Assembly: GCF_051622035.1 (NCBI RefSeq)
Contig: NC_135356.1
Span: 32,036,109-32,100,108 of the forward strand
Direction of reading: 5' to 3'
From: Arctopsyche grandis
Taxonomy: Eukaryota; Arthropoda; Insecta; Trichoptera; Hydropsychidae
Length of the DNA: 64,000 nt
Positions within the stretch are counted from its first letter, which is position 1, and every line of letters starts with the position of its first letter. The notes beneath the pieces are model-generated. The model was not told where the DNA came from and ran no database searches. It worked only from the letters and a program-made list of their open reading frames with translations. Positions 1 through 64,000 of this stretch are shown piece by piece. A program made the position numbers and the translations under genes.

Positions 1-1371
1 TGCATCATCGAGTAAGTATAACCATATGCGTCGGTCTTCTGGTATACTTGCAAATTCAACATTAAATATACGAAGGCTAACTTTTAAATTTAATAATTTC
101 CTCAAATTTTCATGAGTAACGTTGCGTTTACTCAAAACGTTTTTAGACGTTAAAAATTTAAAAGTGTATTCATAAGTGTATTCATAGTATGAACCTTTAC
201 TGAAAAACGTAATCAATTGAAAGAGGAAGCGACACTGTCTTTCCATGGACAAATCTAAGGAACAAGGGGATTCCCAGTTTATAGTAGAATTTGTTTGTAT
301 GATATTCAAAGTATCTTCAACAGATGTTTTTGTAATACTGCTTATGGTTTCGATAAGCTCGGTGAAGCTTTTAAAAATGTAATAAGTAACTGAATTGAAC
401 ATTGGTGCCATTTTTCTATAAGAAACGTATTTCGTAGCGGATTCAACTTTTTCGATGAAAAGGGCTTGAAACAGGTTTAAAATTTTAGAAAAACATTTAT
501 TGTCAGAGACAGATGCAAGATCTGACATCATTTTCATGTCATTTTTTGTTATAAATAGAAGCTGCTCTGCTGATAGATCCTTGAAGTTGTAATTGTCGAA
601 AAAAATAAAACAATTGTCATGTAAAGTTCTTTTATGGTGTTCTAGTCCTTCACCGATGATTTTTGTCACTTCTTCGGTAAGATTGAAATCCTCAATTTCG
701 GCAATTTCTATATTTGGTAGTGTGTCATTTCTTTTTTCAATAGACTGTAATATATTCAAGAATGTTCTTGCAATGTCTTTGATTTCCTCTGAAACATATT
801 TATTTTCGACGAGTTTATTCATAATCAAATCATTCTTAAGTAGCACATCTTCTTCATTTATGTTTCCAATTTCAATATATATTTGTAAAATATCATCATT
901 GACAGCGATATCATAACCAATCTTATGGCAAATGTCACTGATAAGTGAGATAAAATCTTTGTAGCAATGTTTCTTTTTATTCATTAAACCATCTTTAAAA
1001 ATTTCCGTTATTTTAATTTTGTTAAATAAAAGCTCACATATGATACGGTTATCCAAAAAGCTATTTTTCACATATAAACCAGTTGTATCTGAAATTTTTA
1101 CACGAGCAATAAAATCTTCATGATCTATTATAAACAAATATTCTGGAGTTTGGTTTCTGATGTAAAACGTCTTTTCATCGGTGAACCTAGTATTAAATTG
1201 ACAGGATAATAATTTTGTTAAATTGTTTTCCTGCCACTCTCCCTCGATGTATTGTTTTCCATCTTCGCTGAACACCGTTTTTCTCGTCACCTCGATTCGA
1301 CTATCATTCTGGAATCCTTCCCGTCCATCTTCATTATGAATTTCAAAAACTCCCATCTTTTTTTTGGATCG
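1..1371 (-). CDS. unidentified gene, large coding exon running off left edge
   Basis: Reading leftwards from a splice acceptor (TTTCAG just before base 1371) the frame stays open for 457 codons to base 1 with no stop, so the gene continues outside the window. The first in-frame Met is at 1356, but the frame is also open upstream and joins the exon at 1730-1803 in phase, so this Met is probably internal. The protein is rich in Lys, Asn, Ile, Leu and Phe, with no membrane segment or familiar motif; near its end it has a short EYTYEYT repeat. I do not recognise the family. Length without a stop in AT-rich DNA is strong evidence for coding. What is seen: open frame and splice signals. Inferred: an expressed host gene rather than a transposon ORF. 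Confidence 0.75.
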
Positions 1372-1729
1372 CTGAAATTTAAAAATAATAAATAAAAATT
1401 AAAAATACCATAATTAAAAATATTTGAATTTAAAATACTACATCTAAAAATATTATAATTTAAAATTTCAAAATCAAAAATATTATATTTAAAACATTAT
1501 AATAAACAATACTATAATAAAAAATATTAAAATAAAAAATACTATGATTAATGTACCATAATAAAAAAATACTGTAATTAATTATACTATAATTAATTCA
1601 AAAAAATAATACCACCCTCTCACCCATACAAGATTATTATGAAAAAGAGAACTTCAATATGTCGAAAATTTGGTTTTTCTTAAATATTTCAATATTAACA
1701 TGTCGATATTATGAATATAATTGTCTTAC

Positions 1730-1803
1730 CTGAATTTTGATCCCAATCCAGATTTTGTGATTTTTTTCTGATGCTACGAGCTTATCGTAAAATAACCGTC
1801 TAT
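1730..1803 (-). CDS. upstream exon of the left-edge gene
   Basis: A 74-nt exon on the minus strand, with acceptor TTTTCAG before base 1803 and donor GTAAGA after base 1730. It encodes about 25 residues ending GIKIQ in phase 0, which joins directly to the RSKKKMGVFE start of the large exon; the 358-nt intron between is AT-rich. The exon begins in phase 1, so a further exon must lie upstream and was not found. A shorter diverged copy lies about 490 bp away at 2224-2274. Confidence 0.6.
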
Positions 1804-2223
1804 CTGAAAATTCATATTAAAGTAAAAATATTAATCATCCTAGTTGATTGTGTGTAAAACACGTGAAAACTTAAATTAAAATTAAAAATACTGTATATGT
1901 ATACTAGATAAGTAATATACCTACTATAATTAAAAATATTTAAAAATTTAAAATACTACATCTTAAAGTAATATAATTTGAAATATTATACTTAAAAATT
2001 TCAATATTAAAACAAGTGAAACTACGAAAAACCTTGAAAATACTATGATTAATAATACTATAATAAAAAATACTGTAATTAATAATACTATAATAATTTG
2101 AAAAAATATTATCTTTAATAATACCAAGATTTTTATGAAATGGAGAAATTCATTATGACGAAATGCTTTTTTGTTAAATATTTGAATATTAACATGTCGT
2201 TATTATGAACATACTTGTCTTAC

Positions 2224-2274
2224 CTCAATTTTGATCCCAATCTGGATATTTTGACTTGTTTTCTGATGATCTAT
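2224..2274 (-). pseudogene. duplicated, shortened copy of the 1730-1803 exon
   Basis: This 51-nt stretch keeps the acceptor (TTTTCAG), the donor (GTAAGA) and the exon 3' end coding GIKIE, and its intron flanks are also duplicated (ATTAACATGTCG just past the donor in both). It lacks about 23 nt of the 74-nt exon, so entered in the same phase it meets a stop. Entered in phase 0 it would read 17 codons and could splice straight to the large exon. It is therefore either a decayed exon duplicate or an alternative exon. Confidence 0.5.
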
Positions 2275-2370
2275 CTGAAAATTTATATAATAAATTAAAG
2301 TATTAATATTCTTAGTTTATTGTATTTAAAAGACATGTTTATTTTTGGAAAAAAATATACTCTCGATAGT

Positions 2371-2419
2371 TTATACCGGGGCAGCCAAACCTTTTTGTAA
2401 TTCGGCTGCCCTGGTATAA
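2371..2419. repeat. short inverted repeat (hairpin)
   Basis: Arms 2371-2386 and 2404-2419 pair over 15 of 16 positions (TTATACCGGGGCAGCC against its complement) around a 17-nt loop. No TSD or coding context; function unknown. Confidence 0.6.
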
Positions 2420-4611
2420 AGCTAATATTTTCGTCCAACTATTCTCTATGAAAATATATCGCAATCTACCAACATACATATGTATATAGAGGGGGGGGGG
2501 GATATGTTTTATATAACGTTAACAAATACATAATGCTTATGAAAAAATAACAATTTTAAAAATAAGCATGGTTTATGCTACAACAGATCGTTGACACTCC
2601 TCGGATTTGGAAATATTTTTGGGATTTACAATGAAAGATAAATTCACTACAGGTCAAGATTTTTATCGTTCAAAGAATTTCGTGTATCCGATTTTATAAT
2701 ATTCATATTTAATAATCTATTGTTCTATTAGAAAAACAGATTCGGCCAAATATGTACGTAGACTCGTAGAGCCCTAACAACAGATCGATTTTTGTGTCGC
2801 ATTCGTTAAGATTGGATATTAATCTACATATATGTATATATGCACATATGCACATCGATATGATACATCATTCATTTATCTGAAACATATGCACAACGAA
2901 TATGTCGGTTGTGTTTCAGATATTTTCGGGTAACATTTATCAACATACGTACATTTTAAGAATGGAGAAAAGATCGACTTAAAATCAAGCCGGGGACGAC
3001 TGGGTGGGCAGCCCTAGTCGATTTATGCACCGCACCGAATGCGTATGAAGTGACGTCACAAGCGATGGTGTTACCCTGTGTAGCAAGTCGGGGAGTCACC
3101 CTTTCCCAACCCTACGTTTCTCGTTTCCCGACTAAAAAAACTAATATTAAACAAACTAAATCTTAATAAATTCCTCCATAAGAAAATACATATCAAATTA
3201 TATTCTTCATTTGGTGTCACCCCCCTCCCCCCAGGATGGTGACACCCTGGTGCGGTCTGCAACTTCCCCCATGCGATGTCACTGCTCCATATTGGAATAT
3301 ACACTGGAACTGGAATATATTGGAATACACCATATTTATATCAGGAATATCAGCAGCCTTGAGCTCCATGTGCAAATAATGTTTTCTTAAAATATCGTAG
3401 AAGGTGTACAGACTCCAGGGATGTTCAACTCGAGAGCACCCCGGAAGTCGGTTTCTTAGAAGCTCGTGGTAAGCGTGGGCGGGACTGGTCTCCTCCAAGG
3501 GATCTACAGGTCGTCGTCTGCGGTCTGGTCTCTGCTGCTGTCGGCTCGGCTCGATGTATATCTCTCTCTCTCTCGTACAGTGTGCGTAAGTGAGGGTGAT
3601 ACGGGACAAAGGCGGGAAAGTGAATAGTAATGAAAACAGGTTATAATTCTGTTTGTATGGTGACTGTATTTTATATATATATGTATATACAGAGATCAAG
3701 CAGGGGGGACAGAAAAAGGGGGGGGGGGGAGTCCGACTTGAGATTAGCGCGCACGTGTTCAAGAGGTTATGGTAACCTCACTCAACCACGTGGCTACGTG
3801 ATCTGACTTCGACGAAGAGAGACCAGGAATTCCTCACTTCTCACCGGACGTATACTGAAGCTGTACTTCCAGTATCGTCTGCCGATCAAGGCTGAGCTGA
3901 TCGGGACTCGGTGGTGGGAACCAACTCGGTAGCGAACAGAGATGTTCACTCGACCGACGCGGAAAACGAATAGAAGGCGGGGACGCGCGCTCGGCGCCGA
4001 TCTCCCTCCAAAACGGCTCCTTTGGTCGTAACGCCACGAAAGCTGACCATGAAGACTTGGTCGGAACAGAAGGCTTTCGCCTTCATTCGGTATCCGACAG
4101 AAAGTATGCGAATGATGGTTGAAAATATTTGAATCAAATCAGTCTGAATTGAATATTCAAGCTTACACCATCTCGTGGTCTTCATAGAAGAGATTTGTTA
4201 CAAATTAGACGATTTTCAATTTTTCATTAATTGTTCTGAGGAGCTTTATCATGTTTTATGGAGCTGAGGAGAAAGAGAAGCTTCTTCATTTTTATACAGG
4301 GTGCTTTTAGAGGTCATTACACTTACCATAATACATAATTGGTAATGAACCAATTGTCGCGTGTACATTTTGGCAGTGGACCAATTTTCGCGTCACCCCA
4401 TAATACAAAGCCTTACAGTTTTCAAGATAACCTGCATTTTTTACTTTTGTAAAATGATTTTAAAATCTCATAACTATACCCTCGTAAGCGTAACGCAATT
4501 ATTAACGTTACTAACCTCATTTTTTTGTTTTCTCTTATTCTAGTATGTATTTATCTGAGGTACCCATCAGTATGGCTCACTGATTGCGTTTATGTTTAGC
4601 ACCAAGAGAAT
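2420..4611. other. intergenic stretch without a supported gene
   Basis: It contains G-homopolymers near 2490 and 3717, a short CT microsatellite near 3560, and a 3051-3290 segment rich in GTGTCACCC-type motifs that looks like a fragment of a dispersed arthropod repeat. Short open frames on both strands overlap each other and lack codon signal or splice context. No gene is called. Confidence 0.4.
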
Positions 4612-4619
4612 ATTGGGTT

Positions 4620-5433
4620 CAGTGGCATAACTACCGCGCCCGCAGACCCCGCAATGCAGGGGGGGCGCCACGAAGCGCGCCTTTTTCACGGATTTTTTCA
4701 TTTGTTCCGTAATTTTTTTAAAAACTTCTCTTATTTTTCAGCCTATCTGTACTATATGTGTATGTACATACATTAACATATTTTGAATTTATCCTCATTG
4801 TGTAATTGATCTATGCCAATAGGGCTAGAAGACTACCGTCTTTTTTCCATCTTTTGAACGTCAGTGCCACTTCAACCTATTAGCTGAGAATTCTCTTATT
4901 CTTGTTTATATTTTTTGGGTCTGATCTTAAGTCGAAAGATAAAAAAAAGGGTGCATGGTAAACGGTACATACTCACTTAATTTGCGCGAGCAGGGTACAA
5001 CAGGAACAAGAGGAACAGGATTTTCCTCCCGTATTCTGCGCGCGCACATCAATATGGGAGGAAAAGCCCGTTTCTCTTGTTCCTGTTGTATCCTGCTCGC
5101 ACAAATTAAGTGAGTATGTACCGTTTACCATGCACCCTTTTTTTTGATCTTTTGATTTTCGATCTTTGCCTTCCGATGTTTGCGTTTTCGGACGTTTCAC
5201 ATTCGGGCCCGTGACGGAGACTTTAAACAGATTGTGCACTGCTTGTTGGTCGTCCAGATTAAACTTTAATGCACTTTGATATATAGGTACACATATCGAT
5301 ACGTAAAAAAGTATAAATACTAATTTGGAAAGTTATTTTTCTAATATTAATATATGGGGGAGGGGGTGGGGGGGAGGTGTGGCGCCGTAAAATATATTGC
5401 GGGGGGGCACCGGGAATTCACGCTACGCCACTG
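4620..5433. mobile_element. non-autonomous hAT-like element, 8-bp TSD
   Basis: The 814-bp element starts CAGTGGCATAACTACC and ends GCTACGCCACTG, complementary ends of the CAGTGGCG class. It is flanked by a perfect 8-bp duplication ATTGGGTT at 4612-4619 and 5434-5441. It has no transposase. Inside lies a nearly perfect palindrome (4938-5148) and sequence shared with 20287-20410, so it is composite. G-tracts sit just inside both ends, as in the other CAGTGGCG elements here. Confidence 0.85.
4938..5148. repeat. palindrome nested in the hAT-like element
   Basis: Two arms of about 95 bp (about 4938-5033 and 5053-5148) are near-perfect reverse complements; each carries GGGTGCATGGTAAACGGTAC and its complement, around a short GC-rich centre. 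The outer right-hand sequence recurs at 20287-20410, so this is a foldback repeat family present at two or more places in the window. Confidence 0.8.
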
Positions 5434-5441
5434 ATTGGGTT

Positions 5442-6146
5442 CGATCCTGTGCTAATCTTTAATATATTAGCCCAGGATCGAATTTGGATATTTGTGACTC
5501 CAAGTCGATTGTTTCTTGTCAGAATTTGCCAATTTTATCTAATCATTGTTGAAACGGTTCCTCAAAATTGGCAAAAAAAAATCATCTTCTGTATATTTAA
5601 TATATGTACAACTTGTAAAAAAATATGTACAAGTATCCATAGATGTCTATCCATAAATGGATTAATTTATTAATAAATTAATAAATTGTTAATTTCGTGT
5701 TCTTCAGCTTCTCGAAATACAGTGATTTGTGTAATAAAAATACTGCATTGTTTATTATTAATTGTCTAGGAAGGCACATTGGGGTCTTCCTGTCAAGCCT
5801 TCCTGGTATATATCTACATATGTAAAATAAATAAGGATCTCAGAAATTTGTAACGCCGTGCCTGAGGGGCTCTAGCAAAATAAATATGCCATTGATAGGG
5901 AATCAAATTAGAAACCGAAGAAATAAATGGTACATTCACTGTGATTAGGACATACTTAGCAATATCTTTGTTTCATAACATAAAAAAGGGGGTGCAAATA
6001 TTTTATTCCGACTTAGTACATTAGCTTATTGCCAAAAGACGCTACACATTCGCTGACCGTTGTCTTACAATTTTAAGTGAAAGTGAAACATTTGAAAATC
6101 TAATTATGGATTGCGAGTGATTTTAGTTCCATTAACAAACTAATGT
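5442..6146. other. intergenic, no gene seen
   Basis: AT-rich sequence with the short inverted motif GGAAGGC near 5770-5810 and no convincing open frame. Confidence 0.35.
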
Positions 6147-6593
6147 AAAAATGGGTTCGGTGATTATCAGGCACCCAAAAATTCTATCCATCGCACTAAA
6201 GAGAGTTCGAGTGCCAGATATTCCGTGTTCACAATTTTCGTGACAATGATTGTCGTGTGCGCGATAGCAATGTGCGAAATAATCTATTTACCGTAATAAT
6301 GAGTAATATGATTGGGTTTTGTATAATTCATCGCGAGTTTGTGATAAAGGAAACTCTAGTTATTGTCGTTATCCACTACATTAACGCCAATCGGCAACAT
6401 ATGAATACCAGTTCTGTGATTATTAATTATTAAAATCTCGATTACGGAACATCTGGCACCCAAAAACTCCACGCCAAATATTGTAATAACGAGAACTCGA
6501 GTGCCAGATATTCCGTATTCGCGATTTTTGTGGCAACGATTGTTGTGCGCGCGGTCGCAATTTGCGCAATAATCCGTTCACCATGAGTACCAT
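6147..6593. repeat. diverged tandem duplication, two copies about 280 bp apart
   Basis: The segments 6161-6305 and 6439-6588 share an ordered set of motifs: GGCACCCAAAAA, TCGAGTGCCAGATATTCCGT, a TTTTCGTG/TTTTTGTGGCAA block, and TTCACC/TTTACC at the end. They are clearly homologous but diverged. No coding frame is conserved between them. Confidence 0.7.
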
Positions 6594-7113
6594 CATTCAG
6601 GGAATAGTCATTTTTCAAGATTTTTATTTTTTAATTAACTTATGCTTATCTTGGTTTAGAACAAGTGGTCAACGGCTAGTAGAAATACTACATTTTTTGG
6701 TCATTTGAATGTAAATACTTCATTAACCGGTTGACTGGCCAGACTTTCAGGAATTAATTTAAGGGTTAAAGAGGTAATCATATAATTTTAAAATTATTTT
6801 TTCCATTACAGGTTCAAAATTTATTACTTTTTACATACCAAAATTCATTAACCTCCCGGAAAAGTCATTCAAGTGGGTTACAGGTGTTATCATCCATTCG
6901 GTGGCTTGCAATATCATTGCATAAACTAAAAAATAAAATTTATTGGTTTTTAGCTTATGCATTCATATATAATTTTATATTTATATTTTTTCAAAAAATG
7001 TATACATATGTATGTACATACCCTACAAAGCAAGAGGGCAAAAAGATGGTTGACAATAGTGAACCATTTTTTGTGCACAACGCTATAGTGTTTCGTCTAA
7101 CAAAAATGGTTCG
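6594..7113. other. AT-rich spacer without a gene
   Basis: Contains TACATATGTATGTACATA-type microsatellite and small overlapping frames only. It ends at the 8-bp TSD GTGATTAC (7114-7121) of the next element. Confidence 0.35.
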
Positions 7114-7205
7114 GTGATTACTAGTCACCGGACCCAAAAGGTGCCGCGTATTGTTCAAAGATTGTAAATGCATTGTTAAAGGTTTGCCGAACCTTTTTTA
7201 CAAAG

Positions 7206-8253
7206 TGTAGGCGGGGTACGATGTGTTGACCGTATCCCGGCCTAACGAAACACTGTTGTGTGGTTCAAAGATGGGGTCACCAATGTAGGCGGGGTAGCGA
7301 TGTGTGTTGACAGCGCTGTTGGATGATCAGAAGGTTGCGTAGATCACGTCGGATTAGTACCAATGTAGGCGGGTTACATGTGTGTTGACCGTATCCCGGC
7401 CTAACGAAACACTGTTGTGCTAGTTTTATAAAGTTTTATTGTTTGCCTATGGTTGTACAAAGGTATGGTATTTGTGGGCAAAAGTATGTCGTTCAGCGGT
7501 CTCTGGATATGGTAGAGTGTCGCTGGCTCAGCATTCAGCTATGTACGGAAGGTCTCTGGATACGGCAGTGTGTTGCTGGCTCGTCCGGCTGGTTGATCTT
7601 CCAAGTCCGCGTAGTGTAGTGGTGGCTGGTCAGGAGCTGTATGTTGACTGGTCTGCTGCTGTGTGTCGACGCTTGCTGCTCTGGGTCGACTGGTCTGGTG
7701 CTGTGTGTCGACGCTTGCTGTTGTGGGTCGACTGGTCTGGTGCTGTGTGTCGACGCTTGCTGTTGTGGGTCGACTGGCGTGGTTTGGGTTGTACCTCCTT
7801 TTATAGTGTTTTTGGAATGCTTGGTGGAAGTGGTTATTGACGCGTACGAGAGGAATTTTGTTTTCGTCGAGGCGTCGAATTTTCTGGAATGCTTGATGGA
7901 AGTGGTCGTACGAGCATTTAGTTTATTGATGCGTACGAAAGGAATTTTGTTTTCGTCGAGGCGTCGAATTTTCTGGAATGCTTGATGGAAGTGGTTATTG
8001 ACGCGTACGAGAGGAATTTTGTTTTCGTCGAGGCGTCGAATTTTCTGGAATGCTGGGCGGTGTTCCGCTCGATGTAGTTTAATGGTGGCGGCGTGTTTCG
8101 ACCGGTTTGGTTCCACTCGACTGGTAGGGGCGTTCCGCCTGAGTTTAATATAACGACTGCAGGTGCATATCGTCTGGGTTTCGGGAATGTAGTTTGTTGT
8201 TGCGGAATATTCTCGAAGGTTTCGATGACGATGACGACGACGAGATTCCTACA
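7206..8253 (-). repeat. LTR copy (3' LTR in element orientation)
   Basis: Ends TGTAGGCGGG and ATTCCTACA. It holds GTCGACGC-containing subrepeats of about 42 bp at 7650-7775, and two to three copies of a block ending GGCGTCGAATTTTCTGGAATGC at 7840-8060. The side nearest 7206 carries two internal copies of the LTR-end/primer-site junction. Confidence 0.88.
7325..7362 (+). other. degenerate tRNA-Trp 3' half embedded in the LTR
   Basis: The stretch reads GATCAGAAGGTTGCGT, then ATCACGTCGG, then ACCA, which follows the 3' half of animal tRNA-Trp from the anticodon arm to the CCA end, with about six T-loop bases lost and the acceptor arm degraded. The CCA is followed after one base by TGTAGGCGGG, exactly as a primer site abuts an LTR. 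It is a relic of a copied primer, not a tRNA gene: there is no 5' half. The same relic recurs at +2774 and +5548. The identity rests on my recollection of the conserved tRNA-Trp sequence. Confidence 0.75.
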
Positions 8254-9979
8254 TGGCTCTCCGGTGAGTGTTAACGATGTGTGTGATTTTGTGGGAATCT
8301 TGATGTGTTGGAGTCTATTGACTCGATGGCGTCGTTGTTTGTCCGGTTGTGCTGGAGAAAGTTGTCTCGACAGCGGGTCTTGTGTTGCATGCCGGTCCAA
8401 GTCTTGTTCTCTACCAGGTTGCTTATTTTGGGCGAGCTGCGTTGGTAGTGAAGGTTTGCGATGGCTTGGATGGTGCTGTTGTGCAGGCTGCTGTGTTCTG
8501 CGTGGAGTCATTCGCGTGACTGTTTTGCTGGTTGTGCTGGAGTTAGTTGTCTCGGCAGCGGGTCTTGCGTGAAGAACGTTGGTTGACGAAGTGCGTTGAG
8601 TGCTGGTCTTCGTTGGTTGTGCTGGAGTTAGTTGTCTCGACAGCGGATCTTGCGTGAAGAACGTTGGTTGACGAAGTGCGTTGAGTGCTGGTCTTCGTTG
8701 GTTGTGCTGGAGTTAGTTGTCTCGACAGCGGATCTTGCGTGAAGAACGTTGGTTGACGAAGTGCGTTGAGTGCTGGTCTTCGTTGGTTGTGCTGGAGTTA
8801 GTTGTCTCGGCAGCGGGTCTTGCGTGAAGAACGTTGGTTGACGAAGTGCGTTGAGTGCTGATCTTCGTTGGTTGTGCTGGAGTTAGTTGTCTCGACAGCG
8901 GGTCTTGCGTGAAGAACGTTGTTTGACGAAGTGCGTTGAGTGCTGGTCTTCGTTGGTTGTGCTGGAGTTAGTTGTCTCGACAGCGGATCTTGCGTGAAGA
9001 ACGTTGGTTGACGAAGTGCGTTGAGTGCTGGTCTTCGTTGGTTGTGCTGGAGTTAGTTGTCTCGACAGCGGGATTTGTGTGGAGACTGTTGGTTAGCGAA
9101 GTACGTTGAGTGCTGGTCTTCGTTGGTTGTGCTGGAGTCGGTTGTCTCGACAGCGGGTCTCGTTTTGCGTACCAGTCCGAGTTGTTCTTTTCTACCATGT
9201 TGCTTATTCTGTCTAGGCTACGTTGATAGTGAAGGTTGGTGGTCTGGACGATGTTGTTGTGCAGGCGTTGTGCTGATTGTGCTGGAGTTAGTTGTCTCGA
9301 CAGCGGCTGTGTTGTGTTGGAGCTAGTTGGCTCAGTGGCGATTTGTTTCGCCGGTTGTGCTGGAGTGGGTTGACTCAACAGCGGGTTGTGTTGGTAGCTG
9401 GTCCATATGTACTTTCACACCATGTTACTGTTGCGGTCGTTACAATGGTAGTGAAGGTTTGTGACGGTCTGGACGGTGCTGTTGTGCAGGCTGCGGCGTC
9501 CTGCATGGGCTCATCGAGGTGATGAATCATCGAAGGTGTGATGAGCGGTGCTGGCGGATCAACAGTAGTGGATCCATTTGGTTGTTGTCTCCGGGTTGCG
9601 TTTTGTTGTGGCGAAAGCTGCGGAGTTGTTTGACATGGTCACTAGTTGTGGGGACATGTAGCGGACTGCGTTTGAAGTCTGCGTTGAGGGTTGCGTTGTA
9701 GACTGCGTTGAAGGCTGCGGTTGCGTGAAGTCTGCGGTTGCTATGTAGGCTGCTATGTAGGCTGCGATGTGGGCTGCTATGTAGGCTGCGATGTGGGCTG
9801 CTATGTAGGCTGCAATGTGGGCTGCTATGTGGGCTGCGATGTAGGCTGCTATGTAGGCTGCGCTGTGGGCTGCTGTCGTGGCGGCTGTTGGTTGTTGTGG
9901 AGGCTGCACTGTGGGCTGCCGTGTTGACTGCGCTGTTGACTGCTATGAAGGCTGCGTAGTTCAAAGATGGGGTCACCAA
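8254..9979 (-). repeat. internal region copy 1 of the LTR element
   Basis: This 1,726-bp region carries no retroviral-type protein. Most of it is tandem sequence: about seven copies of an 85-bp unit containing GAGTTAGTTGTCTCGACAGC between 8540 and 9130, and a 12-bp unit (CTATGTAGGCTG/CGATGTGGGCTG) at 9735-9880. Open frames on both strands encode only Gln/Thr/Pro or Cys/Gly/Leu repeats and are by-products. A short GTTCAAAGATGGGGTCACCA block ends it next to the LTR. Confidence 0.8.
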
Positions 9980-11027
9980 TGTAGGCGGGGTACGATGTGT
10001 TGACCGTATCCCGGCCTAACGAAACACTGTTGTGTGGTTCAAAGATGGGGTCACCAATGTAGGCGGGGTAGCGATGTGTGTTGACAGCGCTGTTGGATGA
10101 TCAGAAGGTTGCGTAGATCACGTCGGATTAGTACCAATGTAGGCGGGTTACATGTGTGTTGACCGTATCCCGGCCTAACGAAACACTGTTGTGCTAGTTT
10201 TATAAAGTTTTATTGTTTGCCTATGGTTGTACAAAGGTATGGTATTTGTGGGCAAAAGTATGTCGTTCAGCGGTCTCTGGATATGGTAGAGTGTCGCTGG
10301 CTCAGCATTCAGCTATGTACGGAAGGTCTCTGGATACGGCAGTGTGTTGCTGGCTCGTCCGGCTGGTTGATCTTCCAAGTCCGCGTAGTGTAGTGGTGGC
10401 TGGTCAGGAGCTGTATGTTGACTGGTCTGCTGCTGTGTGTCGACGCTTGCTGCTCTGGGTCGACTGGTCTGGTGCTGTGTGTCGACGCTTGCTGTTGTGG
10501 GTCGACTGGTCTGGTGCTGTGTGTCGACGCTTGCTGTTGTGGGTCGACTGGCGTGGTTTGGGTTGTACCTCCTTTTATAGTGTTTTTGGAATGCTTGGTG
10601 GAAGTGGTTATTGACGCGTACGAGAGGAATTTTGTTTTCGTCGAGGCGTCGAATTTTCTGGAATGCTTGATGGAAGTGGTCGTACGAGCATTTAGTTTAT
10701 TGATGCGTACGAAAGGAATTTTGTTTTCGTCGAGGCGTCGAATTTTCTGGAATGCTTGATGGAAGTGGTTATTGACGCGTACGAGAGGAATTTTGTTTTC
10801 GTCGAGGCGTCGAATTTTCTGGAATGCTGGGCGGTGTTCCGCTCGATGTAGTTTAATGGTGGCGGCGTGTTTCGACCGGTTTGGTTCCACTCGACTGGTA
10901 GGGGCGTTCCGCCTGAGTTTAATATAACGACTGCAGGTGCATATCGTCTGGGTTTCGGGAATGTAGTTTGTTGTTGCGGAATATTCTCGAAGGTTTCGAT
11001 GACGATGACGACGACGAGATTCCTACA
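9980..11027 (-). repeat. central LTR shared by the two tandem units
   Basis: Same ends and apparently the same sequence as the outer LTRs, offset by exactly 2,774 bp. A shared central LTR is expected from unequal recombination between LTRs or from a tandem product of reverse transcription. Confidence 0.88.
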
Positions 11028-12753
11028 TGGCTCTCCGGTGAGTGTTAACGATGTGTGTGATTTTGTGGGAATCTTGATGTGTTGGAGTCTATTGACTCGA
11101 TGGCGTCGTTGTTTGTCCGGTTGTGCTGGAGAAAGTTGTCTCGACAGCGGGTCTTGTGTTGCATGCCGGTCCAAGTCTTGTTCTCTACCAGGTTGCTTAT
11201 TTTGGGCGAGCTGCGTTGGTAGTGAAGGTTTGCGATGGCTTGGATGGTGCTGTTGTGCAGGCTGCTGTGTTCTGCGTGGAGTCATTCGCGTGACTGTTTT
11301 GCTGGTTGTGCTGGAGTTAGTTGTCTCGGCAGCGGGTCTTGCGTGAAGAACGTTGGTTGACGAAGTGCGTTGAGTGCTGGTCTTCGTTGGTTGTGCTGGA
11401 GTTAGTTGTCTCGACAGCGGATCTTGCGTGAAGAACGTTGGTTGACGAAGTGCGTTGAGTGCTGGTCTTCGTTGGTTGTGCTGGAGTTAGTTGTCTCGAC
11501 AGCGGATCTTGCGTGAAGAACGTTGGTTGACGAAGTGCGTTGAGTGCTGGTCTTCGTTGGTTGTGCTGGAGTTAGTTGTCTCGGCAGCGGGTCTTGCGTG
11601 AAGAACGTTGGTTGACGAAGTGCGTTGAGTGCTGATCTTCGTTGGTTGTGCTGGAGTTAGTTGTCTCGACAGCGGGTCTTGCGTGAAGAACGTTGTTTGA
11701 CGAAGTGCGTTGAGTGCTGGTCTTCGTTGGTTGTGCTGGAGTTAGTTGTCTCGACAGCGGATCTTGCGTGAAGAACGTTGGTTGACGAAGTGCGTTGAGT
11801 GCTGGTCTTCGTTGGTTGTGCTGGAGTTAGTTGTCTCGACAGCGGGATTTGTGTGGAGACTGTTGGTTAGCGAAGTACGTTGAGTGCTGGTCTTCGTTGG
11901 TTGTGCTGGAGTCGGTTGTCTCGACAGCGGGTCTCGTTTTGCGTACCAGTCCGAGTTGTTCTTTTCTACCATGTTGCTTATTCTGTCTAGGCTACGTTGA
12001 TAGTGAAGGTTGGTGGTCTGGACGATGTTGTTGTGCAGGCGTTGTGCTGATTGTGCTGGAGTTAGTTGTCTCGACAGCGGCTGTGTTGTGTTGGAGCTAG
12101 TTGGCTCAGTGGCGATTTGTTTCGCCGGTTGTGCTGGAGTGGGTTGACTCAACAGCGGGTTGTGTTGGTAGCTGGTCCATATGTACTTTCACACCATGTT
12201 ACTGTTGCGGTCGTTACAATGGTAGTGAAGGTTTGTGACGGTCTGGACGGTGCTGTTGTGCAGGCTGCGGCGTCCTGCATGGGCTCATCGAGGTGATGAA
12301 TCATCGAAGGTGTGATGAGCGGTGCTGGCGGATCAACAGTAGTGGATCCATTTGGTTGTTGTCTCCGGGTTGCGTTTTGTTGTGGCGAAAGCTGCGGAGT
12401 TGTTTGACATGGTCACTAGTTGTGGGGACATGTAGCGGACTGCGTTTGAAGTCTGCGTTGAGGGTTGCGTTGTAGACTGCGTTGAAGGCTGCGGTTGCGT
12501 GAAGTCTGCGGTTGCTATGTAGGCTGCTATGTAGGCTGCGATGTGGGCTGCTATGTAGGCTGCGATGTGGGCTGCTATGTAGGCTGCAATGTGGGCTGCT
12601 ATGTGGGCTGCGATGTAGGCTGCTATGTAGGCTGCGCTGTGGGCTGCTGTCGTGGCGGCTGTTGGTTGTTGTGGAGGCTGCACTGTGGGCTGCCGTGTTG
12701 ACTGCGCTGTTGACTGCTATGAAGGCTGCGTAGTTCAAAGATGGGGTCACCAA
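11028..12753 (-). repeat. internal region copy 2 of the LTR element
   Basis: Apparently identical to 8254-9979 at an offset of 2,774 bp, including all 85-bp and 12-bp subrepeats. Confidence 0.85.
12743..12752 (-). promoter_or_regulatory. primer-binding site, tRNA-Trp type
   Basis: GGGGTCACCA on the plus strand is the 3' end of tRNA-Trp including CCA. Read on the minus strand it follows the 5' LTR by one base, the usual place for the primer site. It continues with GTTCAAA, also found in the tRNA T loop, but with the intervening bases missing. The equivalent at 9969-9978 follows the central LTR. Confidence 0.72.
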
Positions 12754-13801
12754 TGTAGGCGGGGTACGATGTGTTGACCGTATCCCGGCCTAACGAAACA
12801 CTGTTGTGTGGTTCAAAGATGGGGTCACCAATGTAGGCGGGGTAGCGATGTGTGTTGACAGCGCTGTTGGATGATCAGAAGGTTGCGTAGATCACGTCGG
12901 ATTAGTACCAATGTAGGCGGGTTACATGTGTGTTGACCGTATCCCGGCCTAACGAAACACTGTTGTGCTAGTTTTATAAAGTTTTATTGTTTGCCTATGG
13001 TTGTACAAAGGTATGGTATTTGTGGGCAAAAGTATGTCGTTCAGCGGTCTCTGGATATGGTAGAGTGTCGCTGGCTCAGCATTCAGCTATGTACGGAAGG
13101 TCTCTGGATACGGCAGTGTGTTGCTGGCTCGTCCGGCTGGTTGATCTTCCAAGTCCGCGTAGTGTAGTGGTGGCTGGTCAGGAGCTGTATGTTGACTGGT
13201 CTGCTGCTGTGTGTCGACGCTTGCTGCTCTGGGTCGACTGGTCTGGTGCTGTGTGTCGACGCTTGCTGTTGTGGGTCGACTGGTCTGGTGCTGTGTGTCG
13301 ACGCTTGCTGTTGTGGGTCGACTGGCGTGGTTTGGGTTGTACCTCCTTTTATAGTGTTTTTGGAATGCTTGGTGGAAGTGGTTATTGACGCGTACGAGAG
13401 GAATTTTGTTTTCGTCGAGGCGTCGAATTTTCTGGAATGCTTGATGGAAGTGGTCGTACGAGCATTTAGTTTATTGATGCGTACGAAAGGAATTTTGTTT
13501 TCGTCGAGGCGTCGAATTTTCTGGAATGCTTGATGGAAGTGGTTATTGACGCGTACGAGAGGAATTTTGTTTTCGTCGAGGCGTCGAATTTTCTGGAATG
13601 CTGGGCGGTGTTCCGCTCGATGTAGTTTAATGGTGGCGGCGTGTTTCGACCGGTTTGGTTCCACTCGACTGGTAGGGGCGTTCCGCCTGAGTTTAATATA
13701 ACGACTGCAGGTGCATATCGTCTGGGTTTCGGGAATGTAGTTTGTTGTTGCGGAATATTCTCGAAGGTTTCGATGACGATGACGACGACGAGATTCCTAC
13801 A
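12754..13801 (-). repeat. LTR copy (5' LTR in element orientation)
   Basis: Third LTR. Its outer end at 13801 has CCTACA followed by the AAAG target duplication and then the second half of the MITE. Confidence 0.88.
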
Positions 13802-13860
13802 AAAGGATTTACAGAAATGGAACAATGGATAGCACTGTGACTATCCTACCTCTAGTGATT

Positions 13861-14112
13861 ACTAGTCAAATGTGAACCGGTCGCTCTAGATCGGTCACAC
13901 GTGATCACCCGTCACACTAAAACTGGTCACGAGAAAACTAGTCACACCCGAAAATTGGTCACACTCAAAAATTCGACCATTTTTTTATTTGTGTGTGTGA
14001 CCAGTTTTTTTGTGACCAATTTTCGGTGTGACCTGTTTTCTCGTGACCAGTTTTAGGGTGACGGGTGATCACGTGTGACCGATCTAGAGCGACCGGTTCA
14101 CATTTGACTAGT
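13861..14112. repeat. foldback MITE with GGTCAC-rich arms
   Basis: Starts ACTAGTCAAATGTGAACCGG and ends with its reverse complement; the two arms are near-perfect over more than 100 bp around a short T-rich centre. The arms contain repeated GGTCAC/GTGACC words spaced by AAAACT. One related arm lies at 18703-18865. Confidence 0.85.
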
Positions 14113-14270
14113 AGTCCGTTTACCAACAAAAATAGCCACATAATATTTCGAAGGGCATGAATTGAAATTTACTGAAAATCGCACTAGCGAGTGACAGCTG
14201 TCAGCTGGTAAGGTCGAGACAGCTGTCATTGTTCTAGTCATCTTTTGTAGTGGTTTTACTCGCGTTCGAA

Positions 14271-14432
14271 ATGGAGCCGGTGAGCTCCCGCGAGGAGTCT
14301 GCGCCCTCCGACATCGAAGAGGAGGGACGCATCCCCGGACCCCCATTTCGAGGAGAAAATGCGACGCAAACTTCGTTTCTTCTCCATGAACCCCATCGAA
14401 AAGTGGCACGCGAGGCGAAAATTCCCATACGA
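14271..14432 (+). pseudogene. Trpml: first coding exon of TRPML (mucolipin) gene, 1-nt frameshift
   Basis: From the ATG at 14271 the frame encodes an acidic, Ser/Glu-rich N-terminus (MEPVSSREESAPSD...). The second half, in another frame from about 14345, encodes FEEKMRRKLRFFSMNPIEKW followed by HARRKFPY, the conserved cytosolic segment just before the first membrane helix of TRPML lysosomal cation channels. Removing one C from the run at 14340-14344 would put both parts in one frame, so the break is a single-base insertion: a sequencing error, or a real lesion. The exon probably ends at 14432 before GTACAT. GC content is higher than its surroundings. No following exon was found up to the next LINE. 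Confidence 0.82.
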
Positions 14433-14811
14433 GTACATAAAAAACACATATATCTCCGAATCTCGAACCAATCAACACTTTTTATTACCAGATTCGTGTT
14501 CACTGGGCAAAATCTCGTCTCTGAACCAAAAAAAAGTCGTCATTTGTCGAACAGTGTAATTAGAAAACCTCTTTTTCAAACTTTGTAGTCTCTTTTGTGG
14601 ATACTTTTCTCATGCTGGTGTTATTAAAAGTAAATTTAAATTTAAAACGTCTTCATTCCATTTCTCATGTGACACTTTATTAAAAATTTTCTATATCTTT
14701 TGAATTCTTTTTTTCTCACTTCTCGTGCCTCTTCACTCAGCTGGCTTATGGGCACTAAAGCATGTTCAATGATTTCCAGGCCATGAATTAAGAATCTGTG
14801 AACAGTTGGAG
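14433..14811. other. AT-rich sequence after the TRPML exon
   Basis: Looks like intron: no open frame and T-rich tracts. Upstream of the exon at 14190-14235 the motif GACAGCTGTCA occurs twice and could be promoter sequence; that is only a guess. Confidence 0.3.
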
Positions 14812-14826
14812 GCAAAGGGTACCACT

Positions 14827-15550
14827 TTTTTTTCCGTGAGAGGGGAAAACCTTGCGTAGGCCCCCCCGGCCCGAATGCCAGGGGGAGTGTGAGATTCTTA
14901 CTCCCTAAAAACCCCTCTCTCTTTCAGTTGCTGCCGGACAGCAGCAACTGAAAGAGAACATTACCAGGCAGCAGCTGGGCTTGCGCAATGCGCTCACACT
15001 GGAGACAGAACACTGCCTTCGTCTTCTGGTCTACTAGTTCCAGCCCAGCGCGATTTAGCCATGTCCTCACCCGATAGAGCGCGTCATTGCCGCAGATCTC
15101 CACGCTTCTGAGGGATTTCGCAACCACCATGATTGCGACATCGTCCGCAAAAGCAACGGCGCTGGCACCCTCCGGGAGCTCCACCCTCAGTAGCCCGTCA
15201 TACATAGCGTTCCACAGGACAGTTCCGAGGACAGAGCCCTGCGGGACGCCCGACGAGAGTCGCCGCGAGGAGAGATCGCTGGTAGTGCCGCACTGATACT
15301 CCAGTTGTTGGTTTTCAAAGTAGCTCTCCAGCAGTCTCGTCAGGTAGCGGGGCACCCGATGGTCCTCCCCCACGGCTCTTAGGATATTATCCCATCGAGC
15401 CGAGTTGAAAGCATTTCGGATGTCCAGCGCCACCAAAGAAAGCGACATGCTTGCTCCGCTTCACAGATCCTTCCCATGCCGATCGTACTGTTCCGACGAC
15501 ACGGTTGACAGCGTCAATCGTTGATCGGCCCCACCTGAATGCGTATTGAA
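14827..15550 (-). mobile_element. 5'-truncated R1-like LINE with 15-bp TSD
   Basis: A 724-bp insertion on the minus strand. Its 3' end, with a short A-run, is at 14827 and it is flanked by the perfect duplication GCAAAGGGTACCACT at 14812-14826 and 15551-15565. It encodes only the middle of an RT domain: QYAFRWGRSTIDAVN, then LVALDIRNAFNSARW, SSGVPQGSVLG and the catalytic AFADDVA. The first part (15449-15550) is in a different frame from the rest (14924-15448), so the copy is broken. The NAFNS and GVPQGSVLG spelling fits the R1 clade of arthropod LINEs. Confidence 0.9.
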
Positions 15551-15565
15551 GCAAAGGGTACCACT

Positions 15566-16059
15566 GGGGTAATAAGAAATGGGGTATTAGGTCTCTGTGT
15601 GCATCGGTGCATTCTTGAAGAGTTTAAAGAAACCTCTGTGAAAGTTATTTAATAAGCTGGTGCAGATTTTGTTGTTTGTTGTTGGTACTTTTTCGATGAG
15701 GGATGCGAAGAAGCTACAGTAACTTCCGATTGGTACAAATCTATAGATGCCATGGAACTTTCCGGGACTGAAAATCTCTTAAATTTATAATTCAGATACG
15801 TACGTGGTTTGGATAGAAAGGATCCACTATTTAAACGATGAGGAGATTATTAAAATTTTCTTCACAATACGATCTCGTTACATCCGGTAACCTGTACTTG
15901 CTCTATAATTTCTTCCTTTGGGGATATTTGAGAGTTGAAGTCTACAAACATCCAGAAAACTGCAATATTTATAATAAAAAAGTTATATGCACTTAAAGAT
16001 AACGTAATAAAATTATTTAGAATATGAATATTGCGATTTTTACCACCATAAATACTATT
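15566..16059. other. spacer, possibly intron of the oxidase pseudogene
   Basis: AT-rich; no motif recognised on either strand. It lies between the LINE and the recognisable oxidase exon. Confidence 0.3.
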
Positions 16060-17919
16060 TATCGAGCACAGTTTAATATCCAGTGGAGGAGATGATCACC
16101 CTAACACAACCAATACTCCAAGTAAGTACTGACGGCTGTGTCGAGCCAAGTATCGGATGCTTCGAGCGAAATTTCCCATTCGTGAAACCATTCCAGCGTC
16201 TGATCCATGATTGGTCTCCGCACGCCGACATAATTTTCAGCATTCAACGGGTCTTTGTATCTGAAAATTGACATTCACAAAACGATTACTCATTGATGAG
16301 ACACAATTTCATTGGCAATCTTTAATTTAATTTATAATAAATAATTAATTTAATTTATTTTATGTTCAACAGATTTAATCAAATGGTCTGATTTTTTAAC
16401 TCCTTACAACGCATATATTAATGAATTCAATAGAAATAATATAAATCATTTATGAACATATATGTAACAGCATTATATTGTACTATTTCAGAATATTCGT
16501 ACGCAGTGGCAGATTTAATTCATTAAGCGTATGAATTCTTCATATATGTATGTACATATGAACGGGTTCCCCCGCGGAACATCAATCTAAAACTTATCTC
16601 AACTATAGATTTTTTCGAAGCTGGAATGGATTTTTAACAAAAATTGTGAGTGATTCGGAATTAGTAGCTATTCTTTCCAATTCCTCATACGCTATATCCA
16701 CGGTTGGGAGATTACCAAAATCACAGATCGGGACATTCACTATTTCGAACGATCAAAAAAATGGAATGTAGAATTGAGAGAATGTGGGCCACAATTTTAT
16801 ACAAATTATTGCAAGCGGAAAGATCTTTAAAAAATATAATCCATTTCTCATACATTTTTTTTTTCGTTTGCTTCAGTAAGAATTTGTTTAATAAACAGAC
16901 ACCTATGTATAGAAGGTCAACATTTCAAATAATATTAAATAATTCTACAATTGAAGAAAATTCGATTTTCATGTTTGGTTTAAGGACAAGACTTTATTAC
17001 TTTTGAAGCAAACCATTTCTATTTACGTACATTTTTGTACATATGCAAATTTTGAGAAGTCAGGATTTTCAGAGGCAGTGCGGGACTCGGGATTTGTCTG
17101 TTGAACTCAGGACAGTCCCGCTAAAATGGGGACGTCTGGCAACCCTGGCCATATCACAACACAATAAGCTCATGTTTTCCGATATTTCATTGAATAATTA
17201 ACTCCCAGTGGAAACATCGTTCAATCCGGCCATCCCGGAAGTCTCTACATGGTTATTATCATTGACCACTTCAAATATGACATTATTTTCTTCACCGTGA
17301 CACCTAGCCATTTGACAATAAAGACTATATTGTAAAGTAAATAAATGCATATCAATATAAATAACAATTTATAATAACCATTCAGCTCCGAGATCTGTAA
17401 TAGCGTCTCCGAGTGGCAAGCTGTTTGCTCGGTCGTCTATCGGATTGCCGGCCTCCAACGGCAAAGCTTCCTACCCATTTTCATAAAGCTTGGTGAGACC
17501 AGCCGGTCCGCCATCAATTACTACATCATAAACTTCACTGAAATATAAAAATACATCTAATTAAAACTAACGACACATAATCGTCACAATGCTCTAAAAT
17601 TGTGCCTGAATGGTTATTTTTCTCCTTTACAAAAAATTATACAAATTCAATTTGAATTTGTATGAAATCTCTGTACAGGAATTCCTGTAGTTATTAAAAA
17701 AGTTGTATACACGGATATACATAGATAGAAGTTTGATTGAAAAGTAAGAGATCTAAAAAGCATACAAATACTTAAGTATTTTAGAATTGTATCGAAACTT
17801 CAATTTTTTATCTTTTCAAAGATTCAAATATATTGCGAAGTGGTTTTAGATTGTTGCGTGCAAGAAAATGATATGAATTGAATCAAAAGAAGTGCTAATT
17901 ACCTATTTCCGAATGACAT
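16060..17919 (-). pseudogene. spermine/polyamine-oxidase-like pseudogene, copy 1
   Basis: Three exon pieces on the minus strand resemble an insect spermine oxidase (FAD-dependent amine oxidase). Exon 1, 17919-17903, encodes MSFGN and ends at GTAATT. Exon 2, 17537 to about 17380, encodes VYDVVIDGGPAGLTKLYENG, a stop, then LEAGNPIDDRANSLPLGDAI and TDLGAEW: the FAD-binding start of the family. Exon junction phases agree (AG|T). A later exon, 16260 to about 16060, encodes LEWFHEWEISLEASDTWLD, then YLEYWLC, a stop, then GDHLLHW, matching the YWECEGD block. In-frame TAG codons in two exons mean it is dead. A second copy of exons 1-2 lies at 47.4-48.0 kb and shares the first stop. Confidence 0.78.
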
Positions 17920-18358
17920 TTTGAGGTTATGTGAACGATGACATCTGTCAAATGACAATTGAATTGACGCTAACACCACAATCGATGAGCATACCTATTA
18001 GTGCCATTCTAAAATTTCATTTAGCGACTCTAAAAATAAATCATGTTTTTTAATGTACATTCATTAATATGTGCATGGATTAGTCTGATTTTCCCGTTTC
18101 TCAATAATTTCTCATTTTTTATTTTATTTCTTCCCTCTCCTGTTTATCATTTTTTTTTTATTTACGTTTCAGAATTATTTGAGAATGATAATTAATCATA
18201 CTCGGTTTCAAATTTATTACACGAAAAATAAATTATTTCACTTTCTTGAAATGTTAAATGAAATGTAAAATGTTAGGTACCGCTAGATGGCATTATTAGA
18301 AGTGACAGTCGGTAAAGCTGATTTCTACTTTATCGTACTGCAAACGAATGCCGATGGA
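17349..18358. repeat. 1-kb segmental duplication, copy 1 (partner 47360-48420)
   Basis: From ATATCAATATAAATAAC to GAATGCCGATGG this segment matches 47360-48420 with scattered changes, and copy 2 has about 70 extra bp near 47820. It carries the first two exons of the oxidase pseudogene and their upstream region. The upstream part (18000-18358) has a third partial copy at 19495-19740. Confidence 0.88.
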
Positions 18359-18444
18359 TGTCAATCTTTTCACATAATGCATTAAGTTCAGGGACAACGA
18401 ACCTAAATTATAAAAAATTAGCTAGCACGCGAAGGATTTAAAAT

Positions 18445-18690
18445 TCATGTTTTTTAATGTAAAATTATTAATATGTGCATAGATTAGTCTGATTTTCCCG
18501 TTTCTCATTAATTTCCGATTTTTGATTTTTACTTTAACTATGTATGTATGTAGTAACAATAGATGAAGTTTTGTGATCATGCGAAAATTCGAACTCGAGA
18601 TTTTGACTGATTCGAACTCAGAATCGATTACTGATCACGTTTTCATGATCTAGAAAAAATGTGTGTCTGTGTATTTTGGGGATTTTTTGA
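18445..18690. repeat. dispersed repeat pieces
   Basis: 18445-18530 repeats 18045-18125 (ATGTTTTTTAATGTA...ATTAGTCTGATTTTCCCG). 18536-18690 is a reverse-complement relative of 53010-53170, sharing GATCACGTTTTCATGATCTA. Confidence 0.7.
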
Positions 18691-18702
18691 ACGGTAAACG
18701 GA

Positions 18703-18865
18703 CTACTAGTCAAATGTGAACCGGTCACAGGACAACCGGTCGCTCGTGAACATCCGTCACGCTAAAACTGGTCACGATAAAACTGGTCACACGCTAAAAC
18801 TGGTCACAAGAAAACTGGTGACGAGAAAACTGGTCACACCCAAAAATTAAAAATTGGTCACACAA
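18703..18865. repeat. single arm of the GGTCAC foldback family
   Basis: Begins CTACTAGTCAAATGTGAACC like the 13861 foldback and continues through repeated AAAACTGGTCAC units, but has no matching second arm nearby. A short coding-looking stretch on the minus strand at 18858-19058 is not recognised. Confidence 0.7.
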
Positions 18866-19006
18866 ACAAAAATATTCGCAAATACTTTTTGTTAACGAAA
18901 TTTTTATTATTATCGACTAGACATATGTTCGAGCCAAAAGCCCTCGTGGCCGTGGCCATGGCCGTTGGTTGTGGTCTTCGCGAGGAGTTCGCGGACATCT
19001 CATCAG

Positions 19007-19139
19007 TAAAGCCCGGACCCTGAGGGGGCCGTCCATTGTTCAAATGGTGTAAATGCATTGTTAAAGGTTTGCCGAACCTTTTTTACAAAGCATTTACAAC
19101 AATCGAACAATAGACCGCACGCTTCCGGTCCTACCTCTA
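19007..19139 (+). mobile_element. 133-bp hAT MITE copy
   Basis: Starts TAAAGCCCGGACCC, ends GGTCCTACCTCTA, with the central hairpin AAAGGTTTGCCGAACCTTTT and a perfect 8-bp TSD CTCATCAG at 18999-19006 and 19140-19147. Confidence 0.88.
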
Positions 19140-19269
19140 CTCATCAGAATCAGCTCATCTGACGCTCTCTAGCCTCTAGAGAAGGTTGGCAATCGCTTTT
19201 GCGTTAATTTCACTTTGACAGTTTGTATGTCAAATCACAGTTTAATAATCTTAATTCACCGCGGTAAAA

Positions 19270-19490
19270 ATTTGACCAAAATCCGCCAACCGGAAGTAGA
19301 ACTTTTGTCTTGTGCAAGTTTCCATACATTTGCGCTCAATTTGTATCTTAGCTATTAGTATTTCGTAATGCTGCCAGTATGTGTGAATGTGTGTGTACGG
19401 TTGAATATAGAATTTTGTTTTGTGACTTTCTTATATTCCTCAAATACATAGATAAAGTCATGGGTTGGTCACACCCGAATTTTTACTTTA
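19270..19490. repeat. repeat, inverted partner at 51640-51800
   Basis: Shares TTTCCATACATTTGCGCTCA and ATAAAGTCATGGGTTGGTCA with the reverse complement of 51640-51800. Non-coding. Confidence 0.75.
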
Positions 19491-19494
19491 TTTT

Positions 19495-19740
19495 TAGTGT
19501 CGTTTCCGAATTATTTGAGTGCGATAGTTTCAAATATTTATCACACGAAAAATAAACTATTTTGGTTTCTTGAAATGTTAAATGCAACTTATAATAAGTA
19601 CCTCTAGATGACATAATTGGAAGTGATAGTCGGTAAAGCTGATTTCTACTTTATTGTACTGCAAAGGAATGCCGATAGATGTCAATCATTTTCAATCTCA
19701 CATAACGCATTAGTTCAGGGACGACGAAACTTTAATTTGT
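19495..19740. repeat. partial copy of the 18000-18440 repeat
   Basis: Shares CGGTAAAGCTGATTTCTACT and the following AATGCCGAT block with 18310-18350 and 48370-48415. Confidence 0.75.
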
Positions 19741-20286
19741 ATGCGTGCCAAATGTGGCACGACAAATCGGCGCAAACCAACTTAGCGCCGACCTTTCGGC
19801 GCAGACAACTCACAGCGCAACGACTATTCAGCGCATGGACTATTCAGCGCAACGACAATTCAGCGCAAAATCAATTGTTTCAATGAGTTTTAAATGCGTT
19901 TTCGAAAACAATTACTGTATTGAAATTGTCGGCCTACATGATAATTTCATAAATGAGAATAAATTTATTTGATACTCTTTGAGCCTTGAAATATAACGCA
20001 AGCAGGGTTTCTCAACTAAGGCCACAAAAATTTATTTTTAAGCAGGGTTTCTAAACCGGGCAGCAATTTTATTTTTCAAATAGTTTTTTAGCAATCCAAA
20101 CTTTTACAGGGTTTCTCAACTGAGTTCCGCAAAAAATATTACTTAAAAAAAGTAAAATCTTACGTATGAACGGATTCTAGACCAAGGTTCGCAAGCCCGT
20201 CTTCACGGCATCTGCTATTCATATCTAAAATGTACGCGTATACGTATGTATGTATTGAAGTATTTATCGGCCATTGATTTAAGTAC

Positions 20287-20410
20287 GTGAGTATGTACCG
20301 TTTATCATGCACCCTTTTTTTGATCTTTCGACTTAAGATCTTTCGATTATCGATCTTTGCCTTCCGACATTTGCGTTTTCGGGCGTTTCACATTCGGGCT
20401 CGTGACGGAT
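20287..20410. repeat. fragment shared with the hAT-like element at 4620
   Basis: Matches 5110-5230 in the same orientation: GTGAGTATGTACCGTTTA, ATGCACCC, then CGATCTTTGCCTTCCGA and CATTCGGG. Confidence 0.8.
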
Positions 20411-21481
20411 ACCGATAAAATCTATATGCCGAAGATGGCGAACTAAATTTTAATGCGAATTGTACATTCGAATTCTTTGAAGAAAAATTTACATTTAAAA
20501 CACAAACTAAACACTAATCTTTTCTTTTTCAATATGCATTTGACATTCATCATTACGATTTCTTTCGAAATCGCTAATTTTACTAGATCAGGGTTTCCCA
20601 TTATGTTTCCCAACTACATATGTTCCACGGGACCTGAATAGGTGTTCCACGAAAATTTTGCTATGGTTTTATAGGCTGTAACATATTTAGCCCTCCCGTA
20701 TCGATATGGGGTACACCTCAACCAAAAAATTCTTGTTTTTTCAACTATTTGTTAAATAGTAATAGTATCTAGCGGAAATTTATTGTATTCCACAAAGATA
20801 TCCTAATGAATCGAACGCGAAAAAAAAACAAAAAAAAAACAAATGAGTAATAAAGATATTGATGTTTTACACAATATATATGATTTATTGGTCAAAAATA
20901 CGCGCCTAGAAATTGGACACGGGAATAAAAATTGTGGAAAAAGTATTACAATATAAGGTGAAGGTAATACAATTTTTAATACAAGAGATAAAATTCAATT
21001 TTGAATTTCATCAGTTGAATCTAATAATTTTGATTGTTTTCCTGGCTTAGATGAATGACTTAAATTTTAAAGTAGATGAATTTTAAAGCCATTAAATGAT
21101 TTCTGAGCGGGTTTGTCAAAGACAACCCCAATATGGAAAACAAGCTATTTTTGTCTTACTTCCGTTTTCTACATCCTATTTATGCGCAGCAGAATTTTCT
21201 TATTATGCTGCAATGATCAATGAGCAAAGTTTCATAATGATGATTTGCGAACCTTAGTTCAGAAGCCCTGAATACGTAAAAGTTTGGATTGCTAAAAAAA
21301 TCTATTTGAAAAAAAAATTGCTGCCCGGTTTAGAAACCCTGCTTAAAAATAATTTTTTGTGGCCTTAGTTGAGAAATCCTGCTTGCGTTATATTTCAAGG
21401 CACAAAGAGTATCAAATAAATTTATTCGCATTTATGAAATTATCATGTAGATATGGCCGACAATTTCAATACAGTAATTAT

Positions 21482-21614
21482 TAAAGAGCGGGCCCAGAGC
21501 GCGTTGTCCATTGTTCACATGTTGTAAATGCATTGTTAAAGGTTTGCCGAACCTTTTTTAAAAAGCATTTACAATATTGGAACAATAGACGGCGCGCTTC
21601 CGGTCCTACCTCTA
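21482..21614 (+). mobile_element. 133-bp hAT MITE inside the foldback arm
   Basis: Starts TAAAGAGCGGGCCC, ends GGTCCTACCTCTA, with the same central hairpin. The flanks GTAATTAT and TTAATTAT match at 7 of 8 bases as a TSD. It interrupts sequence that is continuous in the left arm, so it arrived after the foldback formed. Confidence 0.85.
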
Positions 21615-21782
21615 TTAATTATTTTCGAAAACGCATTTAAAACTTATTGAAAAAACTGATTTTGCGCTGAGTTTTTTGCGCCACGCGCAGGATTTAAAAT
21701 TTGGCCAGTTGTAAGTATTCACAACTCCGTCAGTAAATGAAGATTAAGAAATAATGACTCTTAACGTCTTGAACGAATAATG

Positions 21783-21845
21783 AAAGCCACTATAGTGGCT
21801 TTTGGATATTCGGCTGCCAGCTCGGAAAGCCAGTATAGTGGCTTT
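21783..21845. repeat. 20-bp perfect palindrome, twice
   Basis: AAAGCCACTATAGTGGCTTT at 21783-21802 is a perfect palindrome and recurs with one change at 21826-21845, with GGATATTCGGCTGCC between. No known site recognised. Confidence 0.65.
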
Positions 21846-22224
21846 GTTAAGCGGCTACTTTGAAGCTTTATTTTTAATATTCATTGGCAAATTTTTGAAG
21901 GTTTTATTTTACAATAGTGTACTTAAAGGATACGAGATGCTAGAAAATGTATAAATAGGATAATTACAGTAAAGGTTTACCCTTTACTAATCCGTACGCT
22001 GCTAACCGTCCGAAATTATATGCGAACCAGGCAGTATATGTCGGAGTATTTCATCAGGTAACATTCGAGTTAATTCAGGGCACGGCAATACTAGAGTAGT
22101 CGCAAAGAGCAACCAATGAGAGGAAGGAGCGGGTCGACCGAGCCTCGCTTCCGAGCCTAGAGGGTCAGCCCTGTCGAGAATCCCCACTTTTGCCGGATTT
22201 TGTATATAAAAGAAATTCAAAAGT

Positions 22225-22428
22225 AGAGAAATGAAGGAAGGCCTATCATCTACACCGATGAAACGTATGTGTACAATACATACATATTTTTCTTCTATGT
22301 CATGGGGCGATTCATCAAGCAAAGGCATTAGGAAGCCAATATCAAAAGGGTCCAGATTCATAATTGTTCATGTTGGCGGTGAGGCAGAATTTATATCAAA
22401 TGCCTTATTAATATACAAATCTTATTTG
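22225..22428 (+). pseudogene. transposase fragment (DDE type, Tc1/IS630-like superfamily)
   Basis: In one frame it reads EGRPIIYTDETYV, with the first catalytic Asp in YTDET. After a frameshift near 22290 it continues SWGDSSSKGIRKPISKGSRF, IIVHVGGEAEFISNALLIYK. This order is that of DDE transposases that have an IYxDE strand followed by a KPISKGxRxIIVHxG block. Only this middle part remains and the frame is broken, so it is a relic. The minus-strand frame at the same place is a shadow. Confidence 0.72.
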
Positions 22429-22439
22429 TTGTAAGTGTT

Positions 22440-22978
22440 TTTAAATAAAATATAATAATAATACATGAGTTGGGAACCAGTGTATGATTCGAGTTTTGCT
22501 GACATCTACAAATTCATTGTGATACTAGTATTCTCCGTTTAAGGTAGGTTTAATTTAAACAAAAATTCTCCATATTTGAAGTGAGATTTATTAATGCCAT
22601 CTATGAAAAACTAAAAAAAGCTGGCAGAAAATTTACTTTTTATTGAATTATTTGTGTTTTTTTTACTGAAAGACTTGCATTTTGAATTTCATTACCATAA
22701 AATAATACAAACAAATTTAATTTGGGGAGGGAGAGGGGAAGATTTATGGATACAATTTTGTTTTTAAATTCAATAATTCTTTTGGTGGTAATAAGAATTT
22801 TCTCAAAGAATAAAAACCAGTTTTGTTTTGTTATTACAAGCCTCTTGAATAACTTGGTCGTGGTTTTTTTAAACAATTGTTGTATTTCATCTTGATTTTG
22901 ATTTTCAGAGATAATCTTTGAGCAAGATTTACCACAATGGTACCTTCATTTGAAATTCAGAAAATATGTATGTAGGCA
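22440..22978. other. AT-rich spacer, no gene seen
   Basis: Low-complexity T-rich sequence with no supported frame. It ends in the TSD TGTAGGCA (22971-22978) of the next element. Confidence 0.35.
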
Positions 22979-24321
22979 CAGTGGCGGACTGGCCATAAAA
23001 GCGAACATGCCCGATGGCATGTGGGCCCCACTATCTGTTAGAAAATATGGGCCCTCAGTAAAATTAAATAACTTTTTAACTATTTCACGTGTGTAAAAAT
23101 TTATAGGATATTGCACTTTGGGACCTAAAGTTTGGGTATTTCAACAAAATAAATTTCTTACAATATACACAAACAACTAATACCTGCTTTAACAGCCCAA
23201 GGATCGGTTAACTTTTTTTATTAGGCTCGAAATGTAAGTTTCAACATTTGCGTGGGCCCTTTTGCCGGGCCCATTTCTAACCTCAATATTATGTATATAC
23301 CAATACAACTACAACTAACAACTACCTACTGAAATAAAAATGGGAAAAAAACAAATTGCCGTGAATAATATAAACTGAATTGCTTAAAACAATTTCGATT
23401 CATCATCAACCAGCGATTTAAATTTACTTCATACTTTCAAAATAACATTTTATTATAATTCGACGATATAGTAAGATTTAAATACACAATTTTAAACAGT
23501 TTCCGAATATAAAATCTATTCCTAATCTAGACACATCCATGTATATAGAAATATAGGATAGGGGCCCCCTCCCCAAAATCCAAATTTTCGATTAACATTA
23601 ATTGAAAATATTATGCATTTTTTTCAGGGACGTAATTTGGGGGGGGGGTCATAGGGGGGCATTCGCCCCCCTAAATTAAGGAATAGTGTGAATTTAGAAA
23701 ATATTATGAACTTAATGATTAATGAGATACTATGGATCTGTGAATGCTACGTTTATTTCTTATGTATGTTACTTTTGGGTAAATAATAAAATAAAAAAAA
23801 AATTATTATTTTAAAGCAAGTATATTTTGGTTTTTAAGTGGTATGCCTTGGGTAAAATTCTTAGAGATTGTTCATCTTATGGAGCGAATCGTTAAACAGG
23901 TCCCCTTTACTTTATTTTGTCTCAAAAACAGATGTGTAACGTTTATTTTTCCGAAATTTTGTATATTTTTTGTTTTCAAGAAAGATTTTAAATTAATATT
24001 TTACTGAATCGGTTCAATCACAAATGATTTTATTTCTCGTATTTTTATTTTATTTATTTGCAGACGTCCATTCTCTCACAAAACAACGAATGAGATGGAT
24101 TTAAACTTCATGTGTAACGAATTCGGTCCAAAAAAAGCTTTAGTTATTTAATAAAATTGCTTTCTGACCAAAACCTTTAGTACATAAAGAACACAAATAT
24201 AAATTTTCAGCTTGATACGATCAGGGGTGTGGTAAAATTTTTTTTTACTTTTTTAAGAGGAAAAAATCCCACTTCTGGTTAATTAAATTTGATGATTTTT
24301 TTATTATATTTTCATCACATT

Positions 24322-24987
24322 GATACAAGGAATTACACATTGGACACTTCGTGTGACGAGGTTTTGACTCACGTTAGTGCCATCTGTGGATTAAAGGATG
24401 GCATTGTGGTTTCCCCTCTTAATGCACGAGGATCTTATACATCCTTTAAGGTATCTGTTCCTGCTTCTGTCGCTGGCCTGTTATTTTCTCCTGGTTCTTG
24501 GCCTGCTGGTGTTCATTTTGGTAGATTTAAAGATTGGGGAATGAGCATTAAGAATATAAAATCGAATACTAATACTACTTCTATGTCTGCCACTGACGTT
24601 GTTTCATCATTAGAGCTGCGCCCAAGTGTTTCATTTGCTGATGTTTGTTCGGGAGCTGCTAAATGTTTGAAGCCTGATATAAAAACTACGTCTGCAAGTA
24701 TTGGTGAATCTTCTATGGAAACGGTCGCAGTGACGTCTATGTATGCCTCTTCTCCTACATTTGCCTCTTCTCCTACATCTGCCTGCTCAAATGGTCCTGA
24801 TAGTCGTGATGCTGTTGTGACTGTGTTGGCTTCTTCTTCTGCTTCCTCTTCCGTTTCGTCTCCGTTGGCTCAATCAAAACTGCCATTTCTTGTCTCAAAG
24901 AAAGTCACGCGCCAAACTGGGAAACCGAAAATTGGTAATTTATTACCAAAATGTACGAGGTCTCAGGACAAAGCTGGCTGCGTTTAA
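24322..24987 (+). pseudogene. LINE ORF1 protein, C-terminal part
   Basis: This encodes the end of a Jockey/CR1-type ORF1 nucleic-acid-binding protein. DEVLTHVSAICGL and SYTSFKVSVPA...PGSWPAGVHFGRF are the typical block of such proteins, followed by a Ser/Thr-rich tail. The N-terminus is missing because the element is 5'-truncated. The frame overlaps the start of ORF2 by about 100 bp in another frame, as is usual in the clade. Confidence 0.75.
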
Positions 24988-25510
24988 TTCAGCCGTTTCT
25001 ACTATTTGTGATGATATGGTAGCACTAACGGAAACATGTTTGACTTCATCATTTTTTGATGCTGAACTTTTTGATTCTTCCTGGAGGGTGCATCGTCGCG
25101 ATAGAGTTGATCGACGTGGTGGTGGTGTATTATTTGCTTGTCGTGATTGGTTTCGGTCAGTCCGGATGACAAATTTTGAAACTCTATCTGGTGAGGACTT
25201 ATGGGTGAGAGTTGATTTTATATTTTTGAGAATGTTTATATGTGTGGTTTACATTCCGCCTGCTGCGAAAGAGGACGTATACGAGTTATTGTTTGTGAAT
25301 ATGATGAATGTGCGTGATTTTATGAATGAACGTGATATATTGTTAATAATGGGTGATTTTAATCTACCTAGTGGTAATATTCATGTCCGCAATAAATTTA
25401 ATTTTGTGATTTCCTATTGCGACATAATACAGATTGGTTCACCCATTAATCCAAGTATGCTTGATATTATGTTAGTGAATGAATGTAATGAATGTAATAA
25501 GCAACGATGA
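24890..25510 (+). pseudogene. LINE ORF2 endonuclease part
   Basis: APE-type endonuclease of the LINE. It reads LVIYYQNVRGLRTKL near the start, ALTETCL, RRGGGVLFA, VVYIPPAA and IMGDFNLPSG, in the order expected for the nuclease fold; the GDFN motif includes a catalytic Asp. The frame ends at 25510 shortly after LDIMLV, before the final SDH-type motif. The next frame takes over at 25507, so a 1- or 2-base indel near 25480-25510 splits it from the RT. Confidence 0.8.
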
Positions 25511-27750
25511 TCCAATGCCCAAAAGGAACTGCGATCATCCCTGAGGACCTATATCATGATGCATTACATATTGAGCTTTTGTTTATTTCTTCTGTGAGAG
25601 CTGCTTCAGCTTGTTCATCGGTTGGGGTTTCCTCACTGCGATGGAATTTTGCTCGTGTTGATTCTGAATTGGTTTATAATGAGGTTCGTTCAATTGACTG
25701 GCGCCAAATGTACCTCATGAATACTGGTGATGCTGTTGAATATTTGTATTATACACTTTATAATATTTTTGACAGTCATGTTCCTCGGTTCATCAGTTAT
25801 CCTAATTCGGAACAACATCGGCGGGTATTTCCGCCGTGGTTTGGGTGCAAACTTATAGCTGATGTTCGTGCAAAATGGTTGTCTCATAGAAGATGGAAAC
25901 GTAGCCAATCATTTTGTGACTATGAGAAATTCCGGACTCTTAGGAAGATCGTGAAACGTGGTGTGAGTGAGCGATATACTGTCTATCTTAATGAGATGGA
26001 GAGTGCTATTGCGGTTAATCCTAACCACTTTTTCAGTTTTATTAAGAGTAAGCATATTTCACATGGTCTTGAGCATTCATTCTCATTTGGTAATAAAAGT
26101 TTTGACGGTCCTGAGATCGCCAATGCTTTTGCTTCATTTTTTAGCTGTGTCTTTGACCAGAGAAAACCATCCCTTAATGCTAGTTTGGCTTCACAAATTG
26201 GTACTGAGGGTGTCGGTATAGACATTCCGCGGGTATCGCTGGGAGATGTTAGGATGGCTATTATGAAGCTGAAGGGGTCTGTTGGGCCTGACGGTGTGCC
26301 CCCTGACGTATTAAAGGTATGCTGTAATTCGCTTTTAGAGCCTCTTCAGTTTATTTTTAACCTTATTCTTGCTTCTGGTAATTATCCTGAAAAATGGAAA
26401 TTATCTAGAGTCATTCCTATTCATAAGAGTGGCTCTAAAAATGAGGTTGAAAATTATAGACCTATTGCTATTATCTCGGCTATTCCCAAAATTTTTGACA
26501 TCATCCTTCACCGTTTGATTCTTGCGCAGTTTAAAAGATTATTGTGTGATGAGCAACATGGTTTTACACCCTGTCGTTCCACTACCACTAATCTCGCCTG
26601 CTTCACACATTTGATCATGTCTAAAGTTGACGTTGGTCAGCAAGTTGATGTAGCCTACTTTGACTTTCGTAAAGCCTTTGATCAAGTCAATAATGACGCT
26701 CTTTTGATCAGGTTAGCTGAAGTGGGTTTTTCAGCGCGTCTTCTTAAACTCTTTGCTTCTTATCTTAGTGATAGGAAGCAATTTGTTAGATATGGTCTTT
26801 ATGAATCTCCTTCATTTTTTACTCGATCTGGTGTTACTCAGGGGTCCACTTTAGGCCCATTACTATTTACAATTCTTATTAATAACCTCCCTAAAGTTTT
26901 ATGTAATGCATCATGTCTCTTGTTTGCTGACGACGTTAAATTATTTTTTGCTGTCAAGGATGAGAGGCAAGCCTCTCTCCTTCAAGCTGATATAAACGCT
27001 GTCTTGGAGTTCAGTTCTAGTTTAGGCCTTGAACTTAATTTAAACAAATGTGCATTTATGAGCTATGGACGTGCACATTCGCTCTATTGTCACGGATATT
27101 CCATTAGATCCGTCTTGTTGAAGCGTGTGGAATCTATTGTCGATTTGGGTATCACTTTTGATCCTCAGCTCACCTTTCACAACCATATCAAGAAAGTCGC
27201 TGACGTTTCCTTTCGTCGACTTGGATTTGTTTTGAGATATGCAAGATTATTCTCCAATCCTTTGTCTTCTCGCTTGCTTTTCAATTCGCTTGTGAGAAGT
27301 AAGCTAGAGTATAATGCGATTTTGTGGAATCCGCATGAAGCAAATTACTCTCTGATGATTGAGAAAGTGCAAAAAGCATTTCTTCGTTTCCTATATAGGA
27401 AAGAATATGGGTATTACCCATATCTCTACCCCACTCCTTTCCTTTTGGGCATGCTTGGGTATAATTTCCTTGAACTTCGGAGAAACTTCTCATTAATTGG
27501 TTTCGTTCTCCTGCTCTTACGTGGTAATACGTCATGCCCGTTGTTGCTGGAGCAGTTGGGACTTTATGTCCCTAATCACTATGTGCGTGGTAGACATCAT
27601 CATTTGCTGGCTGTACCTCCTGCCCGCACAGTCCTTTTTCGAATGGCTCCTATTCCAAGAGCTATCCGACTTCTTAATGAAATCGTTGCTGCCGAGACTG
27701 AATGTGATATTTTCCACCTTAGTGAGCATAAATTGTCGAAATTACTCTAA
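25507..27750 (+). CDS. LINE reverse transcriptase (Jockey-like ORF2, RT part)
   Basis: 747 codons with the full RT core: SVGPDGVPPDVLK, ENYRPIAIISAIPK, EQHGFTPCRSTTTNL, YFDFRKAFDQV (first catalytic Asp), SGVTQGSTLGPLLF and the catalytic LLFADDVKLFF. A typical LINE thumb/C-terminal region (SKLEYNAILWNPHE, VQKAFLRFLYRKEYGY) follows and ends near 27750. The polypeptide would make cDNA at the nicked target together with the upstream nuclease, from which it is separated by a frameshift. The RT part itself has no stop. Confidence 0.92.
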   Translation: MIQCPKGTAIIPEDLYHDALHIELLFISSVRAASACSSVGVSSLRWNFARVDSELVYNEVRSIDWRQMYLMNTGDAVEYLYYTLYNIFDSHVPRFISYPNSEQHRRVFPPWFGCKLIADVRAKWLSHRRWKRSQSFCDYEKFRTLRKIVKRGVSERYTVYLNEMESAIAVNPNHFFSFIKSKHISHGLEHSFSFGNKSFDGPEIANAFASFFSCVFDQRKPSLNASLASQIGTEGVGIDIPRVSLGDVRMAIMKLKGSVGPDGVPPDVLKVCCNSLLEPLQFIFNLILASGNYPEKWKLSRVIPIHKSGSKNEVENYRPIAIISAIPKIFDIILHRLILAQFKRLLCDEQHGFTPCRSTTTNLACFTHLIMSKVDVGQQVDVAYFDFRKAFDQVNNDALLIRLAEVGFSARLLKLFASYLSDRKQFVRYGLYESPSFFTRSGVTQGSTLGPLLFTILINNLPKVLCNASCLLFADDVKLFFAVKDERQASLLQADINAVLEFSSSLGLELNLNKCAFMSYGRAHSLYCHGYSIRSVLLKRVESIVDLGITFDPQLTFHNHIKKVADVSFRRLGFVLRYARLFSNPLSSRLLFNSLVRSKLEYNAILWNPHEANYSLMIEKVQKAFLRFLYRKEYGYYPYLYPTPFLLGMLGYNFLELRRNFSLIGFVLLLLRGNTSCPLLLEQLGLYVPNHYVRGRHHHLLAVPPARTVLFRMAPIPRAIRLLNEIVAAETECDIFHLSEHKLSKLL

Positions 27751-29847
27751 CCCATTTATCTGGTAGTCTGCGCTCATCATTGTTTTCATGATTGATTGTG
27801 ATTTATGAGTGAAATTTTGATTAGCTCTCTTCCATTTGGGCCTTACAGGGATGTTTTGTATTTGTAGTTGTTTCTTACATATTTATTGAAACTGGCTGTA
27901 GGTGCAAGGCATTCCTTATGCTATATTTTATTTGATATTTTTACTTTATCTGTTATTATTAAATGCTATTTTTTATGTTTATGTATTGATGTATTTATGT
28001 TCATGTTTAATTGTTATTTTGTTTTTTTTCTTTTTTGTGTTATATTTTTTGACCATTGTGGCGCTTTAGGAATTCCTGTTATGCCACAATGGTCTGTTTA
28101 AAATAAATAAATAAATAAATATCTAACATAAAATCGTGAAGAGTAGACATATTTAAAGGATCGATTAAAATAGTGGAAGAAAAATCCGGTAAACTGCCAA
28201 CAGGAGTAAACTGTCACTTTCGGTTAACGGGTGTTCACGAAATGTGAAGATTTTTGGAAAAAATTTTCGCTTTTCGCGCTTTTTTCACTTTTTGCATAAT
28301 ATTTTTTTATAATTAATTTTTCAAAAACAATCTTATTTTTTTCATCTTTTATAATTCAATAAGGTCTATGCAAAGAATATTTTCCATTTTTATTCCGATA
28401 TAAAAAAGATTTTTTGAAAAAAAATTCAATTTGACCAATCTTTGCCTGCCCCCCCCCCCCCAAGAAAAAGATGAAATGACGTCTGTGATTGTTTTCTCCA
28501 GAAAGTAAAAGCCGCTTTTATGCCGCATTATTTTATGATGCATTCTATTTACCTAGGACAAGGGTTAAAACGAAATATACAATGTAATTTATGGATCTAT
28601 TTTGCTTTTGCCGTTTTTCTTGTACCTAAATTTGTTTATTCCCATTTTTGAAAATTTTATTTATTTTTTACCCTTGGTTTTTAGCGTGATGGAAAGAAGA
28701 AAATTTTTGTTATATGGGTGGGGGGGGGACAATTTTTTTTAACCCTGGGTGGGCCCCCTTTGACTCCTGGCATGCACTAATTTCAGTCCCAGTCCGCCAC
28801 TGTGTAGGCATATACATAAGTATACATATTTTGATTTCATTTTGTAGAATTATGTTATAATTTATAATATTCTTGATAACTACATATTAGTAGTATGTAT
28901 GTATGCCCCAAGTTTATTATGCACAAACATACATACATAACAACCGATATGGATTACATGTAGAGGTTGTGATCGAGAAATCTCGTCTCGAGATTTCTCG
29001 AGAAATTTTGATCCTCGTTTTTCGAGAATATTTTATTCTGAAATTTCGAGATTCTGATATCTCGAGAATATTTTTTATGAATCTCGAAAATATCGAGAAT
29101 ATTTTTAATTTATCACTACATGTTTTTTTCAATAAACTGACTGATTTGTATACTTGTTAACTCGTATAATTGTGTATTGTAACTCGTAAAAAGTATTGTA
29201 ATATGTATAGATGGTCAGTATTTTTATTATTTGTCCGGTAAGTTATTATTCAGTCATCATATAAGTACATACATACATATACACATGTTACAACGAAATC
29301 GCACCATTTTTAGTTACATATACATATGTTTGTGCATGTAGGTACTAGTCACTAGTGGGAAAATACATATTCGGTTTCACTAAAACACTAGTGAAAATAT
29401 ATTTTCACTGACAATATGACCCCACTGTAACACACATAAAACAAAGATGTTTGATTTATTATTTATTTATTCGTGTATTTGTTCCTTATATATTAATAAA
29501 TTTATAGTCAGTATTTTAATATGAATAGATGGTCAGTAGTTTTATTATTTGATCAGAATGTTATTTTGGTCACAAAAACACGGGCAAAGGCGGGTACAAC
29601 ACTGGGAATTTTATAAAATTCTTTGTTACATATTGTTATTTTTACTATTTTAAATTACTGTTTTATATTTTTATTTTCTATTCATGCCTTCTTTTATAAT
29701 ATTTTTTCTATATAATTTTACCTTTTTTCTATTCAATGTTCTATTGCAGCGTTTCCCAACCTTTTTTGACTCGCGTACCACTTGCTGTAAATTGTACCAC
29801 CATATAAAAATGATTGTATTTCATGAAATTTGTTTTTGCAAGTGTAA

Positions 29848-30436
29848 TTATTATACTATATATAAAAACGGACTGTCGCTAAATATATATATTTGTATAT
29901 TTGTTCATTTTTTTCATTTTTTTCAGTTTTTTCATTTTTTTCATTTTTATCATATTTTTCATATTTTTCATTTTTTTCATATTTTTCATTTTTGTGCGTT
30001 GGTGGCGCCGGGGGCGCTGGGGGCGAAGCCCCCGGGGTGCCGAAGGCATCGGGGCGCTGGGGGCGCCGGAGGCGCCGGCGGCGCTGGGGGCGAAGCCCCC
30101 GGGGTGCCGAAGGCATCGGGGCGCTGGGGGCGCCGGAGGCGTCGGTGGCGCTGGGGGCGAAGCCCCCGGGATGCCGAAGGCATCGGGGACGCTGGGGGCG
30201 AAGCCCCCGGGGTGCCGAAGGCATCGGGGGGGCTGGAGGCGTCGGAGGCGTCGGCGGCGCTGGGGGCAAAGGCGTCGGAGGGTCGGCGATGCACAAAACG
30301 TAATTCGTAATCACTTCTTAATTCGTGCATCAATTTCTTTCCGAAACCAGTCGATTCAATATCTTTAACTTTATTTTTATTCGAGTTTCAATTCCTTTTC
30401 GAAACCACCCGTTGAAATCAACGGGTCCAACACTAG
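29848..30436 (+). mobile_element. Helitron-like element with GC-rich minisatellite
   Basis: The 3' end is typical of Helitrons: an 18-nt hairpin CCCGTTGAAATCAACGGG (30408-30425), a short spacer and CTAG at 30433-30436, followed by T. The 5' end is less sure; TATTATACTATATATAAAAAC near 29848 looks right but lacks a clear TC. A TTTTTTCAT tract and a GC-rich minisatellite (29995-30290) fill it. No Rep/helicase. Confidence 0.6.
29995..30290. repeat. GC-rich minisatellite
   Basis: Repeats of GGGGGCGAAGCCCCCGGG and GCCGAAGGCATCGGGG at spacings of about 66, 69 and 41 bp. It is open in several frames on both strands because the unit has no stop, so the 110-210 codon frames across it are not genes. 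Confidence 0.8.
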
Positions 30437-30751
30437 TATACATATAGTATTTGCATGGTAAGGAATGTGAAGACAGGATACACGCAATATGTAGATCTGT
30501 TTTGGAAAGAAATTTTATGGAAAAAAAATTTTTTGCGGAGACAATTATAATATGCTCAAAGTTTAATATATTTATCTACTATCTTGTCATACTTCTATTA
30601 TTGATAATAAAAAAAATATTGATTGTTTTCATAAAAACACAAAATTACAAAGTACATATATGTAATTGAGATCCTTGTACTTTGTTTTTTTAAATTTGGT
30701 TCAAATGGTGCGAGATTTATCCTTAAGTATGGAGCTGGATTCAATCAATTT

Positions 30752-30937
30752 CTATACTTGTCTTATTAAAATATATGAAGAGAATGCTCTCTCAACCAGT
30801 TCAGTGCTAGTAAATGGCGACAGAAATTTGAGCGCTATGTCATAAAGCTGTTTATATTTTTCACTAATACCTATCCAAAAATTAATAACCTTTTTTATTT
30901 CGAATTCAGTTTTTAATGCTATAATTTGAAAGTTCAA
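30752..30937 (-). pseudogene. hAT transposase C-terminal fragment
   Basis: Encodes EKYKQLYDIALKFLSPFTST then ELVERAFSSYILIRQ, matching the C-terminal dimerisation block of ZBED5/SCAND3-type hAT transposases (FPSTYLVERGFSAVxLI). The normally Ser-containing block reads ELVERAFSS. No BED finger or catalytic core is left nearby. It is probably the only remnant of the transposase of the 29747-31761 element. Confidence 0.7.
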
Positions 30938-31409
30938 TCAAGTTCTCTTTTTCCTTGGTAGCTGTCCGAAAATGTTCATTATCAAAGGGAAAATGTTCAT
31001 TATCATAAAATCCAATTGTTTGCTTCTAAAAGGTTTGGGGAAGCCCTCGTAAAAGACGATTTCAACCCTATTAAATATTTAATTATTTTTTCACGTATAT
31101 TCCGAGCCGTACGACTCTTGTTTTCAGATAAGAAATTATATAAAGTTTCAAATACTTCAGTTTGATCATTTTCGATACATAAATTCTAATTTTCTAATTA
31201 TATGTACTTTCAATTTTATCTGGAACATTCTGGATCTCAAGTGTCAAATTCAAGTTATTTATTTATTGGAGCGTGAACGAGGTAAATTAAAAAATGTACT
31301 CCAAAATCCATGCCAGATCAGAGGAAAACGTATCAATTGCCAGCTTTTCGATCATCGACTGTACATATTAACGTCAATGATGACTAATTAAGATAATGTT
31401 TATTAATTA

Positions 31410-31623
31410 CTAGTTGTTTTACCCGGCTTCGCTCAGTATTTGTAATATAAACAGCTTAAAAATGGCGAATCTAATAGTAAATATTCATTCATTTTAATCG
31501 AAAAAAATATAATATTCAACCAATTGAATTGTCGTCATGGAAATTTTATTTTGTTTTCGATGTTCCCAAACAAAGATACAAACTTACAAAGACTCTTTCG
31601 AAATTATATACATAGATATTAGA
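31410..31623 (-). mobile_element. short Helitron-like element
   Basis: On the minus strand it starts TCTAATATCTATG after an A and ends GCGAAGCCGGGTAAAACAAC then CTAG before a T, as Helitrons do (insertion between A and T, no TSD). The end resembles that at 43858-43885. At 214 bp it has no coding capacity. Confidence 0.5.
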
Positions 31624-31864
31624 TATAAAAAATATTTCTATTTTTATGATTGTAAATCATTCATTCCTGCATGTCCGCCATTACTGATTTTTTTTCGCGT
31701 ACCACCAACCATCAACCGCGTACTACCAAGTGGTATGCGTACCACAGGTTGGGAAACGCCGTTCGATTGTATCATGTCTTTAATAAAGTTATAAACTCCT
31801 GATATATTATACATATGTAGTGTTTGTGTCCTTTTGATTTTTGTTTGTTGTCGATTTTATGTAT

Positions 31865-32296
31865 GGGGCCGTTCAAGTATTACGTAAGCACTATTGGGGG
31901 GCGGGGGGGTCTTTGCTTTGCTTATTTTTGATGACATGGGGGGTGGGGGGTTCGAGATGGTGATAACGTCAGAAGTAGTTATTTTTTTTTACACATTGGC
32001 AACCCACACATTGTCTATGCTTGAAAACCAAACACATATTCGGGGATTCCCACAAATAATGAATACGTTTAGGTACTCGCTTAGAAGCGAGTGGGGGAAT
32101 CTATTGTTTCGTTTCGGTACGATTGACAACCAAAAAAAAACAAAATACATTAAAAGAAAAATGCATATAGGTACCAATATTTACGTAAGCATGGGAGGGG
32201 GGGGGGGGGGTAAGAGCTTTGCTTACTTTTGCTGACAAGGGGGAGGAGGGGGTAAATAATTGTAATAAATCTGCTTACGTAATACTTGAACGGCCC
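31865..32296. mobile_element. MITE with 25-bp TIRs and G-tracts
   Basis: Ends GGGCCGTTCAAGTATTACGT and its reverse complement, matching at 25 of 26 positions, flanked by GTAT on both sides (31861-31864, 32297-32300). The interior has two G-runs each followed by a TTTGCTTA.TTTTTGATGACA or TTTGCTTACTTTTGCTGACA block, so it is partly self-duplicated. Confidence 0.75.
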
Positions 32297-32995
32297 GTAT
32301 ATGCTAAAAATATCAATTCACTATATTAAAAAAAAAATTATATTCGAGAATTCTCGAGAATCTTGAGAAACAAAAGAGAAAATCTCGAGTTCTCGAGATT
32401 CAAATATTTCGACAAAATGAGATTCTCAAATCTCGAGATTCAGATATTCCGAGAAAATGAGATTCTCGAATCTCGAGAATCAAAAAAAGTCGAGAAATCA
32501 CAACCTCTAATTACATGAAGGTTCGTATAATTATACCTTCAATGTAAATATTCCGAACACCAGTAAAACCAATGTAATCCTAAGATAAATTTTCTTCATA
32601 GTTTGTAATAGTTTTTGTGTTATATGGAAATTATATATACATTTTCTCATAACAGATTGGTCAAAGTCATCAACAGTAAATTTACTTTTACGATTCCTCG
32701 TTTTTTTTTTTTTTTTGAGAATTTATGGCTATCTTTATTCCGTTATTTTTAGAATCCTGATTCAGGATGGAACAATCGTTCAGGATTCCTGAACGACAAT
32801 TCTCCGGACAACAACAACAGCATGTGCGCCTGAACGAGCGCACGGAAAAAAAAAACCGCCAGCCTCTCTCTCGAGGGAGGAGAAGAGTGGGGAGCGGTCG
32901 TAAGACCAGTTTTTCGAGACAAATTCATCGTTCATCATACGATCGAGCTTTTATCAGACATCACAACTACTCGCGAGTGCATATGTGGGTACAAT

Positions 32996-34597
32996 CAGTG
33001 GCGGACTGGCCATACAAGCGTACATGCCCGATGGCATGTGGGCCCCACTATCCGTTAGAAAATATGGGCCCTCAGTAAAATTAAATAGCTTTTTAACTAT
33101 TTCACGTGTGTAAAAATTTATAGCATATTGCACTTTGGGACCTAGAGTTTGGGTATTTCAACAAAACAAATTTCTTACGATATACACAAACAACTAATAC
33201 CTGCTTTAACAGCCCAAGGATCGGTTACCTTTTTTTATTAGGCTCGAAATGTAAGTTTCAACATTTGCTTGGGCCCTTTTACCGGGACCATTTCCAACCT
33301 CAAGGTTATTTAATATTTCCAACCTATGTAACAACTACCTAATGAAATAAAAATGGGAATAAACAAATTTCCGTGAATAATATAAACTGAATTGCTTAAA
33401 ACAATTTTGATAGGACGATTCATCATCAACCAGCGATTTAAATTTACTTCATACATACTTTCAAAATAACATTTGATTATACTTCGACGATATAGTAAGA
33501 TTTAAATACACAATTTTAAACAGTTTCCGAATATAAAATCTATTCCTAATCTAGACACATCCATGTATATAGAAATAAGGATAGGGGCCCCTCCCCAAAA
33601 TCTCGATTTTCGATTAACATTAATTGAAAATATTATGCATTTTTTGTTTTCAGGGACGTAATTTGGGGGGGGCACTCGCCCCCCTAAATTAAGAAATAGG
33701 TGAATTTAGAAAATATTATGAATTTAATGATTAATGAGATACTATGGATCTATGAATGCTGCGTTTATTTCTTATATTATGTTACTTTTGTGTAACTAAT
33801 AAAATAATCGCTGCTATGTGCTTTGAAAAAAAAAGATTTTATTATTTTGAAGCAAATATATTTTGGTTTTTAAGTGGTATGCCTTGGGTAACATTCTTAG
33901 AAACTGTTCATCCCATTGAGCGAATCGTTAGAAAGGTCGCCTTTACTTTATTTTGTCTCAAAAACAGATGTGTATCGTTTATTTTTCCGAAAGTTTGTAT
34001 ATTTTTTTTATATAGTGATACATTTTGATGGTCGACTTTTGTTAACCATTTTGCGACCATGTGTAGATTTTTGGAAAAAAATTTTCGCCTGCGGCGCTTT
34101 TTTGGCTTTTTACATAAGATATTTTTATATATATATTTTCAAAAATAAGCTTATTTTTTTCATATTGTATATTTTCCATTTTTATTCCGATATAAAAAAG
34201 ATTTTTTGAAAAAAAATTCAATTTGACCAATCTTTGCCTGCCCCCCCCCCCCCCCCTCCAAGAAAAAGCTGAAATGACGTCCCTGATTGTTTTCTACCGA
34301 AAGTAAAAGCCGCTTTTATGCCGCATTCTTTTACGATGCATTCTATTTACCTAGGACAAGGATTAAAACGAAATATACAATGTAATTTATGGATCTATTT
34401 TGCTTTTGCCATTTTTCTTGTACCTAAATTTTTTTATTCCCATTTTTGAAAATTTTATTTATTTTTTGCCCTTGATTTTTAGCGTGATGGAAAGAAGAAA
34501 ATTTTGTTATATGGGGGGGGGGACAAATTTTTTTAACCCTGGGTGGGGCCCCCTTTGACTCCTGGCATGCACTGATTTCAGTCCCAGTCCGCCACTG
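32996..34597. mobile_element. non-autonomous hAT-like element, second copy, 8-bp TSD
   Basis: 1,602 bp, ends CAGTGGCGGACTGGCC / CAGTCCGCCACTG, perfect TSD GGTACAAT at 32988-32995 and 34598-34605. Its left kilobase and right 550 bp match the copy at 22979-28802, showing the family without the LINE. No coding frame. Confidence 0.9.
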
Positions 34598-34782
34598 GGT
34601 ACAATTAATTGGGGTACTCTATTGAACTATTTTTGGTATTCTATTGAACTATTTCAATCTAGCATTGCCGGTTTTTAGTTCCGCAACTATTCAAATGTAT
34701 ATCCGATGACAAAAAGGGTTCTAGGCCCACGAGATAAGTCGTGTAGATAAATATTCATTATTATAACTACATATGTATGTAC

Positions 34783-36111
34783 CAGTGGCGTGCCGTCATT
34801 GGAACAGAGGGAACAGGCTGTTCCCTTAAATTTTTGGTAATAATTATAAAAATTGATGTATATTAATGAGTAAAAAAAGTGATATGTATGTATATGTAAA
34901 TACAATTGGCGAATGACGTTGTTCGGGAAGTTAGCGAAGTTCGGAAACCGGTTTATACGACTGTGTGCGCATGCATGTATTAGTCAGACGATATTCCTGG
35001 TTTCCTGGATTCGCTTCCCATGCCTACACGGTAAACGATACAGGCAGTCGCAATGCACAGGCGTTGCGTCTAACACAAATCATATTCCGATTAACTCGTT
35101 TCGTTTACTCGATTAACGGAAAACTAAGTCAGTTTAGTATCATTAATAATCATCACGTATTATTCTGGAAAAATATTGAGTTTAAATAACGTTTATTTAC
35201 ACACAGAAATGGAACAGCTTGGCGAAACATATGTACATATGTATGTACGCTCACGGTGGAGCGGGCTCAAAGTCACAGAACGATAATGCACAGAATGTTG
35301 CATTATCGACCGATTGCTAGAAAAATCATTCGAAAGATTAAGTTTTCAAGATAAAGACTTACCCCGAACATTTCTATTAGCACGAAAACAAAAAATTATA
35401 TTTGTCACCTTACTCACCCATTATTATTATAATTCAACTAAATTGCTGACTGTATGTAAATCGAGAAGAAACTTCTTGGTTGGTCTTGCATTCTGTTTGA
35501 AACAGATAATGGTGTGTAGAATAGCACTGATTTTTGCGATATCAACAATTTTTTTAAAACGAAAATATGTCACGAAAACACTAAATTTCATTTGTTTTCA
35601 ATGACCAAATTGAAAATTGTTGGAAAATTTAGAATTGACATTCAATCAAACAATCAGCTCAGAATGGATATTATAAAACAAATCGCCGAAGTTGATTCGA
35701 ACAGATATATTATGAAATGGCTGATTGACGTTTGTTAGCTCGACAAGAGGCGTTTGTTAGCTAGTACGTCAACAGTTTAACGCACTTTTCCATCTTTAAA
35801 GCGCACAAAAACGTTGATTCGCAATGCTCAGGGTGAAAAAAAACTTTAGATGCTTTCAATGATATCAATAAAAAAAATATATGATATGGTAGTTCAAAAA
35901 TTTGTACAAAAAAGCGATAGAAAGATTGCTTTCGTATACAAATGAAACAAATTTGAAAAATCATTGTGAAATTTCATAATATATAATATAATTTTGTACC
36001 TACTTGTAATTAAAAATGTTTTTTATATACATACATACATACATATGCATATGTATTTTTTAATTTTTATTTTTCCTGTTCCCTTGATTTAAAAGTCACG
36101 GCACGCCACTG
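34783..36111. mobile_element. non-autonomous hAT-like element, CAGTGGCGTGCCGT ends
   Basis: 1,329 bp with ends CAGTGGCGTGCCGT and ACGGCACGCCACTG, subterminal GAACAGG/CCTGTTCC words, and a perfect TSD GTATGTAC at 34775-34782 and 36112-36119. No transposase; small frames inside are not supported. Confidence 0.88.
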
Positions 36112-36119
36112 GTATGTAC

Positions 36120-36925
36120 ATACGTGTGTACATCGCAGACGGAGGCGGCTGGCTCGAGAAACGCTGGTTCACACATGCATAAATGCGTACAATTACCTGT
36201 ACACGTGTCAAATGTTCTTGCCCTTGAGACAAAACAGAGGTTGTTTGAATCTACGCACAGCGGTGTTCCCCACGCGAGCTACATTTGGGCGTAGTTCATT
36301 TTTCTAGTCTTATCCTATTCGTCTTTTATGTCAATAGGTGCAGTTGACAGAGGTTTTCAATGTTAAATGTAATTTGTATGTTAATAAAATAAAATTGCGA
36401 TTGCTTCTATGAAACACTATTCAATATTTAAATCGCGTTCCAGGAAACCGGATTCCGATTTGATCCACGACGGTTTACCTTTACCTTTCATTTATTATAC
36501 AAAACTGCTGTCATAAATAATACAAGAAGTGTAAAACTCATCATTTAGTTCGATTTGGTAATTATGATGGTTTGAAATAATTGAATTTAGTAACTATATT
36601 CGAAAAATGCTATCCCAAAATAAACATCATGTTATTATGGTCACAATTGGAGAGTAACAGATAGTCCCAAAATAACTGAGCATAGATAATATTTAGTTTT
36701 TATTTAAAAAAAAATTGCGTATTTTTCGCTCAAGTAAATGAATATTTGGAACTTTGCACGCGCACGTAAAAAGACTAACCACCGCTGTTTGGGTACGTAC
36801 ACTGTCTGGAAACTCGTTGCTGAGTAAAAGTCGTTTCGCCGAGTAAAATGTAATATGAAAATATTGAATATTGTATCTAGCATATCTATTGTACAGGAAT
36901 GTTTAATGTCTCCAACATCAACATC
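36120..36925. repeat. repeat-bearing spacer (36480-36718 pairs with 52318-52545)
   Basis: 36480-36718 is the reverse complement of 52318-52545: CATAATAACATGATGTTTAT, GTTATTTTGGGACTATCTGT and GTCATAAATAATACAAGAA all have partners. No gene seen in the rest. Confidence 0.8.
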
Positions 36926-37240
36926 GCAATGGGGTGGGTGCATGTCCCTTTCTCTTCTTCAGTTGTATGAAGTCCCTTGCGCTGTACATAATCAGTAAAT
37001 TCAAATAGACCGTATTGCAACACCGTAGTGCTTATTTTGAATGAAACAACACCGATTATTTTATTTGATTGCGATGTGTTGATTATGCACAGTAAATATC
37101 TACATACATATATAATATGATACGTACAGAACAGGTATTTTTGCGTTTTCGTACATGTAAAAGGCCATTTGAGACATACATGCATATGTATGTATGTAGG
37201 TATGTACCAACGGCTAGGTATGTTTCGTGTACGGTAGGGC
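36926..37240. repeat. dispersed repeat (partner 53476-53797)
   Basis: GGGGTGGGTG, CAGTTGTATGA, GCGCTGTACATAATCAGTAA, AACACCGATTATTTTATTTG and TACCAACGGCTAGG occur in the same order and orientation at 53476-53797. The minus-strand frames in the two copies are alike but broken differently; not a gene. Confidence 0.85.
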
Positions 37241-37559
37241 TGCCATAAGTGTCGGAGCACCAACGGGGACAGCCCCCTAAAAAAAAAAAAAAAAAACAAA
37301 CAAAACAAAACATTTTTATCGATATTCATAGCTGTATTATAAAAAAAATATACAACATTTCAACAAGTAATTGGAACTAAACAAAAATTGAATTGAAAGA
37401 AAAATTTAAAGATTGATAATAGGTTTTTTTTGTGGAAGCGTCTGTACCAAATCTAAAATAAATAAATATAGATAATTGGACGATTCAAATAAATTTAACT
37501 AAATGAAACCTTACATTAACATTGTATTTCATGTACTGTAGCCTATTCTTCTATCGCCT

Positions 37560-38245
37560 TCACTCTTCTCTGATTTCCGTGACTTCATTATCATCGCTCT
37601 TCTTTGCCCAATCATATTTTTCCGATGTTTTCGTTTTTTGAAGTAACTCTTTTTCCCCTTTAATATCATTATAGAATTCAATGCATGACATTTTATAATT
37701 TAAAGTACATTGAATTATGCTTTTTACTGTGTCAATAGAAAGCGAATTGCGCTCATCTGTCCATTGATTTTTAATTAATGACAACACACGTTCAACATGT
37801 GCATTGTGCGGTGGGATGGCGAACAAGTATTGGCACATTTTCAGTAGATTAGCTTTTCTTTCTGTCTCTTCAGTTTTTTTGAAATAGTATAACCATTTAT
37901 CATGCACATCTTTCGTTTTCCATTCTTCGGCTTTTTTATTTTCGATAAATGTCTTCATATACTTTACTTCCTCATAAATTGAATCCGTGAACAATATTCC
38001 CATTTCACTTAAATAAGCAATAGTTTTTTCAACATGTTCCCATTCGGGTACTTCATGGAGAAGCATCCATGAAAAAACATCATATTTCGCCAGTGGAACT
38101 GACCACTTTGCCAAATAATTAATTCCAACGTTGTAAAAATTCTCTACATCTTTTTCAAATGCTTCTACTTGTGTCGTCGTAATGTCCATGTGTTTTTTCA
38201 GTTTATTGTATGCCTGGGTTGCTTGATTACCTAGATATTTACTAT
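37560..38245 (-). pseudogene. hAT-family transposase, C-terminal half
   Basis: An open frame of about 209 codons from the first Met (38189), extending upstream to about 38245 (KYLGNQATQAYNKLKKH). LLKMCQYLFAIPPHNAHVER followed by VLSLIKNQWTDERNSLSIDT is the hAT C-terminal dimerisation domain; here the usual SERxFS block reads VERVLSL. The N-terminal half with BED finger and first catalytic acids is absent, so it cannot act alone. The end is a Lys/Glu-rich tail with a stop at 37560. A possible element end GGCTGCCATAAGTGTC lies near 37240. Confidence 0.78.
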
Positions 38246-38484
38246 TATTGAAAATTATTATATATATCTATGTATTGAAAAACTTACATCAAAATATCAG
38301 TCCTCTTCGATCAGAAACAAACAGAACAAACGGATATTATCAGCAGACAGTAAACGAACTGCGCGCGCTTCGTACTTGTCAGTGTCATTGTCGGTGTTGC
38401 CAGCTGGCGAAATTGGGCAGTGGCCGGCAGTGGGCATCCGCCGCTCTCGTTGTCAGTGTTGCCAATATGCGCGCGCGTATCCAT

Positions 38485-38515
<31 letters not shown>

Positions 38516-38636
38516 TTTTACGGTCAAGAAAAAATTGACCATTTTACATGTTGGAAATAGAGATAGAAAAAGAAAAAAAAAATTAAAATGAAATATAAAA
38601 GAAAAATACACATACATTCATATACTACAAAATAAA

Positions 38637-41128
38637 TTACATTATATTAAAAAAATATTTAAATAAAATAGATTTCATGTTATATTTACTAACAATGAAT
38701 AAATCGACCATGGACAATTCGTTTCCAACTCTGTGCAGTCTCAACATAGCTGAGTTCAATGAGTAATTAGTGGTAAACCTGGGCATATCAAAAAGATGGT
38801 TACATCTAATTGATCTACCCGGCACATGGAAGCACACTAAACTCACCAAGTCAGAGCATTTAATAGTGCCATTAAGAAGACCACACAGAACTGAAATATC
38901 GTTAATTTTCCTTCTGTCATATAATTTTAGCAAATTAAGTTTCCTATAAATAATAACGTTACTGACATAATGATTATGACTTTTAAAAAATTTAAATTTA
39001 ATGAATCTAATGAACTTTATTTGCACTGACTCTATTATGTTAATTTGTTTCATTAAATAAGGAGACCAAATGATAGAATTGTACTCTAATTGGTTTCTAA
39101 CCAGAGTGGTGTATAAAATTTTAATCGTATTTACATTTTTGAAGTGAGTACTATTTCTTATTAAGAAACCAAGTGTTTTGATGGCATTTTTTGTGATAAA
39201 ATTTATATGAGAATTAAAAGTTAATTTGTCGTCAAAAATAACTCCTAGATCTTTAATTAGCGATGATGATGGTAATGATTCATTATTTATATGATAATTA
39301 TAAATAATTTTGTTATTTGACCTACTGAACCTGACAACAGAACACTTCTTAATGTTTAAATATAATTTATTAAAAGAACACCAATCGTTTAATGAGTTTA
39401 AATTAGTTTGTAAAGTAGCACAATCGTTAGTGTCTTTTATGCATTTAAATATTTTTAAATCGTCTGCAAATAAGAGCACTTTAACATCATTAAATATATT
39501 TATAATATCATTTATAAAAATATTGAATAGGACTGGTCCCATGTGAGATCCTTGGGGAACGCCACTAGTTGGATTAAAGGAGTAAGATTTAGAATGGCCG
39601 ATTTTAACTAATAATGATCTATTGGACAAATAGCTCCGAAACCAGTTTAGTAATACACCGCTGATTCCGATACTGTTTAGTTTATATAATAAAATCTCAA
39701 TATCAACTTTGTCAAATGCTTTACTGAAATCAGTGTAAATTGAGTCAACTTGCAATTTAACAGATAAGGCACTAGAAATAAAATTTTCATATAATAATAA
39801 ATTGGATAAGGTAGATCTACCAGAAGTAAAACCATGTTGTTGTGGAATAATAATGTTATTAATGAAAGGAATAAATTCGTCTAATACTAAACTTTCAAAA
39901 AGTTTTGGAATAGTTGATAGTTGACAGATGGCTCTATAGTTCATTACATTATGTTTATCCCCATTTTTATGGAGAGGCATTAAATAGCCAGACTTCCAAG
40001 AATTGGGAAATATACCAGTGGAAATAGATTGATAAAAGAGATTAAAAAGAGGATAAGTTAATACATTGGCACAATTCTTGATAAAAATTGGGGGTATGTT
40101 GTCAGGACCCGCAGATTTAGATATATCTAAGGCATTTATTTTGTTAATCAATTTTTGAATAGATATATTTATAGAATGTAAAGGTGAAATCAGGACATTA
40201 TTATTTACAATGCTATAATTAGAATTATTGTTGTTGTTTTTGACATAGATCGATTTGAAAAAATCAGCAAAAAGATTGACTGAATCATTAGTATTGTCAA
40301 CAAATTTACCGTTAAATTGAATGTTTTCTGGTATATATGTTTTATTGCTGTTTAATTCTTTAGTAAATGACCAAAAATATTTGGAATTTGAATCAATGAA
40401 TGATTCTGTTTTTTTAATATAAAGTTTAAAACATTTGGATATATGTAGTTTACACAAAGCTCTTAGTTTTTTGAATTCAATATATATGTGTGTAGAGTTA
40501 TAAATTTTGAATAATTTGTGCACACTTTTTTTTTTATGTATTAGGTTTTTTAATTCGGGACTAAACCATTTTGGAAAAAAATGCAACTTATTTTTATATT
40601 GAGGAACATGGTTGTATATACAAGAGATTAATAATTCATTCAGCATAATGACTTTTGATTCAAAGTTAATGTTATCGTTTAAGAACGACCAATTAGTGAC
40701 ATTTAATTGGTTCATGATTTCGTTATAATCGGCTCTGTGAAAATCAAAAATATTTTGCTGAATTAAAGGTAGATTAGTAGATTTATTTAAAGTAATAATA
40801 ATATCTAGGGGTGGATGATGGCCATCCACTGGAGATAGAACATCATGAGATTTCATAACGTTAGTGTTTTTGAAATTGGAAAAAACTAAATCTAAGACAC
40901 GATCATTCAAGTTGGAAATAGTATTAAATTGTTTAAGACCTAAATTTAAAGATAAATTTATAATTTCTTGATGAATTGGAGAATTTTCATTCATTTCAAG
41001 GTTTTGCCAGTCCAAATTTGGTAGATTAAAATCACCAGTTATTAAGAATTTTGAATCAGGATATTTTAATCTGATTGTTTCAATATCTAATCTATAATTT
41101 GGAAAGAGACTTTGTATGTATGTAAATA
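38637..41128 (-). CDS. LINE ORF2: rest of endonuclease and reverse transcriptase
   Basis: About 830 LINE codons. Endonuclease part: FLITGDFNLPNLDW, LNDRVLDLVFSN and SPVDGHHPPLD (the SDH-type motif). RT part: KSAGPDNIPPIF, NYRAICQLSTIPKLFESLV, QHGFTSGRSTLSNLL, DFSKAFDKV, SGVPQGSHMGPVLFN and LLFADDLKIF with both catalytic Asp residues. The C-terminal region has NQLEYNSIIWSPYL. The first 30 or so codons of the open frame, including an Arg run from a GTC repeat, come from the inserted sequence and are not LINE. Confidence 0.92.
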
Positions 41129-41269
41129 TCCTTGGTCGTCGTCGTCGTCGTCGTCTTCGTCCGTAGATCGGTGACGTCATCGAACACGTGATTCGATTTT
41201 TTTTTTTTCGATCCATGGGCGCCGATTTGTTTTTTTCGTTTCAATGGATTCACCCCCGCGGGGGCGCAA

Positions 41270-43136
41270 GGCGAGTAGCTTCATGGGGCCCCGCCAGGGG
41301 CGCCACAAGGGGCGCAGCCCCGTGGGGCCCCAGCCTCATGGGGCCCAGCCCCATGGGGCTCAAAAGGGGGCGCCACAAGGGGCGCAGTCCCATGGGGCTC
41401 AAAAGGGGGCGCCACGAGGGGCGCAGCCCCGTGGGGCCCCGGGGGGGCCCAGCCTCATGGGGCTCAAAAGGGGGCGCCACAAGGGGCGCAGCCCCGTGGG
41501 GCCCAGCCTCATGGGGCGCAGCCCCATGGGGCTCAAAAGGGGGCGCCACAAGGGACGCAGCCCCGTGGGGCCCCGAAGGGGGCCCGGGGGGCCCAGCCTC
41601 ATGGGGCGCAGCCCCATGGGGCTCAAAAGGGGGCGCCACAAGGGGCGCAGTCCCATGGGGCTCAAAAGGGGGCGCCACGAGGGGCGCAGCCCCGTGGGGC
41701 CCCGGGGGGGCCCAGCCTCATGGGGCTCAAAAGGGGGCGCCACAAGGGGCGCAGCCCCGTGGGGCCCAGCCTCATGGGGCGCAGCCCCATGGGGCTCAAA
41801 AGGGGGCGCCACAAGGGACGCAGCCCCGTGGGGCCCCGAAGGGGGCCCGGGGGGCCCAGCCTCATGGGGCGCAGCCCCATGGGGCTCAAAAGGGGGCGCC
41901 ACAAGGGGCGCAGCCCCGTGGGGCCCCGGGGGGGCCCAGCCTCATGGGGCGCAGCCCCATGGGGCTCAAAAGGGGGCGCCACATGGGGCGCAGCCCCGTG
42001 GGGCCCCGAAGGGGGCCCGGGGGGCCCAGCCTCATGGGGCGCAGCCCCATGGGGCTCAAAAGGGGGCGCCACAAGGGGCGCAGTCCCATGGGGCTCAAAA
42101 GGGGGCGCCACGAGGGGCGCAGCCCCGTGGGGCCCCGGGGGGGCCCAGCCTCATGGGGCTCAAAAGGGGGCGCCACAAGGGGCGCAGCCCCGTGGGGCCC
42201 CGAAGGGGGCCCGGGGGGCCCAGCCTCATGGGGCGCAGCCCCATGGGGCTCAAAAGGGGGCGCCACAAGGGACGCAGCCCCGTGGGGCCCCGAAGGGGGC
42301 CCGGGGGGCCCAGCCTCATGGGGCGCAGCCCCATGGGGCTCAAAAGGGGGCGCCACAAGGGGCGCAGCCCCGTGGGGCCCCGGGGGGGCCCAGCCTCATG
42401 GGGCGCAGCCCCATGGGGCTCAAAAGGGGGCGCCACATGGGGCGCAGCCCCGTGGGGCCCCGAAGGGGGCCCGGGGGGCCCAGCCTCATGGGGCGCAGCC
42501 CCATGGGGCTCAAAAGGGGGCGCCACAAGGGGCGCAGTCCCATGGGGCTCAAAAGGGGGCGCCACGAGGGGCGCAGCCCCGTGGGGCCCCGGGGGGGCCC
42601 AGCCTCATGGGGCTCAAAAGGGGGCGCCACAAGGGGCGCAGCCCCGTGGGGCCCCGAAGGGGGCCCGGGGGGCCCAGCCTCATGGGGCGCAGCCCCATGG
42701 GGCTCAAAAGGGGGCGCCACAAGGGACGCAGCCCCGTGGGGCCCCGAAGGGGGCCCGGGGGGCCCAGCCTCATGGGGCGCAGCCCCATGGGGCTCAAAAG
42801 GGGGCGCCACAAGGGGCGCAGCCCCGTGGGGCCCCGGGGGGGCCCAGCCTCATGGGGCGCAGCCCCATGGGGCTCAAAAGGGGGCGCCACATGGGGCGCA
42901 GCCCCGTGGGGCCCCGAAGGGGGCCCGGGGGGCCCAGCCTCATGGGGCGCAGCCCCATGGGGCTCAAAAGGGGGCGCCACAAGGGGCGCAGCCCCGTGGG
43001 GCCCCGAATGGGGGCCCGGGGGGCCCAGCCTCATGGGGCGCAGCCCCATGGGGCTCAAAAGGGGGCGCCACAAGGGGCGCAGCCCCGTGGGGCCCTGAAG
43101 GGGGCCCGGGGGGCCCAGCCTCATGGGGCGCAAGCC
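41270..43136. repeat. GC-rich minisatellite with 454-bp higher-order repeat
   Basis: About 1.87 kb of units such as GGGGCGCAGCCCCATGGGG, CTCAAAAGGGGGCGCC and GGGGCCCCGAAGGGGGCCCG. Unit variants recur with a 454-bp period: 41886-42356 and 42340-42810 encode the same peptide on the minus strand. As 454 is not a multiple of 3 and the units lack stops, several frames stay open for up to 636 codons; none is a gene. Confidence 0.88.
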
Positions 43137-43650
43137 CTAATAGGCATTAACTAAGGGGGGCGAAGCCCTAGACGGCAATTAATCATGGGGGCGCGGAGGG
43201 GCGAAGCCCTAAAAGGCAACTGATCATGGGGGCGAAGCCTTAGACGGCATTTAATCATGGGGGCGCGGAGGGGCGAAGCCCTAAAAGGCATTAACTAAGG
43301 GGGGCGAAGCCCTAAACGGCAACTGATCATGGGGGCGAAGCCTTAGACGGCATTTAATCATGGGGGCGCGGAGGGGCGAAGCCCTAAAAGGCATTAACTA
43401 AGGGGGGCGAAGCCCTAAACGGCAATTAATCTTGGGGGCGCGGGGGGCGAAGCCCTAAAAGGCATTAACTTAGGGGGGCGAAGCCCTAGACGGCTTTTAA
43501 TCATGGGGGCGCGGAGGGGCGAAGCCCTAAAAGGCAACTGATCATGGGGGCGAAGCCCTAAACGGCAATTGCTCATGGGGCGTGGAGGGGCGAAGCCCTA
43601 GAAGGCAAAGGCTCAGGGGGGCGCCGAGGGCGAAGCCCTAGAAGGCAAAA
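43137..43650. repeat. second minisatellite, GGGGCGAAGCCCTA type
   Basis: Units GGCATTAACTAAGGGGGGCG, AAGCCCTAAACGGC and GATCATGGGGGCGAAGCC alternate imperfectly. It is related to the first array by the GGGGCGAAGCCC core but richer in A+T. Confidence 0.8.
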
Positions 43651-43820
43651 AAAAAATTTGATTTTTTTTTTTGATTTTTTAAAATTTTTTTTTTTAATTT
43701 TTTTTTTATTTTTTTTTTATTTTTTTTTTATTTTTATTTTTTTGATTTTTTTTTTATTTTTTTTTTATTTTTTTTTTAATTTTTAAATTTTTTTTTAATT
43801 TTTTTTTTTTTTTAATTAAA
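43651..43820. repeat. poly-T tract
   Basis: About 160 bp, almost only T with scattered A and G, on the 3' side of the minisatellites. Confidence 0.85.
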
Positions 43821-43885
43821 TTAGCTTAGTCATGTTTAAGCGGTTTATATTATAAACACTGAGCGAAGCCGGGTAATACAGCTAG

Positions 43886-44278
43886 TTATTTATAAAATTA
43901 TTATATACACTAATGTCAGAGGATGGAGGGATGTAAACACAACCGAATATGCACTTTACATTGAAAATTTTGGTTGATATAAATATTTGTTCGATGGAAT
44001 TGTTTGTGTTGATGATGACAGATGATGAATGAACTTTTTTAATAAGAATTGCCACGCCACCGCCTCGAGTCTTCGTACTGGTGTTTATGTTTCTATCATA
44101 TCTATACATATTGTATGTATGAAAGTTTAGTTCGGAATCATTTATAAGGTTGTGTAGCCACGTTTCTGTTAATAATATGATGTCATATGCGGAAGCAGCT
44201 ATAGCATTTTTAAGGAATTGTATTTTAGATATAATGCTTCTGACATTTTGGTAATATATTGTTAGTTTTTTGTACTAT
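43886..44278 (-). pseudogene. LINE ORF2 N-terminal endonuclease part, cut by insertion
   Basis: Reads KLTIYYQNVRSIISKIQF, IILLTETWL, TRGGGVAILI and GCVYIPPSSD, the first half of an APE-type endonuclease, and stops at FINN where the inserted Helitron-like sequence brings a TAG. The rest of ORF2 resumes at 41128. Joining the two by simple removal of 41129-43885 leaves the frame off by one, so either the boundary differs by a base or the LINE had a small indel. Confidence 0.8.
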
Positions 44279-44906
44279 TTTTATTTATTATTTTAGGCAC
44301 TCCGTTAAAATATTTTATTATTAAGTCACTTTCACCTTTGTCTTTTCTGGTATTCATTTCGTTCCACAAATTGTTTATATGTAGTCTTTGCATGTACGTT
44401 AGGTCGTTTTTTATTTTAATTCCTAGTTTGGGTCCTTTTCTAAGTAATGATATTGCTGTTTGCTGTACATCGAGTTTAACTTTTAGGGGCCTTGGCTTCG
44501 TACCTTGTTTTAATCCGATTCTATGAGCGGTGAATTTGTGGTTAGGTAGCTCGGCTTTTGACAATAAATTTGCGATTACATTATTGTCGTCATTATTACC
44601 TGTTTCAGTAATGTCAAATATGATAACATTGTTTTTTCTATTTTTTCTTTCTTCCATTTCACTAACAAGTTCCAATGTCGATTCAATCGTGGTGGGTGTA
44701 TCTTTAGACATATACATTTTGGTAGCTGACAGCTCTCCTTCCAGCATTGCAATATTACAGGACATTTCGCCTACAGTTTGCGAGATATCAGAGGTGAAAG
44801 GCATCAATTTGGCCATTTGGTCCTTGCTAAATCTATTGACAGGGTCCATGAGGACTTGGACCATACTCTCTAATATTTTGGAGACACTTTGCACGTACTT
44901 GGCCAT
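44262..44906 (-). CDS. LINE ORF1 protein
   Basis: 214 residues, starting MAKYVQSVSKILESMVQVL. The first third is a predicted coiled coil (repeated Met/Leu/Glu heptads around ISQTVGEMSCNIAMLEGE). It is followed by a KNNVIIFDITETGNNDD strand and a basic segment with RKGPKLGIKIKNDLTYMQ, the pattern of LINE ORF1 RNA-binding proteins with an RRM-like core. It should coat LINE RNA. Stop TAA overlaps the beginning of ORF2 by a few codons in another frame. Intact, no zinc knuckles seen. Confidence 0.8.
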   Translation of the reverse strand: MAKYVQSVSKILESMVQVLMDPVNRFSKDQMAKLMPFTSDISQTVGEMSCNIAMLEGELSATKMYMSKDTPTTIESTLELVSEMEERKNRKNNVIIFDITETGNNDDNNVIANLLSKAELPNHKFTAHRIGLKQGTKPRPLKVKLDVQQTAISLLRKGPKLGIKIKNDLTYMQRLHINNLWNEMNTRKDKGESDLIIKYFNGVPKIINKNSTKN

Positions 44907-44999
44907 TTTATATTTTATTTATTAACAATGAAGAAGTAGCAAAAACACACTTTGGCGACACGACCGAACGCGACAACGAACACAACAATTATATTAGAT

Positions 45000-45216
45000 A
45001 TTAAGTGGGTACAATTTTTGACGTGTAAACGTCTTTCCTTTTAGGACCACAGTATAGAGAGTGCATCCTGAGATTTCTTGGTTCAAAAGGTCTTGTTCGA
45101 TAGATATTAAAAAATAATTGAATAATTTTTTTAAATGTCTAAATTTTGAAATTGACGGGGACAAATGACTCTCGGACTGGGACACCGGGACACAGACCTC
45201 GAAACTGGGACATAGG
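45000..45216. other. spacer between LINE and hAT element
   Basis: 45140-45215 holds repeated GGGAC words (CGGGGACAAATGACTCTC, CTGGGACACCGGGACAC), like the GGGAC-rich stretch at 17080-17140. No gene. Confidence 0.4.
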
Positions 45217-45458
45217 CTTGTGTAGTTCGCGAACGAACTAGGTCGTAAGAGCGCTCCCACAGGTGAACTAGTCGAACTAGTTCCCTCACTCCTCGTTCCA
45301 TAGTTCCATAGTTCACTAGTTCGTGACCGAATGAGTGAGAGTGGGACGGCACTACACTAATACTGCCGCTCGCTCACTGCACATGCGCGTCTTGTTCACT
45401 CTTACGATCTAGTTCGTTCGCGAACTACACAAGACAGTTCGTTCGCGAACTACACAAG
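45217..45458. repeat. terminal/subterminal inverted repeats beside the hAT transposase
   Basis: CTTGTGTAGTTCGCGAACGA starts at 45217 and its reverse complement ends at 45433 (31 bp, one mismatch) and again at 45458. They lie 200-450 bp before the transposase start and probably form its left end. No TSD could be matched. Confidence 0.65.
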
Positions 45459-45668
45459 AATTTCATTAGTTTGTGACCGAATGAACGAGAGTGACGTTAA
45501 CCGAACGTTAAATAAATTTTAAAATAATAAGACACTGTCGTTATCAAGTAGCTTATGCTTCTAATGTATAATAACAATTACTATTAACAATTAATTAATT
45601 TCTTTAATATACTTTAAAAATAGTTTACGTATAGGGTTAATGTGTTTTGTTATAGGGTATTTGTTACG

Positions 45669-47360
45669 ATGTCATCAAAAAGAAAACATAGCCCCTTGTG
45701 GACTCATTTTACAGAAGACATTGATAATAAAAAAGCGAAATGTAACCATTGTTCAACAATAATAAGTATTGCGGGCGGATCGAATGGTAATTTAACCCGA
45801 CATATGAAAACAAAACACCTTTTGATCCCATTAACTGCTGAAAGACAAACACCGATATTACCTAGTTTAAACTCACTTCAATCAAGTCAAAGCACATGCG
45901 AATCGGAGAATATAATTTCAGCATCATCAAATATAGTAGACTCCCAACAATCGATGACCCAATACATTCGTAGACCACCGCCAGTTCCAAAGATTGAGCA
46001 AATTGATAAACAACTTGTCAAGATGGTAGCTAAAGGGCATCACGCCTTAAGAATCGTAGAAGAAACAGAATTTCGTAAACTTATTGAATTAGTTTCTCAA
46101 TGCCCAGGCTATAAACTACCATCAAGAAAAACGTTATCGGAAAATTTAATGTCAAGAATTCACAATGACGTCATGGCTGAAGCAAAAATAAAGGTACAAG
46201 CAGCACCAGCGTTGTCTCTTAGTACTGATGGTTGGACGTCTAGAAATAACGACAGCTATATAGCTATTGTAGCTCATTTTATAAATGAAGAGACTAAACT
46301 TCACTCAGTATTACTTGGTTGTATCAATTATAAAGAGCGACATACTAGTCAAAACTTGTGCGACTTTATGAAAGTTGTTATGGCGGAGTGGAACATTTCA
46401 CACACAGTTGCTGCCATTGTTAGCGATAATGCAGCAAATATCTTATCTGCTGTTAGACTTGGTGATTGGCGGTCCATCTCATGTTTCGCTCACTCTCTAA
46501 ATCTTGTTGTACAAGAAGCTACGAAAAAGATATGTGACGTTTTGGGAAGAGTTAAAAATATTGTCGAGTTTTTTATTCGTAGCACACAAGGAAAACATAA
46601 ATTGACTGCTACGCAGCAGCAAATGAATTTGCCTGTTCTTAAGCTCAAGCAGGATGTACAAACCTGCTGGAATTCCACTTTTGACATGCTCAAGCGAATA
46701 GTACAGGTAAAGGATGCAGTGATTGCTACCGTTGCACTTCTACGCCCTGATTTAACTTTAAATGAAGGGGACTGGGAAGTCATAGAGGAAGTTTTACCGT
46801 TACTCAGTCCATTCTACGAGATTACCTTAGAAATAAGTGCCGAGAAAAACGTCACTTTATCTAAAATAATAATTTTGTGTAATTTACTAACAAATTTTTT
46901 ACAAAAACATGTTTCTTACAATACAAAAATAGTTGATGTGCAGTCTCTGCTAAAGAAAGGCATGGAAGATCGTTTAAAAGATATAGAGAAGAATATGTTA
47001 TACGCAGAGTGTACGATTTTGGATCCTCGATTTAAGACGAGGGGATTCAAAAATCAAAGAGCCTGTGAAATGGTAGTACAAGCCCTTAGAAATAAAATCG
47101 GCCAAGTACAATTAGTTCAAGGGGGTACTCCAGAGGCTGTTCCTACTTCCAGCGACGCATCAACATCTATACCTAGTAATAAAAATAGCTGCATATGGGA
47201 TGAATACGACCAAGAAATACAAAAAATTACTAGGCCAGATAACCAGCTTGCTGCTGGCATTCGCGAATTAGATAAATACCTAAATGAAGAGTATCTAAAT
47301 CGTAAAGAAGATCCGCTTCAATGGTGGCATGAACGTCGTTTGATATACGTCGTCGTTTGA
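45669..47360 (+). CDS. BED-finger hAT transposase, C-terminally truncated
   Basis: I chose the Met at 45669 (MSSKRKHSPLWTHF), the usual start before a BED finger; the frame is also open to 45642. Numbering from 45642: BED zinc finger CNHC (34-37) with HMKTKH (54-59); catalytic-core motifs LSTDGWTSR (first Asp about 196) and IVSDNAAN (second Asp about 262); CFAHSLNL (281-288) and QTCWNSTFDML (340-350). The frame then reaches DPLQWWHERR and ends YVVV, where hAT proteins continue into the dimerisation block with SERxFS. That block, where family knowledge places the third acid, is missing because the sequence switches at about 47350 to the oxidase-pseudogene duplicate. Probably inactive, though the open part is undamaged. 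Confidence 0.92.
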   Translation: MSSKRKHSPLWTHFTEDIDNKKAKCNHCSTIISIAGGSNGNLTRHMKTKHLLIPLTAERQTPILPSLNSLQSSQSTCESENIISASSNIVDSQQSMTQYIRRPPPVPKIEQIDKQLVKMVAKGHHALRIVEETEFRKLIELVSQCPGYKLPSRKTLSENLMSRIHNDVMAEAKIKVQAAPALSLSTDGWTSRNNDSYIAIVAHFINEETKLHSVLLGCINYKERHTSQNLCDFMKVVMAEWNISHTVAAIVSDNAANILSAVRLGDWRSISCFAHSLNLVVQEATKKICDVLGRVKNIVEFFIRSTQGKHKLTATQQQMNLPVLKLKQDVQTCWNSTFDMLKRIVQVKDAVIATVALLRPDLTLNEGDWEVIEEVLPLLSPFYEITLEISAEKNVTLSKIIILCNLLTNFLQKHVSYNTKIVDVQSLLKKGMEDRLKDIEKNMLYAECTILDPRFKTRGFKNQRACEMVVQALRNKIGQVQLVQGGTPEAVPTSSDASTSIPSNKNSCIWDEYDQEIQKITRPDNQLAAGIRELDKYLNEEYLNRKEDPLQWWHERRLIYVVV

Positions 47361-48420
47361 TATCAATATAAATAACAATTTATAATAACCATTCAGCTCC
47401 GAGATCTGTAATAGCGTCTTCAAGTGGCAAGCTGTTTGCTCGTCCATCTATCGGATTGCCGGCCTCCAACGGCAAAGCTTCCTACCCATTTTCAAAAAGC
47501 TTGGTGAGACCAGCCGGTCCGCCATCAATTACTACCACATCATAAACTTCACTGAAATATAAAAATAAATCTAATTAAAACTAACGTCACAATCTTCACA
47601 ATGCTCTAAGACTGTGCCTGAATGGTTATTTTTCTCCTTTAAAAAAAATTATACAAATTCAATATGAATTTTTATGAAATCTCTGTACAGGAATTCGTGT
47701 AGTTATTAAAAAAGTTGTATACACGGACATAGATAGAAGTTTGATTAAAAAGTAAGAGATCTAAATAGCATACAAATACTTAAGTATTTTAGAATTGTAT
47801 CAAAACTTCAATTTTGTATTTTTTCATTGATATCTTTATACCAAAATTTTCTTTTACATACGTATATATAATATATAATAGAGATAAAATATACACAAAG
47901 ATTCAAATATAATGCGAACTGGTTTTAGATTTAGAAAATGATATGAACCGAATCAAAAGAAGTGCTAATTACCTATTGCCGGATGACATTTTGAGGTTAT
48001 GTGAACGATGACATCTGTCAAATGATAGTTGAATTGGAGCTAGCACCACAATCGATGAGCATACCTATTAGTGCTTTTCTAAAATATCATTTAGTGACTC
48101 TATAAATAAATCATGTTTTTTAATGTACATTTATTAATATGTGCATGGATTAGTCTGAATTTCTCGTTTCTCAATCATTTCTCATTTTTATTTTATTTCT
48201 TCCCACTCTCCTGTTCACCATTTTTTTTTACTTACGTTTCAGAATTATTTGCGAGTGATAATTAATCATAATCAGTTTCAAATTTATCACACAAAAAATA
48301 AATTATTTCACTTTCTTGAAATGTTAAATGCAACTAAAGTACCGCTAGATGGCATTATTAGAAGTTACAGTCGGTAAAGCTGATTTCTACTTTATCGTAC
48401 TGCAAACGAATGCCGATGGA
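47360..48420. repeat. 1-kb segmental duplication, copy 2 (partner 17349-18358)
   Basis: Starts at the transposase stop with ATATCAATATAAATAAC and runs to GAATGCCGATGG. One junction cuts a hAT transposase, the other abuts CAGTGGCGTAGCGAAGG of another element. Confidence 0.88.
47395..47989 (-). pseudogene. spermine-oxidase-like pseudogene, copy 2 (exons 1-2)
   Basis: Exon 1 at 47989-47973 (MSSGN, donor GTAATT), exon 2 from 47551 down to about 47395 (VYDVVVIDGGPAGLTKLFEN, then a TAG, then LEAGNPIDGRANSLPLEDAI and TDLGAEW). It keeps one more Val codon than copy 1, closer to the family (YDVVVIGGGPAG). The TAG is at the same place as in copy 1, so the gene was dead before it was duplicated. Later exons are not present here. 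Confidence 0.75.
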
Positions 48421-48890
48421 CAGTGGCGTAGCGAAGGAGGGGGGGGGGGGGCATGGAATTTTACTACTTATATTAATACTATTTTTATTTGTTATATGAA
48501 CAAATTTTCACTCAAATTTTTTTGATTAATTTTATTGAAAATTTACGATTGTGATTATGAATTTTTATTTTGATGTATTTATTTTGTCTTTTTGTTTTTT
48601 GTTATAAATTATATTATTTTTATTATTTCATAATTTTTATCATATTATTATTCTTATTATTTTGATATTTTTATTATACTGTTATATATATTTTTTTCTT
48701 TTTTATTTTTCTCTAACTATCTTACTCTATTATCATTTTTGTTTCTTATTTTAAATGTTTAAGCTTTTCTTTTTTTACCTATATGTGAAAATTATTAATG
48801 GTTTACTTAACATAATTATGTTTTTTTACTATCAATCTATGTAACTTAATAAACTGTAAGTTTTCCAAATAAATAAATAAATAAATGTAA
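48421..48890 (+). mobile_element. element end plus 5'-truncated LINE tail
   Basis: CAGTGGCGTAGCGAAGGAGG opens a hAT-like end with a G-tract. The following T-rich 400 bp ends in AATAAACTG...(AAAT)n at 48867-48886, a LINE 3' end. No coding sequence or TSD identified. Confidence 0.5.
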
Positions 48891-49408
48891 GGTTTGTAAG
48901 GTGGTAGAATCCGTGACATTAAATTTGATAAATTAATAACAAATGCATATTCAAATAAATTTAAATAAAATAAAACTGTTCAAATAAACTTAATAAAATG
49001 TTTACTATTAGATAAGCCATGTTTAAAGCATTTATTACGTCCGTGAAATGTTTGGTTAATCTTATGTGATGTCTATGGGAAACTTTACATTGTCATTTAT
49101 CGCAGAATCAAACATTCATCAGGACTTTTACATACATATGTATATGTAAGTTAAGGTAACTATTAAGCATGGTTAATCTAAAAATAATGTACATATTGTG
49201 ATAAATATGAAAATAAGAATCTCAGCATTACATTAAATGATAAGTATGTACCATAAGAAAGTTTGTACGAAAATCTTGTACATATATTGTGTTCTTCGTC
49301 TGTTCAAAGGGTTTCTAAACAAAATACCTACAAATTAATCAAATTGATGTGTTTGTTAATTTTTATCGTGTGAAAATAATTTATACCCGTAATAATTAGT
49401 CACCATTG
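48891..49408. other. AT-rich spacer, no gene seen
   Basis: No supported open frame; ends in the TSD of the next MITE. Confidence 0.35.
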
Positions 49409-49416
49409 GTAATAAT

Positions 49417-49549
49417 TAGTCACCGGACCCAGAAGGTGCCGCGTATTGTTCAAAGGTTGTAAATGCATTGTTAAAGGTTTGCCGAACCTTTTTTTACAAA
49501 GGATTTACAAAATGGAACAATGGATAGCACTGTGACTATCCTACCTCTA
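49417..49549 (+). mobile_element. 133-bp hAT MITE, intact reference copy
   Basis: Starts TAGTCACCGGACCC, ends CTATCCTACCTCTA, perfect TSD GTAATAAT at 49409-49416 and 49550-49557. It is nearly identical to the two halves around the LTR array and shows the empty-site sequence TTACAAAGGATTTAC. Confidence 0.92.
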
Positions 49550-49557
49550 GTAATAAT

Positions 49558-50205
49558 ACGATAATACGAATTCCATATCCAGTTCCTAAATAGCAACTGG
49601 ATATGGAAACATCGGTAGTAGATATCGTGCGTGTGGATGGTTCCATGAAAGCGTTCCCTCTAAGGTGTGCGCGCGTGTGAGACACCTTATAGCTTGGACG
49701 GAACGTTGGCGTCAAGATGTTGCATAAGTCCCCCCCCCCTCCCCCCTTCTTCGCCGAGCTCGGCCGAGAGCCGAACGCCGTTAGCCGAGTGCGCCCGACT
49801 TCAGCCGAGGCCGCGCTCGGCTAACACTTTTACCAACACATGTACACATTGTAAGCGTGGCCGCTCGCCGTAGCAGTGGACAAAAAAATTCACCCAATCT
49901 ATGTAGTCTAAATATTTATCAAATATGTATATCCATATGGTGTTTGGAAAGTTGTGCATATTTAAATTCAATTCGACTATAAATAACAAAAATATATTCG
50001 ACATAATTTTCATTTACGATATTTTCATTTAATCAGTGTGATATTTTGAAACTTATAATGTACTATATACTAACTATGTATGTAGTAGCACTCGAAAAAG
50101 AGTGAACTCGGGCCCTGAAACTTTTTTCCGCCTCCCTTAGTAGATATGGGCAAAAATGGCAATTTTGAACGAACCGAACGAATTTTTATTCCCGGAAACA
50201 GTGGC
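49558..50205. other. mixed repeat fragments
   Basis: 49566-49625 relates to the ATT-flanked MITE at 54510 (TCCATATCCAGTTCCTA, ATCGGTAGT). 49648-49700 has CGTTCCCTCTAAGGTGTGCG, the look of another hAT end. 49720-49870 is GC-rich with repeated GCCGAG words and a C-tract. No gene. Confidence 0.45.
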
Positions 50206-50209
50206 GGAC

Positions 50210-50430
50210 TGGGACTGAAACCAGTGCTTGCCAGGAGTCAGAGGGGGCTCCCACCCAGGGCTAAAAAAAAATGTCTTCCCCCCCATATAACAAAATTTTC
50301 TTCGTAAAAAATAAATAGAATTTTCAAAAATGCACGAATCAAAATTTAAAAGTGCAATTATAATCAAATGTTATTTTGGAAGTATGAAATAAATTTAAAT
50401 CGCTGGTTGATGATGAATCGTCCTATAAAA
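50210..50430 (-). mobile_element. fragment of the CAGTGGCGGACTGG hAT-like family
   Basis: CAGTGGCGGACTGGGACTGA at 50210 is the right end of the 32996 element in reverse, followed by the GGCTCCCACCCAGG and CCCCATATAACAAAATTTTC blocks, then jumps to an internal part (GATTTAAATTTACTTCATAC complement). An internally deleted copy; its other end was not found. Confidence 0.7.
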
Positions 50431-50792
50431 AAAACTTTTTAAGTGAATCTGTGTGACATCATTTGTTTCAAATAACACGCGTGTTTATGGTTGCAATCAA
50501 TCGGTGGGTCTCATAATCATATAAAAAAAATAATTTAATTTTTAAATTAATATTTTTCAAGCACGGATTATCCGCACCCGGATGATTGAGAGTATACTGT
50601 ATATGTAAATTTATTGAATTGTAACGATGAAAAAAATGGTCACACATACATTGTATGCTAATGGAGAGGGCGGCAAACAGTTTCGCGACGAATCGCAAAG
50701 CAACGCAATGCAAGGGGACGTCGAGCCGCCATTTTGGTGCTGGTGGAACGACTATTAACTCGGATCGTGATTCTAGTATTGATCATCATGAT

Positions 50793-50900
50793 TAGAGGTA
50801 GGACCGGAAGCGTGCCGTTCATTTTTTTGGACTCTTAATTTCTAAATAGACCCAAAATGCCCTGATTCCTGGAAAAAGCACGCTTCCGGTCCGCCCTTTA
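50793..50900. mobile_element. 108-bp MITE, relative of the 133-bp family
   Basis: Starts TAGAGGTAGGACCGGAAGCG, with the GCACGCTTCCGGTCC complement near the right end; flanks ATCATGAT (50785-50792) and ATCGTGAT (50901-50908) match at 7 of 8. The left end is the reverse complement of the GGTCCTACCTCTA end of the others. Confidence 0.75.
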
Positions 50901-50914
50901 ATCGTGATACTGAC

Positions 50915-51068
50915 ACTATCACTGATACACGGATCGCGTGATAATATTGATAGCGAGACGGCCCAACGTGAACATTCGTCCAAAGAGGCTGCGAAACACG
51001 CAAATGACACGGAAAGGCCGCACCGCACGGCTCAATCGAAAAAGACGAGACGCGATTCCAAGGTCGGT
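50915..51068. repeat. dispersed repeat, inverted relatives at 54225-54352 and 54745-54862
   Basis: Shares GGATCGCGTG.TAATATTGATA and GACGAGACGCGATTCCAAGG with the reverse complement of the two 54-kb copies. The plus frame reads a polar Ser/Arg/Glu-rich stretch (NIDSETAQREHSSKEAAKHA), so it may derive from a coding exon, but no family is recognised. Confidence 0.65.
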
Positions 51069-51220
51069 TCATACATATGTTCATACATGTTCATACAGGC
51101 AAGCCGACGAATGCAACAGTGTTCCCGAGCTCGCAAGATTCGCATTAGGCTCGATATTTTTCTTGTGCTGCACAAACCATAGTACATATATGGTCATTAC
51201 CATTACGTATATGGTCGTAC

Positions 51221-51403
51221 TTAAAACGAAGTGACCGCGCGACAGAAAATGGCACGCGCGTCCACGGCCTTGGCCATCGTTTGCGCAAAGAACGAAAGCG
51301 CGTCGATATTGCCGAACGAAACGGCTACCGATGCGGGAAAGCCGGAAAAATGAAGAATGGCGTCGCGGAATCGGAATCGGCCTGCAATGAATGGCGCAAC
51401 CAA
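51221..51403 (-). other. possible coding stretch, not recognised
   Basis: GC-richer than its surroundings. The minus frame reads LVAPFIAGRFRFRDAILHFS after a possible acceptor TCAATCAG, and upstream CTCGCCCACAG|GTACG could be a donor, but the implied intron would be only about 38 nt. No family seen; could equally be repeat. Confidence 0.2.
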
Positions 51404-51639
51404 CTGATTGAAAGGGCTAATTAGCTACAATAAGAACGTACCTGTGGGCGAGTGGGGCAGCTCAGCGTCGTATATTCACCGCTACTGACCGTGCCGTGCG
51501 ATTTCCAACCGAATTTGGTGTTCGGCCACCTCACAGACTACATGTCGTCTCTCTTGCACCTTACATATTACGCGATACAACCATATACATAACGAAAGCA
51601 TTTAAATTGCAATTACCGCTTGAGTTAGTACGTTTAGAT

Positions 51640-52145
51640 AAAAAAAAATTCGGGTGTGACCAACCCATGACTTTATCTATATATTTGAGGACATATAAGA
51701 AGGTTACAAAACAAAATTCGATATTGAACTGATGACTATGATAGCGATACAAATTGAGCGCAAATGTATGGAAACTTCCACAAAACTACTTCCGGTTGTC
51801 AGATTTTGTTCAAATTTTTTTTATTACTAAAAATCACTATCAGTATTATACTCATTAAATATCAAGAAAATAAAAATAATTTTACAGGTCAAAATAAAAT
51901 AATGAAATATTGTTTTAAAAGAAAAAAAAATACTGATTCCGGTCTACAAATTCTGACCAAAACCCTACCAGCTCTAAGTTAGTACATAAAGGATAGAAAT
52001 ATAAATTTTCAGCTTAATACGTTCAGGGGTGTGGACAGACTAGTGGGCACAACATTTTTCACCTTTCTACGAGGAAAAAAATCCCACTTCCGGTTTATAA
52101 AATTTAATAATTTTTTTTTTATTTTCATCACATTGAATTTTCTTT
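51640..52145. repeat. dispersed repeats (partners 19270-19490 and 24150-24320)
   Basis: 51640-51800 is the reverse complement of 19270-19490. 51980-52145 matches 24150-24320 (AATATAAATTTTCAGCTT, TCAGGGGTGTGG, AAAAAATCCCACTTC, TTTTCATCACATTGA). The second match ends exactly where the LINE begins at 24322, which helps place that LINE's 5' end. Confidence 0.8.
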
Positions 52146-52317
52146 GTGACGAACACACATGTTTAACACTTTGCACTCTTAATGGAATTTCTCTTCACCA
52201 CTAGTCTACTCTGGGATGGAATTTTTTTTTTTTTTTTTTTTTTTAATTTTAGTTGTTCATATTATTAATTTATGTCGAATATCAAATTGGTGACTTCATT
52301 TTATCCAAAAATAGGCA

Positions 52318-52545
52318 ATTTTTTTTTTAGATAAAAACTAAATATTATGCTCAGTTATTTTGGGACTATCTGTTTGTCTCTAATTGTAACCATAATAACA
52401 TGATGTTTATTTGGGATTATATTTTTCGAATATAGTCACTAAATTCAATTATTTCAAACCAACATAATTACCAAATCGAACTAAATTATGAGTTTTACAT
52501 TTCTTGTATTATTTATGACAGTAGTTTTGTATAATAAATGAGTTT
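52318..52545. repeat. inverted partner of 36480-36718
   Basis: See the 36480-36718 repeat; about 230 bp, non-coding, opposite orientation, 16 kb away. Confidence 0.8.
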
Positions 52546-53009
52546 TATTACTAGAAACTTTTAAAATATGCCTGTAGAAATATTTTTATACCTACCCTAT
52601 AGTTCGTTAGCCAGTTTGGGTCCAAGGATGCAGAGCCATTGTCTGTTTACTCATTGTATTTAAATGCGTACCCACCCTCATAAAGTGTCTATTGGTTAGT
52701 TTTTTAACTGTTAGTTAAAATCACATTTTCTATTCGTTACTTACTTGTAGAAGACATCGAAAAAAAAAGTGGAGTCGAAAAAAATAGTGGAAGAAAATTC
52801 GAACGAAAAAAAAATCGAAGTCTGATTCGGTTAGTGGTTTGGGAGATAATTGAATTCAAAAACTTAAAAAAAAGAGGACACCTATAAGGGGAGGTACCAT
52901 TCCTGGTCAACATAAAAATTTTATGATAAAATTTTACGTCGTGTCGATAAGAATTTCAGTAACCGATACTAAGTTTCAGTTCGATAAGACTAACGTTGTT
53001 AAAATATCC

Positions 53010-53014
53010 CCAAA

Positions 53015-53050
<36 letters not shown>

Positions 53051-53170
53051 CTTCTAGATCATGAAAACGTGATCAGTGATCGATTCTCAGTTCGAATCAA
53101 TCAAAATCTCGAATTCAAATTTTCGAGTGATCACAAAACTGCGTCTATTGTTACTACGTACATAAATAAA
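53010..53170. repeat. CA microsatellite and inverted partner of 18536-18690
   Basis: A run of about 16 CA units (about 53016-53048) followed by TAGATCATGAAAACGTGATC and further matches to the reverse complement of 18536-18690. Confidence 0.8.
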
Positions 53171-53475
53171 GTAAAAATATATTGAGATAGAAAACCAATC
53201 CTTATAAACGTAGTGAAATAAAAAAAAATTGCCAAATAAATGAAAAATAGGACGGAAAAAAAATCCGTAAAAAAATATATTTACGACTTTTAAAATTCGC
53301 TAGACAATTAATTTGAAGTATTTTAAAGCAATGAAATATAACAATTAATAGGAAAAATATCTGACTATTGATTGAATATTTGAGTTTTATGACCGCAAAA
53401 GCCAAAAAACTGTAAAAATCGCGGATTTTTTTAAACGCTCATATCTCGTAAACGGTGGGTGACCACCAACAAAAA

Positions 53476-53797
53476 TCTCAATGGGGTGGGTGTATGTCCC
53501 TTTCGCTTCTTCAGTTGTATGATGTGTCTTCGTACGGAGTTTTGCGCTGTACATAATCAGTAAATTCAAATAGACCGTAGTGCTTATTTTGAATGAAACA
53601 TAACACCGATTATTTTATTTGATTGCGATGTGTTGATTGTGCACAGCAAATATCTACATACATATATAATATGATACGTACAGGACAGGTATTTTTGCGT
53701 GTTCGTACACGTAAAAGGCCATTTGAGACATATGTACATGCATATGTACGTAGGTATGTACCAACGGCTAGGCATGTTTCGTGTACGGGCATGTCGA
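53476..53797. repeat. dispersed repeat (partner 36926-37240)
   Basis: Direct partner of 36926-37240 with an extra TGTCTTCGTACGGAGTTTTG near 53525. Non-coding. Confidence 0.85.
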
Positions 53798-53959
53798 TTA
53801 GTGGGGTTGGCGTGTGCGTCGAAATTAGCTGCGTCGTTCGCATATTCGACCAATCGCTATCGCCGTGGGTGAACCCCCACTCCCAGCCATTACATCGGAA
53901 ACGCTGCTCGCAGTCGGCAGAAGTGGTGCGCCCATCGCGGTGAGTGCACGTCGCTGGGC

Positions 53960-54910
53960 TCTCAGCTCTGAGTTCGTGCCAATGCGAACCGCAATGTTCG
54001 CCGCCATTTTCCGGCAGAAGTGCAGCGGCCATCGCGGCGGGTGCGCGTCGCTGAGCTCTGAGCTGCCGCTACCCGCCCCCCCCCCACCACCACCCCCAAC
54101 CCCCCGCAGGTACGCTATTATTGTAGCTTTATTGTTGCCCTTTCGATCGTTGGTCGCGTTTGCCGTGGGGTGGGGTTGATTGCTTTCGTCGATCGATTGC
54201 ACAAGTGCTGGCCGAGGCGTCTGCGACCAAATAATCACAGCCACCGCGACCTTGGAATCGCGTCTCGTCATCCCCCTCGACTGTGGCGTCGTTTCCTTTC
54301 CGTTTCTCTCTCTCTATCAATATTACCACGCGATCCGCGCATCACTGATCCGGCTAGTGGCAGAATCGCATTTTACATTTTGTGCTAATGCAGATCGCAA
54401 TGTTCGCCGCCATTTTCCGGCAGAAGTGGTACGGCCATCGCGGTGAGTGCACAACGCTGAGCCCTGAGCTGCCCCTCCCCTCCCCTAACGCTATTATTGT
54501 AGCTTTATTGGCTACGTTCACACTACCGATATCTACACCCGACATTTTCGAATTTTCCATATCCAGTTCCTATATTGCAACCTGTGGTTGCTATTTAGGA
54601 ACTGGTTATGGAAAATATCGGTAGTGTGGACGTAGCCATTGTTGCCGCGTTTCAATCGGTTGGTCGCGTTTGCCGTGGATCGATTGCTTTCGTCGATCGA
54701 TTGCACAAGTGCTCGTCGATTGATTGCACATTTGCCACCAAACAATCAGAGCCACCGCGACCTTGGAATCGCGTCTCGTCATCCCCCTCGACTGTGGCGT
54801 CGTTTCCTTTCCGTTTCTCTCTCTCTATCAATATTACCACGCGATCCGCGCATCAGTGATCCGGCTAGTGGCAGAATCGCATTTTACATTTCGTGCTAAT
54901 GGAGAATCGC
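53960..54910. repeat. GC-rich tandemly reduplicated block
   Basis: CGCAATGTTCGCCGCCATTT with its 90-bp neighbourhood occurs at 53985 and 54395. A 260-bp segment (TCGATCGATTGCACAAGTGC ... CCGGCTAGTGGCAGAATCGC) occurs at 54135-54395 and 54651-54910, 513 bp apart, separated by the ATT-flanked MITE. A C-tract lies at 54077-54105. Open frames in it are inconsistent between copies. Confidence 0.75.
54510..54637. mobile_element. 128-bp palindromic MITE, ATT TSD
   Basis: GGCTACGTTCACACTACCGA at the left and its near-complement GTAGTGTGGACGTAGCC at the right, the arms pairing inward through CCATATCCAGTTCCTA. Flanked by ATT on both sides. A half copy lies at 55618-55680 and a rearranged piece at 49566-49625. 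Confidence 0.8.
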
Positions 54911-54951
54911 AATTTTAGTGCACGTCGCTGAGCTCTGAGCTGCCCCTAAAT

Positions 54952-55584
54952 AGCCCACTTTTCACAGTCGTTCTATCGCGCGTTCTCAGGAGCGTACAGG
55001 ATTGCGTGCGGGTAAGCCTGTGCGCGATACTGTTTTCGCAGTTGTGAACACTAACGTTCTTTCGCGCGCGATTACTCCTACCACTTTTTGTTAAAACGGA
55101 AAGAGCGAACGTGTAAAGGCTAATCGTGCGTGATAGACCGCGCGAAACGAGTGTGTGCGATACGCACAGTTTTACTGAAGTAACGCAGTTTTATAGTAAT
55201 GTTGCGGTGAAAAATGGATAGAAGAAATATCATGACTCAAGTTATGATGTTCGTTGGTGTTGATTTGATCAAAAAGTATAAAAATATATTTTTATAAGCT
55301 TCCTCTTTCAGATTTTTGTTTTTATATTCCTCCGAGTTAATTTTCCAGTGGCACGGAAAAGACTGGTACATTAAAAGCAATTCCACAATCAATTCTTTAC
55401 TCCACGTGCGTAAGTCCGCCATCTTGTAACAAAAGCGCGCCCGAAAGAATTGTCTGTGTAATGACAACGTCAAGCCACACGATTGCGCGCAGGACTGCTG
55501 AGTTTATCCCTTCCCGGTCCAAGATCTTTACACGCGCACGATTAGCTGTTTCACGCGCGATAGAACGACTGTGTAAAGGGGGCT
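54952..55584. mobile_element. TIR element containing a MADF-domain ORF
   Basis: Ends AGCCCACTTTTCACAGTCGT and the complement of ACGACTGTGTAAAGGGGGCT, continuing into TCTATCGCGCG; about 30-bp TIRs with a few mismatches. TA lies at both borders, which could be a 2-bp TSD. The interior is rich in GCGCG words and includes one small ORF on the minus strand. Confidence 0.65.
55237..55422 (-). CDS. short MADF-domain protein inside a TIR element
   Basis: From the Met at 55422 it reads MADLRTWSKELIVELLLMYQ and SFPCHWKINSEEYKNKNLKE, then EAYKNIF, and stops after about 61 codons. The W-x-KELI...L...YxSxPCLWxxxSxEYxNxxxxxEAY pattern is the first two-thirds of a MADF (Myb/SANT-like) DNA-binding domain. 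The last helix is missing. MADF/Myb-like proteins are known as partners of Harbinger-type transposases; whether this is a captured or an element-borne piece is not decided. Confidence 0.65.
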   Translation of the reverse strand: MADLRTWSKELIVELLLMYQSFPCHWKINSEEYKNKNLKEEAYKNIFLYFLIKSTPTNIIT

Positions 55585-55617
55585 ATTATTGTATGTAGCT
55601 TTATTAAAATAAATCTT

Positions 55618-56420
55618 TATTGGCTACGTTCACACTACCGATATCTACACCCGATATTTTCGAATTTTCCATATCCAGTAATATTTTCGAAGTGAGAAAA
55701 TAAATCTAAGCAATATTCCATCGTCTTTAAGCTATAAATAATTAAATTTAAAATCAAATAAATTTTTGGACTAGGGTAAACAAACTTTTTTTATGCGACA
55801 AAATTAGATGAAATTTTATTAGGGTAGCCAACCTTTTTTATATACAAATTTTTTTCAAGTTAGAAATGAAATTTAAAAATAATCTCATCGTTTTTATGCT
55901 ATGATGACAAAATTTAAAATAAAATAATTTTTTGGACTAGATTTAACCAGACTTTTCATACAAACAAATTTTTTAAGAGAAAAAAATCAAAAATTATTTC
56001 CTTCTTTATGTCATAAATTATTGCAAAATTAAAAATATGATAATTTTTTGACTAAGGCCACCAATCTGTTTATACAACAAAAGTTTTAAATTTCGCAATC
56101 ATTTATATCATAAAGATGATGGGAATATTTAAGATGTTATCTCACTTTAAAAAAAATATTGTATAAAAAGACTGGTAACACGAGTCAAAAAAATTATTTG
56201 ATTTTATATTTTTCAATAATTTATATCATAAAGATGATGGGAATTTTTTTCACAAAAAAAATAATTTTATTGTATAAAAAGGCTGGATACCCTAGGCAAA
56301 AAATCTATTTTATTTTAAATTTAGCGATAATTTATAACATAGGATATAATTTTAGATTTTTTCTCTTTAAAAAGTCTGTTGTATAAAAAGGCTGGTTACC
56401 CTAGTCAAAAATTATAGTAT
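55618..56420. other. half MITE followed by AT-rich direct repeats
   Basis: 55618-55680 is half of the ATT-type MITE. 55740-56410 has several imperfect copies, about 75-130 bp apart, of a motif containing TTGTATAAAAAGRCTGG and TAGTCAAAAA or their degraded forms. No gene. Confidence 0.5.
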
Positions 56421-57115
56421 TTTTGCTGATACCAAACAGAGTCTCGAAAGAACGCGGTCATTTCCTGAAACTGAAGCTGTACTTCCCGCCGATTCTGAAC
56501 TGCTGATAAAATTTGCTGAAGTTGTATCCAAATATCATCAGGTATCTTCGAAAGTCCAAAGATTGTTAAACTTAATTATGTGTTTTAGTTTGACTTTGGC
56601 TTTGTACTCATTTGATTGATGTTTCTATTTCAGATCGTTGCTGATACCAAACCGAGTCTCGAAAGAACGCGGTCATTTCCTGAAAATGAAGCTTTACTTG
56701 CAGCCGATCCAGAACAGCTGCTCAGGTATCTTCGAAAATCCAGAGATTGTTAAACTTATCTACAATGTGTTTTAGTTTGGCTTTTTCTTTGAACTCATTT
56801 GATTGATGTTTCTATTTCAGATCGTTTGCTGATAAAAAAACGGAGACTGGAAAAAATGGGGTATTTTCCTGAAAATGAAGCTGTGTGCTTCTAGCCGATC
56901 CTGAACTGCTGATAAAATTTGCTGAAGTTATATCTAAATATCATCAGGTATTTTCGAAAATCGAGAGATTGATAAACTTTGCTATGTGTTTTAGTTTGGC
57001 TTTTTCTTTGTACTCATTTGATTGACGTTTCTATTTCAGATCATTGCTGATAACAGACGGAGACTGGAAAAAAGGCGGTCTTTTCCTGAAAATTAACCCG
57101 TACTGCCAGCCGATC
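56421..57115 (+). pseudogene. four tandem copies of a small exon, decayed
   Basis: Units start near 56425, 56640, 56828 and 57046 (spacing 215, 188, 218 bp). Copies 2-4 have acceptor TTTCTATTTCAG; copies 1-3 have donor GTATCTTCG/GTATTTTCG. Copy 1 encodes FADTKQSLERTRSFPETEAV then LLIKFAEVVSKYHQ; copy 2 IVADTKPSLERTRSFPENEA with a shorter end; copy 3 has a frameshift; copy 4 reads IIADNRRRLEKRRSFPEN and a stop. The spliced order suggests a repeat protein built by exon duplication, now partly broken. Family not recognised. Confidence 0.6.
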
Positions 57116-57864
57116 CAGAACTGCTGATGCATTGTCGCTCGTGATGAGGTTTGTACCATCGCTGTATGTACATATGTACGTCAAGAAACGACACACGTCC
57201 ATCATCGTCATCGTTTCATCGGATTCTCCAGTGGATTCGCTGGATTTTTCTTTTATAATTTAGAATTTGGTATCTGCGAGGCGCCGCACCTATGTACTCT
57301 CAAGCGTGATTTATGTATTTTTATTAAATTGGGGATTTTTTGAAAACAAACATCCTACCTATTTTGTGTAAATGTCAAACGACTTTGAAGGAAGAAAATG
57401 TCTAGGAAGAAAAATTGTTATTATAGATTATAACCGTTTGGAACACTTCCTGGAAACTCGGCATGACATTCACATCTACATAGTATCATGCCGAGCCACA
57501 AATGGAACTTTTTCATCATCATCATTTCCAGACTCTATGGGAAATTCACTGTAGTATGAATGTATCTCATTTTTAACATTTGGCATCTGCGAGGCGCCGC
57601 ACCCATTCACGTGTGGTCTATTTTATTTTCAAAGTTTTTGTGATTAATTTGTACAAAGAAATTTACAGTTACCTGCATATTAGTAAATCGATTCGTATGT
57701 CGTGAGACGCCAATACGACCAATTATATTTAAATATTGGTCTATTATTAGTATAAATAAATAAATCTAATGTGTGAATTCACATAGTGGGATTCGAAATT
57801 ATTAAAAGCCATTGACGTGATCATTCACATGTGCACATGTAGGTATATATGTATATGTATGTAG
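57116..57864. other. spacer with a 25-bp direct repeat
   Basis: TATCTGCGAGGCGCCGCACC at about 57270 recurs as CATCTGCGAGGCGCCGCACC at about 57581. No convincing frame otherwise. Confidence 0.45.
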
Positions 57865-58050
57865 GTTCAATTTCCAAAGTGGACTATCCTCATCTCTGGC
57901 ACCGTTAGTTTGACGATGCTCGCCAGTCTCATCTTCAATGGGGTGATTTTGATATTTGTTCATCCATTGAATAAGAGCGTAATCGGTTATTTCACATCCA
58001 CCTTTTCAGACGTGAGCATTGGGACCGCTTACGAACAGCTCATTATAAAT
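57865..58050 (+). CDS. candidate exon coding a membrane segment
   Basis: A 186-nt exon, phase 0 at both ends, between an acceptor ATGTATGTAG and donor GTATGT. It encodes 62 residues without a stop, including WTILISGTVSLTMLASLIFN then GVILIFVH, a clear hydrophobic helix, then a polar part ending SIGTAYEQLIIN. It looks like one exon of a membrane protein whose neighbours are outside or lost. Family not recognised. Confidence 0.45.
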
Positions 58051-58204
58051 GTATGTAATATTGAAACGTGTCATTGGGTCTTTGGTACTTTTAATGTACT
58101 ACATATCTTAATATGGTTGTCACCTTTCATTCGCGCTTGTAACCGAATACTTTTTCACCTAGATTGCTCGTCACATATTGCCATTGTCAGCGATTTTCGA
58201 AAAT

Positions 58205-59700
58205 GATACTTTGCAAGACTAAAATATCTGCAAATTGTGGCATTTGAAATACTTTTTCTATCCTCTCGACAGTATCTTATCGCGCATTGTCATTTTTAAG
58301 GAATTTTTGACTCGGCAGGAGTACCAGTCTAGAAACCATCCATACTGCGTAGTTGTGTGTATGTCCATTACAAAGGCGAGTGTCTAAACACACATCAGCT
58401 AATTGCCCTCGTCGCACATGTTCTTTTTTCGCTCGTACATTGGCGGAAAATATGATTCGTCCTTCTGGATCAATTTTAATATTCGCTTCGTAGGCAGCAG
58501 GATATTTTAACAGCCACAGTACTGAATTTGGAACATTTTTAAAATGTTCTCCCACATACTCAGCGTTTTTACTCGATCTTATAAAAGCTGATTAAACTTA
58601 CAGTAAACTATGGCATCATTTGGCAATGAGTATTGTTGTCGAGTATTTATTACGATACTTTGAGGAACCTCTTCACCGGTTGCTATTTAGGTCTGAAGCT
58701 TTTCCAACCCATGCCTCATATGGTTCTCTGACAGGTCTTTAGTAAGAAGTATCGTCCTGGCCATAGATATAGAAGAACTTATTATAGAATAACTTATGTT
58801 ATTCTATATACATATATCTATGTATGGTCCTGGCACTTTCTACGATGGTTCAGTTGTCACGCTCCGCTCTGCAATTACATATGTACATATGTTCCGCCTT
58901 TGTTCTTGTCGGAAAGCTCTCCTTTCTAAATGTTTTGCCCCATGGGTATTAAAAGTACGTCGCTATTTTTGCTAGCCTCTGGATTGTAGGGAGTAGCATT
59001 TAAATCCCAAAGTGATGGAGTTGCGGTGGCCACCTTTATTACTTTAATTACTTTTTATTTATTCTCTATTGACACCATTACTCCATCTTTGATTGTGATA
59101 TAATTTATCATTAATAGTCTAGGTAATTTTTTTTTGCCGGCACATTAACATGTCTAATCGAATCGACGGCACGAGAGACAACCTTCAAATCACAAACTAG
59201 AACGCGTTGAATCATTCATCGAAAGATGTCGATTATATACCGAACATGGGGACGGTATACATATGTATAATCGGCCTCAACTAATCTTCTCGCAATACTT
59301 GGTTCGAATATATTTGACGGCTCAATGTAACAATCGTCATAAACGTCGTCATCGTCTATGCAATTTCTATTACTGCACACAGAGACGATCTAGATCATCG
59401 TAAATATTTTGGTCGGAAATTCTGATGTTGCGTGTTTCAACACGAAAGTCTTTTTGACGTATTATTCTCTAAACCGCCGTTTTAAAATTCGCTGAAATTT
59501 ACATGTTGCATTCCGCTAGGTATGGAAAAATTCTTTAAATTGCACACGTGAGTTTTACTATATTATATTTTTTGCATACGCGATATTATAATAGTTGGAC
59601 TAGGGACGCCTGCAAAATCAGTTTGTTGGTGATTTTGTGTAATTAGTTCTTTTTTACAACTTATCCGATTGCAAATAGCGGTGGCTGGGGCGAATTATTG
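58205..59700. repeat. 1.5-kb segmental duplication, copy 1 (partner 61660-63122)
   Basis: From ACTTTGCAAGAC to AATAGCGGTGGCT the two copies are near-identical over most of their length, for example CAAACTAGAACGCGTTGAAT and CGGCTCAATGTAACAATCGT. Copy 1 has about 70 bp near 59480-59550 absent from copy 2. Each carries an OGT pseudogene piece at its left end. Confidence 0.9.
58358..58613 (-). pseudogene. Ogt: O-GlcNAc transferase (OGT) catalytic-domain fragment, copy 1
   Basis: Reads IVYCKFNQL, a frameshift, then MWENILK, another shift, [40 protein letters not shown] and [15 protein letters not shown]. This follows the OGT catalytic region in order ([71 protein letters not shown]). Lys of KEEHVRR and the CNGHT loop lie near the UDP-GlcNAc site. 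About 20 bp are lost where VAQQLGRP should be, and after CNGHT the sequence diverges. Not functional. Confidence 0.9.
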
Positions 59701-60373
59701 AATGTTCAGCTTTGAATCTGTGCAAGAAAGTTTGCTCACTTTTGGAATGTAAATCATTACGACTGATCGCATGTTTTGGCAAATTTAAAAATACTCGTCT
59801 TGGATATTTTTACTTTAAGGCATTAAGGTCAATTATATCTTTGTCTGTAATTTTTTTCTGTTTTCCGATACATATTGTTAAATTATATGCTCGGAATAAC
59901 GCTATAAATAATAACATTTTCGGTATCGCGAACTCCTTACAATGTGTCTCAAGAAATAAGAAAATGTTTACTATAAAGTGTTGTTTTTTTAATATGTACA
60001 TTGATAATGTGATTTTGGTACATTTTTCAGTACGATATACATGTGAATTTATATGAATAAACAATGATGACACGACAGGTTTTCTAATTAGTGTATGGAA
60101 AAAATATATAATTTGTCTTTCCACAACAACTCATTCCCGAGCCGATGGTTGACTCTTCGTTTGTATCTCCAGGGAGCGATGATTGGGTATCTGATAAGCT
60201 CAAGATCGAATTGCAAAAAAAAAAACAAACTTTATCTATTGTTACTATGTACGTACATAGATAAATTAACTACACTAAACAAAAAATCACACTATCTTCT
60301 GATTCCAATTTGTCATATTCAAATCAGAATATCATTCACATGAAGAATAAAACTGCCCTGCAGATATCAGGCG
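59701..60373. other. spacer with no supported gene
   Basis: A frame of 114 codons on the plus strand (59712-60056) overlaps an equally long one on the minus strand and has AT-driven composition. I do not call it. Confidence 0.3.
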
Positions 60374-60586
60374 CTATTCTGTAGATATTCTATTCGCCAT
60401 TACCACTTTGTGTTTGTTGTTGAAAAAGCATTCCTTTTCATCGGGACTGTAGCTTTCTTCGTCCCCAACTTCGGGATTGTCACTTATAGGGAATTCGCTT
60501 ATGTGTTGCTCATGGTGAGGCTCAAAGTCGGTAGCCAGCCTTGTGTTGGTCGTGCTGGTAGAATGCATACCTTTCGACGGCACCAT
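60374..60586 (-). other. possible host exon, not recognised
   Basis: The minus frame encodes an acidic, polar stretch (DNPEVGDEESYSPDEKECFF) of the kind seen in unstructured protein regions, with biased codons, but no splice-supported ends or known motif. Confidence 0.25.
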
Positions 60587-60840
60587 CGAGTAGATATCCC
60601 TTTACTGGATTTTTACTCGACGATTGATTCTTCGTCGTAAAATATATCGGTAAAAATACATTGGTAAGTTTTCTTGTCGAGAATCCGAAATGTGACTAGT
60701 TACTTTTCTTGTAACGAGTCACAAAAAAAATAATTTCTCATTAAATATGAGCAATATAATAAAAACAAATACTTTAAAGTCTTTGTTTTTATTATTTAAT
60801 ATAGTATTTAATACATGTACTATATGAAACACTAATGTTT

Positions 60841-61118
60841 GTGTCTTCGTCGCTACGTGGTCAACCGTTGTTTGAGTGGTCGGTCGTTGGGTGGGAATAA
60901 CACGTTCGATTTATTTTTTTTTCGATTCAAAGGATTCAAATTCCCTGCAGGGAGTGCAGCCAGATGGGGCTCCACCGGGGGCGCAGCCCCCATGGGACCC
61001 CGCCGAAGGGGGCGCAGCCCACATGGGGCCAATATCAGGGGCGTCGCAAGGGGCGCAACCTACGGGGCCTCTGTCGGGGGCGCAGCCCCTAATAAAATAA
61101 ATAAACATATTTTTTTAT
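60841..61118 (+). mobile_element. Helitron-like 5' part with GC-rich repeat
   Basis: GTCTTCGTCGCTACGTGGTC and AACACGTTCGATT, then a T-run and CGATTCAAAGGATTC, resemble 41150-41255. It leads into GGGGGCGCAGCCCC units (60970-61090) like the 41.3-kb array but only about 130 bp long. It ends in AATAAAATAAATAAACAT next to the broken GID4 exon. Confidence 0.6.
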
Positions 61119-61136
61119 ATATCCTTTAATGGTATA

Positions 61137-61321
61137 TTAATAATATCCTTTAATGGTAACTGCCGACTTTTGAAAACATATGTAATAAAATCGTGCAAAC
61201 GAAGCACCATTTATATCCTTAATTGTGTGATCGGGTACCAGAAAATGTCCCTTCCATCGCATGAAAACGAAATCGGTCGAAGCCAACGCGTCATAGTTGA
61301 ACGTGTCCGAGTTTGAAGGTT
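61137..61321 (-). pseudogene. Gid4: GID4 exon fragment
   Basis: After an acceptor TATGCAG it encodes [40 protein letters not shown] and [18 protein letters not shown], then a stop. This matches GID4 (C17orf39), the substrate receptor of the CTLH/GID ubiquitin ligase that binds N-terminal proline degrons; the family reads [20 protein letters not shown] then [20 protein letters not shown]. The family continues GYYYHRSSEWYQSLNL, but here the frame is cut by the junction at about 61137. ATATCCTTTAATGGTA occurs on both sides of the junction (about 61120 and 61144). Confidence 0.88.
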
Positions 61322-61659
61322 CTGCATACATACTTTAAAAGTCTAATTTTCTTTATTTATGTATTTATGTATACAGAGCATTCCATTTTTTGCAAGACAT
61401 GGCTAGCATCGGCGACACCGGAGTCAGGACTCGACATTTGAGACCTTTTCTCTCTTAATATTCTTTTGATGCATGTAGCACGCTGATCTAAATTACTTTA
61501 CATCTAAATTAAAAATATTTAAAAAAAATCGTATTCAAGCTGCGACCTATCATGACGTCTTCGTACATCACGTTGTAGTCTCTTCTGGATGTAACTTTTT
61601 CCTGAATTTTCTGCGTCGTACTGCCAAAACTAAACCGCTGACAACTAGACGTATGAAAA

Positions 61660-63122
61660 GTGTTACTTTGCAAGACAAAAAATATCTGCAAATTGTGGCA
61701 TTCGAAATCCTTTTTCTATCCGCTCGACGGTATCTTATCGCGCATTGTCATTTTTAAGGAATCTTTGACTCGACAGTTGTACCAGTCTAGAGACCATCCA
61801 TACTGCGTAGTTGTGTGTATGTCCATTACAAAGGCGAGTGTCTAAACACACATCAGCTAACTGTGCTCGTCGCACATGTTCTTTTTTCGCTGTTACATTG
61901 GTGGAAAATATGATTCGTCCTTCTGGACGTCCTAATTGTTGGGCTACCAATTTTAATATTTGCTTCACCAGCAGCAGGAATTTTTAAAAGCCACAGACAC
62001 ACAACTACGGAACATTTTTCAAAATGTTCTCCCACATACTCGGCGTTATTGGCTCGATCTTATAAAGCTGATTAAACTTACAGTAAACTATGGCATCATT
62101 TGGCAATTAGTATTGTTGTCGAGTTGTTATTACGACACTTTGGGGAACCTCTTCACCGGTTGCTATTTAGGTCTGAAGCTTTTCCAACCCATGCCTCATA
62201 TGGTTCTCTGACAGGTCTTTAGTAAGAAGTATCGTCCTGGCCATAGATATAGAAGAACTTATTATAGAATAACTTATGTTATTCTATATACATATATCTA
62301 TGTATGGTCCTGGCACTTTCTACGATGGTTCGGTTGTCACGCTCCGCTCTGCAATTACATATGTACATATGTATGTTCCGCCTTTGTTCTTGTCGGAAAG
62401 CTCTCCTTTCTAAATGTTTTGCCCCATGGGTATTAAAAGTACGTCGCTATTTTTGCTAGCCTCTGGATTGTAGGGAGTAGCATTTAAATCCCAAAGTGAT
62501 GGAGTTGCGGTGGCCACCTTTATTACTTTAATTACTTTTTATTTATTCTCTATTGACACCATTACTCCATCTTTGATTGTGATATAATTTATCATTAATA
62601 GTCTAGGTAATTTTTTTTTGCCGACACATTAACATGTCTAATCGAATCGACGGCACGAGAGACAACCTTCAAATCACAAACTAGAACGCGTTGAATCATT
62701 CATCGAAAGATGTAGATTATATACCGAACATGGGGACGGTATACATATGTATAATCGGCTTCAACTAATCTTCTCGCAATACTCGGTTCGAATATATTTG
62801 ACGGCTCAATGTAACAATCGTCATAAACGTCGTCATCGTCTATGCAATTTCTATTACTGCACAGAGATAGACGACCTAGATCATCGTTAATATTTTGGTC
62901 GGAAAGTTTAATGTTGCGTGTTTCAACACGAAAGTCATTTTGACGAATTATTCTCTAAACTATAGTGAGTTTTACTATATTATACAAATATTTTGCATAC
63001 GCGATATTATAATAGTTGGACTAGGGTCGCCTGCAAAATCAGTTTGTTGGTGATTTTGTGTGATTGGTTCTTTTTTACAACTTATCCGACTGCAAATAGC
63101 GGTGGCTTGTGCGAATTATGAA
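61660..63122. repeat. 1.5-kb segmental duplication, copy 2
   Basis: Partner of 58205-59700 in the same orientation, 3.45 kb away; flanks differ (CTGACAACTAGACGTATG before, ACGGTGATTTTGTTACTG after). Confidence 0.9.
61818..62093 (-). pseudogene. Ogt: O-GlcNAc transferase (OGT) catalytic-domain fragment, copy 2
   Basis: Keeps [20 protein letters not shown] and NILKNVP in one frame, then a stop, a shifted LWLLKIPAAGEANI, and after another indel [38 protein letters not shown] and TRLCNGHT. It is better preserved than copy 1 in the first part and retains the QQLGRP segment that copy 1 has lost. The two copies therefore decayed separately after duplication, although the divergent end after CNGHT is shared. 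Confidence 0.9.
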
Positions 63123-63377
63123 ACGGTGATTTTGTTACTGAAAAAATGTATGTGAATAAACTTTGCACACAACTATATAAAATTAAAATAAATGTTTCTT
63201 TTTAATTTTTTTTTATATCGTTTACATAGAATTCATTATCTTTGCGATCATCACATGCATAGGATTTTCATTAACTTTTATCCATTGAATAATTAGTTCC
63301 ATAATAAAGAAAATCAGTCACAACAAATTTGAACGTGACCAAATTTATATTTGACATATCATGAAATAGTCGAATTT
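63123..63377. other. AT-rich spacer
   Basis: No supported frame between the duplication and the last gene. Confidence 0.35.
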
Positions 63378-64000
63378 CTAGTTGGTTCGGTTGTCGGAAC
63401 GTAGCATAGCAAGACAAGCGATACGACGATCACCACCCAAACACGGTTCAATCAGGTACACAACGATACATGGAGCATTACCCTCTTCATCATCATTTCC
63501 AACACTTTCACTTATACATGATCCGACAGGTGCATTAGCTGGATTGGAATTACCATCTGCTTCTGAATAAGTAATGACAAAATATTTATATTCAATGGAA
63601 CGGTTGTGAAAAAGAGGCTGCATATTTGACAAATCTAAAATTTAAGCTCACCATGATCACTTTGTTGAGCAGTAGGTGTAGGAGGATGATCAGGCGTAGA
63701 AGGAGGTGCCATAGGTGAAGGAGCAGGTCTCTCCGTAGGAGTAGCGGGGGGTGGTGGTCGAGCTCCCCCTGAACCTTCACCATTAAGTAAAGTACGGTCC
63801 AGCAGCACATTACTCAACGCAGGAGCTAATATTCCTCGACATATCTGAATTTCAAAGAATACATATATTATTTATCATAAAATATATCGTAAATTTCTAC
63901 AAAACATGGTGAAATGAAAGTTTACCTGATGGTATAATTTGAGAATTTCCGTTGAAGTATTTTCAGGTAATGCATTGAACCAGTCATCGAGAGGTTCACT
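63378..64000 (-). CDS. Mediator subunit 13-like gene fragment, three exons
   Basis: Exons 64000-63926, 63844-63652 and 63562-63378 on the minus strand join in phase (0, then G|AA): EPLDDWFNALPENTSTEILK, LYHQICRGILAPALSNVLLD, a Pro-rich linker (63790-63655), then GNAPCIVVYLIEPCLGGDRR and IACLAMLR, ending RSDNRTN and a stop. Donors GTAAAC and GTGAGC and acceptors AAATTCAG and TTATTCAG are good. The P.IVVYLIEP...ACLALLR pattern after a Pro/Ser linker resembles the MID region of MED13 (fly skuld), a large subunit of the Mediator kinase module. MED13 proteins continue for hundreds of residues after this point, so the stop would truncate it; either a missed donor or a broken copy. The gene name is not assigned firmly. 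Confidence 0.55.

What the first reader, a model, noticed from the sequence alone, without database searches (positions are those of the whole stretch)
7206..13801. LTR-int-LTR-int-LTR tandem retrotransposon with its own TSD
What looks like a 2.38-copy satellite resolves exactly into three 1,048-bp LTRs and two 1,726-bp internal regions (3x1048 + 2x1726 = 6,596). The outer ends are TGTAGG/CCTACA and the 4-bp TSD AAAG is present. Tandem elements sharing an LTR are rarely seen in full, and here the copies appear identical, so the event or its homogenisation is recent. The internal region has no retroviral proteins, so this is an unusual non-autonomous element family.
Basis: seen in the sequence. 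Interest (0 to 1): 0.88.

Follow-up and report, generated by a model that had tools for sequence, protein, structure and literature searches.

The report
Doubled retrotransposon sharing its middle LTR
In a caddisfly chromosome, an apparently young retrotransposon without recognisable protein genes sits as two identical copies that share their middle end-repeat, likely made by misaligned recombination after it inserted; a second such locus in the same genome shows that this is a recurring and fairly ordinary kind of event.

Summary
7206-13801 is three identical 1,048-bp LTRs alternating with two identical 1,726-bp internal regions, ends TGTAGG/CCTACA, TSD AAAG. It belongs to a real LTR element family: 29 of 29 insertions with both ends (2 tandems, 14 singles, 13 solo LTRs) carry 4-bp TSDs. 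A second tandem, with its own TSD (AGTG) and another LTR subtype, lies at C8:21.29 Mb: 2 tandems among 97 listed loci. (1) The sense strand is likely the window's minus strand: a deleted relative keeps the end of a Ty3/Gypsy-like integrase on that strand, next to the LTR, and a stretch beside a 1,128-aa pol frame matches about 60% of the window LTR in the same orientation. (2) The presumed primer-binding site resembles the 3' half of tRNA-Trp (recalled sequence); two similar copies lie inside the LTR end. (3) Tandem LTR elements are already called common in plants (PMC11899658). Likely origin: unequal LTR-LTR recombination within one insertion; a tandem cDNA is not excluded. The host is taken as Arctopsyche grandis.

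The parts
7202..7205 (.). target site duplication AAAG, left copy
7206..8253 (-). LTR A (3' LTR in the likely sense orientation), 1,048 bp
   Evidence: 0 differences to the others; sense strand inferred from relatives
7255..7282 (-). tRNA-Trp-like / PBS-like copy inside the LTR end (first 78-bp unit 7206-7283)
7325..7352 (-). second tRNA-Trp-like copy inside the LTR end (unit 7284-7363)
8254..9979 (-). internal region A, 1,726 bp, no Pfam match in the open frames tested
8254..8264 (-). presumed PPT side of the internal region (sense CCGGAGAGCCA next to TGTAGG); not a canonical purine tract
   Evidence: sequence; the 17-mer with the LTR end occurs 150 times in the genome
8529..9160 (-). 85-bp minisatellite, 7.4 copies
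9739..9956 (-). 12/24-bp minisatellite
9947..9978 (-). presumed primer-binding site with extended tRNA-Trp similarity (sense TGGTGACCCC...), one base from the LTR
9980..11027 (-). LTR B, shared by both units
11028..12753 (-). internal region B, identical to A
12754..13801 (-). LTR C (5' LTR in the likely sense orientation)
13802..13805 (.). target site duplication AAAG, right copy

Best explanation
The stretch, flanked by a single 4-bp target duplication, is an LTR retrotransposon without recognisable coding sequence, likely Ty3/Gypsy-derived, that likely grew from one unit to two by unequal recombination between its own left and right LTRs on paired sister chromatids or homologues. Shown: three identical LTRs, two identical internal regions, one TSD, single and solo relatives with 4-bp TSDs, and a second tandem of another subtype. 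Inferred: an element transcribed from the minus strand is reverse transcribed by a Gypsy element's enzymes with a tRNA-Trp primer, integrates as LTR-int-LTR, and afterwards an exchange between the LTRs of misaligned copies leaves LTR-int-LTR-int-LTR on one chromatid and a solo LTR on the other.
For: One TSD pair and no internal TSD, so the two units do not come from two separate insertions. The two internal regions agree over all 1,726 bases; of the 39 loci found with the internal region, only L009 on C9 also matches at 100% over the full length, so both units likely come from one parent. LTR-LTR recombination appears frequent: of the first 100 of 639 LTR ends, 40 belong to neither end of an element with a listed internal junction, and 13 of 28 insertions classified are solo LTRs with TSDs. 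A second tandem of another subtype has its own TSD AGTG and 0 differences over 3,082 bp. Ty3/Gypsy relation: L049 has an open frame on the sense strand that matches 27 proteins at E <= 0.001 among 31 candidates; three of them are named as integrase, gag-pol or Tf2-type (that Tf2 is Ty3/Gypsy is recalled). Six matches of its homologue P0001 at 90% identity lie in 1,128-aa open frames. The stretch beside one of these (L077) matches the window LTR at sense positions 32-64 and 200-798 in pieces of 84-99% identity, same orientation.
Against: No allele, read or population data show the single-unit or solo state at this site. Because all copies are identical, no crossover point can be seen. A tandem cDNA integrated in one step would leave the same DNA. 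The number of 85-bp core motifs (11 in each window unit) is no help: L009, L015, L018, L020 and L025 also have 11. Pfam sees the L049 frame only below its cut-off (E 0.15), and in the PDB foamy virus integrase (E 0.2) ranks no better than unrelated chains; the assignment rests. That L077 is the LTR of the neighbouring pol frame is inferred, and it lacks TGTAGG/CCTACA. Rfam found no tRNA in 9880-10180. The tract next to the LTR is not a clean polypurine tract.
Confidence: 0.55

Rival explanations
1. A tandem cDNA with a shared LTR was made before integration (recombination or template switching between co-packaged RNAs, or transcription around a one-LTR circle) and inserted in a single step.
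For: Predicts exactly one TSD and identical units, as seen in both tandems. The rice authors suggest a single insertion for their two detailed loci (PMC11899658 abstract; section 8) and name one-LTR circles as a possible source (section 13). The family's reverse transcription looks irregular: L009 carries an extra exact 78-bp unit on one side only, and the number of LTR units runs from 1 to 5.
Against: Abundant solo LTRs already show the recombination that the simpler model needs. Both tandems have exactly two units.
Confidence: 0.25
2. A one-LTR circle or free cDNA recombined by homology into an LTR of an element already at this site.
For: Same end product. Integrase-independent integration into preexisting elements is cited for yeast in PMC11899658 (section 3). 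An identical single element exists elsewhere (L009) and could have been the donor.
Against: The added unit would often come from another copy, yet of the 39 loci only L009 has an internal region identical to the window's; the tandem in L035 is likewise made of two identical units of its own subtype.
Confidence: 0.1
3. The second unit is an assembly duplication of a single element.
For: The units are perfectly identical, and reads were not available.
Against: 189 contigs for 475.7 Mb suggest a long-read assembly, in which a 6.6-kb array is easily spanned (inference); the array ends exactly at LTR boundaries and the same form recurs at an unlinked locus with other sequence.
Confidence: 0.1

Closest known systems
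Tandem LTR-retrotransposons of rice and other plants (PMC11899658; abstract and sections 3, 8, 13 read)
   Same: LTR-int-LTR-int-LTR sharing inner LTRs, one TSD around the whole array, origin undecided between recombination and tandem insertion
   Different: Insect host; both tandems here are identical inside (the first rice locus had 94% internal and 85-89% LTR identity); no recognisable coding sequence
TRIM elements such as PbTRIM of the harvester ant (PMC3532108, passages read) and Cassandra tandem arrays (PMC7215508, passages read)
   Same: Non-coding internal region, PBS, 4-bp TSD and abundant solo LTRs in PbTRIM; tandem arrays in Cassandra
   Different: Here singles with equal LTRs are 3.2-4.6 kb (one with unequal LTRs 2.4 kb), with LTRs of 0.8-1.2 kb; PbTRIM is 480-781 bp with a tRNA-Leu PBS
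Helenus (PMC10886601; abstract and sections 13, 16 read)
   Same: [quoted passage not shown] tRNA-Trp is among the primers named for wasp Helenus and for Gypsy-32_NVi
   Different: The longest Helenus there is 1,263 bp, and its tRNA-like part is not complementary to the PBS; here the LTR copies resemble the PBS region itself
Ogre/Tat retrotransposons with tandem repeats (PMC7004042, passages read)
   Same: Minisatellites inside an LTR element
   Different: Ogre is a coding plant Ty3/gypsy element, and its arrays lie in the 3' untranslated region

Membership tests
LTR retrotransposon | direct LTRs with TG..CA ends | tested here: met
   28 of 28 insertions with both ends, (fragments and truncated L034 left out)
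LTR retrotransposon | constant-length target site duplication at different sites | tested here: met
   4 bp in 28 of 28, plus L035
LTR retrotransposon | tRNA-complementary PBS next to the 5' LTR | tested here: inconclusive
LTR retrotransposon | polypurine tract next to the 3' LTR | tested here: inconclusive
   sense CCGGAGAGCCA abuts the LTR; only partly purine
Ty3/Gypsy lineage | Gypsy-like integrase/pol in relatives that share LTR sequence, same orientation | tested here: met
   L049, L077; shown for relatives, not for the window element, which has no pol match
Non-autonomous element | no gag-pol coding | tested here: met
   0 Pfam families for 8 open frames at E <= 0.1; tblastn of P0001 hits L049 alone among the window and L001-L076
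TRIM | very small size | tested here: not met
   10 singles are 3,215-4,641 bp
Tandem LTR-retrotransposon | units sharing an LTR inside one TSD | tested here: met
Helenus | tRNA-like promoter region in the LTR of a small element (longest reported 1,263 bp) | tested here: not met
   tRNA-Trp-like pieces are present, but they resemble the element's own PBS region, and size differs; promoter activity not testable here

The most novel reading that the evidence does not exclude
The LTR grows and shrinks by swallowing its own primer-binding site: U5 carries a row of units of about 78 bp that carry copies of the PBS and tRNA-Trp, so reverse transcription can start at different units, and the same misplaced priming on read-through RNA also makes the shared-LTR tandems, which would be replication products and not recombinants.
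Probability: 0.12. Interest if true: 0.7.

Novelty: new member of a known kind. Interest (0 to 1): 0.4.

Why it matters
It gives a clean animal case, with two apparently young tandems, single elements and solo LTRs in one genome, in which the open question of how shared-LTR tandems arise (recombination after insertion or tandem insertion) could be settled by genotyping the sites in other individuals. The PBS-like units inside the LTR, with one copy (L009) that has an extra unit on one side, may also let one read from sequence where reverse transcription started.

Tried and rejected
Rejected: satellite DNA (the array ends exactly at LTR ends with a TSD); two adjacent insertions (no inner TSD); homogenisation (single elements are just as uniform). 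My own first reading of strand (PBS at TGGCTCTCCGG, purine tract at AAAGATGGGG; the early notes and the labels 'PBS' and 'PPT' still use it) was dropped when L049 showed integrase on the other strand. C6:23667636/23672859 looked like a third tandem but is a 5,223-bp segmental duplication near a JHBP-like exon. The variable minisatellite number as a sign of common parentage was dropped on recount: other elements also have 11 motifs. Rfam and ARAGORN found nothing in the window; Rfam gave no tRNA at the PBS. No match in the plasmid collection. Bacterial-type promoter scan of the LTR: nothing useful.

Not finished: requests for RF00005, PF05380, the left flank (window 6905-7205), a tRNA-Trp pattern, the longer junction pattern and the L049 protein did not complete; 50 of the 150 junctions were not listed; 20 of the 60 junctions still unread were not fetched; one scored LTR locus (C5:31989795) was not fetched. 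No empty-site test was made. LTR fragments in L017, L022, L026 and L027 and the truncated element L019/L034 were left out of the counts.

Full report
What is there. The window lies in G000:C2:32036109-32100108, a 475.7-Mb genome in 189 contigs. The best protein match to a relative of the element, P0001, is named from Arctopsyche grandis on a contig of 39,475,857 bp, which is the length of C2, and it occurs at 100% identity in this genome; the host is therefore taken to be this caddisfly (taxonomy).

The family. The LTR finds 88 matches from the 40 candidates scored out of 1,364, and the internal region finds 39 distinct loci from 40 scored of 198. I fetched 26 stretches, 24 distinct places. 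Of 28 insertions with both ends, 28 have TGTAGG..CCTACA and 28 have a 4-bp TSD: the window tandem, 14 single elements, 13 solo LTRs. One truncated element (L019/L034) and LTR fragments seen in four stretches were left out. The places were picked by similarity to the window LTR and are not a random sample. Among 12 singles with LTRs of equal length, 10 pairs are identical and 2 differ by one base; two singles have LTRs of unequal length. L009 on C9 is identical to the window over LTR, internal region and LTR, apart from an extra 78 bp. The sampled copies are therefore young, and identity between the tandem's units is no sign of homogenisation.

Copy numbers. A 17-mer across the LTR-internal junction (up to 1 mismatch) occurs 150 times, the reversed control 0 times. 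The LTR's terminal 24-mer occurs 639 times, control 0. Of the first 100 LTR ends listed, 32 carry the internal junction, 28 are their partners and 40 are neither; that most of these 40 are solo LTRs is inferred.

Other tandems. Of the 100 junctions listed (of 150), three same-strand pairs lie within 6 kb: the window, C8:21296873/21299062 and C6:23667636/23672859. The C8 pair is a second tandem: LTR 893, int 1,296, LTR 893, int 1,296, LTR 893, in all 5,271 bp, all copies identical, TSD AGTG; its LTR differs from the window's at 27 of 893 aligned bases, not counting gaps. The C6 pair is a segmental duplication near a JHBP-like exon. Counting each pair once gives 97 loci, 2 of them tandems; most of the 97 were judged by spacing only.

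Strand and lineage. Of 60 listed junction loci not yet fetched or matched, 40 were read for about 700 bp; 38 are at least 94% covered by the known internal region, L064 75%, and L049 0%. On the opposite strand L049 has an open frame that runs into the LTR. Pfam and PDB see an integrase there only below threshold, but 27 of 31 candidate proteins match at E <= 0.001; most are unnamed or uncharacterised, three are named as integrase, gag-pol or Tf2-type, and one comes from a Streptococcus record. P0001, at 94% identity, extends upstream with further integrase-like sequence (my reading). In the genome P0001 gives 150 scored matches of 380 candidates; six of them, at 90% identity, lie in 1,128-aa open frames. 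The 1.3 kb at the end of one of these (L077) matches the window LTR at sense positions 32-64 and 200-798, about 60% of it, in the same orientation, in pieces of 84-99% identity, but without TGTAGG or CCTACA. So the window element is likely read on the minus strand and has Gypsy relatives that may be autonomous; that L077 is the LTR of that pol frame, and that such an element supplies the enzymes, is inferred.

Primer site. In sense orientation the LTR is followed by TTGGTGACCCCATCTTTGAAC. The end of the internal region aligns with the 3' half of tRNA-Trp, CCA included, and two of three units inside the LTR end align too (0 of 2000 mononucleotide shuffles each; the third unit does not, 1756 of 2000). 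The tRNA sequence was recalled, so this is a lead and not a proof. Gypsy-32_NVi and some hymenopteran Helenus families with tRNA-Trp primers are in print (PMC10886601, section 16). L009's extra 78 bp is an exact copy of the first unit, between 5' LTR and internal region in sense orientation, which is what priming at the PBS copy nearer the LTR would leave (inference). L028 has 5 units, L029b and L030b have 1.

Inside. The 85-bp core motif is found 6 to 20 times among 15 internal regions, and 11 times in both window units and in L009, L015, L018, L020 and L025. No Pfam family in 8 open frames.

Origin of the tandem. Both tandems have one TSD and identical units. Solo LTRs show that LTR-LTR recombination is common here, so unequal exchange is the economical account; the reciprocal product would be a solo LTR. 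Insertion of a tandem cDNA gives the same DNA. The rice study leaves the two open as well (PMC11899658, section 13).

Known or new. Shared-LTR tandems are described as common in plants, and the same paper mentions them for kangaroo centromeres and tandem insertions for Drosophila (PMC11899658, sections 3 and 13). The element itself is a new member of the non-autonomous LTR elements, larger than a TRIM. One paper search with the terms Arctopsyche grandis, genome, transposable element (two of three, listing only) showed 8 of 31,538 papers, one of which names the species once; the literature was not searched further for this family, so no claim is made that it is unpublished.

Noticed in passing
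L036 (G000:C6:23665800-23675700): Tandem segmental duplication with a 5,223-bp period, identical over the 2,496 bp in view, beside a JHBP-like gene exon and carrying a fragment of this element.
   Followed up: partly
G000:C2:16440595-16519986: Integrase matches spaced exactly 39,375 bp (16440595, 16479970, 16519345), and LTR ends with the same spacing (16455739, 16495114): likely a large near-identical tandem duplication containing Gypsy elements.
   Followed up: no
G000:C188, C41 and C2:26974-122390: Repeated Gypsy-like integrase matches, often 7.4-7.8 kb apart on C188 and C41 and 17-21 kb apart at the start of C2; possibly arrays of another Gypsy family.
   Followed up: no
G000:C3:24125213-24130351: Three same-strand LTR ends within 5.2 kb but only one listed internal junction; could be an element beside a solo LTR or another complex form; not read.
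   Followed up: no
window 13857-14145 and 18672-18859: Inverted and subterminal repeats about 4.5-4.8 kb apart (I13, I15, I18, and the local pair I4) that look like the ends of a DNA transposon, beginning about 50 bp beside the tandem element.
   Followed up: no
window 41319-43623: G+C-rich compound tandem array (periods 39, 90, 454; then 71-143) just beside a LINE-like reverse transcriptase frame at 38637-41240.
   Followed up: no
window 45624-47360: Open frame of 578 aa with a BED zinc finger and a sub-threshold DUF659 match, possibly a hAT-type transposase.
   Followed up: no
L030 4550-6976: A short single element with one LTR unit and LTRs of unequal length (757 and 388 bp) inside one TSD, so one LTR has a deletion or the other a gain.
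   Followed up: no
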